From: Lachnospiraceae bacterium
GTDB lineage: Bacteria > Bacillota > Clostridia > Lachnospirales > Lachnospiraceae
DNA: 64,000 nt
Direction of reading: 5' to 3'
NCBI GenBank assembly: GCA_022483465.1
Contig: JAKVNF010000001.1
Span: 744,001 to 808,000, forward strand
A program made the translations under genes and the position numbers. Below, one piece after another: positions 1 through 64,000 of this stretch (position 1 is its first letter; each line of letters opens with the position of its first letter). The notes beneath the pieces are model-generated. The model was given only the letters and a program-made list of their open reading frames with translations, did no database searches and was not told the origin of the DNA.

Positions 1-477
1 ATCGATCCTGACAATGACACCAGAGCCGCTGGCCGCGGCCTCGGCCGTCTGATCCTGACCCTGTCCGAACTGGGAATAGCCGTACTGCTGGTAGCGGATC
101 GTGTTCGTGATGGACACGACAGAGGGCATTGCCGCCTCCACGACGCTGGAGAAGTCAGTGGATGAGGACGCCGCCTCCTCCGAGGTGGTGGAGAGCTGGG
201 TGCTCGAGGTGGTGTCTGCGGAACTGCTTGTCATGTTTGTGGCGGGGTAGGAATCCGAACTGCTGGAGGCGGTGTTGGTCGCCGTGCTGCCGGCAGAGGA
301 GGTATCACTGCTCTGCGGGATGGCCTCCCAGTAGGAACTCTGGGTGGCGGTGCCGCCGGAGAGAAGCCGTGCGGTCACGACTCCCGTGGCGGCACCCAGG
401 GCGGCAACGAGGAGCACCGTCCCGACCATTCTCTTTGTCCCTCTATTCTTCTCATGATATCCGTTTGTTCTTCTCAT
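1..477 (-). CDS. HtrA/DegP-type serine protease, N-terminal part (runs off window)
   Basis: Reading the minus strand from an ATG at 477 gives 159 open codons up to the window edge, so only the N-terminus is present. Residues about 17-38 form one hydrophobic segment (VGTVLLVAALGAATGV), taken as a signal anchor. A long Ser/Thr/Ala-rich linker follows. The last 50 residues contain SSVVEAAMPSVVSITN and then GSGVIV, the entry to the trypsin-like fold of membrane-anchored HtrA proteases, which degrade misfolded proteins outside the membrane. The catalytic His, Asp and Ser and any PDZ domain lie outside the window. An ATG at 429 is also in frame, but it would remove the basic residues before the anchor. 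The family call is firm; the exact start is less so. Confidence 0.8.
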   Translation of the reverse strand, partial: MRRTNGYHEKNRGTKRMVGTVLLVAALGAATGVVTARLLSGGTATQSSYWEAIPQSSDTSSAGSTATNTASSSSDSYPATNMTSSSADTTSSTQLSTTSEEAASSSTDFSSVVEAAMPSVVSITNTIRYQQYGYSQFGQGQDQTAEAAASGSGVIVRID

Positions 478-611
478 ATCTGTCACGGGCCCCTTGAATC
501 CGGGGCGCCTCCTTTCCGTTTCGATGCTTCTATCCTAGCGGGAAAGAAGGTCGCTTCTGTGTTCAAATCGTATCGGACCTGTGATCATTTGATGAGAAAT
601 CTGTGTTCTTG

Positions 612-2768
612 TCAGGGCTCCACTTTTTCGAGTTTTGCCCGGAAGGAGACCGCCCGCTCCGTGTCCAGTCGGTCGAAGCGAATCACATAGGCCCCGGCGT
701 CCTGGTCGATCTTTGTGATCTTTCCCTCCCCAAAGACCTTGTGGCGGACCCTGGTGCCCACGGCAAAGGCCGCGTTCCTCTCCTCTCCCGCCTCCTCCTG
801 CAGGCGGATGTACTGCTTTGCCTCCCTGATGAGGTTCTCATCCGGGGGCGCGGTGAAGCGAAGGTGCTCCGGGCCGATGTCAAAGAGAAACCGGGAGGGA
901 TAGCGGGGCGAGCCGTCAAAGTTCCGGCCCCTTGCCTCCGTCAGATAGAGCCGGTCTTTTGCCCGGGTGAGGGCGACAAAGGCAAGGCGCCGCTCCTCCT
1001 CCATTCCCTTCTTGTCCCGGACCTTCCTGGAGGGGAAGACCCCCTCGTTCATCCCGATGAGGAAGACCGTGGGAAACTCCAGACCCTTGGCGGTGTGGAC
1101 CGTCATCAGCTTGACCTTGTCCCCCGGCACCTCCGCGTCCTGATTTGTGAACAGTGCCACATGGCGCAGGTAGTCGGCAAGGTGGGCCTCCTCGCCGCAG
1201 CTCGTCTCGTACTCGTAGATCGACTGCTTGAGCTCCGCCAGGTTGTCGAGGCGGTCCTGGGCGCCCTCGGTGCGCAGCATAGCCTCGTACCCGGAGCGAT
1301 TCATCAGGGCGGAGAAGAGGTCCGAGATCGGCATCCCCTCGTAGGTGGATGCAAACTCCTCCACCAGGGCCACAAAGTCCGCCGCCCCGGTCCCCGCAAA
1401 GATCGGGTCCTCCAGGTTCTCCCGGAGCGTGTCGTAGAGGGTCTTCCCGGAGGAGGCCGCCTTCCCCTCGAGGAAGGCGAGGCGCTTCTCGCCGATGTTG
1501 CGCTTTGGCTTGTTGGCGATGCGGCGGAAGGAGAGGTCGTCCTTCATCGCGATCATGCGCAGGTACGACAGGGCGTCCTTGATCTCCATGCGGTCGAAGA
1601 ACTGCACGCCGCTGTAGATCGTGTAGGGGATCTTCTTTTTCAGAAAGGTCTCCTCGATGGGCCGGGTCACGTAGTGGGCGCGGTAGAGAAGGGTGATGTC
1701 CGAGTACTTCGTGCCGCCAGCGACCAGACGCCCGATCTCGTCCGCGATCCAGGCCGCCTCCCCCTGGGTGCTCTCCGCGTGGTGGCACAGGGGCACCTCC
1801 CCGCCCTCCCGCACCGGGATCAGGTTCTTCGGAATCCGGTAGGTATTCTTTGCGATCAGGGCATTGGCACAGGCAAGGATCTCGGGCGTCGAGCGGTAGT
1901 TCTCCATCATCATGACGGTCTTCGTGCCGGGGAAGACCTTGTCGAACTCCATCAGAAACCGGATCTCGGCGCCCCGCCAGGTGTAGATCGTCTGGTCCGG
2001 GTCGCCCACCACAAAGAGGTTTTTGTGGTAGCCGCAGAGCACCTCCATCAGCTCGTACTGCAGCGCGTCGATGTCCTGGAACTCGTCGATCATGATGTAC
2101 TCGAGCCGCTCCTGCCACTTCTGCCGGATGTCCTCGTGCTCCCGGAAGATGTACAGGGTGAACCGGATCAGGTCGTTGTAGTCCAGGGCGAAGGCCTTTT
2201 TCTCCTGGTAGAGGTACCCGTAGAAGATGATGTCCTCCGGGTCCGCCGCCTCGTCGTACTTCTGCTTCAGGGCCCCGAGTCCCATGGCGATCAGGTCCTT
2301 GTAGTAGTCGGTCTGGGTGAAGACCTTGCGGCCCTCGATCATGTCCCGGGCCCTGGAAAAGGTCATGTCCCGCAGGGTCAGGTGCCGCTCCTCGTAGATG
2401 ATCTTGAGCATGTCGTCGATGTCCGAGTTGTCCAGCACGAGAAAGCTCTTGGGATAGGACACCGCGTGGGCGTCCTCCTGCAGCACCGAGACGCAGAAGC
2501 CGTGGAAGGTGTTGATGTAGCCGGTGTCGTTGTCCCCGGTCAGGGCGTGGATGCGCTGGCGCATCTCGTTGGCGGACTTGTTGGTGAAGGTGACGCACAG
2601 GATGTGGCCCGGCAGGATGCCGAGCTCGTTCACCAGATAGGCAAAGCGGTGGGACAGAGCCCTTGTCTTTCCGGAGCCCGCCCCCGCGACGACCCGCACG
2701 TACCCCTCCGTCTGGGTGACCGCCTCGGTCTGCGCCGCATTCAGATCCGCCAGGATATCCTCTTCCAT
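612..2768 (-). CDS. pcrA: ATP-dependent DNA helicase PcrA/UvrD
   Basis: Superfamily 1A helicase of 718 residues, close to the usual PcrA length. It unwinds DNA 3' to 5' in nucleotide excision repair, clears replication-transcription conflicts and helps rolling-circle plasmids. The Walker A motif GAGSGKT is at residues 29-35. The Walker B motif DEFQD is near residue 228. QTIYTWRGA and the LMTVHTAKGLEFP and VALTRAKDRLYL motifs follow in the expected order. The C-terminus (VGTRVRHKVFGEGKI onward) is the Tudor-like PcrA tail that contacts RNA polymerase. A GAAAGGAAG ribosome site precedes the ATG. The gene starts 13 bases after the stop of the metalloprotease gene upstream, so the two are probably co-transcribed. 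Confidence 0.96.
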   Translation of the reverse strand: MEEDILADLNAAQTEAVTQTEGYVRVVAGAGSGKTRALSHRFAYLVNELGILPGHILCVTFTNKSANEMRQRIHALTGDNDTGYINTFHGFCVSVLQEDAHAVSYPKSFLVLDNSDIDDMLKIIYEERHLTLRDMTFSRARDMIEGRKVFTQTDYYKDLIAMGLGALKQKYDEAADPEDIIFYGYLYQEKKAFALDYNDLIRFTLYIFREHEDIRQKWQERLEYIMIDEFQDIDALQYELMEVLCGYHKNLFVVGDPDQTIYTWRGAEIRFLMEFDKVFPGTKTVMMMENYRSTPEILACANALIAKNTYRIPKNLIPVREGGEVPLCHHAESTQGEAAWIADEIGRLVAGGTKYSDITLLYRAHYVTRPIEETFLKKKIPYTIYSGVQFFDRMEIKDALSYLRMIAMKDDLSFRRIANKPKRNIGEKRLAFLEGKAASSGKTLYDTLRENLEDPIFAGTGAADFVALVEEFASTYEGMPISDLFSALMNRSGYEAMLRTEGAQDRLDNLAELKQSIYEYETSCGEEAHLADYLRHVALFTNQDAEVPGDKVKLMTVHTAKGLEFPTVFLIGMNEGVFPSRKVRDKKGMEEERRLAFVALTRAKDRLYLTEARGRNFDGSPRYPSRFLFDIGPEHLRFTAPPDENLIREAKQYIRLQEEAGEERNAAFAVGTRVRHKVFGEGKITKIDQDAGAYVIRFDRLDTERAVSFRAKLEKVEP

Positions 2769-2781
2769 CTTTTCTTCCTTT

Positions 2782-3549
2782 CTACTGCGGGCTGATCAGC
2801 CCGTTTTCCAGCTGCACTGCGGAGGGCGGCAAAAGCTCCAGCTCCTTCATCCGGTAAAATGCCGCGGTCCTGGACACCGCAAACACGTCCTCCAGCGTCT
2901 CACAGAGCTCGTTGGCAAAGGCAAGGCTGCTCTCCCCCTCCTCCCGCACGAGGGCCGCCGTGCGGTAGACCAGCGTCTTTGGAAGAAGGAGGGCCGCCGC
3001 AAAGGCGTTTGCCTGCCACTCCACAAAGTCCCGGTCGGTGCGAAGACGCCGCCGATCCCGCAGGGCAAACTTCTCCGCCCGGTCCCGGAGCATATCCTGC
3101 TCATCCTCCCGGTACTTTTCCATGTTGGCGGGATCTTCACAGTAGGGGCCGTGGAGCAGGGCGTGGCCGATCTCGTGGGCTAAGGTAAAGCGGAACATCT
3201 TCTCGCAGGGCGGCGCATACAGGCCCCGGTCCACGAGGATCGTCCGGTCCGGAAGAAGGATCTTTTCCGGCAGCGTTCTTGTTCCGTCAAAGACCGTGGC
3301 CGTCCCGCCCGAAAAGACCGCGCAGCCAAGGAGCGTCCCGTCCTGCGAGAGAAAGCGCCCCGCGTAGTGCCAGTTCGGCAACAGCCCCATCACCTTCTTG
3401 AGATCCGTCCTGTCGATTGCGCCCGAAAAGAGCTCCGGCTGCACGGTCCTTGCCGCCCGCTCCCCCAAAACGTCCAGCACCGATGCGGAGAGCACCGGCA
3501 CGCCGTTCTCCTTCCGGCGGTATGTCACACCCAGCGTACTGCCTTCCAT
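2782..3549 (-). CDS. ImmA/IrrE-like zinc metallopeptidase
   Basis: A 255-residue protein with the zinc-peptidase motif HEIGH at residues 125-129 and a downstream EWQANAFAAALLLP, which supplies the third metal ligand. Both are typical of the ImmA/IrrE (DUF955) family. Known members cleave XRE-type repressors (ImmA) or regulators of the DNA-damage response (IrrE). The ATG at 3549 is chosen because a perfect AAAGGAGGAG site precedes it; a longer frame begins at 3639 without such a site. The first 100 residues are not recognised and the usual N-terminal XRE helix-turn-helix is absent, so a separate repressor partner would be expected. The gene sits directly upstream of pcrA, which suits a repair-linked role but does not prove it. 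Confidence 0.82.
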   Translation of the reverse strand: MEGSTLGVTYRRKENGVPVLSASVLDVLGERAARTVQPELFSGAIDRTDLKKVMGLLPNWHYAGRFLSQDGTLLGCAVFSGGTATVFDGTRTLPEKILLPDRTILVDRGLYAPPCEKMFRFTLAHEIGHALLHGPYCEDPANMEKYREDEQDMLRDRAEKFALRDRRRLRTDRDFVEWQANAFAAALLLPKTLVYRTAALVREEGESSLAFANELCETLEDVFAVSRTAAFYRMKELELLPPSAVQLENGLISPQ

Positions 3550-3657
3550 GTCTCCTCCTTTTGCATTCTCCCATCCTATCCGAAACCATAGTCCCGGGCA
3601 ATCCCCCCGCAGGGTCCCTGTTGCAAACAGCCTCCGCATGCCGTAAACTGGTTACAC

Positions 3658-3673
3658 GTTAGGTTTTTCTAAC
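3658..3673 (+). promoter_or_regulatory. Probable operator of the DtxR-like repressor (GTTAG-N6-CTAAC)
   Basis: An inverted repeat, GTTAG GTTTTT CTAAC, lies 22 bases before the start of the DtxR-like gene. Its arms resemble the TTAGG...CTAA arms of DtxR/IdeR/MntR sites. The identical arm-and-spacer layout occurs in front of the second DtxR-like gene at 16818-16833, which supports autoregulation by this family. Confidence 0.6.
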
Positions 3674-3694
3674 TGCTTTCAGAGGTGAATGATC

Positions 3695-4102
3695 ATGGAT
3701 CGAAATCAGGAAGGTGTCAACAAGACCCGGGAGGACTATCTCGAGGCCATACTCATGATTCGGGAGCGCCAGGGATACGTGCGCTCCGTGGATGTGGCGG
3801 AGCAGCTCGGCGTTGCCAAGCCCAGCGTCACCTACACCACCAAGCGGCTGAAGGAGGCGGGCCTTGTCAGTGCGGACCAGAACGGGATGCTCCTTCTGAC
3901 GCCGGAGGGGAATGCCATCGCCGAAAGGGTCTACGACCGGCATCAGAAGCTGACTGCCTTCTTCACTGCCCTGGGGGTCTCAAAGGAACAGGCCAGAATC
4001 GACGCCTGCAAGGTGGAGCATGACCTCTCCGAGGAGACCTACGAGGCGATCATCCGGCACGTCCAGGCCCACCGGCCGGACCTTGCCGACACGAAAAAGT
4101 AA
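3695..4102 (+). CDS. DtxR/MntR-family metal-dependent repressor (copy 1)
   Basis: A 135-residue winged-helix repressor of the MntR size class, with no C-terminal SH3 domain. TREDYLEAI at the N-terminus carries the first acidic metal ligand. VAEQLGVAKPSVTYTTKRL is the recognition helix-turn-helix. ACKVEH near residue 105 supplies the Cys/Glu/His metal site. The Cys is the residue typical of iron-type DtxR, while the N-terminal DY resembles manganese-type MntR, so the metal cannot be assigned. The ATG at 3695 is preferred over the in-frame ATG at 3689 because of its better distance from the AGAGGTG ribosome site. A strong terminator follows, so the gene appears to be monocistronic. Confidence 0.88.
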   Translation: MDRNQEGVNKTREDYLEAILMIRERQGYVRSVDVAEQLGVAKPSVTYTTKRLKEAGLVSADQNGMLLLTPEGNAIAERVYDRHQKLTAFFTALGVSKEQARIDACKVEHDLSEETYEAIIRHVQAHRPDLADTKK

Positions 4103-4131
4103 GATGTTTTCTTTTCAAATCGCTTGGCGAG

Positions 4132-4170
4132 AAAAAATCCGCAGTGGGCGCGCGCCCACTGCGGATTTTT
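4132..4170. terminator. Bidirectional intrinsic terminator
   Basis: A perfect 26-base palindrome (CCGCAGTGGGCGC and its complement) is flanked by A6 on the left and T5 on the right. It therefore works for the DtxR-like gene on the plus strand and for the radical SAM gene converging on the minus strand. Confidence 0.9.
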
Positions 4171-4195
4171 CGTTTGGTTCAAACGGGATGAATCA

Positions 4196-5605
4196 TTACT
4201 TCGCAGCTGCCTGCTTCTTGGCCTCTGCCTTCTTCTTCATCTCCTCAGCCCAGAGCTTGTCAGCCACCGGAGCCCACTCCTTGGCGTAGTTCTCGCACTT
4301 GCCGCAGAGATGCTCGACGGACTCGGGATCCAGCATATCGGTGCTCTTTGCGCCGGTTGCCTTGACCATGGCCTGGAGCTTCTCCGGGTTCTCCAGGAAC
4401 GGGCAGGGACGAAGCAGGTTCTCGTTGAAGGGCTGTGCCGCCTGGTATGCGCGGAACAGCGGCTGCTTCAGGCAATCCAGCAGGGACTGGTCGTGAATGT
4501 TGGCGCTGGAGTAGTGAATGAACACGCAGGGCTCCACATCTCCTCTGGGGTTGATGTGGCAGTAGTTCTTGCCTCCGGCAATGCAGCCGTTGACCCACTC
4601 GCCGTCGTTCTGGAAGTCCATGCAGAAGATCTTCTTGCCGCCCTCGTAGCCGCGGACCTCGCGGATACGGTGGAACATGTACTCTCTCTCCTCCGGGGTG
4701 GGAACCAGATCCATGGTGGCGTCGTTGCCGACGGGCATGAAGTGGAAGTACCAGGAGAACTTGACGCCCTTGCTGATCAGGAAGTCATAGAACTCATCCG
4801 AAGTGACTGCCTTGTAGTTGTAGTGGGTGTAGCAGATGGAGGTACCATAGGCCAGCTTGTTGGCGCGCAAAAGATCCATGGTCTTCATGATCTTCTGGAA
4901 GGTGCCCTTGCCTCTTCTGGAATCCGTTGCCTCCTCATCGCCCTCGATACTCATGGAGAGCACGATGTTGGCAGCTTCCCGCATGCCGTCGCAGAACTTC
5001 TGATCCACCAGCGTGCCGTTGGTGAAGATCATGAAGCCGCAGTCCCTGTGGGCCTTGGCAAGACGGATGATATCGTCCTTGCGGACCATCGGCTCGCCGC
5101 CGGTCATGACGTAGGCGTGGATGCCCAGCGCCACACCTTGGGTGACGATGCTGTCCATGTCCTCATAGGAGAGGTTCAGCTGTCTGCTGTACTCGGATGC
5201 CCAGCAGCCGGTGCAGTGCAGGTTACATGCAGAGGTGGGGTCGAACAGGATGACCCACGGAATCTTGATGCCCTCTTTCTTCTCGATGTTCTTTGCCAGG
5301 TGATAGCCCCAGACGCCGCCCTCAAAGCCGAAGCTCATGAACAGGCCCTTTAAGTAGTCGTGGTCCAGATCATCCAGAACGGAGTTGAAGAACTCGTTGT
5401 ACTTGCCGCCCTCCTTGAAGGTGCCGCGAAGCCGGTCAAATGCCGCATGACCCCAGATGTCACCGAGTCCCTTCTCTGCGAAGTTCAGGAAGGAAATATA
5501 GCCGTTGGCACGGTCCTTTCCCACCTTTTTCAGCGCTCCGTCCAGAACCACCTCGAAGGCCTTCCGCTCTGCAGCGTGCTTCACTTTGTCGAATGTTTCC
5601 GCCAT
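4196..5605 (-). CDS. Radical SAM protein with C-terminal cysteine cluster
   Basis: A 469-residue protein. CNLHCTGC at residues 127-134 is the CxxxCxxC motif that binds the 4Fe-4S cluster reducing S-adenosylmethionine. MTGGEP follows as the SAM-contact motif. The C-terminal third holds further cysteines (GCIAGGKNYCHINPRG, ...EPC..., RPCPFLENP, LCGKCENY) that resemble a SPASM/Twitch auxiliary-cluster domain. About 110 residues before the core are not recognised. The C-terminus is Lys/Ala rich. The substrate is unknown; proteins of this kind are widespread in Clostridia. An AGAGGAGGAACC ribosome site supports the start. The gene stands alone between a shared terminator and a leader containing a palindrome. 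Confidence 0.85.
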   Translation of the reverse strand: MAETFDKVKHAAERKAFEVVLDGALKKVGKDRANGYISFLNFAEKGLGDIWGHAAFDRLRGTFKEGGKYNEFFNSVLDDLDHDYLKGLFMSFGFEGGVWGYHLAKNIEKKEGIKIPWVILFDPTSACNLHCTGCWASEYSRQLNLSYEDMDSIVTQGVALGIHAYVMTGGEPMVRKDDIIRLAKAHRDCGFMIFTNGTLVDQKFCDGMREAANIVLSMSIEGDEEATDSRRGKGTFQKIMKTMDLLRANKLAYGTSICYTHYNYKAVTSDEFYDFLISKGVKFSWYFHFMPVGNDATMDLVPTPEEREYMFHRIREVRGYEGGKKIFCMDFQNDGEWVNGCIAGGKNYCHINPRGDVEPCVFIHYSSANIHDQSLLDCLKQPLFRAYQAAQPFNENLLRPCPFLENPEKLQAMVKATGAKSTDMLDPESVEHLCGKCENYAKEWAPVADKLWAEEMKKKAEAKKQAAAK

Positions 5606-5712
5606 GTCTTGGTTCCTCCTCTAGTCAGCAGGTCAGCGGCCTGCATGGATTTCCTCACCTCTTCCTTCGCGCCAAAAGGCCGCAGAAAGGCAAGTCTCAT
5701 TACTGGTTATAT

Positions 5713-5726
5713 TTTAATCGACTAAA
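5713..5726 (-). promoter_or_regulatory. Near-palindrome in the leader of the radical SAM gene
   Basis: TTTAATCGACTAAA reads almost the same on both strands (TTTARTCGAYTAAA). It lies about 110 bases upstream of the radical SAM start, beside an AT-rich stretch with TATAAC on the minus strand. It could be a repressor site next to the promoter. The binding protein is unknown. Confidence 0.3.
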
Positions 5727-5761
5727 AAAATGAATCAACGCCACAAAATTCTCCATTTGTG

Positions 5762-5793
5762 CAAAAGAGGCACCGGGGAATTCCCGATGCCTC
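5762..5793 (-). terminator. Intrinsic terminator of the macro-domain gene
   Basis: On the minus strand GAGGCATCGGGA pairs with TCCCCGGTGCCTC across a very small loop, with one G-U pair, followed by TTTTG. It lies about 40 bases after the stop of the macro-domain gene. Confidence 0.8.
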
Positions 5794-5830
5794 CTGTCGA
5801 TTCGATGGTTTTGGGTCCTTCCGGACACAA

Positions 5831-6868
5831 TCAGCGCATTCCGTAGTCCGCCCTTGCAAAGAACAGGGCCTCCGCCTGGACGCAGTTGTAGATGTGATGG
5901 GTCAGGCAGTACCAGGTGATCACGTCCTGGATCTCCGAGGACTGGTACCGGTAGCCGCAGGCCTGCAGGAGCCGTCCCGCCTCCTGCTCGGTCAGGCGAA
6001 GGCCCAGGGAGAGCTCCAGCACATCCCGCTTCTCCGGGGTCTCCTCCCCGGAGAGGATCCGGTGGAACCTGGCGGGGGAGAGGTTGGATCTGCGAAGGAG
6101 CTCGTCCATCGCGATGCTCTTCTCTCCGGCAAAGCGGCTGACAAGGGGTCCCAGGTTCTCCCCCCGGGAGCGGACAAAGTCCGAGAGCCGGGCACCCTGC
6201 TCCTCCTCGGGCGCGGCCGGTGCCTCCTCTTCCTGCTTTTTCTTTCTGCCAAACAGGGAGAAGAAGCTCTTCTTTTTGGGTGCCTCCTCCTCAAAGGGCT
6301 CCTCTTCCTCCTCCTGGGGCACCTCCGGGACAAAGTTCTCGGAAAGGTACGCGTCCAGGTCGCTCATCAGGGCCTTTGGCATCACAAAGTTCTCCCGGTC
6401 CTTCACCGCGAGCTTGATGTTCACCATGTGGTCCTTCTCCGGCGTCATGAGAAAGTCCGTGATCTGTAAAAGCGCCGTCTGCAGGGCCTTGTCCTTGGGG
6501 AAGCCGTAGACACCGGTGCCAATCAGCGGGAAGGCGATGCTCCGGCACTGGAGCATGCGCGCGCACTCCAGGGAGTTTCGGTAGCAGCTGGCCAGCGTGT
6601 CCAGCTCCCCGGCATTTCCGCCCTCCCAGGAGGGGCCCACCGTGTGGATGATATAGTCCGCGTCCAGATCAAAGGCGTGGGTCGCAGCGCAGTTGCCGGG
6701 CCGGATGTTTCCGATCAGCTTGCGCTCCTCCAGAAGCTTTGCCGCACCGGCCGCCTTGTAGATGGCTGCGTCGGTCCCGCCCCCGTAGGTGGGATAGGGA
6801 TTGGCGGGGTCCACGATGGCCCCCGCATGAACCTTAGTGATATCTTTCTCAAGGATGTGAAATGGCAT
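5831..6868 (-). CDS. Macro-domain protein with charged linker and C-terminal helical domain
   Basis: A 345-residue protein. Residues 1 to about 145 are a macro domain, the fold that binds or hydrolyses ADP-ribose derivatives (O-acetyl-ADP-ribose, ADP-ribosylated proteins). Visible marks are IVDPANPYPTYGGG, where most members have VNAAN...GGGV, and FPLIGTGVYGFP. About residues 185-235 form an acidic/lysine-rich linker (EEEEEPFEEEAPKKK). The last 110 residues (ARFHRILSGEETPEKRDV, LRLTEQEAGRLLQACGY) resemble an XRE-type helix-turn-helix. The Asn-to-Asp change in the first loop may alter catalysis. A TAGGAGGA ribosome site supports the start. Possible roles are reversal of ADP-ribosylation or an ADP-ribose-sensing regulator. 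Confidence 0.82.
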   Translation of the reverse strand: MPFHILEKDITKVHAGAIVDPANPYPTYGGGTDAAIYKAAGAAKLLEERKLIGNIRPGNCAATHAFDLDADYIIHTVGPSWEGGNAGELDTLASCYRNSLECARMLQCRSIAFPLIGTGVYGFPKDKALQTALLQITDFLMTPEKDHMVNIKLAVKDRENFVMPKALMSDLDAYLSENFVPEVPQEEEEEPFEEEAPKKKSFFSLFGRKKKQEEEAPAAPEEEQGARLSDFVRSRGENLGPLVSRFAGEKSIAMDELLRRSNLSPARFHRILSGEETPEKRDVLELSLGLRLTEQEAGRLLQACGYRYQSSEIQDVITWYCLTHHIYNCVQAEALFFARADYGMR

Positions 6869-6900
6869 ACTGTCCTCCTACATTCCGATTTTACTTTGTC

Positions 6901-7392
6901 CTAATACCCTTCCTGCCGGCGCGTCTTGCGCAGGGCGATGCGCCGCTTCGCGCCCTCGTACTCCGCCTCTTCCCCGGGGGTCTCGGGCGTCAGGCCGTAT
7001 TCCACGGGGACCGGGCGGCCGTTTTCGTCGATGCAGACCTCGGTCAGATAGGCCCGGTTGATCGGCCGGCGCACCCCGCTCTCGACGTCCTCCACGTAGG
7101 TGTCCACCCGCACCTCCACCGAGGTGTGGCCCACGTAGGTGACCTTTGCGATCAGCACCACGATCTCGCCTAAAGTGGCCGCCCGCTTGAACTGCAGGTT
7201 GTCGACAGCGGCGGTGGTCACCATGTGGCGGCAGTGCCGCACCGCGGCAAGCCCCGCCACCTCGTCGATCCACTCCATCAGCCGCCCACCGAAGAGGCGG
7301 CCGTACCCGTTGATGTCCGCATACATGACCGACTTGGACCGCACCTCCACGGACTCGGCGGGCGTCTTATATCCCCTGGGATATTTTTCCAT
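6901..7392 (-). CDS. Hotdog-fold acyl-CoA thioesterase
   Basis: A 163-residue single hotdog domain of the YciA/ACOT type, which hydrolyses acyl-CoA to free acid and CoA in the cytoplasm. VMYADINGYGRLFGGRLMEWIDEVAGLAA is the conserved helix-bearing segment with the catalytic Asp. TYVGHTSVEVRVDTY is the following strand pair. The ATG at 7392 follows GGAAGGAAG. The first 26 bases overlap the end of nudC, so translation is probably coupled to it. Substrate range is not predictable. Confidence 0.85.
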   Translation of the reverse strand: MEKYPRGYKTPAESVEVRSKSVMYADINGYGRLFGGRLMEWIDEVAGLAAVRHCRHMVTTAAVDNLQFKRAATLGEIVVLIAKVTYVGHTSVEVRVDTYVEDVESGVRRPINRAYLTEVCIDENGRPVPVEYGLTPETPGEEAEYEGAKRRIALRKTRRQEGY

Positions 7393-8236
7393 CTCGTCTT
7401 CCTTCCTCCCCCGTCCCGGTCCGGAAGCGCTCAATCATCGTCGCCGTCAGGCTCAGCAGGTTGGGGTCCGGGGTGATATCCCGGCGCGCCACCCACTCGC
7501 AGGCGGCAAGCTCATCCTCCTGCCTGGTGATCGTCCGATCCCCGGTGACATCGCAGAAGTACCCAAGGAGCAGGTTGGAGTCAAAGCCCCAGGGCTGGGA
7601 GCCCACATAGCGGATGTTGGTGACAGAAAGTCCTGTCTCCTCCTTAGCCTCCCGGCGGACCGTATCCTCCGCCTCCTCGCCGATCTCGCAAAAGCCGGCA
7701 ACCAGGGCTCTTCCCTTGTACTCCCTGCCACGGTAGCGGGTCATGACAATCCGATCCCCGTCGGTGATCCCGATGATGACCGCCGGGGCGATGGTCGGAT
7801 AGACCACGTTGCCGCAGTCCGGGCAGACCAGGCACCGCTCCTTTTTGCCGGGGACGAGCACCGCCCCGCAGACGCCGCAGTGGACGTTTTTACGGTACCA
7901 GGTGGCAAGGTGCCAGGCGGTGCTCCCCGCAAAGCCGAGGACGTCGCTTCCGTCCCGGCGCAGGGTCTTGATCCCGTCGTAGGAAAAGCCGCCGAGGGTC
8001 AGGGGCTTCTCCTGGTCCTCATAGAGAAAGCAGTTCTTTCCGTCCAGGGAAAAGAGGTATCGGAGCTTCTCCCGCGCTGTCTTTGGCAGGTTCTCCACCC
8101 GGGGGATGTGGTTTTCATCCTCCGAGAGGAGGATCTGCCGTTTTTGTCCGGCAAAGGAGAAGACCAGGTCCCGGTCCTCTGGCGGCGCCGGGCGATACTC
8201 GTTGTGGTAGATGTGGGGTTTGATGTCCTGTATCAT
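7367..8236 (-). CDS. nudC: NADH pyrophosphatase (NudC-type Nudix hydrolase)
   Basis: A 289-residue protein with the three NudC parts in order: a variable N-terminal domain, a zinc ribbon (C120, C123, C138, C141) and a Nudix domain whose box runs from GFCEIGEEAEDT to REAKEETGL, ending near residue 202. SQPWGFDSN matches the NudC-specific SQPWPFPxS signature with substitutions, so preference for NAD(H) or NAD-capped RNA is likely but not certain. The enzyme splits NADH into NMNH and AMP. It is the first gene of a pair with the overlapping thioesterase gene. The ATG follows GGAAGGAAC. Confidence 0.9.
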   Translation of the reverse strand: MIQDIKPHIYHNEYRPAPPEDRDLVFSFAGQKRQILLSEDENHIPRVENLPKTAREKLRYLFSLDGKNCFLYEDQEKPLTLGGFSYDGIKTLRRDGSDVLGFAGSTAWHLATWYRKNVHCGVCGAVLVPGKKERCLVCPDCGNVVYPTIAPAVIIGITDGDRIVMTRYRGREYKGRALVAGFCEIGEEAEDTVRREAKEETGLSVTNIRYVGSQPWGFDSNLLLGYFCDVTGDRTITRQEDELAACEWVARRDITPDPNLLSLTATMIERFRTGTGEEGRRDGKISQGI

Positions 8237-8397
8237 TTCTCTATTGTTCCTTCCGGTTCCTGTTGCCCCTGCAACAGACTGTTCCCCCTCATCTGCCCTA
8301 TGATACCACAGGAATCAAGGAGAATCCCCTCCCGCCAAAGGCTGCGGGAGGCATTCGGAACCATATCGCTATCACATTTTACAAAGGAGGCAGTCAG

Positions 8398-9363
8398 ATG
8401 ACAGAAATCAATCGCACCCAGTTGAACAACAGGAAGGCAGCCGTGATCGGAGCCGGGTTTGTCGGCTCCTCCTCTGCCTTTGCCCTGATGCAGTCGGGGC
8501 TGTTCTCAGAGATCGTCCTGCTCGATGCCAACGCCGACAAGGCGGAGGGCGAGGCCATGGACATCGCCCACGGCGCACCCTTTGTGGGGAACGTGCGGGT
8601 GCGCGCCGGCGGCTATGACGACATCGTCGACGCGGGCATCATCGTCGTGACGGCCGGGGCCGCCCAGAAGCCCGGGGAGACGCGGCTCGACCTCATCCAC
8701 AAGAACGTCGGGATCTTCCAGTCGATCCTGCCGGAGATCGCAAAGCGCCACTATCAGGGCATTCTTCTCATCGTGGCAAACCCGGTGGACATCCTGACAA
8801 GGGTCGCCATGAAGCTTGCCGACATGCCCGAGGGTAGGGTCTTCGGCTCCGGGACCGTGCTCGACACCGCGCGGCTTAAGTCTGAGCTCGGCGCCCATCT
8901 CAACGTGGATGCGAGAAGCGTGCACGCCTTCATCGTCGGCGAGCACGGCGACTCGGAGATCGCGGCCTGGTCCTGCGCCAACGTCTCGGGCATTCCGCTC
9001 TCCGATTTCTGCGAGATGCGGGGCTTCTACAACCACGAGGCCTCGATGGAGCAGATCGCGCAGGATGTGCGCAGCAGCGCCTACCGCATCATCGAGAAGA
9101 AGCACGCCACCTACTACGGCATCGCAATGAGCGTGACCAGGATCTGCCGCGCCGTCGTCATGGACGAGAAGTCGATCCTGCCGGTCTCTGTACGGGTGAA
9201 GAACCGCTACGGCATCGAGGAGTCCGTGCTCTCTCTGCCCGCCATCGTCGGCGCAAATGGCGTGGAGGCGCTGCCGCCCTTCCACCTCTCCAAGGAGGAG
9301 GCCGCCAAGGTCCTCGAAAGCGCCAACACCTTAAACGGCATCTACGAGGGGCTGAATTTATAA
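8398..9363 (+). CDS. ldh: L-lactate dehydrogenase
   Basis: A 321-residue NAD-dependent enzyme that interconverts pyruvate and L-lactate, the last step of lactic fermentation. The Rossmann motif GAGFVGSS is at residues 18-25. VTAGAAQKPGETRLDL is the substrate loop containing the arginine. ANPVDILT and GEHGDSE (catalytic His) follow. The ATG at 8398 is chosen because AAAGGAGG precedes it by the right distance; the open frame extends upstream without a ribosome site. The gene has its own 160-base leader, divergent from nudC, and its stop overlaps the converging small gene by six bases. Confidence 0.94.
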   Translation: MTEINRTQLNNRKAAVIGAGFVGSSSAFALMQSGLFSEIVLLDANADKAEGEAMDIAHGAPFVGNVRVRAGGYDDIVDAGIIVVTAGAAQKPGETRLDLIHKNVGIFQSILPEIAKRHYQGILLIVANPVDILTRVAMKLADMPEGRVFGSGTVLDTARLKSELGAHLNVDARSVHAFIVGEHGDSEIAAWSCANVSGIPLSDFCEMRGFYNHEASMEQIAQDVRSSAYRIIEKKHATYYGIAMSVTRICRAVVMDEKSILPVSVRVKNRYGIEESVLSLPAIVGANGVEALPPFHLSKEEAAKVLESANTLNGIYEGLNL

Positions 9364-9627
9364 ACCCTTCCCGCCGCCTCTGGGGAACATGCGCCCGGGT
9401 CCCTCCTCGTCCGTGATCTCGGACCGCGCTAACAGGTTGGAGAGCTTTTCGATCTCCTCAGAGAGCGCCCGGACCCTGGCAAAGTTTCCCTCCTCGATCC
9501 ACCAGGCGGAGAACGCCTCCGGATCCTTCGTCATCTGCTGCAGCTCCATATCCACCAGGAGCTGCTTTTTTTGCGCCTTGAGCTCTTCGAGCTTTCCCGC
9601 GTAGAACGCCGCTTCATCCCGCCGCAT
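9358..9627 (-). CDS. Small helical protein of unknown function
   Basis: An 89-residue protein that is almost entirely charged helix (KLEELKAQKKQLLVDMELQQM, then RVRALSEEIEKLSNLLAR), predicted to form a two-helix coiled coil, with a Gly-rich tail. No family is recognised. A start at 9627 is preferred because GAGGTGG precedes it; an in-frame ATG at 9645 is possible. The gene converges on ldh and overlaps its stop by six bases. Confidence 0.6.
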   Translation of the reverse strand: MRRDEAAFYAGKLEELKAQKKQLLVDMELQQMTKDPEAFSAWWIEEGNFARVRALSEEIEKLSNLLARSEITDEEGPGRMFPRGGGKGL

Positions 9628-9708
9628 CCTGCCACCTCTTCCCATTGCAAAGTTGTCCGGCTGCGAGTACCATCGTGTCACTGACCCCGCAAAGGAGATT
9701 TATCATAG

Positions 9709-10371
9709 ATGGAACCCCTGCTCTTTGTTCTCAACCTGATCGGCACCGCCGCCTTCTCGGTATCCGGCGCCCTGACCGCCATCCACAAGGGGATGGACCT
9801 TCTGGGCGTCCTGATCCTGGGGATGATGACCGCCGTCGGCGGCGGCATCCTCCGGGACCTGATCCTGGGAAAGACCCCGCCGGACGCCTTTACCGATCCG
9901 GTCTACGCCCTGGTGAGCCTGTTCACCGCTTTTTTGGTCTTTCTGGTCCTCTACCTGCGGATCGCAAGCTTCCGCTCCGTGAGGGGGCCTCTTTTTCAGA
10001 AGGTCCTTCTCGCCTCTGATACCGTGGGTCTTGCAGTATTCTCTGTCGTCGGCGTGCAGGCGGGCTTTGCGCTCCACGAGGGCTCCCGGTGGTTTCTGTG
10101 CCTGTTTCTCGGCACGATCACCGGCGTCGGCGGCGGTGTCCTGCGGGATCTGCTCGCCGGGGACCGGCCCTACATCTTTTACAAGCACATCTACGCCTGC
10201 GCCTCCATGGCGGGAGCCCTGCTCTGCACCCTGCTCTGGCGGGTGCTGGGGGAGACACTGGCGATGCTGCTCGGGGCCGGCGCCGTGGTGCTGATTCGGC
10301 TCCTCGCCATCACCCTAGAGCTCAACCTCCCGAAGATCCCGCAGGAAAAGGAGAGCGAACCAAGTTCCTGA
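9709..10371 (+). CDS. TRIC/YicG-type (UPF0126) membrane channel or transporter
   Basis: A 220-residue membrane protein with seven hydrophobic segments in two inverted repeats. Each repeat carries the family marks: GTAAFSVSGALTAIHKGMDLLG with TAVGGGILRDLI, and VGLAVFSVVGVQAG with TGVGGGVLRDLL. Bacterial relatives are trimeric cation channels (TRIC) or, in the YicG/YadS branch, implicated in glycine handling. Which applies here cannot be told. A GGAGA site lies 12 bases before the ATG. A terminator shared with the converging cardiolipin synthase gene follows. Confidence 0.88.
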   Translation: MEPLLFVLNLIGTAAFSVSGALTAIHKGMDLLGVLILGMMTAVGGGILRDLILGKTPPDAFTDPVYALVSLFTAFLVFLVLYLRIASFRSVRGPLFQKVLLASDTVGLAVFSVVGVQAGFALHEGSRWFLCLFLGTITGVGGGVLRDLLAGDRPYIFYKHIYACASMAGALLCTLLWRVLGETLAMLLGAGAVVLIRLLAITLELNLPKIPQEKESEPSS

Positions 10372-10377
10372 GACAGC

Positions 10378-10412
10378 CGTCCCGCCGGAGCGCATCCGGC
10401 GGGGCGTTTTTT
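10378..10412 (+). terminator. Intrinsic terminator after the UPF0126 gene
   Basis: GTCCCGCCGG pairs with CCGGCGGGGC around an eight-base loop, followed by T6. It ends right beside the stop of the converging cardiolipin synthase gene. Confidence 0.88.
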
Positions 10413-10413
10413 G

Positions 10414-12012
10414 TTACATCAGCGGGGAGAAGAGGCGCAGGATCAGCCGCCAGATCCAGGTCGGCGTGATCTTTGTCCGGTTCCGGTAATCCTGCGTCAC
10501 CTCTTTGGAGACATCGAAGGTCTCCAGGAAATCCGCCCGGATCTGTCCCACCGCCGGGGTGTCCATCATCAGCACCCCGTCCTCGAAGTGGTGGTAGAAG
10601 CTCCGAAAGTCCAGGTTGATGGTGCCGCAGGTCGCATACCGGCCGTCGCACAGGCAGTCCTTCGTGTGGATAAAGCCCGGCGTGTACTCAAAGATCCGGA
10701 CGCCCCCGTCCACCAGCTCGCCGTAGTAGGAGCGGGTCACGTTGTAGACGAGCTTCTTGTCCGGAATGCCCGGGGTGATGATCCGCACGTCCACGCCGCG
10801 CCTTGCGGCGAGGATGAGCATGCGCTTCATCTCCTCGGTGATGACCAGGTACGGCGTCGTAAACCAGATGTACTTCTGCGCCGCGTTGATCAGGTTCATG
10901 TAGACGTCCTCGCCGACGAGGACGCTGTCCATCGGGCTGTCCGCATAGGGCTGCACATAGCCGTGGGCGCCGGGGAGTGCCGCGCTTTTTCTCGGGAAGA
11001 AGCGGATGAAGTCCTCGCCCTTTTCCGGGTCGATGGCGTTCCACATCTCCTCGAACATCTCCATCAGGGACAGGACCGCATCTCCGGTCAGCTTGACCCC
11101 CGAGTCCTTCCAGCGGCCGTAAGGCTCTTTGTAGTGGAAGTACTCATCCGCCAGGTTGTAGCCGCCGGTAAAGCCCACCCGCCCGTCGATGACCGTGATC
11201 TTGCGGTGGTCCCGATTGTTCTGGAAGAACCCGAGGATCGGCGACACCGGATTGAAGACCCTGGTGTGGATGCCCTCGGCGTTGAGCTTTTCCCGGAAGG
11301 CCCGGTCCACAAAGCCGATGCTCCCCAGATCGTCGTAGATCAGGTTGATCTCCACGCCCGCGGCCGCCTTCTCCTTCAACACCTCGTGGATCTTCGCAAA
11401 GCCCTGGCCGTCCTCGATGGCGTGGTACTCCATCAGGATGAAGTGCTCCGCCTTCTTCAGCTCCTCCACCTGGGCCAGGAGTCCCTCCATGGCATCGGCG
11501 TAGTACACCGCATCGGTCCCCGCGTAGAGGGGATATCCCCGGGGCTGCGCCCCCGCATCCTGGATGGACCGGGCCATGTTGGCAAAGATCAGGTCCTCCT
11601 TTTCCACCTGGTTGATGAGGTCGGTGCTGTCCGGAAGAAGCGGCAGGAGGCAGGCGTCAATCCGGCGGTAGCGCAGCCGCATCTTCTTCATCGTGCCCGA
11701 GTGCTCCACCATCCCGTACATCGCAACGCCCAGGATCGGGAAGGCCAGGATCAGCATGATCCAGGGGAGCTTGAAGCAGATGTTCTCCCGCTTGGCGTAG
11801 ATGTGCAGCACCATGCACACCGCTGCCGCCTGAATCAGCCAGTCGATCCAGACATAGCTGTCCTTGAAGAAGGTCATCGCCAGCACGACCCAGACGACCT
11901 GCAGGATCATGGAGGCGGCGGCAAACAGGCCCCGCCCGATGCTGTTCTTGGTCTTGGACCGGGTCTCCACCGGCTGATTCCGTTCCTTCTCGATCAGAAG
12001 TCCGCTGCTCAT
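10414..12012 (-). CDS. cls: Cardiolipin synthase
   Basis: A 532-residue phospholipase-D-family enzyme that joins two phosphatidylglycerol molecules into cardiolipin in the membrane. Two hydrophobic segments lie at about residues 30-75 (GLFAAASMILQVVWVV and MVLHIYAK...). The two catalytic HKD motifs follow: DHRKITVIDG near residue 269 and IHTKDCLCDG near residue 450. The order and spacing are those of bacterial Cls. The ATG is preceded by AAGGAGGAC. The next gene downstream in the same direction is only on the far side of converging genes, so cls is the last gene of its unit, 19 bases after the alpha/beta hydrolase gene. Confidence 0.93.
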   Translation of the reverse strand: MSSGLLIEKERNQPVETRSKTKNSIGRGLFAAASMILQVVWVVLAMTFFKDSYVWIDWLIQAAAVCMVLHIYAKRENICFKLPWIMLILAFPILGVAMYGMVEHSGTMKKMRLRYRRIDACLLPLLPDSTDLINQVEKEDLIFANMARSIQDAGAQPRGYPLYAGTDAVYYADAMEGLLAQVEELKKAEHFILMEYHAIEDGQGFAKIHEVLKEKAAAGVEINLIYDDLGSIGFVDRAFREKLNAEGIHTRVFNPVSPILGFFQNNRDHRKITVIDGRVGFTGGYNLADEYFHYKEPYGRWKDSGVKLTGDAVLSLMEMFEEMWNAIDPEKGEDFIRFFPRKSAALPGAHGYVQPYADSPMDSVLVGEDVYMNLINAAQKYIWFTTPYLVITEEMKRMLILAARRGVDVRIITPGIPDKKLVYNVTRSYYGELVDGGVRIFEYTPGFIHTKDCLCDGRYATCGTINLDFRSFYHHFEDGVLMMDTPAVGQIRADFLETFDVSKEVTQDYRNRTKITPTWIWRLILRLFSPLM

Positions 12013-12031
12013 GTGTGTCCTCCTTGCTGTC

Positions 12032-12613
12032 TCAGATGTCCGAAGGGTCCTTCCGGTGTTCCGCGACGTAGTTCCAGGTGTGCTGCATGATGACGTTCAG
12101 ATTTTTCAGATCCTGCATCGGATCGGCGCTCTCCAGGGAGTGGTTGGCACCTTCGGTGAGATAGAGGGGGATGCTCTTCTCCCGGGCAAGGCGGATCACC
12201 GCCCCGGTGTCCGCCCAGGGGTCGCTCGTCCCGTGGAAGGCGATCGCATCGGGGTCCTGCGCCACGTAGGGGAAGGTCTGCTCCACCGGCGTGTAGAGCA
12301 CCTCGTGGGCCGGGATGCCGTGCTGCTTGGCATAGGCGGCCGCCACCGCGGTGCCGATGCTCTTGGCAAGAAACAGGACCTCCTCGGCGTCCTCGAGGTG
12401 GAGCGGACGAAGCTGCTCTTCCACCTGGGCAAGGGCCTGCAGTCCCGCCTCCTGCATCTTCTGCGCGTTCCCCTTGATGCCGTGGGGCAGGTCCTCGTAA
12501 TGGAGGTCTGTGATCTCGTAGCCGCTCGCCCTGGCGATCTTTTTGGAAAAATACAGGAGGGGCTTGTCCGTGTGATAGCCGATCCCGGGAAATACCACTG
12601 CAATCTTTGCCAT
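12032..12613 (-). CDS. Small alpha/beta-hydrolase-like protein
   Basis: A 193-residue protein. VVFPGIGYHTDKP at the start, FLAKSIGTAVAAAYA in the middle (nucleophile elbow K-S-I-G-T, the site of the Ser) and a late NHSLE (catalytic His) suggest an alpha/beta hydrolase of the YdeN/dienelactone type. HGTSDPWADT would hold the acid residue. The substrate is unknown. The ATG at 12613 follows GAAGGAG; a further ATG lies 15 bases upstream. The gene precedes cls by 19 bases and is probably co-transcribed with it. Confidence 0.72.
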   Translation of the reverse strand: MAKIAVVFPGIGYHTDKPLLYFSKKIARASGYEITDLHYEDLPHGIKGNAQKMQEAGLQALAQVEEQLRPLHLEDAEEVLFLAKSIGTAVAAAYAKQHGIPAHEVLYTPVEQTFPYVAQDPDAIAFHGTSDPWADTGAVIRLAREKSIPLYLTEGANHSLESADPMQDLKNLNVIMQHTWNYVAEHRKDPSDI

Positions 12614-12699
12614 TTCCGTCTCCTTCATCGAAATCTTACGCGGCTCATCTTAGAACAGAGAAACCCCCGTCCGCAAGTACCAAAGAGCGGCTGTGGCGC

Positions 12700-13773
12700 T
12701 CACATAAGCTCCCGCCGAATCCACTCCATCAGGATGTCCGTGACGGCGCGCTGCTGCGCCTCGGTCAGCGGGACGCCCTCCGGGATCCCGTGCCACTTGG
12801 CAAGGCATCCCCGACAGCAGCAGCCAGTGGCGTGCTGGGCGGGAAACACCGGGTGTCCCCGCATCGGGGTCTGCTTTCCGTCCCGGGCTGGATGGGCCGG
12901 GGCAAGGCGCTTTGCCACAAAGTCCCCGGCGTGCCGGCGGATCGTCTCCATCCCCTTCTCTCTAAGATAGCGTCGGTCCTCCTCGGAAAGGGAAAAGCCG
13001 CTCCGAAAGCCACTCTTGGAGAGCCGAAGAAAGAGATCATCCAGCGCGGGGTCCCGGGAGGGGAACGCCGCCTGGCGGGAAAAGCTCTCTGCAAGGGGCG
13101 TTGGATGCTCCGGCAAAAAAGAAAGGCCCGACTTCTTCGCCTGTTCTGCGCGGTACCTCCCGGGGATGGACCAGATCTTCTCCCCGATGCGAAGCCTTGC
13201 CCCCGTGCTGCAAAAGAAAAAGGGAACAGACGCTGCCTCACAGGCAGCCCGTATTCCCTGCACCCAGGAAAGATCAAGAACCGTCCCCTGGGGATCGTCA
13301 TCCCCCGCGGCAAAGACGGCCGAGGCGCCGCCTGTTTGCAGAAGCGGCGAGATGTCCAGGGGGCCCCACAGGGGCTCCAGAACGAGCTCCCTTGCGGCAA
13401 AGGGGAGGGAAGCAAGGCGCGGTGCCAGCGCTTCTTCGGCTGCCTGATCCAAGACGCGGATGCCGAGAATCACGTTCGGGTACCCGCTCCCCCAGTCCCG
13501 CGGAAGGCGCGATGGGATCTGCCGCACGTCGCTTGTGAGAAGAAGAAACAGAAGGTCCTCCCTTGCCCGCAGCATCGGATAGATCCCGTCCCGAAGATCG
13601 TCCGCCCCCTCTGCAAAAAAGTCCTCGTCCGGACAAAGAAGGACCGGTGCCGCGGTGCCGGGTTTCTTCCAGTTTCCCGCCCGGTCCCGCCGCACCGGCA
13701 GGTTCCAGCTCGTCGTCCGGCGCATTCGGCCGGGCGCTGCCGAATCCCTCTCCCAGGGACTCCAGATCGGCAT
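12700..13773 (-). CDS. DUF5131-like / DUF4186 fusion protein
   Basis: A 357-residue protein. Residues 1 to about 235 resemble DUF5131 (phage Gp37/Gp68-like): MPIWSPW at the start, LLCPDEDFFAEGADDLRDGIY, FLLLTSDVRQI, NVILGIRVLDQ, LVLEPLWGPLDI and a late WVQGIRAACEAASVPFFF. The cysteine cluster that normally follows the first motif is absent: the first 40 residues contain no Cys. Residues about 240-357 match DUF4186: FRSGFSLSEEDRRYL, GKQTPMRGHPVFPAQHATG, CCCRGCLAKWHGIP and MEWIRREL. The ATG at 13773 follows AAAGGAG. The function is unknown; loss of the iron-sulfur ligands suggests the first half no longer does radical chemistry. Confidence 0.72.
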   Translation of the reverse strand: MPIWSPWERDSAAPGRMRRTTSWNLPVRRDRAGNWKKPGTAAPVLLCPDEDFFAEGADDLRDGIYPMLRAREDLLFLLLTSDVRQIPSRLPRDWGSGYPNVILGIRVLDQAAEEALAPRLASLPFAARELVLEPLWGPLDISPLLQTGGASAVFAAGDDDPQGTVLDLSWVQGIRAACEAASVPFFFCSTGARLRIGEKIWSIPGRYRAEQAKKSGLSFLPEHPTPLAESFSRQAAFPSRDPALDDLFLRLSKSGFRSGFSLSEEDRRYLREKGMETIRRHAGDFVAKRLAPAHPARDGKQTPMRGHPVFPAQHATGCCCRGCLAKWHGIPEGVPLTEAQQRAVTDILMEWIRRELM

Positions 13774-13810
13774 AGCACTCCTTTCCGCCTGGTTTTTTGC
13801 AGACTGCGGA

Positions 13811-13845
13811 AAACTCCCGGAACAGGATTTCCTGTTCCGGGAGTG
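13811..13845 (-). terminator. Intrinsic terminator of the CDF transporter gene
   Basis: ACTCCCGGAACAGG pairs perfectly with CCTGTTCCGGGAGT around AAAT on the minus strand and is followed by TTTTCC. It lies between the CDF stop and the DUF5131-DUF4186 start. Confidence 0.85.
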
Positions 13846-13867
13846 GTTACTTGGTTGTTGTCCTGGT

Positions 13868-14830
13868 TCAGACGGCCTCCTGCTCGGGGAGCGATGCCTG
13901 ATAGGGCTTGCTCCCTGCCGGGGCCGCATCCACATCCGGGACCACCTCGACGCAGTACTGATCGAAGTCGCCGGAGAGCTTCTCGCGGATGCTCCTGGTC
14001 GCCTCTGCCAGCTGGTGCACCGAGACGGTGTCGCTCTTTTCCCGCACGTAGATCTCAATCCAGGTCTTGCGCCCGGTCTGCACCACCTCCAGGAAGGTGA
14101 TCTCCGCACCGTACTTTGCCACCTCCGGAGCGGCAATCTCCCGCACATGGTCCACCGTCTCACTGGGTGCCGAGAACAGAAGGAGCTCCTTCACGTTCTC
14201 GCAGATCTCCTTGATGGGCTCCGCCAAAAGCAGGCAGGTCAGCGCGATGGCGACCGCCGGATCCATGTAGGGGGCGAGCCAGGCAAGGGAGGTGTGCTCC
14301 ATCACGATCTGCAGCAGAAACGCGATCGCAATGCCGCAGCTCGTCACCGTATCCAGTTTCCAGGCATAGAGCTCGGATTGGATGATCTGGGAGGAGTACT
14401 TCTTGGAGAGACGGTGCAGGGCCAGCACCACGGTCAGGCATCCTGCCATCACGAAGAACTCGAAGGCCGCCACATCCCCGGCATTCACCAGGTGTCCGCC
14501 GCTCTGAATCAGGCGGATGTTGTCGACGATCGTGGCCGCGCAGACCACGAGGAGCGCCGAGTATTTCAGGATGATGAACAGCGACTCGAACTGGCTGTAG
14601 CCATAGGGGTGCCGCTCGGTCTCCGGCCGATACAGGAACGGGATCAGCACCAGGAACGGACCGATCAGGATGAGATCCATCCCGTCAAAGATACAGTCCA
14701 TCAGAATGGTGTGCGCTCCGGTCATGAAAAAAGAGACCAGCTCCGCCGCCACAAAGGCTGCACTGCCGAGGAACGAAAACCGCATCGCCCTCTTTTCCAC
14801 CAGCATCTTACGTTTGTTTCCTTCCGTCAT
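13868..14830 (-). CDS. Cation diffusion facilitator family transporter
   Basis: A 320-residue protein with about five to six membrane spans and a cytoplasmic C-terminal domain of about 90 residues. RHPYGYSQFE near residue 75 is the family's HPxG signature. CDF proteins exchange Zn, Mn, Co or Fe for protons. The usual paired D/H metal ligands are not clear: ILMDCIFDGMD offers Asp residues in span 2, and LDTVTSCGIA and MDPAVAI lie in later spans, so the metal is not predictable. No strong ribosome site precedes the ATG at 14830; an ATG at 14806 behind GAAGGA is an alternative. The gene has its own terminator. Confidence 0.83.
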   Translation of the reverse strand: MTEGNKRKMLVEKRAMRFSFLGSAAFVAAELVSFFMTGAHTILMDCIFDGMDLILIGPFLVLIPFLYRPETERHPYGYSQFESLFIILKYSALLVVCAATIVDNIRLIQSGGHLVNAGDVAAFEFFVMAGCLTVVLALHRLSKKYSSQIIQSELYAWKLDTVTSCGIAIAFLLQIVMEHTSLAWLAPYMDPAVAIALTCLLLAEPIKEICENVKELLLFSAPSETVDHVREIAAPEVAKYGAEITFLEVVQTGRKTWIEIYVREKSDTVSVHQLAEATRSIREKLSGDFDQYCVEVVPDVDAAPAGSKPYQASLPEQEAV

Positions 14831-15025
14831 ATAACATCCGTCCGGAGCCGGATTGAACTCTCCTTTCGTGCGTCACGATGCACTGCTGCTCCGACCGCTT
14901 CTCCGTTCGATGCCGGATCCCGGAGGTCTCTCCTCCGCGCTTGTCATCTGACAGCCCTATTTTATCGCACTTTTCGGACTTTTGCCAGCCGCGGGCGCCG
15001 GGAATCCTCCGGGAAACGAAGGCGG

Positions 15026-15054
15026 CAAAAAGCAGCGGGCGTTTGCCCGCTGCT
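15026..15054 (-). terminator. Intrinsic terminator of deoD
   Basis: AGCAGCGGGC pairs with GCCCGCTGCT around a four-base loop, followed by TTTTTG on the minus strand, seven bases after the deoD stop. Confidence 0.88.
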
Positions 15055-15061
15055 TCCCGTC

Positions 15062-15766
15062 TTACTCTGCCGTCTCCAGGGCGATCTGCATCATCTGGTC
15101 AAAACCGGTCTGCCGCTCCATTGCGGAGAGCTGCCCCTCCTTGAAGAGGTGGTCGGAGATCGTGAAGATCCCCAGGGCCTTCTTGTGGGCCGCCGCTGCA
15201 TTCATGTACAGGGCCGCGCTCTCCATCTCCACGCACAGCACCCCCATGTCCGCCCACTTCTTGTTGACGTCCGGGTAGTTGTTGTAGAAGACGTCCGCCG
15301 AGAGGCAGTTGCCGACCTTCACGTTGGCGCCCAGCTTCCGCGCCGCCGCCACGGCCCGCTCCAGCACGTCGAAGCTCGCGATCGGGGCAAAGGTCCCGGG
15401 GAGCTGGTACTGGTACGCGTAGCGGGAGTCAGTGCAGGCCCCCTGGGCGATCACGATGTCCCGCAGGTTGACGTCGTCCTGGAGTCCGCCGGCGGAGCCG
15501 ATGCGCATGATCGTCTCCACATCGTAGAAATGGTACAGCTCATAGCTGTAGATTCCGATGGAGGGCATGCCCATGCCCGACCCCATCACCGACACGGTCT
15601 TGCCGTGGTAAGTGCCGGTGAAGCCAAACATGTTCCGGACCGTGTTGAAACACACCGGGTTCTCCAAATAGGTCTTTGCGATGTACTCCGCCCGGAGCGG
15701 ATCCCCCGGCATCAGCACGGTCTTTGCGATCATGCCCTTCTCGGCTGCATTGTGCGGTGTCGCCAT
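15062..15766 (-). CDS. deoD: Purine-nucleoside phosphorylase, DeoD type
   Basis: A 234-residue enzyme, the standard length of hexameric bacterial PNP. It splits purine (deoxy)nucleosides with phosphate into base and (deoxy)ribose-1-phosphate for salvage. MPGDPLRAEYIA near residue 20 contains the phosphate-binding Arg. VMGSGMGMPSIGIYSYEL, RIGSAGGL and VEMESAALY follow, the last binding the ribose. SDHLFKEG carries the Asp that acts on the base. AAAGGAGGAG precedes the ATG. The YbaK-type gene lies 26 bases upstream in the same direction. Confidence 0.95.
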   Translation of the reverse strand: MATPHNAAEKGMIAKTVLMPGDPLRAEYIAKTYLENPVCFNTVRNMFGFTGTYHGKTVSVMGSGMGMPSIGIYSYELYHFYDVETIMRIGSAGGLQDDVNLRDIVIAQGACTDSRYAYQYQLPGTFAPIASFDVLERAVAAARKLGANVKVGNCLSADVFYNNYPDVNKKWADMGVLCVEMESAALYMNAAAAHKKALGIFTISDHLFKEGQLSAMERQTGFDQMMQIALETAE

Positions 15767-15792
15767 GTTCTCCTCCTTTTCATCCGTTCTCT

Positions 15793-16269
15793 TTACTGCG
15801 CTTCCGGCTCCTTGCAGACATCGACCCAGGCAAGATAGCCGGAGACCTGCTCCAGCTCCGGGATCGTGAGCTTCACGGCGCTGTGGTCATCCCCCGCCGC
15901 GGGGTAGACGATGTCGTAGGCCTTCAAGCTCTTGTCCAGGTAGACCTTCACACCCTCCTTGACGCCGAAGGGGCAGACCCCGCCCGGCGCGTGACCCACG
16001 TACTGCTCCACCGCATCGGGGCGGATCATCTTCGCCTTGGTGTGGAAGGTCTCCTTGAACTTGTGGTTGTCCACCTTGGCGGACCCCTCGGCGAGGATCA
16101 GGACCGGGTCCTCCCCCACCAGAAAGGACAGGGTCTTGGCGATGGCGCCCGGCTCCACGCCCAGGGCATCCGCCGCCTCCTGTACGGTTGCGGTGAGTGC
16201 GGTGAGCCGGATCACGTGATCCAGAAAGCCCTTTGCCGCAAGATCTGCTTCTGCTCGTTCTCTTGACAT
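15793..16269 (-). CDS. YbaK/EbsC-type aminoacyl-tRNA deacylase
   Basis: A 158-residue YbaK domain. This family hydrolyses mischarged tRNA, for example Cys-tRNA(Pro) or Ala-tRNA(Pro). AADALGVEPGAIAKTLSFLV includes the conserved Lys. SAKVDNHKFKE and GHAPGGVCPFG form the active-site loops. ERAEADLAAKGF at the start is usual for the group. The ATG at 16269 follows GAGAGGCGCGAGG; the frame is open for 24 codons upstream but without a better site. Which tRNA is edited cannot be read from the sequence. Confidence 0.85.
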   Translation of the reverse strand: MSRERAEADLAAKGFLDHVIRLTALTATVQEAADALGVEPGAIAKTLSFLVGEDPVLILAEGSAKVDNHKFKETFHTKAKMIRPDAVEQYVGHAPGGVCPFGVKEGVKVYLDKSLKAYDIVYPAAGDDHSAVKLTIPELEQVSGYLAWVDVCKEPEAQ

Positions 16270-16339
16270 GCCTCGCGCCTCTCTTTCGCTTTTACGCAGC
16301 ATTATAGCACAGCGCGGACTGTTTTCCGCTCTGCCACGC

Positions 16340-16371
16340 AAAAAGGCTCCGGGGTCAGTCCCCCGAAGCCC
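16340..16371 (-). terminator. Intrinsic terminator of the second DtxR-like gene
   Basis: On the minus strand GGCTTCGGGGG pairs with CCCCGGAGCC around a short loop, followed by TTTTTGCG. It lies about 24 bases after the stop of the DtxR-like gene. Confidence 0.85.
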
Positions 16372-16394
16372 TGTTGTGTCGTCGATTGCCCGTT

Positions 16395-16796
16395 TCAGCC
16401 CGCGTCCTTTGCGGCATCCTTTCCGGCCAGGTCCCCCCAGTAGCGGACCATCTGCCGAAAGCTCTCCTCGCTGATGACGTGTTCCACGGCGCAGGCCTCT
16501 TCATTGGCCCGCTCTCCCGGAATCCCGATAGACTCAAAGAGCGCCCGGAAGAACCGGTGTTTCTCCAGGGTCCGGTCTGCGATCACCCTGCCCTTTTCGG
16601 TCAGCACCACCTGCCAGTCCCGATGCTGCACATACCCGCCGTCTTCGAGCTTGCGCAGGGCGATGGAGACCGATGGCTTGGAAAAGTGCAGATACTCCGC
16701 CACATCCGTCAGCCGGCAGGCCCCGTTCTCCTGGGTCAGCACCTCGATGGCCTCCAGGTAATCCTCCTTAGACTGTCCGAGTTCGTGATTTTGCAT
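16395..16796 (-). CDS. DtxR/MntR-family metal-dependent repressor (copy 2)
   Basis: A 133-residue protein of the same class as the gene at 3695. QSKEDYLEAIEVL holds the first ligands. LTDVAEYLHFSKPSVSIALRKL is the helix-turn-helix. EEACAVEHVISEE supplies the Cys/Glu/His site. It has no SH3 domain. The start at 16796 is chosen from its distance to AAGGGG; an in-frame ATG at 16829 lies inside the operator. The two paralogs share the metal motifs and the operator arms but differ strongly elsewhere, so they are old duplicates or independent acquisitions. The gene is monocistronic with its own terminator. Confidence 0.88.
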   Translation of the reverse strand: MQNHELGQSKEDYLEAIEVLTQENGACRLTDVAEYLHFSKPSVSIALRKLEDGGYVQHRDWQVVLTEKGRVIADRTLEKHRFFRALFESIGIPGERANEEACAVEHVISEESFRQMVRYWGDLAGKDAAKDAG

Positions 16797-16817
16797 CTTT
16801 CGGTCCCCTTCCTGTGT

Positions 16818-16833
16818 GTTAGTGCACACTAAC
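16818..16833 (-). promoter_or_regulatory. Probable operator of the second DtxR-like repressor
   Basis: GTTAGTG CA CACTAAC is an inverted repeat with seven-base arms, 22 bases upstream of the chosen start. It has the same outer arms and 16-base length as the site at 3658-3673 (GTTAG-N6-CTAAC) and the same distance to the start. Confidence 0.65.
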
Positions 16834-16927
16834 TGTATGTATCATACGCTGAACGGGGCCGTCTGTAAAGTTTTCGCGCCGAAATCCCGGCGGACAGATC
16901 TCAAAAAGTGTCGCGCTCCCGCACTGC

Positions 16928-17155
16928 TCAGGAGATCCGCCGGGTCACCAGGATGTCATCGATCGTCGTTCCGAACCGGTCCGCGAGCAGGACCAGGTTG
17001 TCGATGGAGGGCAGCTTTTTGCCGCGGATCCAGGTGTAGACCGTGTTCACGGTTCCCAGGCCGAAGAACTCCTGCATGTCCTTAATGGACATGCCCTGCT
17101 CCCGGCGCATGCGGTCGATGTTTTCTCCTGTGGCTACCATGTCGATGACGGGCAT
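16928..17155 (-). CDS. Small XRE-family helix-turn-helix protein
   Basis: A 75-residue protein consisting of a single Cro/C1-type helix-turn-helix: GENIDRMRREQGMSIKDMQEFFGLGTVNTVYTWIRGKKLPSIDNLVLLADRF. The end, TTIDDILVTR, is typical of short XRE regulators. The ATG at 17155 follows AGAGGAGAC. No partner toxin or prophage gene lies beside it. The targets are unknown. Confidence 0.85.
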   Translation of the reverse strand: MPVIDMVATGENIDRMRREQGMSIKDMQEFFGLGTVNTVYTWIRGKKLPSIDNLVLLADRFGTTIDDILVTRRIS

Positions 17156-17178
17156 TTTGTCTCCTCTTTCCAAATATC

Positions 17179-17210
17179 AAAAAAACCGCCTGCGGAGGAT
17201 CCGCAGACGG
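17179..17210 (-). terminator. Intrinsic terminator between a short ORF and the XRE gene
   Basis: CCGTCTGCGG pairs with CCGCAGGCGG around ATCCT, followed by T7 on the minus strand. It ends whatever is transcribed from the 17229-17345 region. Confidence 0.88.
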
Positions 17211-17228
17211 CGCCCGTATCAAACACTG

Positions 17229-17345
17229 CTACGCAGCATAAAGGTCTCCATCCTGCCGGATTCCGCACCAAAATAAGCTGTCCGCACGCTGCAGGCAGTA
17301 GAGGTAGGTGTAGAGGATGTTGCGGACCTGTTCCGGCTGATGCAT
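17229..17345 (-). CDS. Putative 38-residue small protein
   Basis: An ATG at 17345 preceded by GAAAGGAGTGGCGAAAGG opens 38 codons (MHQPEQVRNILYTYLYCLQRA at the start, then a Cys/Trp-containing end). The stop is followed directly by a strong terminator. The ribosome site plus terminator make a real short gene or leader peptide plausible. No family is recognised. It lies upstream of the XRE gene but is separated from it by the terminator. Confidence 0.4.
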   Translation of the reverse strand: MHQPEQVRNILYTYLYCLQRADSLFWCGIRQDGDLYAA

Positions 17346-17427
17346 GGCCTTTCGCCACTCCTTTCGAAATTGATGTTTCCCATCTTACCACAGGGAACCG
17401 GCACTGTCCATGGAAAAGGCAGATGCG

Positions 17428-19080
17428 TCAGGATTGTCTTCGTCTGTTGTGCCCTGGCATGGAATACCAGGCCTTCTTGTTCTGGTACATCGCCTGGTCC
17501 GCCTTGCGCATGAGGACCTCCAGGGGCTCCCCGGGAAAGTCTGCGGCGGCGGCCCGCCCGAAGGCGTAGCAGTAGCCGGGCTCTGCGTCGGCGCAGGAAG
17601 TGCCCGCCATCTGGGCCAGGGCGCTCTGAAACGCCTCCTCGGCCCCCGGCTCGAGCCGGCTCCCGTCAAAGTACAGAATGAACTCATCCCCGCCGAAGCG
17701 GCCGCAGAAGGCGCCGGGCAGAATCTGCGAGGCCTTCTTCAGGGATTTGGCAAAGCCTGCGATCATCTGGTCTCCCGCCTCGTGCCCCTTCCGGTCGTTG
17801 ACGGACTTGAGACCGTTCAGGTCAAACATGTAAAAGACGGTGCCCGGGGCGGCAGGCCCCGGCATCCCGATCGTCTTCTGACAGAGATTCTTGTTGTAGA
17901 GGCCGGTTGCCCGGTCGTAGATCGCATCCCGCCGAAGCTGCAGCAGGTAGCTGACGCCGCGGAAGATCAAAAAGAGCAGCATCGCCAGGAGGAGGTAGTT
18001 GGACTCCATCGAGGTGTCCACGTTGTAGTAGAGGTACAGATCCACGGCCATCCCGACGGTGACGAGGAGGAAGGCCAGGGTGGTGAAAAAGAGCTTGGAG
18101 CGGTTTCCCATCCGGATCAGATCCCGCAGGCCCATCGCCAGCGTCGTCACAATCGAGATCGCAATGAGGATGTGCAGGAAGGTGAGGTTCTGCCGAAAAT
18201 CCAGGATACCGAAGACCTGCAGCACCAAAAACAGGCCGGCAAAGCCAAGGTAAATCAGCTCCGCGATCCGGTAGTAGATCTCCCGCCGCTGCACCGTGCA
18301 GCGCATGAACTCAAATACCGAGAAGGGCATCAGGGTCAGGCAGCTCATGGTGATATCGCTGAGCAGGATCGTGCTGTTGGGAAAGAGGAGGGAGGCTGCC
18401 CGCACGTCCGAGAGCTGCCACAGGCCCAGCTGGATGCAGAACAGAGACAGGTACCGGAGTTCCGCCCGCTCCATGGTGTTGGACGTCATAAAGGGGATGC
18501 AGGAGATGGCAAGCAGAAAGAGGCTCGCCAAAACCAGAAGCATCGAGATCAGGATGATCGGCGTTGCGTGGATCACCTCCGTCATCGTGATGTTCGAGCG
18601 CTCGCCCACGTAAAACGTGACCTGGGTCTTCTGCAGGTTCTGGTAGACCGGAATCACCCGGACCTCCACCTTCTGGTTGGAGTCCAAGGCGAGGATGTTG
18701 ACCAGGTGCCAGGTGTTGCCCGGGGTCTTTCCGACGCTCCCCGCCTCCCGGGTAAATCGGTAGACCACGTTTCCGGAGAGCAGCACCTCCACCTCAGAGT
18801 GCACCGTGTAGAAGGCAAGGCTCAGGTTGTCCTCCGGGAGGTTTCCCAGGGTGAACCGGTAGGAGTCATAGTACCCGGCGGGGCACTCCTCGTCGGTCAC
18901 GCGGGTCTTTGTCACATCGGAGATGACAAAACTGGTTGCATATTGGCGGGTCTTGGTGATCTGCGTGTGGGCGGTCAGGCCGACATAGACGAGAAGCAGG
19001 ACAAATGCGGCCACGAGGGCCAGATAGATCCTGTTGGGCAGGTCTTGCCTGCTGTGTACGGTGTGTCGCAATGATTTCAT
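17428..19080 (-). CDS. Membrane-bound diguanylate cyclase (GGDEF protein)
   Basis: A 550-residue protein. One membrane span lies near residues 18-36. An extracytoplasmic beta-rich domain of about 140 residues follows (NLPEDNLSLAFYTVHSEVEV, TWHLVNI). Then come about seven hydrophobic segments (ATPIILISMLLVLASLFLLA onward), resembling the 7TMR-DISM sensor layout. The GGDEF domain spans about 385-540, with intact FGGDEF near 463 and LYNKNLCQKTI and KADQAMYQNKK flanking it. It should make cyclic di-GMP from two GTP. No RxxD inhibitory site is seen at the usual place before GGDEF, so feedback inhibition may be absent. A palindrome at 19131-19145 lies in its leader. Confidence 0.9.
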   Translation of the reverse strand: MKSLRHTVHSRQDLPNRIYLALVAAFVLLLVYVGLTAHTQITKTRQYATSFVISDVTKTRVTDEECPAGYYDSYRFTLGNLPEDNLSLAFYTVHSEVEVLLSGNVVYRFTREAGSVGKTPGNTWHLVNILALDSNQKVEVRVIPVYQNLQKTQVTFYVGERSNITMTEVIHATPIILISMLLVLASLFLLAISCIPFMTSNTMERAELRYLSLFCIQLGLWQLSDVRAASLLFPNSTILLSDITMSCLTLMPFSVFEFMRCTVQRREIYYRIAELIYLGFAGLFLVLQVFGILDFRQNLTFLHILIAISIVTTLAMGLRDLIRMGNRSKLFFTTLAFLLVTVGMAVDLYLYYNVDTSMESNYLLLAMLLFLIFRGVSYLLQLRRDAIYDRATGLYNKNLCQKTIGMPGPAAPGTVFYMFDLNGLKSVNDRKGHEAGDQMIAGFAKSLKKASQILPGAFCGRFGGDEFILYFDGSRLEPGAEEAFQSALAQMAGTSCADAEPGYCYAFGRAAAADFPGEPLEVLMRKADQAMYQNKKAWYSMPGHNRRRQS

Positions 19081-19130
19081 CTCTCTGTTCTCTACTCAAA
19101 ACCTTAGGTTTGGCAAAAATCGCAAGGATA

Positions 19131-19145
19131 TGTTATCACATAACA
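19131..19145 (-). promoter_or_regulatory. Palindrome in the leader of the GGDEF gene
   Basis: TGTTAT GTG ATAACA is a perfect inverted repeat with six-base arms, 50 bases upstream of the GGDEF start in an AT-rich leader. The binding protein is unknown; the neighbouring GntR regulator is one candidate. Confidence 0.35.
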
Positions 19146-19202
19146 CGACAGAATTGGTGTTAAATTCTTGTTTTGTGTTTAATTACATCCCCCCGGTGGG
19201 AC

Positions 19203-19239
19203 AAAAATGCCCCGCAGCTGCGCCGGCAGCCGCAGGGCA
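19203..19239 (-). terminator. Intrinsic terminator of the GntR gene
   Basis: TGCCCTGCGGCTG pairs with CAGCTGCGGGGCA, with G-U wobbles, followed by TTTTTG on the minus strand, shortly after the stop of the GntR gene. Confidence 0.82.
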
Positions 19240-19262
19240 CTCTTTCACTTCTTGTCGGACGA

Positions 19263-19982
19263 TCAGGCCTGGGCGGCGCGGACGGCCTCCCCGCCGCTCT
19301 CGAGGCCGGTGGTGAAGAACTCACCATAGGCGTCATAGAGCCGAATCACGCTGGTGCGGTACTCGGTGCTGCGCCCGATCACCGCCTTGACGGCGGCATC
19401 CTTGTCCTGCCGCTCCACGGCATCGGTCAGCTCCTCGTGGGCGTCCAGAAAGCGCGCGTCCTTGCGGATCCGGTACTCCAGCATCCGGATCCTGTCATAG
19501 TGGGGCTGGTAGCCGCTCACCATCCGGTTCCAGACCTCGCGATGGCAGATCGTGAAAAACATGTCGTGAAACTCCCGGTCGAGCTCAAAGCAGTGCATCA
19601 CATCGGTCTCAAAGCAGCTCCTGGCACTGCGGATGTTCAGGCGCAGGTACGAGATCTGATCTCCGGTCCTGCAGTCGCAGGCCTCCTCGGCCAGCCGCTG
19701 CTCGAGCAGAAGCCGCATGGAGCGGATGCCCTCGATGAGCTCCGGATCGATCTTGGAGACAAAGGCCCCCACCTTGGGCCGGATCTCCACCAGTCCCGTC
19801 TGGTTCAAATCCAGCTCCGCCTCCCGCACAGGATTTCGGCTCACGCTGAACTTGCTGCAGAGCTCATCTGCATCCAGCTGCTGTCCGGGCGCAAGTCGGA
19901 GCGTCACGATATTCCTCACCAGTTCCCGGCGAACGTACTCCTTTGCTGATTCTTCATTTCTCTTCGGCGTCACTTCCAGCAT
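19263..19982 (-). CDS. GntR-family regulator with FCD ligand domain
   Basis: A 239-residue regulator. The N-terminal winged helix reads VRRELVRNIVTLRLAPGQQLDADELCSKFSVSRNPVREAELDL; NPVREAELDL stands where most members have PVREALRRL. The rest is an all-helical FCD domain with DREFHDMFF and CHREVWNRM, which carry the Asp/His metal ligands that usually bind carboxylate effectors. The ATG follows CAGGAGGAC. The gene lies 54 bases downstream of the ferredoxin-nitroreductase gene in the same direction and may control it. The effector is unknown. Confidence 0.88.
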   Translation of the reverse strand: MLEVTPKRNEESAKEYVRRELVRNIVTLRLAPGQQLDADELCSKFSVSRNPVREAELDLNQTGLVEIRPKVGAFVSKIDPELIEGIRSMRLLLEQRLAEEACDCRTGDQISYLRLNIRSARSCFETDVMHCFELDREFHDMFFTICHREVWNRMVSGYQPHYDRIRMLEYRIRKDARFLDAHEELTDAVERQDKDAAVKAVIGRSTEYRTSVIRLYDAYGEFFTTGLESGGEAVRAAQA

Positions 19983-20036
19983 CGCTTTGTCCTCCTGCTG
20001 TCAAACTATCCGCTCTGCCCGGGTGCGCGCCGCGCG

Positions 20037-20813
20037 TCATCGGTACAGAACGCTTGCGGGGTCCCTCGGGACACTGCGCTGGTACCGCACACCGGGCACC
20101 CCGATGACCAGCGTCATCACCGCTTTTTTCTTCGTGGAGATCTCCATCGCCCGGCTGACAGCGGGCACGTGGTTCACGGCCGCTGTGAACAGGCCGGAGA
20201 ACAAAACTCCGAGCCCCTCACACTCGGCCTGGGCCGCCATGTTTTCCGCTGCCAGATCCCCATCCGCACGGTCTCTGGCATAGATCACGATGGCTGTCGG
20301 CGCTCCGTGAAAGAAGAAGCTGCTGTCGATCGTCAGGCCGCGAAGGTCCCGGCGGAACAGCCCTCCCACCTTCTGCAGCGATCGGGCGGCCTTCACGGCC
20401 TGCTCCTCCGCCCGCTGCAGGTTCTTCTCCAGCACCACAAAGGAGACGTCCCGCGCGTTGGCCGCTGTATGTGTGAGATTTCCCGCTTCCAGGATGTGCT
20501 GCAGTGCCTCCCGGGGGACAGGGTCCCTCCGGAACTGGCGGATCGAACGGCGAAATCGCAGAAAGTCGAGGTGGGATGCCGCATCCGGCGCAGGGCTTAT
20601 CTCTGGCATCTTCTCCGGGGCAATCGCAAAATCGGTGATCGTCACCGCACCCATCGGACATACCGCCGCGCAGTGTCCGCAGAAGAGGCAGCTTTCCCGG
20701 ATCACCCGGGCCTTCTGCCGCTCCACCTTCAGGTTGTGCAGCGGGCAGTCCATTGCGCAGCTGGCGCAGCCCACACATTTGTCTTGATCAATCTGGATCT
20801 CGTGCGTTTTCAT
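20037..20813 (-). CDS. Ferredoxin-nitroreductase fusion
   Basis: A 258-residue protein. Residues 1 to about 60 hold two 4Fe-4S motifs: CVGCASCAMDC and CLFCGHCAAVCPMGAV. The rest is a nitroreductase domain binding FMN: RRSIRQFRRDPVPREAL is the FMN-binding start, and GLGVLFSGLF and a short C-terminus follow. Such clostridial proteins take electrons from ferredoxin-type donors to reduce nitro, quinone or flavin substrates in the cytoplasm. The ATG at 20813 follows GGGAGAACAG; an ATG 12 bases upstream overlaps that site. A TATAAT-like element (TAGTATAATATAG) lies about 45 bases upstream. Confidence 0.86.
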   Translation of the reverse strand: MKTHEIQIDQDKCVGCASCAMDCPLHNLKVERQKARVIRESCLFCGHCAAVCPMGAVTITDFAIAPEKMPEISPAPDAASHLDFLRFRRSIRQFRRDPVPREALQHILEAGNLTHTAANARDVSFVVLEKNLQRAEEQAVKAARSLQKVGGLFRRDLRGLTIDSSFFFHGAPTAIVIYARDRADGDLAAENMAAQAECEGLGVLFSGLFTAAVNHVPAVSRAMEISTKKKAVMTLVIGVPGVRYQRSVPRDPASVLYR

Positions 20814-20963
20814 CTGTTCTCCCATGGAACATCTACTGGAAGTGTCTATATTATACTATATGTTCCGGAAAATTTCCATATTTTTCGAAATACATCGATT
20901 TCTTTCTCTTTTCCGAATCGTTACGGTCACTAGAACAAACTGTCATTCTTTTCAAATTTTCTG

Positions 20964-21353
20964 TCAGCAGCCGCGCGCATCCTTCGGGTCCCGCCCGTAG
21001 AAGAGATTCACTGCCGCGTGCAGGGTTCTGACGTCGGCCATGTAGCGGGGGCTGTGGAGGGGCTCCCCGGCTCGGCGGGCCAGGAGAAAGCAGCTGAAGG
21101 TGACCAGGGCGTTCACCCGCTCATACTCCGAGTGAAAGACTTGAAGGAGCGCCCGCTCGGAGACGAGCTGCTTCTGCTCCTCCTCCGAGAGCCCGGAATC
21201 GGTGCATTCCGCCTCCCCCGTCGCCGAAAGGGCCTTCTCCAGGGCGAGGTGGCAGGTGACAAGCTGTTCGCCCGTCTCCCTGGTGGGGGTTTTCTCTGAA
21301 AGCGCCTGCCGGTCCTGTGCGATGCACTGCTCCAGTACCTCTTTGATCTCCAT
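20964..21353 (-). CDS. Helical protein of unknown function
   Basis: A 129-residue, mostly alpha-helical protein with many Glu and Leu residues (LEQCIAQDRQALSE, EEEQKQLVSERALLQVFHSEYERVNALVTFSCFLLAR). There is no signal peptide or clear membrane span and no recognised family. GGGAGGTTGT precedes the ATG. It is the last gene of the hypB-hypB-cmpB run, 20 bases after the CmpB gene, so it is probably translated from the same transcript. Confidence 0.6.
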   Translation of the reverse strand: MEIKEVLEQCIAQDRQALSEKTPTRETGEQLVTCHLALEKALSATGEAECTDSGLSEEEQKQLVSERALLQVFHSEYERVNALVTFSCFLLARRAGEPLHSPRYMADVRTLHAAVNLFYGRDPKDARGC

Positions 21354-21373
21354 ACAACCTCCCGGGCAGCGGC

Positions 21374-22411
21374 TCAGTTCCCGCTGTCATCCTCTTTGCT
21401 GTTTTCGTCTTTGTTGTCACGCTTTGCGCCGGAGAGGTACGCCCGGAACCTCTCCAGTGCCTCCCCGTAGTCCCGGTGGGACATGCCGGGGAAGGCGGCA
21501 AGAAGCCGCCCGGGGCCAAAGCTTTTGTGGGCGGCAAGATCCGCAAGCAGGGCATCGCGCCTTGCAAGGAGCTCCTGTTTTGCCGCCTCGACCTTTGCCT
21601 TCTGCGCGGCAGCGCCCGCCTGGCGCCGCTCTGCGGCTTCGTCCCGACGTGCCAGAACCTTTGCCTTCTGCTCCTTGTAGCGGATCTGGGTCGCCTCGTA
21701 GGCCTCTCCTACCCGGTTCTGAAACTCCGCCTTGGCCAGCGCGCCCTGGACTCTCGCCTCCCCCACCTTCTCGGAGGTCTTGAGGGTGGTGCCGCCGATC
21801 GCCTCGGAGAGGGAGTCGGAGACGGTCCGAAGGGACTTGTTGAGCTCATCGAGCTCCTTTAGCTTCCGGTTGAGCCCCGCCACCGTCATCACCGTGGCAA
21901 CGAGGTCCACGAAGTACACCACGTACAAGACCAGCATGATGGGCCAGCCGTACCGCGGGGGAATCCCGACGTCGGTTGCGCTCTGCACCAGGGGATGGAC
22001 GTACTTCACGACGATGACGCAGCCGATGCCCCAGAGCACCGAGTAGAGTGGGCAGATGTAGCCACCGATGTTCAGGGGCTTGTCAGAATAGTCCCACCAC
22101 CTGGCGTGAAACAGGTGGTAGAGCAGGTACCCCGCCACGAACTCCACCGCGGTGGCAAGGAGCATGCCGCCGAAGAACACCGCGAAGACGTTCACCTCTC
22201 CGGTGCCCGCGTCCTTTGGCACAAAGTGAAGCAGCGCACAGACCGCCAGCATGCCGAAGCCGTAGACCGGACATACCGGTCCGTTCAGAAAGCCCCGGTT
22301 GACAATCTTGCCCACCACCAGCGCGTGGTAGACGACCTCCACGCACCAGCCGAGAAAAGAATACATGAGAAAATACATGCAGATCTCATAGTAGGTCATC
22401 CCCAGTATCAT
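21374..22411 (-). CDS. CmpB-type membrane protein (putative ABC transporter type IV) with coiled-coil tail
   Basis: A 345-residue protein. Residues 1 to about 190 hold five to six membrane spans with the family marks FLMYSFLGWCVEVVYHA, NRGFLNGPVCPVYGFG and GYICPLYSVLWG. Residues about 200-310 form a long charged helix rich in Ala, Lys, Glu and Arg (EQKAKVLARRDEAAERR), predicted to be a coiled coil. The tail is acidic. Members are common in Firmicutes; a transport role has been proposed but is not established. It lies 30 bases after hypB, in the same transcript. Confidence 0.78.
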   Translation of the reverse strand: MILGMTYYEICMYFLMYSFLGWCVEVVYHALVVGKIVNRGFLNGPVCPVYGFGMLAVCALLHFVPKDAGTGEVNVFAVFFGGMLLATAVEFVAGYLLYHLFHARWWDYSDKPLNIGGYICPLYSVLWGIGCVIVVKYVHPLVQSATDVGIPPRYGWPIMLVLYVVYFVDLVATVMTVAGLNRKLKELDELNKSLRTVSDSLSEAIGGTTLKTSEKVGEARVQGALAKAEFQNRVGEAYEATQIRYKEQKAKVLARRDEAAERRQAGAAAQKAKVEAAKQELLARRDALLADLAAHKSFGPGRLLAAFPGMSHRDYGEALERFRAYLSGAKRDNKDENSKEDDSGN

Positions 22412-22441
22412 CGTGCTCCCTCCCTTGCCGTCTGCGCTTAT

Positions 22442-23107
22442 TCAGCGGTTCCAGGCATCCGCCTGCTCCGAGAGCCACTTCACCCAGGCATCGAAACCCT
22501 CCCCGGTCTTTGCCGAGACAAAGAAGATCTTCGCCTCCGGGTTCAGGGCGTGGATCCGCTCCGTCACCTTCTCATCATCAAAGTCAAAATAATCCTTCGT
22601 GTCAATCTTGTTGATGAGGACCGCCTGCACCACCTCGAACATCAGCGGGTACTTCAGGGGCTTGTCGTCTCCCTCCGGCACGGAGAGAATCTCCAGGTTC
22701 ATCGAGGCGCCGGTGTCCTCCTCCGCGGGGCACACCAGGTTCCCGATGTTCTCCAGAAAGACGAGGTCCAGGTCCTTGGTCGGGAAGCGGTCCAGGCCCT
22801 GCTTTGTCATCGACGCGTTCATCGCGCACTCGCCGCCGGTGTGGATCTGGATTGTTTGCACCCCCGCCCGGGCCATCTTCTCGGCGTCCACCGTGGCATC
22901 GATGTCCGCCTCCATGACGCCGATCGCATAGCGCTCCCGCAAGAGGGAAATCGTTCGCAGAAGGACCGAGGACTTTCCGGCCCCCGGGGATGCCATGACG
23001 TTGCACAAAAAGGTCTTCTGGGCTTTGAGCTGTCCCCGGATCTCCTCCGCCAGGTGATCGTTGGCCGCGTAGACGCTCTCGTTGACTTCCACCACTTTAA
23101 CTGCCAT
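22442..23107 (-). CDS. hypB: HypB-type nickel GTPase (paralog with altered metal site)
   Basis: A 221-residue G3E GTPase of the HypB family, which delivers nickel to [NiFe] hydrogenase (and, in some bacteria, urease). The Walker A motif SPGAGKS is at about residues 40-46. MEADID, LVFLENIGNLVCPAEEDTGA and NKID follow. The GTPase-domain metal site of studied HypB proteins uses Cys-His plus a second Cys. Here the first pair is C94-A95, so the His is missing, while C126 remains. There is no N-terminal CxxCGC nickel site. The ATG at 23107 follows GGGGGAGGAAC and lies two bases after the stop of the other hypB. No hypA, hypC-F or hydrogenase gene is in the window. Confidence 0.9.
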   Translation of the reverse strand: MAVKVVEVNESVYAANDHLAEEIRGQLKAQKTFLCNVMASPGAGKSSVLLRTISLLRERYAIGVMEADIDATVDAEKMARAGVQTIQIHTGGECAMNASMTKQGLDRFPTKDLDLVFLENIGNLVCPAEEDTGASMNLEILSVPEGDDKPLKYPLMFEVVQAVLINKIDTKDYFDFDDEKVTERIHALNPEAKIFFVSAKTGEGFDAWVKWLSEQADAWNR

Positions 23108-23109
23108 CT

Positions 23110-23775
23110 TCAGTTCCTCCCCCGCACATGGGCGGCTATGAACGCCGCGGCCTCCGGGATGCCCGCCCCGGTCTTTGCGCTCACCGGGAACACCGGAAGC
23201 CCCGGCGCCCGGAGCCGGATGTTCTCCCGGCACCGCTCCAGTGAAAAGTCAAAGGCGGGGAGGGCATCCATCTTGTTGACAAGCACCGCGTCCGCCTTTG
23301 AGAAGATCAGCGGATACTTCAGCGGCTTGTCGTCCCCCTCCGGCACCGAGAGGATCACGAGGTTCAGATCCGCCCCGGTGTCAAACTCCGCCGGGCAGAC
23401 CAGGTTTCCGACGTTCTCCAGAAAGACAAGGTCCAGGTCCTTGGTCCCAAGGGCAGCAAGGCCCTGGCGGGACATCTGGGCGTCCAGATGGCACATGCCC
23501 CCGGTGTGGAGCTGCACCGACGGGTACCCCGCCTGCCGGATGGCCCTTGCGTCCACATCGGAGTCGATGTCCGCCTCCATGACGCCGCAGCGAAATTCCC
23601 GCTGCAGTGCATGAAGCAGCGCCAGGATCGTCGTGGTCTTGCCGGCGCCCGGCGAAGACATGACGTTCACGTAGGAGAGATGCTGTCCCAGCGTCTCCCC
23701 CCGGAGCTTCTCTGCATCCTGGTCGTTGTCCTCCAGGATGGTCTTTTTCAGCGATATGATTTTTAACGGTTCCAA
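23110..23775 (-). CDS. hypB: HypB-type nickel GTPase (paralog with complete metal site)
   Basis: A 221-residue HypB, the same length as its tandem neighbour. The Walker A motif SPGAGKT begins at residue 41. The metal site is complete: C95-H96 (TGGMCHLDA) and C127 (NLVCPAEFDTGA). The start is taken as TTG at 23775 because AAGGAGGAACAGC sits right before it; the upstream in-frame ATG overlaps that site. It is the first gene of the four-gene unit. The IS66 element begins about 100 bases upstream and may have removed the original promoter region or a former neighbour such as hypA. Confidence 0.88.
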   Translation of the reverse strand: MEPLKIISLKKTILEDNDQDAEKLRGETLGQHLSYVNVMSSPGAGKTTTILALLHALQREFRCGVMEADIDSDVDARAIRQAGYPSVQLHTGGMCHLDAQMSRQGLAALGTKDLDLVFLENVGNLVCPAEFDTGADLNLVILSVPEGDDKPLKYPLIFSKADAVLVNKMDALPAFDFSLERCRENIRLRAPGLPVFPVSAKTGAGIPEAAAFIAAHVRGRN

Positions 23776-24028
23776 GCTGTTCCTCCTTCCCGCATTCCCC
23801 AAGCGGGCCCATTATCACAGTGTACCATAGGGGGATTCAAGGTTTCTACATTTTTCAGTTTTTTAAAAAAATATAAGGTTACTATTCACGGGGTAAAGTG
23901 CCTCGTGCTGCAAAGTCACGACCTCCATGCCGGGAGATTGCAACAATCCCCCAGCTCTTATCAAGATGATCATGAGAGGTGCGCGGCCTTTCGGCCAGCG
24001 CGCCTGCACTTTCTGCGTCTATTTTATC

Positions 24029-25858
24029 TCACCCTGACTCGGTCCCGTGGAACAGTTCCTTTACCGTTACCGGATTCCCATCCGTCAGCCGTTTCAATGC
24101 ATTCATCTCGTTCCATCCATTCCTCCTGCATGTCTCCACGTAGCTCCGCAGTGTTGCGTAGTACTGCGCATACTCAACGCTTTCAAACTGACCGGATACC
24201 TTCATCTTGCTCTTTACGCCTCTGAGAGATCTCTCGGATAACGAGTTCGTTGTGGGTATGCTGAAGTCCTCAATCCAATGGAAATAGTTCCTGCGATACT
24301 TGCGGAGACGATTGAGCAGTGCTCCCTCAAACGCATATCCATAGTCCGCTCCCTTCATATTCCTGACCTTTTTGTACAGTTCTGCGTGTTCCTTGTCTCC
24401 CTTTGCCAGGCATTGATCCAATGAGGCATTGAACTGCCTGATTCTCTCCGGCGGAAATGATGTGCTTCCCTCTCTCTTCGCTTTGTTCCGATCATGAATG
24501 GTCTTCCCGATCAGATCTTTCAGATCTGCAGACCAGGTATGCCCGGTATCATTCGTATTCCGCTGTGCGTCACGCTCCAGATGCTGATTGCATTCAACGT
24601 TTCGGAATCGGAACTCCCTGTTGTAGTTGCCGGTGTAGTGATCATGCATTACCTTTTGGCTTTCGTTCAGTTCTGACAGGATGCCATCCTCCCTTACACC
24701 GTCAAGATTCTTCTTCTCGTGAGCCGTGTAATAAGCGATCCTGTCATCACCATAAAAGCGAAGGCATGCGCGCTTGGTATTCACAAAAATCACCGTATCA
24801 TCCCAGTAAAGCAGGTCCTTCTTCAGCATCTCATTCCGAAGATCTTCTTTGAAATTCTGAAGATCCTTTGCCGCCCTTTTGATCTGCTTGGCGATATATC
24901 CCTCGCATGGTACAAACCTGCCGTCGAAAAGGCCGCAGAGAAACTGGCGGATCTTGTTGATCGGTACATTCTCGGAGACAGCAAGGGACAGAATCAGATC
25001 CCGGGTATTGCTGCCGTACTGATTTTTTGCGGTGTGCCTTGCATCCACTGGAACCTTGACCTGAGTACCGCAGTTCGCACACTGGTAGATCTTGTACAGA
25101 TGCCGGTGGTAAGTCCGGACGATTTTGAAATCGACCTCCTGATGTTCCTCATACCTTCCGGTATCTATGAGATCTCCGCCACATACGCTGCACTTTTTCT
25201 CATCTTCTTTCAGCTCATGTGTTGTGGTATCGGTAGCCTGTTCTGGATCAAAAGCCGGCATCTCTGATTTTGCGTGCCCCGGCTGTCCTCCTTTGTGATT
25301 CCCTGTTGTCGGGCGCAGGTTGGGAATTACTTTTTTCTTGTTCCTGGGCGTCTGTGATGTCGGCGTTCCGCTGTCCGTTCCATCCCGATTGATTTTGTCC
25401 TCGAGATGCCTGACCATAGCCCGCAGCTCATCGATTGTGTCCTGCTTTTCTCTCAGCTGTCTGTCCTTGTCCGCAATGACCTTTTTCAGTTCATTGTTGT
25501 GCGCCTGAAGCTCTTCAATTTTCTGACCTCGTCTGCTCAGAAGTTCCTGCAGGTTTGCGGCCTTTCTTTCCGCGGATTCCCGCTTCATCCCGATTGTTCT
25601 CAACTGCTCTGAGAGCTTGCGGTTTTCCCGTAATGACTGACTTAACCTGCTCTGCAGATTCTTTGCTGTTTCCAGTGCTTTCCGCCAGTTGGTCTCGGCT
25701 TTTTCCTGTCGGCTGTTTGCGAGTTTGACCTTTCGGTTGCAGTCAGCCCGGAAGGCAGCGTGCGGGTCTTCGGACTCATACATCGCAATGGTCTGTTTCA
25801 GTTTTGCGATTTCGCTGTTACGCGTGAGTGTTCCGTTGAATGAATACATCGCTGCCAT
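24029..25858 (-). CDS. tnpC: IS66-family transposase (TnpC)
   Basis: A 609-residue DDE transposase. Residues 1 to about 140 form a coiled coil (LSRRGQKIEELQAHNNELKKV). A Gly/Lys region with GGQPGHAKSEMPAF and a zinc finger (CSVCGG ... CANCGTQ) follow. The catalytic segments are LLYWDDTVIF and VMHDHYTGN for the acidic pair and SLSERSLRGVKSKMKVSGQF for the Glu. The length and order match IS66 TnpC, so the protein looks intact. It moves the element by cut-and-paste. It follows the small first gene by 18 bases. Confidence 0.94.
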   Translation of the reverse strand: MAAMYSFNGTLTRNSEIAKLKQTIAMYESEDPHAAFRADCNRKVKLANSRQEKAETNWRKALETAKNLQSRLSQSLRENRKLSEQLRTIGMKRESAERKAANLQELLSRRGQKIEELQAHNNELKKVIADKDRQLREKQDTIDELRAMVRHLEDKINRDGTDSGTPTSQTPRNKKKVIPNLRPTTGNHKGGQPGHAKSEMPAFDPEQATDTTTHELKEDEKKCSVCGGDLIDTGRYEEHQEVDFKIVRTYHRHLYKIYQCANCGTQVKVPVDARHTAKNQYGSNTRDLILSLAVSENVPINKIRQFLCGLFDGRFVPCEGYIAKQIKRAAKDLQNFKEDLRNEMLKKDLLYWDDTVIFVNTKRACLRFYGDDRIAYYTAHEKKNLDGVREDGILSELNESQKVMHDHYTGNYNREFRFRNVECNQHLERDAQRNTNDTGHTWSADLKDLIGKTIHDRNKAKREGSTSFPPERIRQFNASLDQCLAKGDKEHAELYKKVRNMKGADYGYAFEGALLNRLRKYRRNYFHWIEDFSIPTTNSLSERSLRGVKSKMKVSGQFESVEYAQYYATLRSYVETCRRNGWNEMNALKRLTDGNPVTVKELFHGTESG

Positions 25859-25876
25859 CTCCGTGTCCGTCGGCTG

Positions 25877-26561
25877 TTATTCCCTCATGGTAAAGACTTC
25901 CGACATAGAAGCAATCAGTGCTTTCAGTCGTTCGAGCTGTCTTTCCTGCTGTTTGTTTTGATCCGTCAAATCCTTGATCTGGAGCCTTAGTTGAATGATC
26001 TCCTGACGCAGTTCTGACGCTTCATCCACAGGCGGTTTTGCTGTCTCTGATGTGCAAGTCTGTGTTGTCTTCCTCCGCCGTGGGCCATGAGGCTCCGTCG
26101 GGATGATGTTCCCATTGGCATCCACTTTTCCAATGAGTTTTCGTTTGTTCTTCGGCTTGTGCGTGACCGGATCTCTGAACGATTCAGATTCATACGCGTA
26201 TTTTATGCCGGTCGTCTTGTTTGTGAGATAAACGATGGCGTTAGTAAAGAACCGGGTTGATGGGTTCCATACCACAACCTCCATGGTGAACTCTCGACGC
26301 GATAATGTCCGATGAAGATATAGAATCCCCATTTGGAGCTCTTTTCTTCTCCGCATAATGCCTATCTTGTTATTTATAGTCACATACTCGGCAAGTGAGT
26401 GTATGTGTTTAGGCAATCTAGGTGATGCTTTGTTACATGATGCAACACAGCACGGATAGGAGTGTACCCAGCTCGAGCTCAAAGTGAGGTATTAGTGGTC
26501 TCATGCTAGGCGATCGCTTATCAACCCGTTTCTTAACTAACGCCTAAACGATACTTGACAT
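25877..26561 (-). pseudogene. First small gene of the IS66 element, split by the MITE
   Basis: The original gene starts at the ATG at 26561 behind AAGGAGGTGCGCA. It reads ATG TCA AGT ATC GTT TA and is cut there by the 308-bp element. Joining 26545 to 26228 restores MSSIVYLTNKTTGIKYAY and an intact 122-residue protein. It has a beta-rich start resembling the N-terminal segment of IS1634-type transposases, then a coiled coil (ELRQEIIQLRLQIKDL). Today a frame beginning inside the MITE (ATG at 26284, MEVVVWNPSTRFFTNA) runs in phase into the rest, giving a possible 135-residue hybrid. The function of the intact protein is unknown; it probably assists transposition. Confidence 0.85.
26237..26544 (-). 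mobile_element. 308-bp MITE-like element, copy 1
   Basis: The ends are imperfect inverted repeats of about 25 bases: GGCGTTAGTAAAGAACC at one end and GGCGTTAGTTAAGAAAC at the other, continuing GGGTTGAT on both. It is flanked by the 8-bp direct repeat TAAACGAT (26229-26236 and 26545-26552). It encodes no transposase. A near-identical copy of exactly the same length lies at 34963-35270. Ends beginning GG and an 8-bp duplication fit several families (ISL3, IS1595, IS6 among them); the mobilising transposase is not in this window. The IS66 ends are different, so IS66 is the host, not the parent. Confidence 0.92.
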
Positions 26562-26588
26562 TGCGCACCTCCTTAGTAGGTATACCTT

Positions 26589-26617
26589 AGTATATAACTT
26601 ATATGGTGCAATGTCAA
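26589..26617 (-). promoter_or_regulatory. Promoter of the IS66 element genes
   Basis: On the minus strand TTGACA (26617-26612) is separated by exactly 17 bases from TATACT (26594-26589), 28 bases before the original ATG of the first IS66 gene. The MITE lies downstream, so transcripts from this promoter still cross it into the transposase gene. Confidence 0.85.
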
Positions 26618-26684
26618 GAGAAAATGTATATATTATATTACGAATATACCTACTTCAGTCTTGAGTTTTCACACAATACAAAAT

Positions 26685-26723
26685 AGAGCGGAGAACGCCG
26701 TAAAATCAGGCATTCTCCGCTCT
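26685..26723. terminator. Hairpin near the right end of the IS66 element
   Basis: AGAGCGGAGAA pairs with TTCTCCGCTCT around a loop of about 17 bases. It has no long T run. It may shield the element from outside transcription, or bind transposase. Between 26618 and 26760 nothing else but AT-rich sequence is seen. Confidence 0.5.
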
Positions 26724-26847
26724 GTGTCAATGGTAATGATGTTATTCAGATTTGGGTTTCACCCCTGTGAATAGTAACAATATAAGATCAGGAATGGCAA
26801 GGGCGGGAACGGATGTCGTCCGCTCCCGCCCGGTTGCTGCCGCCGTG

Positions 26848-27276
26848 TCAATACAGATGCAGATCCAGCAGAAGGATCGCAAGCCCTGCCGCGATCCAGA
26901 CCGCTGCCATGACGACGGACCAGATCATGTCGCGCCGAAGGCTTTTGATCATCGAGTCCGTGCAGACAAAGTAGTAATTATCCGGATCAAACCAGAACTC
27001 CAGGGTGTCCCCCCGCCGAAAGGGTGTGGACTGGATCGGAAACACCGGCTTTGCGATCTCCCCGTCCGGCGCCCGATAGGAAAAACGCGCGCCGCAGACC
27101 TTTGGATGCTTGGGGCTGCCGTAGTAGCGGTACTCCTCAAAGGTGCCCGTGGCCTTCTGCGTGCACCGCCTCTGGTAGGACCGGATCTTTTTGTGCTGCC
27201 GCCGCAGGTAGAAAACCAGGATCACCGCGGCCGCCGCCGTCATAATCACAAACAGCGGGATGGCGTGCCGGATCAT
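26848..27276 (-). CDS. DUF3592-like membrane protein
   Basis: A 142-residue protein with one membrane span at the start (IPLFVIMTAAAAVILVFYL), a middle domain of about 80 beta-rich residues (RCTQKATGTFEEYRYYG ... GDTLEFWFDPDNYYFV) and a second span at the end (MAAVWIAAGLAILLL). This is the layout of DUF3592 proteins, whose function is not known. Its ATG overlaps the stop of the hydrolase gene by four bases (ATGA), so translation is coupled. A GC-rich hairpin at about 26799-26829 follows. The protein at 47401-47766 has the same design. Confidence 0.75.
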   Translation of the reverse strand: MIRHAIPLFVIMTAAAAVILVFYLRRQHKKIRSYQRRCTQKATGTFEEYRYYGSPKHPKVCGARFSYRAPDGEIAKPVFPIQSTPFRRGDTLEFWFDPDNYYFVCTDSMIKSLRRDMIWSVVMAAVWIAAGLAILLLDLHLY

Positions 27277-28328
27277 GGTCTGCCCCCGCCGGCCAGCGCC
27301 CGGTCAAAGAAGTCCAGCATCTCACCGCTCCAGGAAAAGGCACTGGTGGCATAGCCCAGCCCGCACCCGTGGCCTCCCGTGGGGAAGAGGCGCAGGGTGC
27401 AGGGGATGCCCCGCCGATCCAGCTCCCGCTTTAGGATCTTCGCATTCTCCGGGGGCACCAGTTCGTCGTCCTCGCAGGCAAAGACGTAGGCTTGCGGGAA
27501 GGGCTCCTCCGACAGCATGTTTTCCACAGAGAGTTTACTGCGCAGGTGCTCCTGCCCGCCGGTCAGAGCCTGAAAGCTCCCCTCGTGGGTGACGCCCTTT
27601 GCAAAGGTGATGACGGGATACCCCAAGGCAATCGCTTTCGGCGGATGGAGGGCGGCATCCTCCGAGATCCCCATCGCGAGGTGCGCGTAGAGGCACATGG
27701 TGGAGGCGATCAGGTGCCCCGCTGCCGAGAAGCCAACCAGCCCGATCCTGTCCGGATCCACCCCGTACTGGGCCGCGTGGCGCCGGATGTAGACAATCGC
27801 CTCCACCAGGTCCACCTGGGGCTTGGGGAAGCGGGCCGGCGCCGTGCTGTAGCGGAGGATGAAGGGAAGGTACCCTCTCCTTGCCGCCCGCTGCGCCACA
27901 GGATTTCCCTCATTGGCAAAGCTCACGAACTCATACCCGCCGCCGGGGCAGATGAGAAGAGCCGGCTTTTTTTCGGCGGCCTTCTTCGGGATCCTGGGGG
28001 TGACGAGAAACACCTCCTCCTGCGCCCTGTCATCGCTCCCCATCCCCTCGGGAAACCAGTCGGCGCCGGTGCCGGGGACTACGCAGCGCCGCTTCCCCTT
28101 CTGGATGTCCAGGATCATGTTTGCAGCGTCCACCAGCTGCTCTGCGGCCTCGCAAAGATCCGCCGACCAGGGCGTCCTGCCGCGAAAGCGGGAGAGCGCC
28201 AGGGGCTCCTGTGCATATTCCTTCGGAAAGCAGGCGAGGTTCTCCGCCGAATAGAAGTAGGGAAGATACTCCTCCATCCCGGGGCGGGAGAGGATCTCCC
28301 CAAGTGTGCTGTCAATCGAATACCTCAT
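27273..28328 (-). CDS. Alpha/beta hydrolase (acetylxylan-esterase/peptidase-like)
   Basis: A 351-residue protein. The catalytic domain has an oxyanion-type CPGGGYEFVSF, the nucleophile elbow GFSAAGH near residue 201, ACEDDELV for the acid and GGHGCG for the His. This places it with BD-FAE/Axe-like esterases. About 110 residues of a helical N-terminal extension precede it, with no signal peptide, so the enzyme is cytoplasmic. It sits 30 bases after an alpha-galactosidase gene, which suggests deacylation of imported plant or mucin sugars. GGAAAGGAACC precedes the ATG. Confidence 0.82.
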   Translation of the reverse strand: MRYSIDSTLGEILSRPGMEEYLPYFYSAENLACFPKEYAQEPLALSRFRGRTPWSADLCEAAEQLVDAANMILDIQKGKRRCVVPGTGADWFPEGMGSDDRAQEEVFLVTPRIPKKAAEKKPALLICPGGGYEFVSFANEGNPVAQRAARRGYLPFILRYSTAPARFPKPQVDLVEAIVYIRRHAAQYGVDPDRIGLVGFSAAGHLIASTMCLYAHLAMGISEDAALHPPKAIALGYPVITFAKGVTHEGSFQALTGGQEHLRSKLSVENMLSEEPFPQAYVFACEDDELVPPENAKILKRELDRRGIPCTLRLFPTGGHGCGLGYATSAFSWSGEMLDFFDRALAGGGRP

Positions 28329-28358
28329 CTTGCTGTGTGGTTCCTTTCCATTGCTTTC

Positions 28359-29684
28359 TCAGCAAATCCGAAACACCCGGACGCCGTGGGGCGGCACCGG
28401 GGCTTTCAGGCCATCGCGCCAGACGGCATTGGCCTCCCCCCAGAGCTCCCGGCAGATGGTCCCCTCCGCCACATTTCCGGCGCCGATGTCCTCCTCTTCC
28501 AGTTCGAAAGCAGAAACCGAAAGGTCCTTTGCCGTGTCGCCGAGATTGAAGAGGCCAAGGACCAGGCTTCCGTCCTCTCCGGTGTTTGCCCAGACGGCAT
28601 CTTCCTCGCTTCGCCGGATCTGCCTGCCCCGGTGCGCCCCGTCCTCGAGATCCAGGATTTCCCGGTTGGTCAAAAGGGAGAGGGTCGCTTCATCGAGGGA
28701 AGTCAACTCCGCCCCGATCATCAGCGGTGAGCCAAAGAGGCACCAGAGGCTCATCATGGTCTTCTGCTCTTCCCTGGTAAAGTTCGTCTGCCGCTCCGGG
28801 TGGCCGGGGAAGCGCCCGCCGAGGCGCCCCACCGGCAGCATGTCGCAGTCGGGCCAGCAGCCCCGCTTTACGTGATTCTCCCAGACCTCGCACCGCTCAA
28901 ACATGGGCTTTAACAGGCTCCAGTCGTCCCAGAAGTCGTCGGTGATCCGCCACATATTGGCGTTGTGGGCGTACTCGAAGGAGCGGGCCAGCTGCGCCGG
29001 TCCCGGGGAGAGGGAGAGGACGATGGGGCGGCCGGTCTTTCGGATCGCCTGGTGGATCATCCGCGTCTCCTCCCAGCCCAGAAAGACGTTGTGGTTCGAG
29101 GGCCGGTAGGTCCAGCTGTCGCAGATGTCGTCGCACTTGATGAAGTCCACGCCCCAGTCCGCGTACATCTGGATCAGGGTGTCGTAGTAGTGCTGTCCCT
29201 CCGGGGTATTGCGCACCCCGTACATGTCCGGGTTCCAGCCGCAGATCGAGGCGGGATCCGCGATGTCCGCCGCCGTGCAGGCAGAATCAAAAAGGGGCAG
29301 GTGCCGGTGGGCCGCCTCCCGCGGAATCCCCCGCAGGATGTGGATGCCGAACTTCAAGCCGAGGCTGTGGACATAGGCCGCAAGGTGCGTGAACCCGCTC
29401 CCGTCCGCCGAGGAGGGGAAGCGCTTCGGGGAGGGCTGAAACCGCCCATAGGCGTCCATCTCGTTGTCCCCGAAGGGCAGGTACTGATATTGGTCGCTGG
29501 TGTCCGCGTCGTTTGCGTACCACTCGATGTCGATCACCACGTACTCATAGCCGTAGGGAAGGAGGCGCTTTGCCATCACATCGGCAGAGCGCCGGACCTC
29601 CTCCTCGGTCACCGCAGTGTTGTAGTAGTCATAGCTGTTCCAACCCCTGGGCGGGGTCTTGGCAAAGTCGTTCTTGCTGGTCAT
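28359..29684 (-). CDS. Alpha-galactosidase, glycoside hydrolase family 27
   Basis: A 441-residue enzyme without a signal peptide, so it acts on imported alpha-galactosides or related sugars. TPPRGWNSYDYY starts the barrel. DIEWYANDAD, KFGIHILRGIPR, DFIKCDDIC (the nucleophile Asp near residue 186) and RITDDFWDDW (acid/base region) follow, and SLWCLFGSPLMIGAEL ends it. A C-terminal beta domain of about 90 residues completes the GH27/36 layout. The ATG at 29684 follows CGGAGGAAGACC; the frame is open 12 codons upstream. With the downstream hydrolase and DUF3592 genes it forms a three-gene unit. Confidence 0.9.
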   Translation of the reverse strand: MTSKNDFAKTPPRGWNSYDYYNTAVTEEEVRRSADVMAKRLLPYGYEYVVIDIEWYANDADTSDQYQYLPFGDNEMDAYGRFQPSPKRFPSSADGSGFTHLAAYVHSLGLKFGIHILRGIPREAAHRHLPLFDSACTAADIADPASICGWNPDMYGVRNTPEGQHYYDTLIQMYADWGVDFIKCDDICDSWTYRPSNHNVFLGWEETRMIHQAIRKTGRPIVLSLSPGPAQLARSFEYAHNANMWRITDDFWDDWSLLKPMFERCEVWENHVKRGCWPDCDMLPVGRLGGRFPGHPERQTNFTREEQKTMMSLWCLFGSPLMIGAELTSLDEATLSLLTNREILDLEDGAHRGRQIRRSEEDAVWANTGEDGSLVLGLFNLGDTAKDLSVSAFELEEEDIGAGNVAEGTICRELWGEANAVWRDGLKAPVPPHGVRVFRIC

Positions 29685-29772
29685 GGCGGTCTTCCTCCGA
29701 ATGCTCGGGTTTTCTTTCAACTGGCTCCATCATACACTCTTTTCCGGGGCCTGAATACGGATTTCACGGCAC

Positions 29773-29802
29773 GAAAAAGAGGCCGGCAGAACTGCCGGTC
29801 TC
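29773..29802 (-). terminator. Intrinsic terminator of the D-lactate dehydrogenase gene
   Basis: GAGACCGGCAG pairs with CTGCCGGCCTC around a two-base centre on the minus strand and is followed by TTTTTCG, just after the stop at 29808. It separates the panE-ldh unit from the alpha-galactosidase unit. Confidence 0.85.
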
Positions 29803-29807
29803 CCCTC

Positions 29808-30794
29808 TTACAGGCGCACCTCGTGGGGCGTGGGCTCCCCCTTCTCAAAGGCTTCTGCCGCCTCAAAGTTGCTGCGGACCATGTTTCCGACGGCCTGCTT
29901 TGTGTAGAACGCCGTGTGGGGGCACAGCAGCACGTTCGGGAAGGAGCGCAGAAGCGCCATGTCCCGGTTGGCGATGATGTCCCCGATGCGGTTGTAGTAG
30001 TAGAGGCCATCCTCCTTCTCGAGGACGTCCAGGGCGGCGCCGCCCACCTTTCCGGACTCCAGCGCCTCCACCAGGGCATCGGTGTCGATGAGCTTTCCCC
30101 GGGCCGTGTTGATGATCTGGACCCCGGTCTTCATCCTGGCAAAGGCCGCCGCATCCAGGAGGTGATAGTTGTCCTGGGTCGCGTTGGTGTGGAGGGTGAT
30201 GATGTCCGAGTCCGCAAGAAGCTCCTCCAGGGACACGTACCGGGCGTACTTCTTTGCCGTGTCGTTCTCATAGGGGTCGTAGCACAGGATCCTGCAGCCA
30301 AAGCCCGAGAGGTGCTCGATGACCGTGGTGCCGATCCTTCCGGTGCCGACCACACCCACAGTGCCAAAGGACAGGTCATCCCCGATCTTGCCCTTCAAGC
30401 TGTAGTCCTGGAGCTCAGCGCGCTTGAGGATCGGGACGATCTTGCGCTGGAGCATCAGCATCAGCATGATAGCGTAGTTCGCAACCCCTGAGGGCGGGTA
30501 GGACACGTTGGAGACCCGCATGCCGAGCTCCCCGGCCCGGACCAGGTCCACGTGGTCATAGCCGATGGAGCGGCAGAGGATGTACTTCACCCCGATCGCG
30601 TGAAAGGCCTCCAACATCGGCGCAGACAGGTCGCAGGGCGTCGTGGAGATGGCATTTGCCCCAGCCGCCAGCTGTACCGTGTCCTTGGTGGGGTACAGGG
30701 CGGACCAGCCGTAGTCGATTCCCATCTCCTTTGCAAACTGCTGCGCAAAGGGCACCTCATCGTACTCGCGCATCGCATAGAAAAAGATCTTCAT
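29808..30794 (-). CDS. ldhA: D-lactate dehydrogenase (D-isomer 2-hydroxyacid dehydrogenase)
   Basis: A 328-residue NAD-dependent enzyme reducing pyruvate to D-lactate. The NAD motif GTVGVVGTGRIG is near residue 145. CRSIGYDHVDL and NTARGKLID carry the Arg region, and LLCPHTAFYT contains the catalytic His. The form is that of fermentative LdhA/HdhD rather than of SerA, since no ACT domain is present. AAGGAGAGA precedes the ATG. The ketopantoate reductase gene ends 27 bases upstream, so both are probably in one transcript. With the L-specific enzyme at 8398 the cell can form both lactate isomers. Confidence 0.9.
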   Translation of the reverse strand: MKIFFYAMREYDEVPFAQQFAKEMGIDYGWSALYPTKDTVQLAAGANAISTTPCDLSAPMLEAFHAIGVKYILCRSIGYDHVDLVRAGELGMRVSNVSYPPSGVANYAIMLMLMLQRKIVPILKRAELQDYSLKGKIGDDLSFGTVGVVGTGRIGTTVIEHLSGFGCRILCYDPYENDTAKKYARYVSLEELLADSDIITLHTNATQDNYHLLDAAAFARMKTGVQIINTARGKLIDTDALVEALESGKVGGAALDVLEKEDGLYYYNRIGDIIANRDMALLRSFPNVLLCPHTAFYTKQAVGNMVRSNFEAAEAFEKGEPTPHEVRL

Positions 30795-30821
30795 TCTGCC
30801 ATTCTCTCCTTCCCAAAGATC

Positions 30822-31763
30822 TCAGTCCGCGTAGGAAGCCTCGATCTCCTGCACCCGCCGGTACAGGTAGGCATTGACCGGGGTCTCTACCCCGAGTTCT
30901 CTTCCCTGCCGCAGCACCTCGCCGGCAAAGAGCTCCACCTCCGACCTTCTGTGCTGTCTTCTGTCCTGTCCCATGGAGGGGACCGCCTCGGGGTCCAGGG
31001 TCCGCTCGATCGCAAGGTACTCGGCAAGCTCCTTCTCTCCGACGGGGATCCCGCGCTTTCCCGCCAGGGCGATCACCTCCCGCATGGCGCCGGTCATCAG
31101 CGCAAAGGGGAGGGATCCCTCCTCCATGCAGGGGCCGTACCCCTGGTCAAAGACCATGCAGACCTGGTTGCAGCCGACGTTCAGCATCCACTTGGACCAC
31201 TGGCGGGTCCGAATGTCCGGGTCGACGGCATAGGGGACCTGAGCCCTCGTAAAGAATTCGCAAACCTCCTGCAGGGCGCGCTCTCTGGCAGCGCCGACCC
31301 CGGGATCGCCATCCTTCGGCACGCCAAGAAGGAGGCGTCCGCGCCGCGTAAAGGTCAGCTCGGTCCCGTAGCGCTGGGCGTCCATCTCCTGGGCCACCGA
31401 GTACAGGACCTTCTCGGCGCCGAAGCGCTCTGCGAGGATGTCCTCACTGGTGATGCCGTTCATCAGCGAGATCAGGATCGTGTTCGGCCCGATGCAGGGT
31501 GCCATGGTGGCTAGGGCCTGCTCAAGCCCCGGGTACTTGACCGCCAGAATGACGAGGTCATAGGGCTCCCGGACCTCCTCCGAGGCCCGCATTGAAAACG
31601 AGGCCGTCTTCCCGTTGATGCGGTAGACATCGCCCTGATGGCGCCGGAGCCTTGCCCCGTCCATCACAAAGGCGGCGTGTTCCGGTCCCAGGGCCGCCGC
31701 GATGGGCTCCCCAAAGAGAAGCCCCAGTGCACCCATGCCGACGATTGCAGCACTTCGGATCAT
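30822..31763 (-). CDS. panE: 2-dehydropantoate 2-reductase (ketopantoate reductase family)
   Basis: A 313-residue protein. The N-terminal Rossmann motif reads AAIVGMGALGLLFG. ILAVKYPGLEQAL and SLMNGITSEDIL follow. The C-terminal helical domain holds the conserved WSKWMLNVGCNQVC and a late RSEVELFAGEVLRQGRELGVETP. Family members reduce ketopantoate to pantoate with NADPH for coenzyme A synthesis. Many clostridial paralogs have other substrates, so the specific name is provisional. The ATG at 31763 follows GCAGGAGGTG and is preferred over longer in-frame starts. Confidence 0.82.
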   Translation of the reverse strand: MIRSAAIVGMGALGLLFGEPIAAALGPEHAAFVMDGARLRRHQGDVYRINGKTASFSMRASEEVREPYDLVILAVKYPGLEQALATMAPCIGPNTILISLMNGITSEDILAERFGAEKVLYSVAQEMDAQRYGTELTFTRRGRLLLGVPKDGDPGVGAARERALQEVCEFFTRAQVPYAVDPDIRTRQWSKWMLNVGCNQVCMVFDQGYGPCMEEGSLPFALMTGAMREVIALAGKRGIPVGEKELAEYLAIERTLDPEAVPSMGQDRRQHRRSEVELFAGEVLRQGRELGVETPVNAYLYRRVQEIEASYAD

Positions 31764-31969
31764 CTTCACCTCCTGCCGCGGCAGGTCACGCACCCGCCGC
31801 ACTCGCTCTTCACTGTACACCAAAAGCGGGGAGGGCTTCCAGAGCTCATTTGGCGGTTCGTGTTTCTGCTCTCTTTTTCGGGATCCCCGGCGCATCTTTT
31901 GGGTATTTTTCCGCCGCCGGTTTTCTGCTATCATGCTTTTTATGAGCACACCGCAGGGAGGGCAAAGGC

Positions 31970-32377
31970 ATGGCAGCATTGATCTCATTTCTCGATCTGT
32001 TTCTGGAGGACGTCGTCGAGGTCTTCACGGTGGTCCTGGAGCTCTTCGGCATCATCGTGCTGGTCTGTGTGGCCTTCCGCTGCTTCGTCCAGTGGGTGCG
32101 CCGGGATCCCGTCAACATCCGCCTGAACCTCGCCCAGGGCATCGCCCTGGCCCTGGAGTTCAAGATGGGCGGCGAGGTGCTGCGCACCGTGGTGGTCCGG
32201 GAGTGGTCGGAGCTGGGAATCCTCGGCGCCATCATCGTGTTGCGGGCGGTCCTCACTTTTCTCATCCACTGGGAGATCCGGAACGAGAAGAAGGATCAGC
32301 AGGAGGAGATGGAGCTGGAGCGGGCGGCAAAAAAGAGCAATGCAGGAACTGCTGCGGCGGAAAAGCCAGTGGAATGA
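31970..32377 (+). CDS. DUF1622 membrane protein
   Basis: A 135-residue protein with two membrane spans (VFTVVLELFGIIVLVCVAF and an end span around ILGAIIVLRAVLTFLIHW). The segment NIRLNLAQGIALALEFKMGGEVLRTVVV between them is the DUF1622 signature. The charged tail is cytoplasmic. The function is unknown. CAGGGAGGGCAAAGG precedes the ATG, and a strong terminator follows. The 206 bases between it and panE serve as a divergent promoter region; TATCAT at about 31929 is a possible -10 box. Confidence 0.8.
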   Translation: MAALISFLDLFLEDVVEVFTVVLELFGIIVLVCVAFRCFVQWVRRDPVNIRLNLAQGIALALEFKMGGEVLRTVVVREWSELGILGAIIVLRAVLTFLIHWEIRNEKKDQQEEMELERAAKKSNAGTAAAEKPVE

Positions 32378-32385
32378 AGATGCGG

Positions 32386-32418
32386 GCGTGCAGGCAAAAA
32401 ATGCCTGCACGCCTTTTT
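32386..32418 (+). terminator. Intrinsic terminator after the DUF1622 gene
   Basis: GCGTGCAGGCA pairs perfectly with TGCCTGCACGC around AAAA and is followed by CTTTTT. Confidence 0.92.
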
Positions 32419-32452
32419 ATGCAGTTCTGCAGGGCAGAGGAGGAACGTACCA

Positions 32453-33283
32453 ATGAGAACCAGGACCATTTTTCTGGATATCGATGGGACACTGACGGAC
32501 TTTGCGGGCAGGATGCCGGACTCCGCAAAAGAGGCCCTGGAGAGGGCGCACCGCGCGGGGCACCGCCTTGTTCTCTGCTCCGGGCGGGGCGTCACGCAGA
32601 TCTACCCCTGGATGCGGCAGTCCCCCCTCTTTGACGGCTGCATCTGCGCGGCCGGCGCCGTCGTGTTTGCAGGGAAGACCTGCCTGGAAAACCGCACCAT
32701 TCCCAGAAAGAAGCTCTCTCTCCTTCTCTCCCATCTGGAGGAGAAGCACGCGATCTTCTTTCTGCAGTCCATGGGTGGGATGTTCGGGAATGCCTGGTCC
32801 GTGGAAAACGGAACCATGCTGATCGGAAACGGGGCCCTGGACCCAAGGCAGCGGGAAGAGCTCTTTGGAAGGACAGAGGTTCTCCCGGATCTTGTCTTAC
32901 GCACCGACTGCAACAAGCTGGTCTACTATCGCCTCCCGGAGACCCTGGAGGAGCTGCAGCGCGCTGCAGGGCCCTTTTTTCAGGTGACGGACTCCTCCTT
33001 CCGCAGGGCAGTGAGCACCGGGTACACGGACGGGGAGATCACGATGGCAGCCTGTCCCAAGAGCCATGGCATGGCAAAGTTTCTCCGGTACATCGGTGCC
33101 AGCCGGAAGGACGCCACCGCTTTTGGAGACGGCCCCAACGACCTCGAGATGCTTGCCTATGCGGGGACCGGGGTCGCCATGGGAAACGGCACAGACGCCT
33201 GCAAGGCACAGGCGGATTTTGTGACCGCATCCATCCACGAAGATGGCATCTATCTTGGCTTTCAGAAGCTGGGGCTGATCTGA
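32453..33283 (+). CDS. Cof-type HAD-IIB phosphatase
   Basis: A 276-residue phosphatase of the haloacid dehalogenase superfamily with the large type-IIB cap. Motif I is DIDGTLTD at residues 9-16 (nucleophile D9). Motif II is in LVLCSGRG. Motifs III and IV include the late KSHGMAKFL and GDGPNDLEML. MGNGTDACKAQADFVT near the end is typical of the Cof group. These enzymes dephosphorylate sugar phosphates, FMN or similar small molecules; the substrate here is unknown. GCAGAGGAGG precedes the ATG. Confidence 0.9.
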   Translation: MRTRTIFLDIDGTLTDFAGRMPDSAKEALERAHRAGHRLVLCSGRGVTQIYPWMRQSPLFDGCICAAGAVVFAGKTCLENRTIPRKKLSLLLSHLEEKHAIFFLQSMGGMFGNAWSVENGTMLIGNGALDPRQREELFGRTEVLPDLVLRTDCNKLVYYRLPETLEELQRAAGPFFQVTDSSFRRAVSTGYTDGEITMAACPKSHGMAKFLRYIGASRKDATAFGDGPNDLEMLAYAGTGVAMGNGTDACKAQADFVTASIHEDGIYLGFQKLGLI

Positions 33284-33311
33284 GGGGAAGAGCGCGTTCT
33301 TTCCGCAAGGA

Positions 33312-33351
33312 AAAAGGAGCTGTTTCCGGTGCTCTCCGGAAACAGCTCCTT
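33312..33351. terminator. Bidirectional intrinsic terminator
   Basis: AAGGAGCTGTTTCCGG pairs with CCGGAAACAGCTCCTT around six bases, with an A run on one side. It ends the HAD gene on the plus strand and probably the DUF308 gene on the minus strand. Confidence 0.85.
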
Positions 33352-33390
33352 CCCTGTTCTCATGTCCTGTCTCTGATCTTACTTTTCCGC

Positions 33391-33912
33391 TTATCCCCTC
33401 TGCGGGTTCCTGCTGTCTGTCTCCTCCGGGCTGTCCGTCAGGATGCCGACGACGGCATCAAAGATGAAGAACAGGCCGCAGGCTGTGGTGTACCACATGG
33501 AGGTCAGCGGGCGCAGGCAGATCGTAAAGCCCAGCAAAATCGTGATGCCCCCGAGGATCAGGAGAATCGAGGACTTCTTTCTCTTCTGCACGCCGACGCG
33601 CACCAGATGGCGGAAGCCATCCCCGATCATCGCGACCCCGAGGACCACCTGGAGGACTGCCGTGACCGAGGAAAGGTCTGCAATGAGCAGGGCGCCGACT
33701 GCAAGGAGGGCTGCAGGGACGACAAAGTCCCTCGCACCGGCCTCCTTTCTCTTCGCATCCGCCGCCGCAAGAAACAGGCTGACGATTCCGGCACCCAGGG
33801 AGACCACACCCATCAGCCGGGCAATGAAGAGAAGCGACGCCCTCGGGTGCACAAACATCGCAACACCAAGGACAAAAGCTGCGATCGCCAACACAATTCC
33901 GCGTTTTTTCAT
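33391..33912 (-). CDS. DUF308 (HdeD-like) membrane protein
   Basis: A 173-residue protein with six short hydrophobic segments in three pairs (GIVLAIAAFVLGVAMFV, LMGVVSLGAGIVSLFLAA, AALLAVGALLIADL and others), the repeat layout of DUF308/HdeD. Family members are linked to acid or envelope stress; the function here is unknown. The ATG at 33912 follows GGGGAGGTG; the frame is open 21 codons upstream. A TATAAT box at about 33966-33971 on the minus strand suggests its own promoter. The 150 bases between it and the lactonase stop hold only AT-rich leader sequence. Confidence 0.8.
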   Translation of the reverse strand: MKKRGIVLAIAAFVLGVAMFVHPRASLLFIARLMGVVSLGAGIVSLFLAAADAKRKEAGARDFVVPAALLAVGALLIADLSSVTAVLQVVLGVAMIGDGFRHLVRVGVQKRKKSSILLILGGITILLGFTICLRPLTSMWYTTACGLFFIFDAVVGILTDSPEETDSRNPQRG

Positions 33913-34068
33913 GACACGCACCTCCCCGTCTGCACAGGCTGTCGATATCTTCTGTACAGTTTCATTATAGTGCATTCCCCGGGAGGATTGGTAAAGTTTT
34001 TGTAAACTTTGTTCAGTATAGGTAAGTTTTTCGCGCAGTTTTGTGCATCTTTCCGAAAATTTACCTTG

Positions 34069-35428
34069 CTATGCAAGAAGCAGCGCCACGGCACGGGGAA
34101 AGGACAGCACCGCCGGCGTCCTCACAAGAGCAGTTCGGTCCGCATTCCAGGAGAGGGAAGTCACCGTCCCGCTCACCTGATGGGCCGCGAGAACGGTGTC
34201 CCCGGCGAGGATAAAGTCCCTCGGCATCACACCGCCCGTCTTCTGCGTGGAGAGCCGCTGCAGGATGCCGCCCTCTCTCACGGCAAAGACGCTGATGCTG
34301 TCATCACCCCGGTTCGAGGCAAGGACGCGTTTTCCATCCTCCGTCATCCGGATCGCGGCGCCGTAGGCGTCAAAATCCCCGACGGGGAGGGACCGAAGAT
34401 CCACCTCCTCCGGGATCGAGCGAAGTCTCTGGAGGTTTCTCCCCGTCACGGCATCGATCACCGTGACATTGGCGCCCATCTCTGTGATGCAGTAGATCCG
34501 CTTCCGGTCTTTGTCCAGGACAAGGTGCCTGGGTCCGTCCCCTGCCGCCGTGCGGTACTGCGGCGCCTGCTCTGTGAGACTTCCCTCCTTTTCCAGGCGG
34601 TAGTGCCAGATCCTGTCCTCCCCGAGGTCACAGGAGAAGAGCTCCTGTCCGGCAAACGCCGCAAAGTGCACATGCGCCTCCTGCTGCCGCCTCCAGTGCG
34701 CGCTTTTCCCCGTGTGGACCTTCCGGTCGGAGAGAGACAGCACGGTGCCATCCCCCTCGATGCGAAGGAGGGACAGACTCCCGTCCCCGTAGTTGGAGGC
34801 TGCAAGAGCCGTTCCATCCGCATTGACACAGACGTGGCAGCACCCCTTCCCGCCGTCTCCTGTGACGCCTGCCAGAGTGAGTGCTCCACTCTCCCCGATT
34901 CTCCAGGCGGCAACCGCCGCCTCCCCATTCTCTTTCTCTGCACAGGAGTAAAGAATGGGCTTGGCGTTAGTAAAGAACCGGGTTGATGGGTTCCATACCA
35001 CAACCTCCATGGTGAACTCTCGACGCGATAATGTCTGATGAAGATATAGAATCCCCATTTGGAGCTCTTTTCTTCTCTGCATAATGCCTATCTTGTTATT
35101 TATAGTCACATGCTCGGCAAGTAGGTGTATGCTTTTAGGCAATCTAGGTGATACTTTGTTACATGATGCAACACAGCACGGATAGAAGTGTACCCAGCTC
35201 GAGCTCAAAGTGAGGGATTAGTGGTCTCATGCTAGGCGATCGCTTATCAACCCGTTTCTTAACTAACGCCATGGGCTTTTTCGGATGTCTCGCAAAGTAG
35301 ATGGGATTTTTCACCCCGGCATAGCGGGCAAGGATCAAGATGTGTTTTCTCTCCCCGTCCAGTTCGCAGAGTGCAACTCCCGGCTCGCTTTTTTCTGCAT
35401 AGCTTCCGACATAGAATCGTATTGTCAT
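34069..35428 (-). pseudogene. 6-phosphogluconolactonase-like beta-propeller gene, interrupted by a MITE
   Basis: The N-terminal 52 codons (35428-35271: FYVGSYAEKSEPGVAL, YFARHPKKP) and the remaining 295 codons (34954-34069: ILYSCAEKENGEAA, CHVCVNADGTALAASNYGDGSL, GDGPRHLVLDKD, SNRGDDSISVF) are separated by the 308-bp element. Removing the element and one copy of ATGGGCTT rejoins them in frame as KKPILYSC, giving 347 residues, the usual length of YbhE/Pgl-type seven-bladed propeller lactonases. The insertion adds a stop after 35 element-coded residues. The gene also lost its ribosome site to the IscB element inserted directly before its ATG. It is almost certainly non-functional as the original enzyme. 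Confidence 0.93.
34963..35270 (-). mobile_element. 308-bp MITE-like element, copy 2, inside the lactonase gene
   Basis: This is the same length and orientation relative to its host gene as the copy at 26237, with only scattered base differences. It begins GGCGTTAGTAAAGAACC and ends with the inverted partner GTTTCTTAACTAACGCC. The flanking direct repeat is ATGGGCTT (34955-34962 and 35271-35278). The outward-reading frame starting MEVVVWNPSTRFFTNA is preserved and runs in phase into the rest of the lactonase gene. There is no transposase gene. The high identity to copy 1 suggests recent movement. Confidence 0.93.
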
Positions 35429-37299
35429 AATGAATACAGGCGCGGAAACCCCGCCGCTTGCAGCGGGGAGGAGCGCCGTCCCCCTTTCTCAAACAAAAGC
35501 TCCGGCATGATGCAATATCCGCAGCTTACTGACAGATACGCTTTTGCCTGAATTCAGTACAACTGCTGTGCCGTTGTTGTGTGTTCCAACTGCAACATAG
35601 GTATGCTTTTTATACATTACCTGTGTTCCCGGCTGAATCGGATATCGCTGCTTTCGAACGGCGATACGTCCTTTGCTTACCTTTTTGCCGTGAAAGATCC
35701 GAAAGTTCTTTTTCCCATTTCGAGGCTCTGAACGGTTTGTTCTGCCACATGACAGATCTGATCCGGACTTTTTGACACCATCCCCGATATCAATATACTT
35801 CGCGTCATAAAACTTCGATAAAACGCGATTATTGCGGCGTCTCTTTTTCAGAAGCTGTTCCGTCGCTCTGTGCACCGGCTGAAACGCTCCCATACAATAG
35901 GCATCATTTGCATGCGTCTTGGCAAGGGAGTGATCCCGACGTGACAGCTTTGTATATGCTCCATACGTGGTATGCACAGTCAGACTGGAATCCAAGTCTT
36001 TGACAGTCTGCACAATTTTCCACCGCACGGTGTTCATAAACGCTGCGCCAGTCAGAGGTTTCATCTTCGGCTTCCAGCCATATAATTTTCCCTTTTTTTG
36101 GTGATTCGCTGCCGTATGGCATTTTGTGCAGACCGTAATCAGGTTGCTCATCCGGTCTGTATGATCGGAGGGTGTTTTCCAGTAACCAACATGGTGCACA
36201 CGCAGAATCCGTCCATCTTCGATCCCCTTACCGCAGCACTGGCATTTGTAGCCGTCACGATAAAATACCGCTTCACGAAGCGTAGCAATGCTGTAACGGA
36301 CTCCATGCTGATAGTCTGATCCTTCCGGAATTGGCAGGCCCTTTTCCTTTGCCTCAAGTATCTGTGTATCGAATGTCCCCACTTCAAGGTATACATCACG
36401 AATCGGCAGTACCTTTTGGAACGTGGATACAAGACGCACATGGATATCCGCTTTATGCTGAAGTGAGGGTGCAAGCCATCCGGGCTTCTTGGAGTGCGTG
36501 CGATTGTCGAACCTCGCTTCACGATACCGAAGCCGGTTGCGTCTGCTCTTGCGGTACCGTCTCTGTGCATCGTGATGCTGCTTCTCATCTGCAAGTGTAT
36601 CGACCTGCAGATGGACAAACTCATGCTTTGCGCTCTTGACAGAGACACCGATATGCTGATAGCCGGTATCCTCGCAGAGTTCGACCTTCTGCGTATGCGG
36701 CGTTTTCTGATCCGGCAGAGCGTAGGTCAGCCGGATTGTAAATCCCGGCTTGTGGCCTGCAATGACTGCTCTGCCGCCTTTGAGCATCTGTCTCACCTTT
36801 TTGATATTGTAGGTCGGCATCAGCGGTGAGCCGTCTGCAGCCAGTACATAAATCAGCATAACTGATGCCTCCTTTCTGAAAATCAAACAATCGATACGGT
36901 GCCTTACGGCTTCCCGTGCTGTGTCTCCTCAGGGAAGGCATACACGGGGTTCTGCCTACAGGAGGCTCCTTCCCGGAGGAAGAAGCCCCGTTCGGCGGGT
37001 CCACATCGCCAATGTTGTCAGCAGTTTGTTGTGTATCACACTCCTCCTACCCTCAGAAATGTTTAGTGACACACCGCAGAGCAGTGGACTTGTGAGAGCA
37101 TCCACTGGTGCCTGTGTTCACGAGCAGACAAGCCGGAACTGGTCTGCCGAATTTGCCGACAACGTAGCCCATCCGCAACCCGAAGGTTTTTGGACAGGCT
37201 CTGGCTACTCACTCAGGACTGCGATGGTGCTGCAGTCCTCATGTTGGGCCGAGAGGGCCATGTGTTGCCACACAACCCCCACGGCTTGCCGTGGGGTTA
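35429..37299 (-). mobile_element. IscB element (IS200/IS605-like, HEARO type) without tnpA
   Basis: The element comprises an omega-RNA region, the iscB gene and short structured ends. On the minus strand the left end begins TAACCCCACGGCAAGCC with a perfect CCCCACGG/CCGTGGGG hairpin at 37277-37296. The right end carries a second hairpin, CCCCGC...GCGGGG, at 35449-35468, and finishes just before ATGACA. There is no direct repeat, as expected for this transposition mode. Removing it joins GGGGAGGAAAGAGACTCAC to ATGACA, a textbook ribosome site and start codon. No TnpA transposase is present, so it moves in trans or is immobile. The left boundary is uncertain by a few bases. Confidence 0.85.
35489..36859 (-). 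CDS. iscB: IscB RNA-guided HNH/RuvC endonuclease
   Basis: A 456-residue protein, the usual IscB size, ancestral in design to Cas9. PLMP at residues 12-15 is the N-terminal IscB signature. RuvC-I is CEDTGYQHIG (D64). The Arg-rich bridge helix is about 95-122 (RRYRKSRRNRLRYR). RuvC-II is VYLEVGTFDTQ (E159). The HNH domain is 195-255, with zinc cysteines C206/C209 and C244/C247, and H222-H223, N239 and H248. RuvC-III is THANDA (H316, D319). A Lys/Arg-rich C-terminal target-adjacent-motif domain ends KSVSVSKLRILHH. All catalytic residues are present, so it should be active. The ATG at 36859 follows AAAGGAGG; a longer frame starts at 36886. Confidence 0.93.
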   Translation of the reverse strand: MLIYVLAADGSPLMPTYNIKKVRQMLKGGRAVIAGHKPGFTIRLTYALPDQKTPHTQKVELCEDTGYQHIGVSVKSAKHEFVHLQVDTLADEKQHHDAQRRYRKSRRNRLRYREARFDNRTHSKKPGWLAPSLQHKADIHVRLVSTFQKVLPIRDVYLEVGTFDTQILEAKEKGLPIPEGSDYQHGVRYSIATLREAVFYRDGYKCQCCGKGIEDGRILRVHHVGYWKTPSDHTDRMSNLITVCTKCHTAANHQKKGKLYGWKPKMKPLTGAAFMNTVRWKIVQTVKDLDSSLTVHTTYGAYTKLSRRDHSLAKTHANDAYCMGAFQPVHRATEQLLKKRRRNNRVLSKFYDAKYIDIGDGVKKSGSDLSCGRTNRSEPRNGKKNFRIFHGKKVSKGRIAVRKQRYPIQPGTQVMYKKHTYVAVGTHNNGTAVVLNSGKSVSVSKLRILHHAGAFV

Positions 37300-37315
37300 G
37301 TGAGTCTCTTTCCTC
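36880..37315 (-). ncRNA. Omega-RNA (HEARO RNA) with guide at its 5' end
   Basis: About 430 bases upstream of iscB on the same strand have no gene but a chain of stem-loops: CCCCACGG/CCGTGGGG, TGTGTTGCC/GGCAACACA, AGGACTGC/GCAGTCCT, CAGTGGA/TCCACTG and others towards iscB. This is where IscB systems encode their guide RNA. In characterised IscB elements the guide is the sequence immediately outside the left end. Here that is GAGGAAAGAGACTCAC (37315-37300), the former ribosome site of the lactonase gene. The exact RNA ends are not known; the scaffold boundary near iscB is a guess. Confidence 0.8.
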
Positions 37316-37393
37316 CCCGAGCGTTTTCATGCGAGGTACTCTGATCTCTTCGCCGTTTCCGGGACCTGCCTGGACGGTATGCAGCCAGGCGTC

Positions 37394-38392
37394 CTATTCC
37401 GTATCTTCCTTCATGTAGGCATCGATCCGATGATTCAGTTCCTGCCGGATCCCAATCAGCCTCTTCATGATGGTGCCGAACTGAAAGTGCTCTTTCAGGG
37501 TCAGCCTGTGGGCTTCCGCCTCTGCAAACAGCCCATCGAAGTCATTCCGCAGTTTCTCCTCGCGCTCCTTCCTGTCCATCAGCTCGATATAGGCCTTTTG
37601 GGATTCGTAGTAAACGATCTCTTCCTCCTCCTTCGCATAGTTCTTGCTCTTCGGAACAGGGAACATCTCCCGGATCTTCTCTGCCAGCGCCTCCTCCGGC
37701 ACAAGTTCTGCGAGGATCCGGTAGCAGATGGTCAGGATCCTCGGCGGGCAGCTCTGCAGGTAGGAGATGAGGTTCTCGATATCCTGAGGAGCTGCCAGTT
37801 CCCTCATCCCGGCTTCATCGAGAAGTGCCAACTTCTTCTCCCAGGCGCGCGGGGCTCTCTTCCGGTTGTCATGCGTCAGGTCCTCAAGGTAGCCGTAGAC
37901 CGCAGAGAGCAGGTTCTTTCGGAGCGATGTATCCAAAAAGAGCGGGGTGAACCCCATGAGAAGCTTGGCTGTCTCCATCTCCTGCTCTGTCAGCGCGGTT
38001 TGCTGCCCTGCATTCTGGCCAGAGTCCGTATCCTCCTCGGGCAGGTCCGGTTCATAGTCCCAACCGGTATCCCAGTACTCCTTCTGTCCTTCCCGGAGAA
38101 GCTCCGCAGGCATGGTGTCGTAGGTCCCGTCATCGCAGAACGCTGCGATTGCTTTCGCCTGATCGGGATCATCCACTTCCAGATACTCCCGCAGCTTTCT
38201 GGCCCTTCTCTTTTCCTCCGGGGCATCCTCCGGGAGCGGAATCTCCCCGTCTCTCTCCGCGATCACGGCATCCTTTGCCGCCCTCTTCACGAGCTTTGCA
38301 TCTCCCGGGAACCGATCCGCAAGGTACTGTACCTTCTTCAGGTACTCCGCCTTTTTCTCTGGGTCTTTTTCCCGGATCGCATCCATCGCCAT
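37394..38392 (-). CDS. Protein of unknown function, probably 5'-truncated gene
   Basis: A 332-residue, mainly helical and strongly charged protein (KDPEKKAEYLKKVQYLADRFPGD, PEDAPEEKRRARKLREYLEVDD, ENLISYLQSCPPRIL). No family is recognised and there is no membrane span. The reading frame stays protein-like for another 36 codons upstream of the first ATG (WRDTYHRKRAYRIAS, RAETLFF) until a stop, without any ATG, GTG or TTG. The ATG at 38392 has only a weak GGAG site. The true N-terminus is probably lost. Its stop lies about 85 bases before the original lactonase ribosome site, so the two may once have been neighbours in one unit. Confidence 0.5.
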   Translation of the reverse strand: MAMDAIREKDPEKKAEYLKKVQYLADRFPGDAKLVKRAAKDAVIAERDGEIPLPEDAPEEKRRARKLREYLEVDDPDQAKAIAAFCDDGTYDTMPAELLREGQKEYWDTGWDYEPDLPEEDTDSGQNAGQQTALTEQEMETAKLLMGFTPLFLDTSLRKNLLSAVYGYLEDLTHDNRKRAPRAWEKKLALLDEAGMRELAAPQDIENLISYLQSCPPRILTICYRILAELVPEEALAEKIREMFPVPKSKNYAKEEEEIVYYESQKAYIELMDRKEREEKLRNDFDGLFAEAEAHRLTLKEHFQFGTIMKRLIGIRQELNHRIDAYMKEDTE

Positions 38393-38835
38393 GAAAAACA
38401 GGGTCTCCGCCCTCGATGCAATCCGGTACGCCCTCTTCCTGTGATATGTGTCTCGCCACGCTCTTCTACCGGCCCTTTCTGCACTCTTTGCATCTCACCC
38501 TCTCCCGAGGGCCTGTATCTGAGAACATTGTCCCATGAAGCGGCAGAATGCGCCAGTCCCTGCATCTGCGCAGATCGAGAGGGAGGAGGGGATTGGTCCC
38601 TGTTCTCTCGCACCGCACATCCCATTCGATCTGCGGGTGGTTTCAGCAGAAAACGAACAATGGCTGTATAAGCGGCGGCCATGCCGATCGGCCCCACTCA
38701 TACAGCCATTTCCTTTCCGTGCCACGCTGCCCCTGGCAGTTTTCACTGCCTCCAGATGCCCATGCACATCCTTTGGTTTCTGCATCTTCCATGGACGGTA
38801 TGCGGCATCATCTCTAAAGAACTCCCTGTGGCAAG
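38393..38835 (-). other. Intergenic stretch: gene remnant and inverted repeat
   Basis: The stretch holds no complete gene. 38393-38500 is the in-frame upstream remnant of the 332-residue protein gene. 38659-38710 is an inverted repeat, AATGGCTGTATAAG with CTCATACAGCCATT around 24 bases, placed about 130 bases after the permease stop. It may act as a processing or termination structure for the sugar-transport operon, though the T run after it is poor. A smaller hairpin, GGCAGTG/CACTGCC, lies near 38735. Confidence 0.45.
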
Positions 38836-39681
38836 CTACCCTTTCACGCTCCCCGCCGTCAAACCCTGCACGAAGAACTTCTGGCAGGAGATGAAAACAA
38901 TCAAGATCGGAATCAGGCTGAGTACGGACAGCGCAAACACATAGCCCCACTGGGTGAACTGATGCTGTCCGAAGAATCCGGAGATCGCAATCGGGAGCGT
39001 CCGCTTTAAGTCATCATTGATTACCGTATTTGCCCAGGGGAACTCCTCCCACGCGGTGAGGAAGTTGAAGATGGAGATCGATGCAATCCCCGGTTTGGTC
39101 AATGGGATGATGACATGGACGTACACAGTGAAGACATTGCCGCCGTCCATGTAGGTTGCCTCATCCAATTCGGACGGCACGCCCTCCACAAATCCCTTGA
39201 TCATGAAGGTCGAGTAGGGAATCACCCAGGCAACATAGAAGGGAATCAGGCCCCAGATGCTGTTTATGGTCTTGAGCTTTACCGCCAGTTCGTACTGCGG
39301 CACAATCATCGTGGTACCGGGAATGATCATGGTCAGGATGATGAAGGCAAAGAGCGCCCTGCGTCCCGGAAAGCGGAATCTGGCGATACAGAAAGCGAGT
39401 GCGGAGGACACCGCCGCGGAGATTGCGACCGTGCAAACCGAAACCGCAATGCTGTTCAGAAAGTTGCCGAGAAACTTCCTCTGGCTCAGGATATATTTGT
39501 AATTCTCCAACGTGATTTCATGCAGCTTCGGAAAGAACTGCGGCGGATATTCATACAATGCTCCATTGGGCTTGAGCGAAGTGCTGACCATGTAGAGCAT
39601 CGGAAGAATAACAATCACCATTCCGAGGATGAGCAGGACATAGATGAGGGCCTGCATACCGTTTTTCTTCTTCATCTCCAT
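38836..39681 (-). CDS. Carbohydrate ABC transporter permease (MalG type)
   Basis: A 281-residue inner-membrane protein with six spans. The cytoplasmic EAA loop, FVEGVPSELDEATYMDGGNVFTVYVHVIIPLTKPGI, contacts the ATPase. GTTMIVPQYELAVKL and the end QKFFVQGLTAGSVKG are typical of the MalG/MsmG branch of sugar importers. Its ATG overlaps the stop of the preceding permease gene by one base (TAATG), so the two halves of the channel are made together. No ATPase gene is in the operon; a shared MsmK-type ATPase elsewhere is expected. Confidence 0.92.
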   Translation of the reverse strand: MEMKKKNGMQALIYVLLILGMVIVILPMLYMVSTSLKPNGALYEYPPQFFPKLHEITLENYKYILSQRKFLGNFLNSIAVSVCTVAISAAVSSALAFCIARFRFPGRRALFAFIILTMIIPGTTMIVPQYELAVKLKTINSIWGLIPFYVAWVIPYSTFMIKGFVEGVPSELDEATYMDGGNVFTVYVHVIIPLTKPGIASISIFNFLTAWEEFPWANTVINDDLKRTLPIAISGFFGQHQFTQWGYVFALSVLSLIPILIVFISCQKFFVQGLTAGSVKG

Positions 39682-40565
39682 TACTGCTGCTCCTTGTTCT
39701 GCATCAGACGGAATTCCAGGATGGCCAGAATGCCGAGTATGAAGGCAATGATAAATGACAGTGCCGCAGAATATCCGAACTTTCCGGTGCTGAATGCCTT
39801 GTAGTACATCCAGGTGAGAACGACCTCCGTATCATGGCCGGGCTTCCCATCGGTGATCAGCTTTGTCGACGTATAGACGTTAAAGCCGCCGATCGTCAGC
39901 ATGACAAGAGCAAACAGGACCGTCCCCTTGATGCCGGGAAGCGTCACATACCGGAATTTCTGCCAGGAGCCAGCACCATCCAGTGCGGCAGACTCATACA
40001 GCTCCTGGGGAACCGCCTGCAGCGCAGCCAGAAACACCACCATGTTCCAGCCAATTCCCTTCCAGATGCCGAGCAGCATGGCGACCGTCATTCCGCCCCA
40101 GCGGCTGTCAAGCCAGCGGATGTTGGAACCTGTCACATGGATCACATTGGTCAGGAAATAGTTCAGCAGGCCCTCCGTGTTGAAAACATATTTGAATACC
40201 AGAGATGCGATCACCCAGGAAGTGATGACGGGAAGATAATAGGCAACGCGGAATCCGATTTTGAATTTTTTGACCGAATTGATCAGAATTGCCACAAGAA
40301 GTCCCAGAATCATCTGGGCAGGAACGGTAATCAGCGTGTAGACAATCGTGTTGACAAAGGATGTCTGAAAGTAGGGGTCCGTGACAACACTCCGATAGTT
40401 TTCAAGCCCGATAAATTTCTGACTCAGGAAGGATCCGAAGTCCCATTTGAAAAAGCTCATCCAAAACAGGCGGATAATCGGATACACCGTAAAAATACAG
40501 AAGATCAGAAGCCCTGGAAGCAAAAGCAGCCCGATCTGAGCCTTGCTCTTTCCTTTTAATTTCAT
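39681..40565 (-). CDS. Carbohydrate ABC transporter permease (MalF/UgpA type)
   Basis: A 294-residue protein with six spans: LLLLPGLLIFCIFTVYPIIRLFWMSF at the start, FVNTIVYTLITVPAQMILGLLVAIL and others. The EAA loop reads LYESAALDGAGSWQKFRYVTLPGI. It pairs with the MalG-type permease downstream. A TGAAATTAAAAGG start region follows a weak ribosome site. It is separated from the binding-protein gene by 76 bases containing a hairpin that may lower its expression relative to that gene. Confidence 0.92.
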   Translation of the reverse strand: MKLKGKSKAQIGLLLLPGLLIFCIFTVYPIIRLFWMSFFKWDFGSFLSQKFIGLENYRSVVTDPYFQTSFVNTIVYTLITVPAQMILGLLVAILINSVKKFKIGFRVAYYLPVITSWVIASLVFKYVFNTEGLLNYFLTNVIHVTGSNIRWLDSRWGGMTVAMLLGIWKGIGWNMVVFLAALQAVPQELYESAALDGAGSWQKFRYVTLPGIKGTVLFALVMLTIGGFNVYTSTKLITDGKPGHDTEVVLTWMYYKAFSTGKFGYSAALSFIIAFILGILAILEFRLMQNKEQQ

Positions 40566-40585
40566 GTCAGTTCCTTTGAAAATCT

Positions 40586-40615
40586 GCAGGGACAGAGGAG
40601 AGGTTCTGTCCCTGC
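40586..40615 (-). terminator. Intra-operon hairpin between binding protein and permease genes
   Basis: GCAGGGACAGA pairs with TCTGTCCCTGC on the minus strand, followed after three bases by TTTTC. Its position right after the binding-protein gene suits partial termination or protection of the upstream mRNA, giving more binding protein than permease. Confidence 0.65.
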
Positions 40616-40641
40616 ATCGAATTCATCCGGTCGGAGAAAGG

Positions 40642-41997
40642 TCATTCCGCCAGCAGAGCGTCAACCTTTTTCGCCAGATCGTCCATAGCCTCCTGTGCTG
40701 TCTGCTCCCCGTTCATAACCGATGTGACGGAGGCAGTGAGCTCACTGTCAATCTCCGACCAGCTTGCCACGGTCGGGCGGGATTTTGCAGTCTTGAGCTG
40801 CTCAATGTACGGCGCAAAGTCTGCATTTTTCACCGTATCGGATTCGAGTGCTTCCTTGTTGCAGGGGATCTGCCCGCACTTTGCCATCTCTTCCTGCGCG
40901 TACTCACTCGTCATGAACTTCATGAATTTCCATGCCGCATCCTTGTTGGCAGTGTTGAACATCCCGATATCCTCACCGCCGAGGACGGAGATGGATCCGC
41001 CATCCCCTGCCGGGACCGGTGCTGTGGAATACTTGAATTCCGGATAGGCACCTGCGAGCTCTGAAACCTTCCAGGGTCCCTCCAGCAGCATCATGTAGCG
41101 CCCGGTTCCAAAGCCGTCGGTCATCGGAATATCACCGCTGTTCCATCCTGTGATTGCCTGTTCCTGGTAGAGATCCGCAAGCATCTGAATTGCTGCCACG
41201 GTCTCCTTGCTGTTGAGATAGCCGGTGGCCTTGGTCTGATCCTCATTGGTCAGAGAACCGCCCATACTCCAGATGAACGGGCAGAGGTTCCAGCCGGCAA
41301 GGCCGGGTTCATCGTAGCCCCAGACCTGCTGACCGGCATCATTCGTCCCGGAGAGCTTTTTGCAGTCCTCGACAAACTCATCCATCGTGGCAGGTGCCTG
41401 CAGTCCTGCCTTCTCAAACGCCTCCGTGTTGTAGTAGAGGATCTTTGTGTTGGTATTCAGTGCCAGCCCGTAGCTGTCTCCGCCGATCTGCGCGGTTGTC
41501 ATGGCGCTCTCCAGCAGGCCGTCCGCAACATCCTGAAAATCGCTCATCTCCTTGTTCAGCGGAACCAGGATTCCCATCTTCTGGAATTCCGGCACCCACG
41601 CGCTGTCCAGTCTCGCAACATCCGGGAGGGTATCGGACTGGGCGCTGATCAGAATCTTATCGTGCAGATCCGCCCACTCATGGGAAACGGCATTGACCGT
41701 AATCCCCGGGTTCTCCTCCTCGAATTTCGGGATCAGGACATTCGTTAAGGTTTCATTTTCCGGAGACTGTGCGCTATAATGATGCCAGAAATTGAGGGTG
41801 ACCTCCTCGGCGGGCTCCGCTTCGGCTGTGGTCTCTGCTGCCGCTTCTGTTGCTGCCTGCCCTGCTGCCTCCGTTGTTGCTGAGTTCTCACTGGAAGCAG
41901 TGGTTTCAGATGATGCCGGTGATTGACCACAGCCTACTGCTGCCAGGCACATAGCTGCTGTCAGTGCAATTGCCGGTATTTTTTTGTCTCTTTTCAT
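40642..41997 (-). CDS. Sugar-binding lipoprotein of an ABC importer
   Basis: A 451-residue extracellular solute-binding protein, family 1. The signal peptide ends in the lipobox AAVGC, so C23 carries the lipid anchor. A Ser/Thr/Ala/Glu linker of about 45 residues follows (TTASSENSATTEAAGQ). The mature domain has NFWHHYSAQSPENETL, FEEENPGITVNAV and a late MLLEGPWKVSEL, as in maltodextrin and multiple-sugar binding proteins. The ATG at 41997 is placed from AAAGGAGG, which lies in the last codons of the GH13 gene, whose stop is at 42000. It hands sugars to the two permeases. Confidence 0.92.
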   Translation of the reverse strand: MKRDKKIPAIALTAAMCLAAVGCGQSPASSETTASSENSATTEAAGQAATEAAAETTAEAEPAEEVTLNFWHHYSAQSPENETLTNVLIPKFEEENPGITVNAVSHEWADLHDKILISAQSDTLPDVARLDSAWVPEFQKMGILVPLNKEMSDFQDVADGLLESAMTTAQIGGDSYGLALNTNTKILYYNTEAFEKAGLQAPATMDEFVEDCKKLSGTNDAGQQVWGYDEPGLAGWNLCPFIWSMGGSLTNEDQTKATGYLNSKETVAAIQMLADLYQEQAITGWNSGDIPMTDGFGTGRYMMLLEGPWKVSELAGAYPEFKYSTAPVPAGDGGSISVLGGEDIGMFNTANKDAAWKFMKFMTSEYAQEEMAKCGQIPCNKEALESDTVKNADFAPYIEQLKTAKSRPTVASWSEIDSELTASVTSVMNGEQTAQEAMDDLAKKVDALLAE

Positions 41998-41999
41998 TT

Positions 42000-43775
42000 T
42001 CAATCCTCCTTTAGAATTTTTGCCTCAAAGGGCTTCATCTTGATCATCAGGCTCCCCTGATATCTCACCTTGTCACCAAGCCTTGCGGCTTCCGGCGCTC
42101 CTGGATCTGCCAGAAACTCTTCCCCTGTCATCAGGTCCCGATAGGAAGCCGCCCGCCGCACCGGAATCTCCACCTCCTGTTCCGTCTCCCCCGCATTGAT
42201 TGCCGTCAGGATGGTTTCCTGCCCGTCAGTACGGGAAAAGACATAGCTGCGGTTTCTGCAGACGTCCGCATAGAACGCCCCGGTCCGTACTGCCGGTTCC
42301 CTGTGCCGAATCCGGATCAGATCCCGATACCAGCGCTCCAGATCCGAATCCTGAAGATCTCGGTCCCAGATCATGCATCTTCTGCAGTCCGGATCATTCT
42401 CTCCCTCCATGGCGATCTCATCTCCGTAGTAGACAGCCGGCGAGCCGACGAACATCATCTGGAGGGCGGCAGCAGCCTTCAGCTTTCTCCTGTCACCGCC
42501 GCAGAGCGTCAAAAAGCGCTCCGTATCGTGGGAATCCAGGAGCAGGTACATAGCCCGGTCCATCTGCGCCGGGTAATCCGAGAGCATCTTTTCCACCCTG
42601 TCATCGAAGGCAGCGGCATCGATGGTCTCCAGGGCGATAAAATCCCGAACGGCATCGCGGAATACATAATTCATGATGGCATCCATCTGGACACCATTCA
42701 TGAGCCGCAGGCCGCTTCCCCAGGTTTCCCCGATCAGGATCGAGTCCGGGTACCGGTCTTTGAGCAGGAGCCTTGCCTCCTCCCAGAGTCCCTCATCCAC
42801 CTCATCCGCAACATCCAGTCTCCAGCCGTCGATGCGGTATTCCCGAATCCAGTACTCCATGACATGCAGAAAGTAGTTTCTCACCTCGGGGTTCCCGGTG
42901 TTCAGCTTCGGCATGTACTTGTAGGCGCCGACACACTCATAGTCATGATGCGTGATGTCCAGAGGAAATGTCGTGGGATAAAACCATTCCCGATATTCTG
43001 ACTTCTCCCCGTTTTTCAGCACATCCAAAAACGGTGCGAAGTGAACGCCGCTGTGATTGAAGACCCCGTCGAGAATGATCTTCATTCCCCTGTCATGCAC
43101 GGCGCGGACCAATTTCCGAAAATCGTCATTCGTGCCGAAGATCGGGTCGATCCGGTAATAGTCTGTGGTCGCATACTTGTGGTTGAAGTCCCCGAGAAAA
43201 ATCGGATTCAGGTAGATGCAGTCTGCGCCGAGTTCCTGTATGTGATCCAGGTGATCCAGAATTCCCTTCAGATCTCCCCCCATGTAGTTTTCCCGATCCG
43301 GAATGGTGCCCCAGGTTTTCACACCTTTCGGATCATTAGAGGGGTCCCCGTTTGCAAACCGCTCCGGGAAGATCTGATAGAACACCTGCCCCTGGGACCA
43401 ATCCGGAAGAGTCACAATGCCGGTTCGATTGGCATACAGAAATTCGAAATACCCATCCTCCGGCGGATCTCTTCGAAATCCCTCTGCCGTCAGATACCAG
43501 ATTTCCTTTCCTGCGCTCAGTTCAAAATAGTACTTCTGGTACCGGGCTACCTGATGGAAACAGAGCGTTCCCTGGTAGTAATCAAACAGGCCGTCCCGGT
43601 ACAGGAACTGCAGCGTCTGTGTTTTCTCCTCTTCCGGTGCGGTTCTTGCAAAGTAATGAATCCTGCATTCTTCCGCATCTCTTTTTGCGGTTCGCAGTGT
43701 GACAACCAGGGTCCGTCGATCGGAAAGATAGATGTCCGGATAGGTACCGGTATGTCGAACTGCTTCCAGTTTCAT
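42000..43775 (-). CDS. GH13 amylase-family enzyme (neopullulanase/cyclomaltodextrinase-like)
   Basis: A 591-residue enzyme without a signal peptide. An N-terminal beta domain of about 120 residues (CBM34-like: VTLRTAKRDAEECRIHYFA) precedes the barrel. QVFYQIFPERFANGDPSND is the usual entry of neopullulanase-type enzymes. DGVFNHSG, GWRLDVADEVD (nucleophile Asp), LIGETWG (acid/base Glu) and LLDSHDTERF (third Asp) are in order. It should cleave imported cyclodextrins or maltodextrins in the cytoplasm. The ATG at 43775 follows AAGGGAGTGAGG and lies five bases after the repressor gene. Confidence 0.92.
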   Translation of the reverse strand: MKLEAVRHTGTYPDIYLSDRRTLVVTLRTAKRDAEECRIHYFARTAPEEEKTQTLQFLYRDGLFDYYQGTLCFHQVARYQKYYFELSAGKEIWYLTAEGFRRDPPEDGYFEFLYANRTGIVTLPDWSQGQVFYQIFPERFANGDPSNDPKGVKTWGTIPDRENYMGGDLKGILDHLDHIQELGADCIYLNPIFLGDFNHKYATTDYYRIDPIFGTNDDFRKLVRAVHDRGMKIILDGVFNHSGVHFAPFLDVLKNGEKSEYREWFYPTTFPLDITHHDYECVGAYKYMPKLNTGNPEVRNYFLHVMEYWIREYRIDGWRLDVADEVDEGLWEEARLLLKDRYPDSILIGETWGSGLRLMNGVQMDAIMNYVFRDAVRDFIALETIDAAAFDDRVEKMLSDYPAQMDRAMYLLLDSHDTERFLTLCGGDRRKLKAAAALQMMFVGSPAVYYGDEIAMEGENDPDCRRCMIWDRDLQDSDLERWYRDLIRIRHREPAVRTGAFYADVCRNRSYVFSRTDGQETILTAINAGETEQEVEIPVRRAASYRDLMTGEEFLADPGAPEAARLGDKVRYQGSLMIKMKPFEAKILKED

Positions 43776-43780
43776 TGGCC

Positions 43781-44788
43781 TCACTCCCTTCTTATGGTTC
43801 TCCCGGACGAAGCCCGCACAAGGAGCTTCGTCCGGATCAGCTGATGCTGCACAATCTTCTTTCCGTGCATGCATTCCATCAACATCTCTGCCGCCTTTTC
43901 CCCAAGCTGATACGTGTCCACGTCGATGGCAGTAAACGGCGGATCCATATATTCCGCCAGGGGATAGTTATCGAACGTCACGATTCCTGCCTTCTCGGGC
44001 ACTTGGATTTCCAGTTCCTTCAGTGCCCTTCGTGTATAAAAGGCGATCTCATTGCTGGCGCAGAGGAAGCCCTTGTTCTGCAGGCTTCCAACCTCTTTGA
44101 CAAGCTTCTTCCCGAGGTCTTCATACCGGTGATGCGCCATCACCACCTGCTCCCTGCATCTGAGCTGGACAGCTTCGCGGTATCCTCTCAGACGATTGCG
44201 GGAGAATACCGTCTCATCATCGTCCGCAATCAGCACCGCCTCCGGATAGCCGGATCTCAGCAGCTCCTCCGTCCCCTCGACCGCGCCCTGCTCATTGTCC
44301 ACATCGACCCATGGCACTTCCTCCGCGCGGCGGGCTGGCTCGCCCATCACCACAAAGGGAAATTCCGCATTCTGGAGAAAGGATATCAGCCGGTCATCCA
44401 GGCTCGAGGACGGGATAATCAGTCCATCCACCTTTTTGCCCTGCACCAGCTCCAGAATCTGGGAATCGCTCTGGCCATTGTCATTCGCGATCAGTAGGTT
44501 GTAAGCGTGATCCTGAAGCACTTTCTCGATGGCGAATACACTGCGGTTGAAAAAGCTGTTGGAAAATGTCGCCTCATTGGTGGCATTCATCACGAGCCCT
44601 GCGGTATTGGTAACCCCTGTTGCAAAGCTTCTGGCGCGGGCATTCGGGTGATAGTCCATCTCCTTCATCGCCTTTCGGATTCTGGCAGTCACCTCATCCG
44701 AGATCGGTGCTGTTCCGTTGATCACCCTCGAAACTGTGGAGGGAGAAACTCCAACTATTTTTGCAATATCTTTGATCGTTGCCGACAT
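43781..44788 (-). CDS. LacI-family repressor of the sugar operon
   Basis: A 335-residue regulator. The N-terminal helix-turn-helix and hinge read IKDIAKIVGVSPSTVSRVINGTAPISDEVTARIRKAMKEMDYHPNARARS. The rest is a periplasmic-binding-protein-like sugar sensor (GLVMNATNEATF, VDGLIIPSSSLDD, VTFDNYPLAEYMDPPFTAIDVD). It is the first gene of the operon and has two identical LacI-type sites in its leader, so it should repress itself and the genes behind it until a maltodextrin-like sugar binds. CGGAGA precedes the ATG. Confidence 0.92.
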   Translation of the reverse strand: MSATIKDIAKIVGVSPSTVSRVINGTAPISDEVTARIRKAMKEMDYHPNARARSFATGVTNTAGLVMNATNEATFSNSFFNRSVFAIEKVLQDHAYNLLIANDNGQSDSQILELVQGKKVDGLIIPSSSLDDRLISFLQNAEFPFVVMGEPARRAEEVPWVDVDNEQGAVEGTEELLRSGYPEAVLIADDDETVFSRNRLRGYREAVQLRCREQVVMAHHRYEDLGKKLVKEVGSLQNKGFLCASNEIAFYTRRALKELEIQVPEKAGIVTFDNYPLAEYMDPPFTAIDVDTYQLGEKAAEMLMECMHGKKIVQHQLIRTKLLVRASSGRTIRRE

Positions 44789-44807
44789 CGTCGATCTCCG
44801 TTCTCAA

Positions 44808-44821
44808 TGCAACCGTTTGCA
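44808..44821 (-). promoter_or_regulatory. LacI-type operator, proximal
   Basis: TGCAACCGTTTGCA, near-palindromic like known LacI/MalR boxes (TGCAAACGTTTGCA), lies 20 bases before the repressor start. It is identical to the distal site, 61 bases away. Confidence 0.8.
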
Positions 44822-44868
44822 CGATTGGGAAAAAGAATCGGCCCCTTTGGCGGGGTCATGTCAGTGCG

Positions 44869-44882
44869 TGCAACCGTTTGCA
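44869..44882 (-). promoter_or_regulatory. LacI-type operator, distal, at the transcription start
   Basis: A second TGCAACCGTTTGCA lies immediately downstream of the -10 box, where bound repressor would block polymerase. The two sites are 61 bases apart (about six helical turns), so looping is possible. Confidence 0.82.
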
Positions 44883-44889
44883 CAGTGTT

Positions 44890-44918
44890 ATTATTTATGA
44901 TCTACAGCTTGCTGTCAA
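44890..44918 (-). promoter_or_regulatory. Promoter of the LacI-GH13-transporter operon
   Basis: On the minus strand the -35 box TTGACA (44918-44913) is separated by 17 bases from AATAAT (44895-44890). Transcription would begin near the distal operator. The remaining 190 bases up to the next gene at 45106 hold its ribosome site and a TATACT box at about 45079. Confidence 0.8.
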
Positions 44919-45105
44919 TATACTTTTGTATTTTCGTCAATATTTCCAAATATCATGCCTCCATTTGTCGAATTTGACACCCTGCACGGAAGATGCCGGT
45001 TATCCCTGCCATCGTCCGTACCAGCTGATGCTGCTCCGCAATTTGCAGGCAAACACAACATTTTCCCCTCCGCATGGTATACTGTGTGAGGAGGGAGGCT
45101 GCACG

Positions 45106-45423
45106 ATGGGACTGATGGAGAAGAAGGAAATCCTGTACTCGGTCAAGGGGAATCAGGCCGAGTGGAAAAAGCTGAAGAAGGCACTGAAGGATGCCGGGAT
45201 CCGGGGCGTGTCCTCCGATGTCTGGCTGGACGAGGCACCCGCCTGCGGCTGCGGTGCCCACCTCGATGTGCGGGACTTTGGTCCCAACGGAAAGATCGAC
45301 CGGTCTATCTACACGCTGCGGGTTCCCGTCTCCGAGATGGAGGACGCGCTGCTGATCCTCCATGCCCTCTGTCCGGACTATACCCCCTATCAGCGGGATC
45401 CGAACCGGAAGAGTCTGTACTGA
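45106..45423 (+). CDS. Small CGCGAHLD-motif protein of unknown function
   Basis: A 105-residue protein: an amphipathic helix (AEWKKLKKALKDAGIRGV), then PACGCGAHLDVRDFGPNGKID and a beta/helix end (IYTLRVPVSEMEDALLIL). The Cys-Gly-Cys-Gly-Ala-His motif could bind a metal. No family is recognised. AGGAGGGAGG precedes the ATG, TATACT lies 21 bases further up, and a strong terminator follows, so this is a self-contained gene. Confidence 0.65.
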   Translation: MGLMEKKEILYSVKGNQAEWKKLKKALKDAGIRGVSSDVWLDEAPACGCGAHLDVRDFGPNGKIDRSIYTLRVPVSEMEDALLILHALCPDYTPYQRDPNRKSLY

Positions 45424-45439
45424 GGGGAGAATGCAAAAG

Positions 45440-45488
45440 CAAGCGCCGTTCTGCGGGTCCGTGAGGCCCTGCAGAGCGGCGCTTTTTC
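45440..45488 (+). terminator. Intrinsic terminator
   Basis: AAGCGCCGTTCTGCGGG pairs with CCCTGCAGAGCGGCGCTT with one bulge and is followed by TTTTC. It ends the small gene at 45106 and lies beside the stop of the converging DUF1848 gene. Confidence 0.85.
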
Positions 45489-45509
45489 GTTGTCCGTATG
45501 CTCTTTTTC

Positions 45510-46455
45510 TCACGTTCCCTGCCAATCGGAAAACAAGTCCAGCTGCCCGTTGATCCAGGACTTCTGCACGGCCTTTTTCACCACATCCTCCGGATTGAGC
45601 TGCCCCACCAGCATCGTGGAGGCAGGGTCGTGCTTTCTCATGTTCTCCCGGACGCTTGCTGCATCCGCATTGGCATAGCAGTAGCGGCAGCCGTGGCCGC
45701 AGGTGTTGTAGGCCCCGATGTCCGCAGACAGAAGGCAGCGGCAGCCCTGCCTTGCAAAGTTCATGCGGGGTACCAGGAGCTTTTCTCCGATCGCCCGCTC
45801 GATGACCGCCTGGGAGAAGCAGCCGTTCGCGTCCACGTGGTCCCGGACCAGGGACTTTTCCTCGTGGCAGAGGTGGATCTGCATGCCAAGCTTCCCCGCC
45901 GTTTCGGCAAAGGAGGCAACAAGCTCCTCCTGTTCCCCCTGCGTCACCTCCCGGATGCCCGGGAAATTCCGCTTCGTCTTCTCGTACAGGTCCACAAAGC
46001 TGATCACCGCCTGGTCCGTATAGGGGGGCGAGGGCCCCTGCGAGCGACGCAAAGGCCCTCTTGTGAAAGTCCACCGTGTAGCGACCAAAGATCAGCACCG
46101 GATCGTAGCGCCACAGGATGGCTTCCCGCCCGGTGTAGGAAGAGAGGGCGCCAAAGGACCTTGCGACCTCTTTTACCTCCGGAACGAAGGGCTCGATGTC
46201 CCGCCCGTAGGGCGTGATCGTCACCATGAACACCGTCCGGAAGGGGTCCAGGAGGTGAATCCTGCCAAGGAGCGGAGTCGGGTTCTTCGTGCAGAAGCAC
46301 AGCGCGTCCACCACCTCCGGGTCAATCCGGTAGCGCGTCACCTGCACCGGGTTGTAGGGGTTGCGCACGTCCACAAAGCCCGCCTGGACCCTTCGGAAGA
46401 ACCAGTCGGCATAAAAGGCCGGGATGTCCGTCCGGCTTCCTGTCTGCAGGATCAA
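45510..46455 (-). pseudogene. DUF1848 (radical SAM-like) gene with a frameshift in a C6 tract
   Basis: The first part (46455 to about 46030) reads MILQTGSRTDIPAFYADWFF, VRNPYNPVQVTRYRID, LCFCTKNPTP and VTITPYGRDIEPFVP, the DUF1848 start. The second part continues in another frame: YTDQAVISFVDLYEKTKRNF, then NTCGHGCRYCYANAD, the C-terminal CxxxCxxC cluster. The two frames meet at six C on the minus strand (46023-46028); five C would give one continuous protein of about 314 residues. It is either a real mutation, a phase-variable tract or a sequencing error. The function of DUF1848 is unknown. The ATG overlaps the previous stop by four bases. Confidence 0.85.
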
Positions 46456-47390
46456 TGCTGCTCCTCCTGTTCCGTCGCACGCTCCGGCGCGGCGTCCTGC
46501 GCTGCCAGGTCCTGTTCTGCTTCTTTTCCTTTCGCCGTATCATCCCTTGTCACGCGAAGACCGCCTGCAATCTTCTCCGCCCGGTGGTTGTGGAATTTCG
46601 CATCCACGTAGCCGATCACGCTGAACACCAAGGCGCCGATAAAGTTCACGAACAGGTCCTTCATCGTGTCGATGATGCCGATGTCGAGGTATCCGCCGTC
46701 CACGACGTAGGTCTTTCCGGATGCGGTCTCGATGATCGTCTTTGTGATTCCGGAGATCTGGATCGGGACCTGGCTGTGGGTCGGGTCGAAGTAGATCGAG
46801 CCGATCTTCTGGATCACAAAATCCTTCTGCATGTCGAGGTAAAACGTGCTGTCGAAGAAGAACTCCACAAACTCCCAGCAGACGCCGATCGTCATCGAGA
46901 AGCAGAAGGCAACCACCGACAGGTAGAGCGGGGAGAGCTGGATCCGCTTGCTCGAGCGGTTTAGGAGGTCCACCAGGGAGAAGCCGATCGCCGCGCAGAG
47001 AAACCCGTTCAGCGTGTGCAGCATCGTATCCCACCCGGGGATTCTGGTGTAGAACCGGTTGACCTCGCCGAGGATCTCCGCCGCAAAGATGAACAGAAAG
47101 ATGATCACCTGAAACCTCGCCGGAATCTCCACGTGGAGCTTCTCCTCGAGGAAGGAGGGGAGGAGGAAGAGGACAAGCGAGAGCACGCACAGCATTGCCG
47201 ACTCATAATTTCCCTCCAGCACGCACCGGATCAGGGTCAGGATGACCAGGATACGCAGTACCGTGTAGATCCGAAAGGCCTTCTCATTGCGCTTGATGCG
47301 CATGTTCAGGTAGTGGACATAGCGTCCGATCCGCGTCTTGTACGCATAGGATTTCTTTTCCTTCTTCTGTCTGGACCTGTCTTCTCCCAT
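46452..47390 (-). CDS. Membrane protein, DUF2238/YjdF-like
   Basis: A protein of about 312 residues with a basic N-terminus (KKEKKSYAYKTRIGR) and seven or so membrane spans (LVLFLLPSFL, VIIFLFIFAAEIL). WDTMLHTLNGFLCAAIGFSLVDLLN and FSMTIGVCWEFVEFFFD resemble the conserved His/Glu segments of DUF2238/YjdF. The C-terminal 50 residues are charged and cytoplasmic. The function is unknown. The start at 47390 is preferred from its distance to GAGGTG; GTG and ATG codons lie 9 and 6 bases further up. It is part of a tightly packed run from the Nudix gene to the DUF1848 gene. Confidence 0.72.
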   Translation of the reverse strand: MGEDRSRQKKEKKSYAYKTRIGRYVHYLNMRIKRNEKAFRIYTVLRILVILTLIRCVLEGNYESAMLCVLSLVLFLLPSFLEEKLHVEIPARFQVIIFLFIFAAEILGEVNRFYTRIPGWDTMLHTLNGFLCAAIGFSLVDLLNRSSKRIQLSPLYLSVVAFCFSMTIGVCWEFVEFFFDSTFYLDMQKDFVIQKIGSIYFDPTHSQVPIQISGITKTIIETASGKTYVVDGGYLDIGIIDTMKDLFVNFIGALVFSVIGYVDAKFHNHRAEKIAGGLRVTRDDTAKGKEAEQDLAAQDAAPERATEQEEQH

Positions 47391-47400
47391 CGCCATCACC

Positions 47401-47766
47401 TCACAAAAACAGCAGCAGCGCCATGACCGCTGCCGTCACACACATCCACGGGATGTTCGCATTGCGCCGGATCAGAAACTTCTCCGGGTGCCGCCGGTTG
47501 ACATATACCGTGACCTCCACACCCGACCGCTCGGGCCCCGCGGCGCTGATGTCATCCTGAGAGCAGGTGTTGTAGTGCTCCTCTCCGACATCATAGATCA
47601 CCCGGGCCGCGTACTGCATTCTCCTTGAGAGGCCCTCCTTTCCCTTGTGCCGCTGCACCCGCTCCACGAAGGTGCCCTTTACCTTCCTGGCATACAGGAC
47701 AAGCTCCGCTGCGAGGTACACAAAGCAGATAAGCAGCACCACCTCCGCCGTCAGGACAAGAATCAT
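47401..47766 (-). CDS. DUF3592-like membrane protein
   Basis: A 121-residue protein: an N-terminal span (ILVLTAEVVLLICFVYLAAEL), a soluble middle with VKGTFVERVQRH, ARVIYDVGEEHYNTCS and VEVTVYVNRRHPEKFLI, and a C-terminal span (CVTAAVMALLLFL). This is the same design as the protein at 26848-27276. The function is unknown. The ATG at 47766 overlaps the stop of the Nudix gene by four bases and follows GAGGGGGAGACG. Confidence 0.72.
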   Translation of the reverse strand: MILVLTAEVVLLICFVYLAAELVLYARKVKGTFVERVQRHKGKEGLSRRMQYAARVIYDVGEEHYNTCSQDDISAAGPERSGVEVTVYVNRRHPEKFLIRRNANIPWMCVTAAVMALLLFL

Positions 47767-48365
47767 CGTCTCCCCCTCTCTGTCAGAAACCACCCCATGC
47801 AGTGGATGGCCTGCTGAAATCTGCCCTCCGCAATCAGGGCATCGATATCCTCCGGGAGGAGGAGCTCCTGCTTCAAAAACTCCGTGGCATCCAGGTGCGG
47901 TTCTGCCGTCTTTTGGCAGTTTTTCGCCCGGAACAGAAACGCCCAGTTGTCTGCCATCGTCGCTGCCGAGGGGACTGTGAGAAGATGGGACCAGTCGTTC
48001 GTCTCATATCCCGTCTCCTCGGAGAGTTCCCGCATCGCGGCGGCAAGGGCGGTCTTTTCCCCCGCCTCCGACATCGGGTCCGCAATCTCCTCCTCAATGC
48101 CCCCCGCGGGGAACTCACAGGTCACCTGCCGCAGGCCGTGCCGGTACTGCCTGACGCAGAGGAACCTCCCCTCCTCATCAGAGGCGAGGATCACCGCGTA
48201 GTTTCTTCTCGAGTAGTTGTAGTAGGGTCCGAAGCTCGTCCCATCCGGGAAGGCAAACGTCTGCTCCCGAAAGTCGATCCAGGCATCCTGCACCAGATGC
48301 CTTGTCTCCAGGGCCCGCCAGGCAAGCTCCCGCTCCTCTTTGTTCCACGCCTTCTGGTCAATCAT
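47763..48365 (-). CDS. Nudix hydrolase, ADP-ribose pyrophosphatase-like
   Basis: A protein of about 200 residues. YAVILASDEEGRFLCVRQYRHGLRQVTCEFPAGGIE enters the Nudix domain. The box is stretched by an insertion between GGIEEE and AAMRELSEETGY, but all Glu ligands and the RELxEETG core are present. QYRHG and EFPAGG are typical of ADP-ribose/ADP-sugar pyrophosphatases, which also accept other nucleotide sugars. The start is uncertain: ATG at 48365 is used, but GTG at 48389 behind a better site is possible. It lies directly after the EcfT gene. Confidence 0.82.
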   Translation of the reverse strand: MIDQKAWNKEERELAWRALETRHLVQDAWIDFREQTFAFPDGTSFGPYYNYSRRNYAVILASDEEGRFLCVRQYRHGLRQVTCEFPAGGIEEEIADPMSEAGEKTALAAAMRELSEETGYETNDWSHLLTVPSAATMADNWAFLFRAKNCQKTAEPHLDATEFLKQELLLPEDIDALIAEGRFQQAIHCMGWFLTERGRR

Positions 48366-48385
48366 GATCCCATCCGTTTCTCCCC

Positions 48386-49213
48386 TCACACAAAGGGGTT
48401 GTAAAACCGGTCGCCGTCGTGAAACGTAAAGACCAGTGCAAAAGTGCAGAAGGCCGCGGTCCCCGCCATCACGAGGATGTCCGCCGCCGCAAGCTTCCGG
48501 TGGGCGTACCAGGTGCGGCGCTTCTTCTTGCCGAAGCCCCGCAGCTCCATGGCATTGGACACCACGTCAATCCGATCCATTGCCGAGAACAGCAGCGGAA
48601 AGATGATGCTGGAGGTGCGGCGGATCCTGTCCGTGAGCTTTGCCTTGCTGCTCATCTCAATTCCTCTGGCCTCCTGGGCGTTCCTGATCCTGTGGTAATC
48701 ATCCTGCACATCCGGAATGTAGCGCAGGGCAATGGCGACAGAATAGGCTGCCGTGTAGGGAATCCCGATCCCGTTTAGGCTCGCCGCAAACTCGGAGGGG
48801 TCCGTCGTCACCAGGAAGGCGAAGATCGCCGGGGTGATCGCAAAGTACTTGATGACCACGTTGAAGAGGTAGAACAGCTCCTCCGCCGTCAGATCATGGC
48901 CTGGAAAGAGCGGCGCAAGCACCGCCCTGTGATGGTAGATCTCACAGCCCTGGTACGGGGAGAGCAGGAAGATCGCGGCGACGTTCAGGACCATGAAAAA
49001 GAGCACCACGCGGAACACCGGGGCAACCTGCCTCCAGGCGGTCTTTGACATCACAAAGACCGCGATCGTCACGGCGATCATGACAAGCAGGATCCTGGTG
49101 TCATAGGTCAGGGCGCTGGTAATGCACCAGAGCAGGAAGAAGAAAAGCTTTGTCACCCCGGAGAGCCGGTGGATCCAGGTGTCCTTCTTTACGTAGGAAA
49201 TCATTCGGTTCAT
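48386..49213 (-). CDS. ecfT: ECF transporter transmembrane subunit EcfT
   Basis: A 275-residue membrane protein of the EcfT/CbiQ family, the scaffold linking the ATPases to the vitamin-binding S subunit. Five to six spans are visible. The two coupling-helix motifs are present as AQEARGIEM and MELRGFG. IHRLSGVTKLFFFLLW near the start is typical. Its ATG overlaps the stop of the fused ATPase gene by four bases. GGAGGAC precedes the ATG. Confidence 0.92.
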   Translation of the reverse strand: MNRMISYVKKDTWIHRLSGVTKLFFFLLWCITSALTYDTRILLVMIAVTIAVFVMSKTAWRQVAPVFRVVLFFMVLNVAAIFLLSPYQGCEIYHHRAVLAPLFPGHDLTAEELFYLFNVVIKYFAITPAIFAFLVTTDPSEFAASLNGIGIPYTAAYSVAIALRYIPDVQDDYHRIRNAQEARGIEMSSKAKLTDRIRRTSSIIFPLLFSAMDRIDVVSNAMELRGFGKKKRRTWYAHRKLAAADILVMAGTAAFCTFALVFTFHDGDRFYNPFV

Positions 49214-50955
49214 TGGTTTTGTCCTCCCTCCCGCAGGGCCCTCTCACAGGCGATAAACCGCTCCGAGAAGGCCGTCGGGTCGTCAATGCCGCAGCGCACT
49301 GCCAGATCGTAGAGGGAGGTCTTCTTGAGATAGGCCCTCTCGGAGAGTCCCTCGTCCGAGAGCACAGCGGCGGGCTTTTCGTCCGCAAGAAGGGTCCCGT
49401 CCGCAAGGACCAGGGCCCGATCCGTGTACTCCAGCATCAGGTGCATGTCGTGGGTGATCATCAGGATGGTGAGCCCCATCTGCTCATTGAGCTTTTTCAG
49501 AAATTCCATGATCTCGGTATAGTGGCGATAGTCCTGCCCCGCCGTCGGCTCATCCAGGATCAGGATCTTGGGGTTCATCACCAGGATGGAGGCGATGGAG
49601 ACCCGCTTTTTCTGCCCGAAGGAGAGCGCCGACACCGGCCAGTTCCGGTAGGGGTAGAGGCCGCAGATCTTCAGGGTCTTAAGCACCCGCTCGGTTCTCT
49701 CCTTCTCCGGAACGCCCCGGACAGAAAGTCCCAGCCCCACCTCGTCCATGATCATGGGCTTCGAGATCATCTGGTTCGGGCTCTGCATGACAAGGCCGAT
49801 CCTCTCCCCCCGCTCCTTGACGGAGAGCGGCGCCATGTCCCTGCCCTCCAGCAGGATCTTTCCGGCATCCGGCTGCAGGAAGCCGCAGATCAGCGCGGAG
49901 AGGGTCGACTTTCCCGCTCCGTTCTTCCCGACAATCGAGACCATCTCCCCCTCCCGGATGCCAAAGGAGACATGGGAGAGGACCGGGGTGCCCTGGGTGT
50001 AGGAAAACGTAAGGTCCTGCACCTCCAGAACCGGCTCTCCCAGCGCCTTTGCCGCCGGCTCCTTCGTGCGGGCAAACCAGCTGCGGACCTGTTCCCGGTA
50101 GGGAAGAAGGTTCATGGTCTCGATGTGCTGCGGATGATCCTCCGGTTTTAAGACTGCCCCTGCATGCTTCAGGGCTGCGATGTAAAGGGGTTCCCGCACG
50201 CCCTCCTTTTCCAGAAGATCCGTGCAGAGCAGGCGATCCGGCGATTCGTCCGCCGCGATCTCTCCCTCGTGCATCACCACGATCCGGTCCACGTCCCGGT
50301 AGAGCACATCCTCGAGCCGGTGCTCGATGATGACCACCGTGACATCCTGTTTCTGCCGGATTCTCTCGATCAGGTCGATGGTGCGCTTTCCGGTGGCGGG
50401 ATCGAGATTCGCGAGGGGCTCATCGAAGAGCAGGATCTTCACGTCATCGACCAGAACGCCTCCCATGGAGACCCGCTGCTTCTGTCCGCCGGAGAGTTCC
50501 CCCGGGGCATGGTCCAGAAAGTCCCGCATCTCCACGATATCCGCCGCCCGGTCCACCTTTTGGAAGATCTCCTCCTGGGGCAGGGCGTCGTTCTCCAGCG
50601 CAAAGGCCAGGTCCTCTGCCACCGTCAGGCCGATGAACTGGCCGTCGGTGTCCTGCAGGACCGTTCCCACCTTCTTGGACATGCCAAAGACGCCGGCCTT
50701 CTTCGGCTCCTCCCCATCAACCAGGAGTTTCCCCTTGATCTCTCCGGAGAAGGACCCGGGGATCAGACCGTTGATGCAGTGGGCGAGGGTCGATTTGCCG
50801 CAGCCCGAGGGACCGGTGATCAGCACCTTCTCCCCGGGGTAGATGTCGAGATTGATGTGCCTGACCGTCGGCTCCTTTTGCGAGCGGTATCGGAAGGAGA
50901 AGTCCTGAAAGGAGATGATGGGGTTGTCTTTTGTCTTGTTGTTCGTAGGTTCCAT
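49210..50955 (-). CDS. ECF transporter ATPase, two domains fused
   Basis: A 581-residue protein with two complete ABC ATPase domains (YkoD/CbiO-like). Domain 1 has Walker A GPSGCGKST, signature LSGGQKQR and Walker B LLFDEPLAN. Domain 2 has GKNGAGKST, LSFGQKKR and LILDEPTAG. In most Firmicutes these are two separate proteins, EcfA1 and EcfA2; here one gene gives the heterodimer as a single chain. It powers uptake of a vitamin or related compound through the S protein at 51759. AGGATCATTC precedes the ATG. Confidence 0.93.
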   Translation of the reverse strand: MEPTNNKTKDNPIISFQDFSFRYRSQKEPTVRHINLDIYPGEKVLITGPSGCGKSTLAHCINGLIPGSFSGEIKGKLLVDGEEPKKAGVFGMSKKVGTVLQDTDGQFIGLTVAEDLAFALENDALPQEEIFQKVDRAADIVEMRDFLDHAPGELSGGQKQRVSMGGVLVDDVKILLFDEPLANLDPATGKRTIDLIERIRQKQDVTVVIIEHRLEDVLYRDVDRIVVMHEGEIAADESPDRLLCTDLLEKEGVREPLYIAALKHAGAVLKPEDHPQHIETMNLLPYREQVRSWFARTKEPAAKALGEPVLEVQDLTFSYTQGTPVLSHVSFGIREGEMVSIVGKNGAGKSTLSALICGFLQPDAGKILLEGRDMAPLSVKERGERIGLVMQSPNQMISKPMIMDEVGLGLSVRGVPEKERTERVLKTLKICGLYPYRNWPVSALSFGQKKRVSIASILVMNPKILILDEPTAGQDYRHYTEIMEFLKKLNEQMGLTILMITHDMHLMLEYTDRALVLADGTLLADEKPAAVLSDEGLSERAYLKKTSLYDLAVRCGIDDPTAFSERFIACERALREGGQNQ

Positions 50956-51042
50956 GAATGATCCTGTATGTCTCCTGCCGGGTGCAATCCGGCAAAGCGA
51001 TTTTCTGTGCCCTTTTATTGTAGGTTCCCCTGCGCGCCGGCG

Positions 51043-51627
51043 TCAATCCTGGAGAGAAACCGCCCCCAGCTTCCTGCGAAAGATCCCGCCGTCAAAATAC
51101 AGGGGAGCACCCTGTTCGTCCTGATAAAAGGAGACCTGTTCCGTGCCCGTCTGGACAAAGCCAAGGGCAGTAAGAAGGTGCACGGACGGAAGATTGGCAA
51201 GGGCCGTCCCCGCGGCAAACTCGGTTTCCCTCCCCTGCGAGATTGCCCAAAGCAGTGCCTCCAGGCTCTCTCTGGCATATCCCTTCCCGTGATAGGCGCT
51301 GTGAAAACAGTACCCGATCTCATAGCCCTCCGGGGTCTTGTGAAAAATGACATACCCGATTACCGCGTCAGCAAGGCACACGGCAAAAAACATGTGCTCC
51401 CTTCCCGGGGAGAGAGCAGCCCAGCGCCTTGCCTTTTCCTGTGCTTCCCCTGCCGTCTCTCGGTGCGGGACGTCATACCGCGCATATCCGGAGCGATTGA
51501 AATCCGCCCAGATCTCCATCAGGGCCTTCCAGTCTGATTCCCGCACAAAGCGGATCCGGAGCCTCCTCGTATGGATCTCCAGGCTGTCTTCTCTCTGCGC
51601 TTTCTCTGTGATCCTTTCTGTTTCCAT
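51043..51627 (-). CDS. GNAT-family acetyltransferase (RimJ/RimL type)
   Basis: A 194-residue protein. LRIRFVRESDWKALMEIW begins the GNAT fold. YEIGYCFHSAYHGKGYARESLEALL is the acetyl-CoA-binding loop (GKGYA), and NLPSVHLLTALGFVQTG is the usual closing motif. This places it with RimJ/RimL-like acetyltransferases that modify protein N-termini or small amines. It sits between the ECF S gene and the ECF ATPase gene in the same direction. A link to vitamin uptake is not evident. Confidence 0.87.
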   Translation of the reverse strand: METERITEKAQREDSLEIHTRRLRIRFVRESDWKALMEIWADFNRSGYARYDVPHRETAGEAQEKARRWAALSPGREHMFFAVCLADAVIGYVIFHKTPEGYEIGYCFHSAYHGKGYARESLEALLWAISQGRETEFAAGTALANLPSVHLLTALGFVQTGTEQVSFYQDEQGAPLYFDGGIFRRKLGAVSLQD

Positions 51628-51758
51628 AGATCTGTCTTTTCTCCTCCTCTGTTTTTCTTTCCGGAAAAAAGGAAAGGAAACCGCATGCCGGCAGTGCCAG
51701 GCACACGATTTCCTCTGCTTTGCAGGGACAGACGGGGATGATCACCCCCGGGCCTTTC

Positions 51759-52307
51759 TCAGTCCTCCTTCTCCAGGGAAGCGGACTTGCCGGCGATCCT
51801 GCTGTAAGCTGCCAGAAGGAGCGATCCCAGAATGCCGACGATCAGGATATTGCCGAGGAAGGCGGCAGCGCCCTGTAAAAACACCTTGTTTGCGGGCTCT
51901 GCATAGACGGCGATGTCCAGCGCCGGAGCCAGGAGAATCCAGGCAAGGGCATTGGCCACAACCTGAACCACGTTGAAGAGCACGATGTTCTTCTTTGCAA
52001 AGCCGCCCTCCCGGACCGCAAACTTCTTTGCAAAGGCACCGATCAGAATTCCGACCACTGCCTCCGGGAAGACCCAGCTCCACCAGACGCTGCCGTAGAA
52101 CAGCGCATCTCCCAGCGCATGGCCGAGAAGTCCCACGATCGCGCCGACCAGCGGTCCGAAAATCGCCGACAGGAAGGCAAGGACAGCCATTCTCGGCTGG
52201 AGCGAGGTGTTGGGGATACCGGTGGGGATCTGGACCTCCGTCAGGGCCACAAACAGGGCCGTGCCAATGCCGATGGCAACCACTTCTTTGATTCCGAATT
52301 TCTTCAT
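51759..52307 (-). CDS. ECF transporter S component (UPF0397 family)
   Basis: A 182-residue membrane protein with five to six spans. VVAIGIGTALFVALTEVQIPTGIPNT, FLSAIFGPLVGAIVGLLGHALGDALFYGSVWWSWV and the late FLGNILIVGILGSLLLAAY are the marks of UPF0397 S components. It binds the substrate for the EcfT/ATPase pair encoded downstream. The substrate is not set by the sequence; vitamin- or cobalamin-like compounds are candidates. The ATG at 52307 follows GAGGAGGAAGAG. A hairpin with a T run at about 51670-51713 follows the gene. No riboswitch is recognised in its 110-base leader. Confidence 0.87.
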   Translation of the reverse strand: MKKFGIKEVVAIGIGTALFVALTEVQIPTGIPNTSLQPRMAVLAFLSAIFGPLVGAIVGLLGHALGDALFYGSVWWSWVFPEAVVGILIGAFAKKFAVREGGFAKKNIVLFNVVQVVANALAWILLAPALDIAVYAEPANKVFLQGAAAFLGNILIVGILGSLLLAAYSRIAGKSASLEKED

Positions 52308-52419
52308 GATGCTCTCTTCCTCCTCTCCTGCGCACCGCGCAGGCAAAATAGCTTGCAACGCCTACACGATAGCATAAAAAAGCGGAGGCGGGGAGGGCGG
52401 TTTCCGCACGCATCGCTCC

Positions 52420-52842
52420 TCACTTTTTGCAAAATGTCCCACTTTTTCTGCGTGTCACAGTCATGCCGAGAAATTCATAGCCGGTACTTCCGATCGCCTC
52501 TGAGAGCTCTGCCCGCAGCGTCCCGTAGGTTCTCTGCCCGCGGAGGACAAACACCGCCTTCCCGGTGACATGGGAGACGCAGAGCCCCTTTGCGTCCGGA
52601 ACGACAGACCGGACGGCCGAGGCGATGTGGCTCTCGCAGACGCCGCACATCATGCCGGCGACGACGCACTCGATGCGGGTTCCCGCCGGGAGTAGGTCGT
52701 CCTCCTTCCCCCGCTCCTTCGGCCGCTTCGGGTCAAAAAACATGCTCAGAAAGTCCCGCAGGGCAAAGCCAAGGACCACCGCGAGCATGGCGATGAGAAT
52801 CAGGTCGTAGCCGTTGAATACCCCGATGATGTTCTCTTTCAT
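52420..52842 (-). CDS. Membrane-anchored heavy-metal-associated domain protein
   Basis: A 140-residue protein. One span near the N-terminus (DLILIAMLAVVLGFALRDFL) is followed by a short linker and a heavy-metal-associated (HMA) domain with VVAGMMCGVCESHIASAVRSV, the GMxCxxC copper site. YEFLGMTV closes the fold. It is the last gene of the csoR-copA-copZ unit and probably binds copper at the membrane. ATGGAGGAGAC precedes the ATG. A weak hairpin plus T6 at about 52372-52410 may end the operon. Confidence 0.82.
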   Translation of the reverse strand: MKENIIGVFNGYDLILIAMLAVVLGFALRDFLSMFFDPKRPKERGKEDDLLPAGTRIECVVAGMMCGVCESHIASAVRSVVPDAKGLCVSHVTGKAVFVLRGQRTYGTLRAELSEAIGSTGYEFLGMTVTRRKSGTFCKK

Positions 52843-52930
52843 GTCTCCTCCATGGCAGTGTTCTGCCTTTGCGTCAAAAATCCCCGGAGGCAGCTGTCTC
52901 CGGGGACTGATGGTATCACAGGAGCCTTCG

Positions 52931-53140
52931 TTACTCCACGCTCACGAACTTGTATCCAGCGTCCGCGACAGCCTTCTCCAGATCTGCGGCGGGGACCTCT
53001 CTCGTCTCCTCGATCACAGCGGTTCCCTTCTCATGGGAGACCTCGGCGGAGGTGATGCCGTCGATCTTCTCCAGCGCCTTCTTCACGTGCTTCTCGCACA
53101 TATTGCACATCATGCCATCTACGTGTACGGTTCTTGTCAT
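52931..53140 (-). CDS. copZ: Copper chaperone CopZ-like
   Basis: A 69-residue single HMA domain: VHVDGMMCNMCEKHVKKALEKIDGI with the metal-binding CNMC, and YKFVSVE at the end. It carries Cu(I) in the cytoplasm and exchanges it with CopA and CsoR. AGGAGAAACA precedes the ATG. It follows copA by 39 bases. Its sequence is close to the three C-terminal HMA repeats of CopA (GMMCxxCEKHV), suggesting that those repeats arose from a copZ-like gene. Confidence 0.9.
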   Translation of the reverse strand: MTRTVHVDGMMCNMCEKHVKKALEKIDGITSAEVSHEKGTAVIEETREVPAADLEKAVADAGYKFVSVE

Positions 53141-53179
53141 TTGTTTCTCCTCTTTTCTGTGTTTTTTACAAAATTTATG

Positions 53180-56100
53180 TTATGCGGCGCCGTTCTCCCG
53201 GATCTCGCCCTCATAGGTGTAGTCCGCGTCCTCCACCGCCTGCTTCATGGCCTTCTCGTCCGGGTCCTTCGTGACAGTGAGCGCCACGATCCCGGTGGTG
53301 TGGTCTGCCTTCGCATCCTCGATGCCGTCCACCTTCTTCAAGGCCTCCGACACGTGGCGCTCGCAGTTCTCACACATCATACCGCCAACCCGGATCGCCA
53401 TGGTAGCTGCGGCAGCGGCATCCTTATCCACACCCACATAGGTGTAGTCCGCATCCTCCACCGCCTGCTTCATGGCCTTCTCATCGGGGGTCTTTGTGAC
53501 CGTGAGCACCACCTTTCCGGTGGTGTGATCTGCCTTCGCATCCTCGATGCCGTCCACCTTCTTTAAAGCTTCCGACACGTGCTTTTCGCAGTTCTCGCAC
53601 ATCATGCCGTCTACCAGGACCGTCTCCGTCTTTGCTGCTTCCTCTTTTTCGGTGCCCGCATACTCGTAGTCCGCGTCCTCGACTGCCTTCTTCATGGCAG
53701 CCTCATCCGGCGTCTTCGTGTAGGTGACAAGCACCTTTCCGGTCTTATGGTCCGCTTTTGCGTCCGTGATGCCGTCCACCTTCTTCAGGGCTTCCTGCAC
53801 ATGGTGCTCGCAGTTCTCACACATCATGCCGTTTACCAGAACGGTCTCCGCTTTGGCCGCTTCTTCCGGCTCCTTCTTTTCCGGGATCGGGCAGTTCGTC
53901 TGGGTGCCGTTCACGGCATTCACCGCCACGGTGACCTTCTGCGTCTCCTCGTCCGGGAGAGCCCGCTTCTTCATCGGATGATCGTGTCCCGCCTCATGCA
54001 GCTTGAACAGGTTCAGCCGCAGGGCGTTCATGCAGACCGTAAAACTTGAGAGGCTCATTGCCGCCGCGCCCATCATCGGGTTGATCTGGAGCGCCGGATA
54101 GACACCGGCTGCCACCGGGATCAGGATGGCGTTGTAGGCAAAGGCCCAGAACAGGTTCTCGTGGATGTTCCGGAGTGTCGCCCGGGAGAGCCGCACCGCG
54201 GCGGACACATCCGTGAGCTTGGAGTTCATGAGCACGATGTCGGCGGAGTCGATGGCCACATCTGTGCCGGCGCCGATGGCGATGCCGATGTCGGCTCTCG
54301 TCAGGGCCGGGGCATCGTTGATGCCGTCGCCCACCATGGCGACCCGGCCGCGCTTCTGGAGCCTGCGGATCTCGGCCTCCTTCCCCTCGGGAAGAACGCC
54401 CGCGATCACGCGGTCCACCCCGGCCTGCTTTCCGATGGCCCGGGCGGTCCGCTCGTTGTCACCGGTCAGCATCACGACCTCGATGCCCATGTTCTGAAGT
54501 TCCTTGACTGCCTGTGCGGAGTCCGCCTTGATGACATCCGCCACGGCGATGATGCCAAGGAATGCGCCGTCCCGCTCAAAGAACAGCGGGGTCTTGCCCT
54601 CTTCGGCCAGGGCGTCGGCCTTCTTCTGCAGTGTCTCGGGGATCGCTGCAGCCGTGGCGATGAACTTCCCGGAGCCGCCGGTCACGGTATGACCCGCAAC
54701 CGTTCCGGTCAGGCCGTTTCCGGCAAGAGCGCGGAACCCGGATACCGCAGAGGCATTAAGGTGTCTCTCTTCGCCAAGCGCCACGATGGCACGCGCCAGA
54801 GGATGTTCACTTTTTTGCTCCAGTGAATAGGCCGCGGAGAGAAGCTCCTCCTCCGAGCAGCCATCTGCCGGGACAAGATCCGTCACCTGGGGCTTTCCCG
54901 CGGTGATGGTACCCGTCTTGTCCAGCGCAACGATCTGGATCTTGCCGGCATTCTCCAGGGCCTCAGAGGTCTTGAACAGGATGCCGTTCTTGGCGCCCAT
55001 GCCGTTGCCCACCATGATGGCAACGGGAGTTGCAAGGCCCAGGGCGCAGGGGCAGGAGATCACCAGGACGCTGATGGCCTTCTCCAGGGCGTAGGCGACG
55101 TCCCGGCCAAGCAGCATCCAGACCACGAAGACCACCGCAGCGATCAGCATGACGGCGGGCACAAACACGCCGGAGACCTCATCCGCGATCCGGGCGATGG
55201 GCGCCTTGGTGGCCGCCGCATCGCTGACCATCTGGATGATCTGGGAGAAGGTGGTGTCCTCACCGACCCGGTCTGCCTTTGCCCGGATGAAGCCGGACTG
55301 GTTGATCGTGGCAGCGCTCACCTTGTCACCCACCGCCTTGTCCACGGGAATCGACTCACCGGTCAGGGCGGACTCATCGACGGCGGTCTCGCCCTCGATG
55401 ATCTGTCCGTCGACGGGGATCGCCTCGCCGGGCTTGACCACAAAGATGTCGCCGATCCGCACATCATCGATGCCGACTTCCTGCTGGACGCCGTCCCGCT
55501 CGACGACAGCCTTCTTGGGCGCCATCTTCATCAGGTTCTTCAGCGCATCCGTGGTCCGCCCCTTGGAGAGGGACTCCAGGGTCTTTCCGACCGTGATGAG
55601 CGCCGGAATCATGGCCGCGGACTCAAAGTAGAGCTCATTGTGGTAGAGCGGCATCAGATCCATGTTTGCGGTGCCCGTGGTCACCAGGTAGGTCATCCGC
55701 AGCAGGATGGTAACCGACCAGCCGAAGGAGACCGAGGAGCCCAAAGCCACCAGGGTATCCATGTTCGGGGCGCGGTGCCAGAGGGAGCGGAAGCCCGAGA
55801 TAAAGAATGCCTTGTTGATCAGCATCACCACGATCGCCAGCAGCATCTGCACGATGCCAAGGCCGATATGGTTGTGGTTTAGAAACGCCGGGACGGGCCA
55901 GGAGAGCATGTTGTGGCCCATCGTGATGTACATGAGAATCAGGAGAAACACGATGGAGGAGACAAGGCGCTTCACCAGCTTCGGGGTCTCCCGGTCCTTC
56001 AGCGCGTCCTCCTCAGCGGCAAGCTTTGCACTTGCGCTCTCCTTCTGTACGGTTCCCTCGCCCTTTGGCTGGGCGCCGTATCCCGCCCGCTCCACGGCCT

Positions 56101-56257
56101 GGATGACCTCCTGCGGGGAGGCGGTTCCCTCCACCGCCATGGAGTTGGTCAGAAGCGATACCGATACGCTTGATACGCCGGGCACTTTGGCCACGGCTTT
56201 CTCGACATGGGCCTGGCAGGAGGCACAGGTCATGCCCGTCACAATGTATTGATCCAT
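53180..56257 (-). CDS. copA: Copper-exporting P1B-type ATPase with three extra C-terminal HMA domains
   Basis: A 1025-residue protein; typical CopA is about 750-800. One N-terminal HMA domain has C11 and C14 (TCASC). The core follows: eight spans, the metal-site CPC near residue 401, phosphorylated Asp in DKTGT near 445 and GDGINDAP near 640, all intact. After the last span and a linker come three HMA repeats at about 800-870, 875-945 and 952-1020, each [10 protein letters not shown]. It exports Cu(I) using ATP. Extra metal domains at the C-terminus are unusual and may act as a copper buffer or sensor. GAAAGGAAGAC precedes the ATG. It lies 44 bases after csoR. Confidence 0.95.
53200..53860 (-). 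repeat. Three tandem HMA-coding repeats of about 230 bp
   Basis: The 3' end of copA carries three direct repeats coding [25 protein letters not shown] and AVEDADY. Repeats 2 and 3 are the most alike, so they probably arose last by tandem duplication. Such repeats can change number by recombination. Confidence 0.85.
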
Positions 56258-56301
56258 AGCTGTCTTCCTTTCGGCCCCCGGGTGCCATGCCCGGGACGGT
56301 C

Positions 56302-56682
56302 TTACTTCATGAGCTTTTGCAGCACGTTGCAGAGCTCGTCGATGGTTTCGTCATTGCCGTTGCGGATGTCCGTCGCGACGCATCCCCGGATGTGGCAGCC
56401 CAGCAGCGTCTTGTTGAAGCTGTTGAGCGCGCTGGTTGCCGCCGAGACCTGAATCAGGATGTCGGGGCAGTAGGCATCGTTTTCCACCATCTTCTCGATG
56501 CCGCGGATCTGTCCCTCGATCCGCCGAAGCCGGGAGAGCAGAGCTTTCTGCTCCTCCGGGGTGCGCTTGACGTGCCGTCCGCTGCAGGCAGGACAGGCAC
56601 CCGTTTCCCCGGCAGCAGGCGAAGCCATTGCTTCGCCTTCCGGGATGATGTCTCTTGTTTCCTGGTCTTTCTGTTCTGCCAT
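56302..56682 (-). CDS. csoR: CsoR-family copper-sensing repressor
   Basis: A 126-residue all-helical repressor. After a variable start of about 40 residues with ACPACSGRH (a possible extra metal site), the CsoR core reads [29 protein letters not shown] and [12 protein letters not shown]. The Cys, His and Cys of the Cu(I) site (YCPD, GCHIRGC) are present. When copper binds it leaves the DNA. It is the first gene of the copper operon, with two inverted repeats before it. TAAGGAGGAACC precedes the ATG. Confidence 0.92.
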
Positions 56683-56694
56683 AGGTTCCTCCTT

Positions 56695-56745
56695 ATACCC
56701 CGTCTGGGTATCTTGTGGCTCGTACTATATACCCCCTCACGGTAT
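56695..56745 (-). promoter_or_regulatory. Two probable CsoR operators
   Basis: ATACCC CGTCT GGGTAT (56695-56711) and ATACC-N7-GGTAT (56729-56745) lie 12 and 46 bases upstream of csoR. Inverted repeats with inner G/C runs and outer AT are typical of CsoR sites. They overlap the region where the csoR promoter must be. Confidence 0.7.
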
Positions 56746-56815
56746 CTGTCAAGCACCGTTCCCAAAATTTCTGCGGCGGCTCCCCTCCCCTTTTTCGTTT
56801 CCCCGCGTCCCTTCG

Positions 56816-56844
56816 TTGACACTCAATTTGTAGTTTTTTATACT
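56816..56844 (+). promoter_or_regulatory. Promoter of the phosphoglucomutase gene
   Basis: TTGACA (56816-56821) and TATACT (56839-56844) are separated by exactly 17 bases, about 70 bases before the ATG. No operator-like repeat is seen, which suits a constitutive gene. Confidence 0.85.
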
Positions 56845-56916
56845 TGTTTCGGATTTGGAACCATTGCTACACAGGAGCTGTTTTGTCACCAATCGATCAG
56901 GAAATGGAGGATTGAA

Positions 56917-58599
56917 ATGGAGCAGGATATGTATGAGCGCTGGCTTGCCGCAAATCTGGAGGATTCGGATCTGAAGCCGGAACTGATGCGCATTCAGGGG
57001 AATGACGCAGAGATCCAGGACCGCTTTGCCGTGTCCCTGAAGTTTGGCACGGCGGGTCTTCGCGGCGTCGTTGGCGCCGGCACCAACCGCATGAACATCT
57101 GGGTGGTCCGGCAGGCAACCCAGGGACTTGCCAACTGGGTGAAGACCCAGGGCGGGACCCAGACCGTGGCAGTCAGCTATGACTCCCGTATCAAGAGCGA
57201 TGTGTTCGCAAAGACCGCAGCCGGTGTCCTCGCGGCAAACGGCATCCGGGTTCGCATCTACGATGCGCTGATGCCGGTGCCGGCCCTCTCCTTTGCAACC
57301 CGCTACTATCACTGCAATGCGGGCATCATGATCACCGCCTCCCACAACCCGGCCCGGTACAACGGCTACAAGGCCTACGGCCCGGACGGCTGCCAGATGA
57401 CCGATGACGCCGCAGCCATCGTCTACAATGAAATTCAGAAGACCGACATCCTCACCGGGGCAAAGTTCGAGTCCTTCGCCCAGGGCGTGGAGGACGGCCT
57501 CATCCGCTTCGTCGGAGACGACTGCAAGAAGGCCTTCTATGAGGCCATCGAGGCAAGACAGGTGCGCCCGGGTCTTTGCAAGAGCGCAGGCCTCAAGCTC
57601 GTCTACTCTCCGCTCAACGGCTCCGGCCTCGTTCCGGTCACCCACGTGCTGAACGACATCGGCATCCATGACATCACCATCGTCCCCGAGCAGGAGTACC
57701 CCTCCGGGTATTTCACCACCTGCCCCTATCCGAATCCGGAGATCCGGGAGGCACTGCAGTACGGCCTGAACCTGGCCGAGAAGAAGAGCGCAGACCTGAT
57801 GCTCGCCACCGATCCCGATGCGGACCGCGTGGGCATCGCCATGAAGTGCCCGGACGGCACCTATGAGCTGGTCACCGGAAACGAGATGGGCGTCCTGCTT
57901 CTGGACTACATCTGCGCCGGCAGAATCGAGAAGGGCACCATGCCGAAGAACCCGGTGGCGGTCAAGTCCATCGTCTCCACACCGCTTGCCGACCTGGTGG
58001 CTGCCCACTACGGCGTGGAGCTGCGCAGCGTCCTGACCGGTTTCAAGTGGATCGGCAATCAGATCGCCCAGCTCGAGGCCGCCGGTGAGGTGGACCGCTT
58101 CATCTTCGGCTTCGAGGAGTCCTACGGCTACCTGGCTGGCCCCTACGTGCGGGACAAGGACGCCGTCATCGGCTCCATGCTGATCTGCGAGATGGCAGCC
58201 TACTATCGCAGCATCGGCTCTTCCATCAAGCAGCGCCTGGAGGAGATCTACCAGGAGTACGGCCGGTACCTGAACAAGGTCGACAGCTATGAGTTCCCGG
58301 GTCTGTCCGGTATGGACAAGATGGCGGGCATCATGGAGAACCTCCGCAAGAATCCGCCGAAGGACTTCGCCGGCATCGCCGTCACGAAGGTGACTGACTA
58401 CGAGGAGTCCGAGAAGACCGGCCTGCCGAAGGCAAACGTCCTGATCTACGCCCTGGCGGACGGCTCCACTGTGGTGGTGCGCCCCTCCGGCACCGAGCCC
58501 AAGATCAAGACCTACTTCACGACCAAGGGAAAGGATCTGGCTGAGGCCCAGGCAAAGAAGGATCTTCTGACCTCCGCAATCCGTCCTCTGCTCACCTGA
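56917..58599 (+). CDS. Phosphoglucomutase / phosphomannomutase
   Basis: A 560-residue alpha-D-phosphohexomutase that interconverts glucose-1-phosphate and glucose-6-phosphate (or the mannose forms), linking glycogen, cell-wall sugar and glycolytic pools. LKFGTAGLRGVVGAG near residue 40, the phosphoserine loop GIMITASHNPARYNGYK near 140, the metal loop DPDADR near 300, GFEESYGYL for sugar contact and RPSGTEPKIK for phosphate binding are all intact. The length fits the PgcA-type Firmicute enzyme. The ATG at 56917 follows GGAGGATTG. An IS1634-like element now lies between the stop and the gene's terminator. Confidence 0.94.
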   Translation: MEQDMYERWLAANLEDSDLKPELMRIQGNDAEIQDRFAVSLKFGTAGLRGVVGAGTNRMNIWVVRQATQGLANWVKTQGGTQTVAVSYDSRIKSDVFAKTAAGVLAANGIRVRIYDALMPVPALSFATRYYHCNAGIMITASHNPARYNGYKAYGPDGCQMTDDAAAIVYNEIQKTDILTGAKFESFAQGVEDGLIRFVGDDCKKAFYEAIEARQVRPGLCKSAGLKLVYSPLNGSGLVPVTHVLNDIGIHDITIVPEQEYPSGYFTTCPYPNPEIREALQYGLNLAEKKSADLMLATDPDADRVGIAMKCPDGTYELVTGNEMGVLLLDYICAGRIEKGTMPKNPVAVKSIVSTPLADLVAAHYGVELRSVLTGFKWIGNQIAQLEAAGEVDRFIFGFEESYGYLAGPYVRDKDAVIGSMLICEMAAYYRSIGSSIKQRLEEIYQEYGRYLNKVDSYEFPGLSGMDKMAGIMENLRKNPPKDFAGIAVTKVTDYEESEKTGLPKANVLIYALADGSTVVVRPSGTEPKIKTYFTTKGKDLAEAQAKKDLLTSAIRPLLT

Positions 58600-58642
58600 A
58601 GCTTGAAATAAAGATAGATACTAACGGGAGTTTCGACATTTC

Positions 58643-58685
58643 AGCATGAAAACGCGGAGTTTTGACCGTGTTTCCATGCTTTTTT
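58643..58685 (+). terminator. Terminator hairpin inside the left end of the IS
   Basis: AGCATGAAAACGCGG pairs imperfectly with CCGTGTTTCCATGCT, followed by T6. It stops transcription entering from the phosphoglucomutase gene and now serves as that gene's terminator. Confidence 0.82.
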
Positions 58686-58748
58686 GTTGGCCTAAATGTA
58701 TCGCCCTATTACTTCTATGTGTAGACTATTGATTTATGTCCTATTTCA

Positions 58749-58777
58749 TTGACTTATCGAACACATATTGATATAAT
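58749..58777 (+). promoter_or_regulatory. Promoter of the IS1634-like transposase
   Basis: TTGACT (58749-58754) and a perfect TATAAT (58772-58777) are separated by 17 bases. Downstream, TAGGGCGATACAT (58804-58816) overlaps the start codon and is an inverted copy of the sequence at 58697-58709, so the leader could fold or bind transposase there. Confidence 0.87.
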
Positions 58778-58814
58778 AATCAAGCATTTAAGGGATATAT
58801 AGGTAGGGCGATAC

Positions 58815-60728
58815 ATGGCGTCAATCAGAAAGAAAACCAAAAAGGGACATGATTACTACTACATCGTCACCAGTAGACGGGCTCCAGGGAGCAAGTACCC
58901 CAAAGAGGTCGTCCTGGAATACATCGGCCCTGTTGACAAACTCTTCGATCGTGTGCTGAACGAGTATTACCTCCGGACAGGTGACCCAAAGGGAAACGCA
59001 TCTGGAAAACAGGCGGAACATGAAACTGGCGGGGTGAGGTTCAAGTGCTATTCGCATGGCGGACCGATGGCGATGTTCCGCATGGCTCAGTACATTGGAG
59101 TCGAGAAGATCCTGGACGAGGCGTTTTCATCCAAGACAATCCAAGGGATGTCCCGCAGCAGAGTGCTCCTGCTTGCTGCTATTCACAGAGCAATCGATCC
59201 TGCCAGCAAGAAAGCGTTTTCCGCCTGGGCGCAGACAACAAGTCTCCCGTATCATCTCGGCTTCGCACCGGAAGCCCTGTCTTCCCAGGCATTCTGGGAA
59301 GCGATGGACGGGATCTCCGAGGAGGAAGTCCACAAAGCACAGCAGCTGCTCACCAAAAGACTGCTCGAGATGTACCCCGATGAGTTGAACGACCTGCACC
59401 TCGACTACACGAATTACTTCACCTACATCGACACCCGGAACGGCCGCTGCGTGGTGTGCCAGCGGGGGCACAACAAGCAGAAGCGGACTGATCTGCGGCA
59501 GTTCAGTCTTGCGATGATCACCAGTCATCTGCTGCAGGTTCCTGTCCTCTGGGAGATGTATGAGGGAAGCAGGAATGACAAGGCAGAGTTCGGTGCATTC
59601 ATGGAGAAGGTACAGAAGGATCTCCCGGATACAATCGGGAAATCTCTGGACGAAGTCACGGTTTCTTTCGATGGCGGCAGCAATTCGGAGGAGAACTTCA
59701 AGTCCCTCCGGGTACACTTCATCTGCGCCCACTCACTCGACTCCCATAAAGAGCTGTATGACATCGACGTGGATCAGTACCAGGAAGTGAAGCTTGCAAA
59801 CGGCCACACAAGACGTGCATACCGCATCGACGGGCTCACATTTTCCGGAATCACCGGAACGGGCATTCTGACGTACAGCGAGGATCTGTACATCGGCCAG
59901 GAAGCGCAGATGGGCCGGGACATCGAGAAGTTCAAGGCAAAGTTTGAGGAGTTCAGGTCTCGCTGCCAGAATCCCAGATCCCGCATCTACTCTTCCATGA
60001 GGAAGCGCAAAACCGAGGTAGAAAAGCAGATCAGCGAGGTCACGAAGGAAAACGAGGAGCTGCTGAAGGAGCAGAAAGATCAGGCGAAGAAGGGACGAAA
60101 GAAGAAGCCAAAGGAGGTCCCGGTATGGGACGAAGCCAGTGAGTTTCTGAAGCTTACCCGCAGCTGTTTCACGGGGCTGCGCACGCTGGAGCAGTTCATC
60201 ACCATCATCCCTTCCGGAAACATGGAGAGCGGATACGATGTGAGCTTCCAGCTCGATGAAGCGAAACTGGCAGTCTATAAGAGAAAGTACTACGGCAAGA
60301 AGCTGACCTGCACCGACAGAACGGACTGGTCGACGGAGGAGGTCCTCTCTTCGTATGCTTCACAGGAGTGCATTGAGGATCTCTTCAAGACGAGCAAGAA
60401 AGTGGACCACTTTGCCGTACGCCCGCAGTATCACTGGACAGACGACAAGATCCGGGTACACGTCTTTCTCTGCTTCCTCGCGATCACGATCGCAGAGGTA
60501 CTTCGAAGACGGATGGCAGATGAAGGTCTTACCTATACAAAGGCGGCAATGCTGGACGAGTTGTGCAAAATCCACGACGGATGGATTCTGATGCCGGGTC
60601 AGAAGAAGGCAGTCAGGGCACTCGAGGAACTAACGCCAAGTCTGCAGAGCATGTGGAATATCGTCGAGAAGATACCTTCGCCAGATAATGTAAAAAGGGA
60701 TAAAAAAAGAAAACTAAGAAAGAATTAA
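58815..60728 (+). CDS. IS1634-family transposase
   Basis: A 637-residue DDE transposase. A basic beta-rich start (IRKKTKKGHDYYYIVTSRR, VVLEYIGPVDKLF) is typical of IS1634. LHLDYTNYFTYIDTRNG holds the first acidic residue. VTVSFDGGSNSEEN is the middle Asp region. A long charged helix of about 60 residues follows (KRKTEVEKQISEVTKENEELLKEQ). SYASQECIEDLFKTSK supplies the Glu. The frame is uninterrupted, so the element may still move. Base composition is more even than in the neighbouring GC-rich genes. Confidence 0.92.
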   Translation: MASIRKKTKKGHDYYYIVTSRRAPGSKYPKEVVLEYIGPVDKLFDRVLNEYYLRTGDPKGNASGKQAEHETGGVRFKCYSHGGPMAMFRMAQYIGVEKILDEAFSSKTIQGMSRSRVLLLAAIHRAIDPASKKAFSAWAQTTSLPYHLGFAPEALSSQAFWEAMDGISEEEVHKAQQLLTKRLLEMYPDELNDLHLDYTNYFTYIDTRNGRCVVCQRGHNKQKRTDLRQFSLAMITSHLLQVPVLWEMYEGSRNDKAEFGAFMEKVQKDLPDTIGKSLDEVTVSFDGGSNSEENFKSLRVHFICAHSLDSHKELYDIDVDQYQEVKLANGHTRRAYRIDGLTFSGITGTGILTYSEDLYIGQEAQMGRDIEKFKAKFEEFRSRCQNPRSRIYSSMRKRKTEVEKQISEVTKENEELLKEQKDQAKKGRKKKPKEVPVWDEASEFLKLTRSCFTGLRTLEQFITIIPSGNMESGYDVSFQLDEAKLAVYKRKYYGKKLTCTDRTDWSTEEVLSSYASQECIEDLFKTSKKVDHFAVRPQYHWTDDKIRVHVFLCFLAITIAEVLRRRMADEGLTYTKAAMLDELCKIHDGWILMPGQKKAVRALEELTPSLQSMWNIVEKIPSPDNVKRDKKRKLRKN

Positions 60729-60760
60729 CTACAGAATAGTAATTGGGCGATACAAAAGTG

Positions 60761-60803
60761 AACCCTTGCGAAGCCGCTAAACATCTGGCTTCGCAAGGGT
60801 TTT
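60761..60803 (+). terminator. Terminator inside the right end of the IS
   Basis: AACCCTTGCGAAGCC pairs perfectly with GGCTTCGCAAGGGTT around 11 bases and ends in TTTTG. It ends the transposase transcript before the element boundary. Confidence 0.9.
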
Positions 60804-60840
60804 GCTTTGTCCTAAATCGAAACTCCCGCTAAGAACACAA

Positions 60841-60886
60841 GGTCCCCGGGAGAGGCCGCGCAGCGCGGCCCCCTCCGGGGACTTTT
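60841..60886 (+). terminator. Original terminator of the phosphoglucomutase gene, displaced by the IS
   Basis: GTCCCCGGGAGAGGCCGCGC pairs with GCGCGGCCCCCTCCGGGGAC, followed by TTTTG. Without the IS it would lie about 40 bases after the phosphoglucomutase stop. Confidence 0.82.
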
Positions 60887-60960
60887 GCTGCCTGTGATCT
60901 TGGTCTTCGCGCCTGCCGCCCTGCAGCTGCGCTTCCTTTCTCCATTCTCTGCGATATCAA

Positions 60961-61000
60961 AAACACCGCTTTCTCCCTTTTGCAGAAGAAAGCGGTGTTT
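60961..61000 (-). terminator. Intrinsic terminator of the MATE gene
   Basis: AAACACCGCTTTCT pairs with AGAAAGCGGTGTTT around about 12 bases, followed on the minus strand by TTTGATATC. It lies 30 bases after the MATE stop. The stretch 60887-60960 between the two terminators shows nothing else. Confidence 0.85.
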
Positions 61001-61029
61001 GATGATCATCTTCCCGTATTCCGGCGGTC

Positions 61030-62388
61030 TCATCTTGTCTCTGCAGTCTTTTCCCGCCCCGCGGGGCGAAGGAACAAAAGCGCCAGAACCAGGGTCAGCA
61101 CATCCGAGAGCGCCTGGGCGTAGAGGACACCGGGAAGGCCCGCCGCCCGCGCAAGCAGGACAATGCAGAGGGTGAATACAAGCCCCTGCCTTGCCACCGA
61201 GAGGACGAGGGCCGGCAGGGCCCGCCCCTGTGCCTGAAACAGCGTGGTGCACACGAGGATCACCCCGGCGGCGGGCTGGGAGATCATCGCCGCCCGGAGG
61301 ATCCGGGTTCCTGCCGCGATGATGGCCTCATCCTTCATGAAGGCCCCGATGAGGAGCGGTGCGGCAACGAAGGAGACCGCCACAAAGACCGCCGAGATCA
61401 CGAGCTCCGCCAGGATGTCAAAGCGGATCAGGGCCGACAGGCGCTTCCGGTCGCCGGCCCCGTAGCTGTAGCCCAAAAGCGGCTGGGCGCCGAAGGCGGA
61501 GCCCACCATGATCAGGGTGCAGACCATGTTGACCTTCATGGCGATGCCGTAGGCGGCCACCTGGTCGGTCCCGTAGGGCAGGAGCATCCGGTTGGTGAGA
61601 AGGCTGGCGTAGCTCTGAAAGATGTTGGTGAGGGAGGCGGGAATGCCGATGGCAAGGATGCCCGCAAAGTCCCGCCCGCGGATGGACGCCTTCTTCGGTG
61701 CAAAGGACAGGTGCCTTGCGCGCGCCTTCATGGCCCAGAGGGAGACCAGCACCGCGATGAGGTTGCTCAGGACCGTTGCCAGTGCAGCGCCCGCCGCCCC
61801 CATGTGCAGCGCAAAGATGAAAAGCGGATCCAGGCCGATGTTGATGAGCGCGCCCGCCACCGTCGAGATCATCGCCTCATTGGCAAGGCCCTCAGTCCGA
61901 AGCAGGTTGTTGGGAATAATGCTGAGGATGACGGCAGGACTTCCCGCGGCGAGGATCTGGTAGTAGGCCTTCGCATAGGGAAGGGTGTCCTCTCGCGCGC
62001 CCAAAAGCGCGAGGATCGGATTCTGAAACAGAAGGAGCACCGCGGCGACGGCAATACCAAAGACAAGACCTGCCAGAACGGAGAAGGCCGAGAGGTGCTC
62101 AGCCTCCTCTCCTCTTCCCTCCCCGAGGCGCCGGGAGATGATCGTGGCGCCGCCCAGGCCGAACACGTCTCCAAAGGCCACCATCAGCGTGAACATCGGG
62201 GCGCACAGGGAGACGCCGGCCACCAGCTCCGTGCTGCCGGTGCGCGCGATGAACCAGGTGTCCGTCAGGTTGTAGACAAGGCTCATCACCATGCCGAGGA
62301 TGACCGGAAGGGCGAGCTTTGCGTAAGCCTGCCGGACCGGCATCGTCGTGAAGACCGCGTTCTCCTCCTGCTTTTTCTCCCGCCTCAT
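61030..62388 (-). CDS. MATE-family efflux transporter
   Basis: A 452-residue membrane protein with twelve spans in two halves. LPVILGMVMSLVYNLTDTWFIARTGSTELVAGVSL is the typical MATE opening. FGLGGATIISRRLGEG and, in the second half, TNIFQSYASLLTNRMLLPYG and GAQPLLGYSYGAGDRKR follow. It exports drugs or metabolites in exchange for sodium or protons; the substrate is unknown. Its ATG overlaps the stop of the Nudix gene by four bases, so the two are translated together. Confidence 0.92.
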   Translation of the reverse strand: MRREKKQEENAVFTTMPVRQAYAKLALPVILGMVMSLVYNLTDTWFIARTGSTELVAGVSLCAPMFTLMVAFGDVFGLGGATIISRRLGEGRGEEAEHLSAFSVLAGLVFGIAVAAVLLLFQNPILALLGAREDTLPYAKAYYQILAAGSPAVILSIIPNNLLRTEGLANEAMISTVAGALINIGLDPLFIFALHMGAAGAALATVLSNLIAVLVSLWAMKARARHLSFAPKKASIRGRDFAGILAIGIPASLTNIFQSYASLLTNRMLLPYGTDQVAAYGIAMKVNMVCTLIMVGSAFGAQPLLGYSYGAGDRKRLSALIRFDILAELVISAVFVAVSFVAAPLLIGAFMKDEAIIAAGTRILRAAMISQPAAGVILVCTTLFQAQGRALPALVLSVARQGLVFTLCIVLLARAAGLPGVLYAQALSDVLTLVLALLFLRPAGREKTAETR

Positions 62389-62888
62389 AGGGAAAAGATG
62401 CGGCGGATGCTGTCATAGTGGAGGAACTCTCCCGTCCGCGCAATCTCCGCGATCTCCTCCGGTGTGGCAAGCTTCCACTCCAGGACCTCTTCCTTCTGGA
62501 TTTTCACATCCTCCGGCGCAAAGTCCAGCACGTACCGGTACACGTCCGCGAAGTAGTTGTCCCCCTGTCCCGGATTCTCCCGGTGATAGGTAAAGACATA
62601 TCCCCCCTCTGCAGAGGCGACGTCCAGTCCGGTCTCCTCGAGGATCTCCCGGTGGATTGCCTGTTCCGAGGTCTCCCCGGCGCGGCAGCCGCCGCCGGAG
62701 ATCTCCCAGGCGCCCGGCGCCCAGGCCTTGGTCAGAACGCGGCGGGTGATCAGGTACTTTCCCTCCCGGTTGCACACCGCGCCCAGGACCGTCAGGTGGT
62801 ACTCATCGTCCTTCAGCGTCCAGTGGTTTCGCTCCATGGTGCGGCCCGTCGGCTGCTTGTTTTTGTCGTAGATGTCCCAGAGTTCCAT
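62385..62888 (-). CDS. Nudix hydrolase (IPP-isomerase/YfcD-like)
   Basis: A 167-residue protein. WDIYDKNKQPTGRTMERNHWTLKDDEYHLTVLGAV is the usual start of the YfcD-like group. The Nudix box is GGGCRAGETSEQAIHREILEETGL, with all Glu ligands. EEVLEWKLATPEEI closes the fold. The substrate is unknown. AAAAGGAGGCACAGG precedes the ATG. It is the first gene of a pair with the MATE pump. Confidence 0.86.
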   Translation of the reverse strand: MELWDIYDKNKQPTGRTMERNHWTLKDDEYHLTVLGAVCNREGKYLITRRVLTKAWAPGAWEISGGGCRAGETSEQAIHREILEETGLDVASAEGGYVFTYHRENPGQGDNYFADVYRYVLDFAPEDVKIQKEEVLEWKLATPEEIAEIARTGEFLHYDSIRRIFSL

Positions 62889-62923
62889 CCTGTGCCTCCT
62901 TTTGGGTGTGTTGTGAAACGGAA

Positions 62924-64000
62924 TCAGCGAAAATAGGTCACAATGCCGTAGATGACAAGAAATCCCACGATGCAGGGAAGAACATAGCGGAAGTACCAGC
63001 GAAGCTTTGCCGGGACGCGAAGTCCCTCTCCCTCGTTGGCCTCCTTCAAAAAGGCGTCAAAGCCCCAGCCGAACTTCCAGCAGCAGAACAGGGTGATCAC
63101 GAAGGATCCCACCGGCAGGCAGATGTTGCTGACAAAGAAGTCCTCCATGTCCATTACCGTGTTGCCCGCCCGAAGCGGAGAGAAGGCCGACCAGACGTTG
63201 AAGCCCAGGGCGCAGGGGATCGATCCCAGGGCGATCACGATGCCGTTGACAAGGCCCGCTTTCCTGCGGGAGGTGCCGTGCAGGTCGATGGCAAAGGCCT
63301 GCAGGTTCTCAAACACCCCGATCATTGTGGAGAGGGCTGCAAAGAACAGGAACACGAAGAACAGAAAGCCCCAGAACCGGCCGCCCTCCATCGAGGAAAA
63401 GACCCGGGGGAGAGTGAGAAAGATCAGGCTCGGCCCGGAGTCCGGGCTGATGCCGTAGGCAAAGCAGGCGGGGAAGATGATGAGTCCCGCGGTGATGGCC
63501 ACAAAGGTGTCCAGCACGGTGACCGTCAGGGCCTCCCCGGCGAGGCGCTTGGTCTTGTCGATGTAACTTCCGAAGATCTCCATGCCGCCCATGCCGATGG
63601 AGAGGGTGAAGAAGCTCTGGTTCAGGGCCGCGTACATGCAGTTCCAGAGGCCCGCCTCCTGGATCCGCTCCCGATTCGGCTTTAAATAAAAGGAGATGCC
63701 CTCCTCTGCCCCGGGGAGCGTCAGGCTCCGGATGCCGAGGGCCACCATGATCGCCAGGAGGGCGATCATCATAAACTTGGTCACACTCTCGACGCCGTTT
63801 TTAAGTCCCATGGAGCAGACCACCGCAGTGACGACCACCACGATCAGCATGCTGGTGACCAGGATCTTCGGCGAGGCGATCATCTGCGTGTACACCGCGG
63901 CAATCCCGTCGGTGTCAAGGCCGGAGAACCGCCCGAGGCCCATCTGCACCGCGTAGTAGAGGATCCAGCCCGAGATCACCGAGTAGTACATGAGCAGCAC
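62924..64000 (-). CDS. Neurotransmitter:sodium symporter family transporter (partial, 5' end outside window)
   Basis: The last 358 codons of a sodium-dependent amino-acid or amine transporter (NSS/SNF family) are present; the start and the first two or three spans lie beyond the window edge. Spans with YYSVISGWILYYAVQM, FFTLSIGMGGMEIFGSY (span 6, substrate/ion site) and FVFLFFAALSTMIGVFENL (span 8) are typical of bacterial SNF proteins. The protein ends with a short basic tail (VIYGIVTYFR). It lies 35 bases upstream of the Nudix gene. The substrate is unknown. Confidence 0.9.
   Translation of the reverse strand: MLLMYYSVISGWILYYAVQMGLGRFSGLDTDGIAAVYTQMIASPKILVTSMLIVVVVTAVVCSMGLKNGVESVTKFMMIALLAIMVALGIRSLTLPGAEEGISFYLKPNRERIQEAGLWNCMYAALNQSFFTLSIGMGGMEIFGSYIDKTKRLAGEALTVTVLDTFVAITAGLIIFPACFAYGISPDSGPSLIFLTLPRVFSSMEGGRFWGFLFFVFLFFAALSTMIGVFENLQAFAIDLHGTSRRKAGLVNGIVIALGSIPCALGFNVWSAFSPLRAGNTVMDMEDFFVSNICLPVGSFVITLFCCWKFGWGFDAFLKEANEGEGLRVPAKLRWYFRYVLPCIVGFLVIYGIVTYFR

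What the first reader, a model, noticed from the sequence alone, without database searches (positions are those of the whole stretch)
35429..37299. Apparently complete IscB/omega-RNA element without a transposase
Seen: an IscB with PLMP, all three RuvC segments (D64, E159, H316/D319) and a zinc-bound HNH domain, preceded by about 430 bases of chained stem-loops and bounded by end hairpins. Known: IscB is the RNA-guided ancestor of Cas9, guided by omega-RNA (HEARO RNA) encoded upstream. Inference: this is an intact, probably active nuclease, and since no tnpA is present it depends on a transposase in trans or has been kept for another use.
Basis: partly seen in the sequence, partly recalled or inferred. 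Interest (0 to 1): 0.85.

Follow-up and report, generated by a model that had tools for sequence, protein, structure and literature searches.

The report
Intact multi-copy IscB mobile element
This is an intact copy of a known kind of bacterial mobile element that carries an RNA-guided DNA-cutting enzyme related to Cas9; it is one of about ten related copies in the same bacterium, and it sits exactly between a gene's ribosome-binding site and its start codon.

Summary
Confirmed: window 35429-37304 (minus strand, 1876 bp) is an intact IscB/omega-RNA element. HEARO scores 99.3 bits (cut-off 83), guided_IscB 270.6 (cut-off 175), and the named catalytic residues align with solved IscBs. The genome holds seven full-length copies including this one (one with a stop), three interrupted copies, fragments and two solo ends. 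IscB is under purifying selection (mean dN/dS 0.14); the omega-RNA region is about as constrained as second codon positions. The element lies directly before ATGA without target duplication; a related species has the uninterrupted lactonase gene. The flank beside the omega-RNA is the presumed guide, and no perfect second target was found, so a retention function is most likely. The missing adjacent tnpA is confirmed but ordinary for IscB (PMC9755519, passages). No TnpA with matching ends was found, so the mobilising transposase is unknown. Most interesting: five of ten two-ended copies separate a ribosome-binding site from an ATGA start codon, so guides consist of host ribosome-binding sites. 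New member of a known kind.

The parts
35429..37304 (-). complete IscB/omega-RNA element, 1876 bp
   Evidence: shared ends of 10 two-ended copies; comparison with relatives without it
35489..36859 (-). iscB coding sequence, 456 aa plus stop
   Evidence: NCBIfam NF040563 270.6 bits; Pfam RRXRR and HNH; PDB IscB chains
36994..37304 (-). HEARO (omega-RNA) scaffold
   Evidence: Rfam RF02033, 99.3 bits
36860..37304 (-). whole 445-nt omega-RNA/5' region; 1.7% mean difference between the seven full-length copies
37305..37320 (-). presumed 16-nt guide (TCGGGGAGGAAAGAGA) in the host flank; holds a ribosome-binding-site-like stretch of the lactonase gene (length and role inferred)
   Evidence: flank differs in each of 10 copies; its last 14 bases plus ATGA have no match with 0 or 1 mismatch elsewhere in the genome
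35425..35428 (-). target/presumed TAM ATGA, whose ATG is the lactonase start codon
   Evidence: ATGA follows the 3' end in 12 of 12 places read without requiring it, and in the solo end L082
35449..35468 (.). 3' end hairpin
   Evidence: sequence; shared by copies
37277..37296 (.). 5' end hairpin
34069..35428 (-). host lactonase gene: start codon cut off from its upstream region by the element, and interrupted again by a MITE-like insertion
   Evidence: Pfam Lactonase 219.8 bits; uninterrupted relative L129
34963..35270 (.). 308-bp MITE-like insertion with 26-bp inverted ends and 8-bp direct repeat ATGGGCTT; not part of the IscB element

Best explanation
It is a non-autonomous IscB (ISC-type, IS200/IS605-like) mobile element. 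Inferred mechanism: a Y1 transposase acting in trans moves it as single-stranded DNA and inserts it next to TCAT (ATGA on the iscB strand) without target duplication. A transcript from the host gene's promoter reads through the flank into the omega-RNA, so the flank becomes the guide. IscB with this RNA cuts the re-formed empty site (guide plus ATGA) after excision, or on a sister or incoming chromosome, and repair restores the element. Shown: anatomy, junctions, relatives without the insertion, copy number, selection on protein and RNA. Inferred: transposase, transcription, cleavage, retention.
For: HEARO 99.3 bits. guided_IscB 270.6 bits. PDB profile match to IscB structures, best E 1.1e-73. 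Seven full-length copies among 19 matches in the 4.3-Mb genome, one with a TAA; 10 HEARO matches at E 0.001. 5' end perfect in 10 of 11 places; ATGA after 12 of 12 3' ends. Uninterrupted relatives: window site in L129, GGDEF site in L132, c3 in many loci, c2 in L157 at only 59.6% identity; c10 in G334:C55 at 77%. dN/dS 0.09-0.19, mean 0.14, 21 pairs. Omega region 1.7% against 8.3% at third codon positions. The inserted copy reads guide+CTCA and so lacks the presumed TAM. ATGA fits the letters NWRR of published IscB TAMs (passages of PMC13180657), though not the G in fourth place that OgeuIscB variants prefer.
Against: No Y1 transposase with matching ends: 15 of 38 Y1 matches scanned with up to 7 substitutions, 14 more stretches holding 19 matches compared by BLAST, and a genome-wide end search found only iscB copies and two remnants. 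Copies differ by dS 0.07-0.20, so no very recent burst. In the relative L129 the stretch that would match the guide is missing, so this guide would not match that empty site. c5 gave no clean junction in relatives and c6 and c8 no spanning alignment. GC-skew test inconclusive. HEARO 82.7, below cut-off. No RNA or cleavage data.
Confidence: 0.85

Rival explanations
1. A domesticated IscB kept by the host for regulation or defence, no longer mobile.
For: No adjacent tnpA and no matching TnpA found; purifying selection.
Against: Copies at unrelated loci with clean junctions, interrupted and truncated copies, a different flank at each of 10 copies, and relatives without the insertion; a match in only 6 of 61 genomes including the own one, with a close (91%) relative in one other.
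Confidence: 0.07
2. A decaying fossil: intact by chance, no longer active.
For: One full-length copy has a stop, two carry an IS1595-family insertion, others are fragments; no TnpA partner found.
Against: Mean dN/dS 0.14 across copies and low omega-RNA divergence.
Confidence: 0.08

Closest known systems
IscB / HEARO (OgeuIscB, PDB 7xht; ISC elements)
   Same: PLMP, arginine-rich bridge stretch, RuvC I-III, HNH, HEARO RNA directly upstream, usually no adjacent tnpA
   Different: 31-38% identical to the ten other-genome IscBs aligned here; 456 aa; insertion before ATGA; published TAMs differ in detail (OrufIscB NTAAA)
IS200/IS605 elements (the tnpA+tnpB element of the same genome)
   Same: hairpin ends, short fixed target flank, presumed ssDNA mechanism (recalled)
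   Different: end sequences and target flanks differ; TnpB has its guide at the 3' side (recalled), IscB at the 5' side

Membership tests
IscB | PLMP motif and RuvC-I/II/III catalytic residues | tested here: met
   PLMP 12-15, D64, E159, H316, D319; D64, E159, H316, D319 invariant in 13 sequences
IscB | HNH domain with zinc-binding cysteines | tested here: met
   Pfam HNH 33.0 bits; C206, C209, C244, C247; zinc binding itself inferred
IscB | curated family model | tested here: met
   NF040563 270.6 bits, cut-off 175
IscB | omega-RNA (HEARO) directly upstream | tested here: met
   RF02033 99.3 bits; 82.7, just under 83,
IscB | variable flank next to the 5' end of the RNA, usable as guide | tested here: met
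   differs in all 10 copies shown
IscB | C-terminal TAM-interacting domain | tested here: inconclusive
   best PDB profile match stops at position 351 of 417; AlphaFold model poor, mean pLDDT 49.7
IscB | RNA-guided double-strand DNA cleavage | not testable with these tools
   needs biochemistry
IS200/IS605-like mobile element | hairpin ends, fixed short target, no duplication | tested here: met
IS200/IS605-like mobile element | cognate Y1 TnpA with the same ends | tested here: not met
   none found in this genome; few HEARO nucleases have one (PMC9755519, passages)

The most novel reading that the evidence does not exclude
IscB elements settle preferentially between the ribosome-binding site and the ATGA start codon of host genes, in sense. 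The host promoter thus transcribes the guide, and the guide itself is the host gene's ribosome-binding site; copies at sites without such read-through lose guide expression and then the element.
Probability: 0.3. Interest if true: 0.5.

Novelty: new member of a known kind. Interest (0 to 1): 0.33.

Why it matters
A genome with about ten related IscB copies under purifying selection, each with its own natural guide and several with insertion-free relatives, is a good natural test of whether RNA-guided cleavage keeps transposons in place, and of how a guide encoded outside the element gets transcribed.

Tried and rejected
AlphaFold model of IscB: mean pLDDT 49.7, not used; no fold search was run. 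GC-skew test of strand preference for 14 IscB sites and 11 IS605-type rows: skews near zero, inconclusive. Covariation in the omega-RNA: 2 of 143 pairs with changes on both sides in 11 sequences, too little variation to add to the Rfam hit. Open-frame test of start-codon preference: own genome 6 of 13 against 34.5% of 7725 ATGA sites, P 0.27, not significant; G208 9 of 17 against 24.1% of 286, P 0.0097. The ribosome-binding-site test (6 of 10 against 756 of 7777 sites, P 1.3e-4) was chosen after seeing the sites, and one of its six (c4) has flanks that do not form one gene. 5' flanks of the IscB family of G208: alignment too ragged to count. Paper searches for an ATGA or start-codon rule (listings only) showed none, but four key papers (HEARO 2009, IscB 2021, ISC 2016, TnpB/IscB 2023) are not held. 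I recall that the 2009 HEARO paper names ATGA or GTGA as integration sites; not checked.

Full report
Observation. iscB runs from 36859 to 35489 on the minus strand (456 aa plus stop). PLMP lies at residues 12-15, and D64, E159, H222, N239, H316, D319 and the cysteines 206, 209, 244, 247 are present. D64, E159, H222, H316, D319, C206, C244 and C247 are invariant among 13 aligned IscBs; C209 and N239 are nearly so. The protein matches guided_IscB at 270.6 bits and solved IscB chains by single sequence (10 distinct sequences) and by profile (23 distinct sequences, the best nine named IscB or IsrB). Rfam HEARO matches 36994-37304 minus at 99.3 bits, the only Rfam match of the window at gathering score. 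The separate genome search scored this copy 82.7, just under 83, so its tally over the cut-off was 0 of 1.

A repeated family. The own genome (4.3 Mb, 4 contigs) gave 19 matches to the protein: seven full-length copies including this one, the other six 95-98% identical, one of them with a TAA; three copies in two pieces; fragments; and two weak pieces at 38% and 29% identity. The 28-base 5' end was found 11 times, 10 perfect, and the 31-base 3' end 12 times, with none in the reversed-pattern control; the c4 3' end has a variant and was not in that list. One 5' end and one 3' end are solo remnants.

Exact ends. Ten copies have both ends. Each begins CTCACTAACCCC. Read without requiring it, ATGA follows the 3' end at 12 of 12 places, and also at the solo end L082. 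Searches used a pattern that required ATGA, so they are not independent evidence for it. Joined flanks continue a GGDEF frame (c9) and long open frames in c2 and c3. Relatives without the insertion: L129 for the window site, with the lactonase gene uninterrupted; L132 for the GGDEF site; many loci for c3; L157 for c2 at only 59.6% identity; c10 by a 77% match spanning the junction. L129 lacks about 50 bases directly upstream of the junction, including the guide-like stretch, though sequence further upstream matches. Alignments for c5 were not clean at the junction. The c4 flanks do not make one gene and may be recombined.

Selection. dN/dS among the seven full-length copies averages 0.14 over 21 pairs, with dS 0.07-0.20. 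The 445-nt omega-RNA region differs by 1.7% on average between those copies, against 2.9%, 1.5% and 8.3% at codon positions 1, 2 and 3. Both parts are therefore maintained.

The missing transposase. The genome has 38 Y1_Tnp matches, the nearest about 41 kb from this element. Fifteen of the 38 were scanned for the element ends with up to 7 substitutions, without a match; 14 further stretches, holding 19 more, gave only chance-length BLAST matches to the element. Three multi-copy tnpA families were delimited; their ends and target flanks differ. Six loci were also read by eye. A search with a home-made Y1 profile found none in 23 loci from the IscB searches, a set with partial, weak and duplicate loci, while the profile found known Y1 loci. 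PMC9755519 (passages) says that only a few HEARO nucleases are associated with TnpA. So the absence is ordinary, and mobilisation in trans is likely but its agent is unknown.

The guide. The 16 bases beside the RNA (37320-37305, minus) contain a ribosome-binding-site-like stretch, and the ATG of ATGA is the lactonase start codon. Searching the last 14 of them plus ATGA with up to 3 mismatches gave 9 places, and 5 in the reversed control; the closest are the element's own junction, which lacks ATGA, and one other site, each with two mismatches. So no second perfect target was found.

Start codons. Of the ten two-ended copies, c1, c5, c7, c8 and c10 sit between a ribosome-binding-site-like stretch and an ATG that opens a frame of at least 60 codons; the solo 3' end sits at the first codon of an acetolactate-synthase-like (TPP enzyme) gene. 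Eleven downstream frames were read in the sense of iscB; 9 have Pfam matches, c6 and c8 none. In long ORFs 53% of ATGA sites are sense. Ribosome-binding-site-like stretches precede 6 of 10 insertions against 756 of 7777 ATGA sites, P 1.3e-4, a test chosen after the fact. A cruder test was not significant here (6 of 13, P 0.27) and modest in G208 (9 of 17, P 0.0097). G208, whose IscB is 35% identical, has ATGA within 16 bases after the 3' end motif in 17 of 21 copies read (one of the four misses, L207, was probably not a true end). So the ATGA junction is shared by a distant IscB lineage.

Rarity. Within the order, 7 of 295 genomes, the own one included, have an IscB over the curated cut-off. 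In the relatives search 6 of 61 had any match. The close named relatives are two uncultured Lachnospiraceae assemblies, RUG285 and RUG433, and one uncultured Clostridiales, RUG117; that RUG means rumen is recalled.

Verdict. An intact, constrained, multi-copy IscB element of known kind. The start-codon pattern is the part worth a wider count.

Noticed in passing
window 34963-35270: 308-bp MITE-like insertion with 8-bp repeat ATGGGCTT, splitting the lactonase gene a second time; its ends resemble those of an IS1595-family element of the same genome.
   Followed up: partly
L008 2650-3863 and the same part of L009 (turned to iscB): An IS with the same transposase (Pfam DDE_Tnp_IS1595, 45.6 bits, tested for the L008 copy) sits at nearly the same codon of two different iscB copies, junctions one base apart.
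   Followed up: partly
genome G208 (L206-L235): 184 matches to one IscB family in one 7.7-Mb genome; most of those listed are partial, many split near residue 242.
   Followed up: partly
L082 around 1500: A 55-bp solo 3' end of the element lies directly before the start of a TPP-enzyme (acetolactate-synthase-like) gene.
   Followed up: partly
L004: Copy c4 has flanks that do not form one gene, perhaps from recombination between copies.
   Followed up: no
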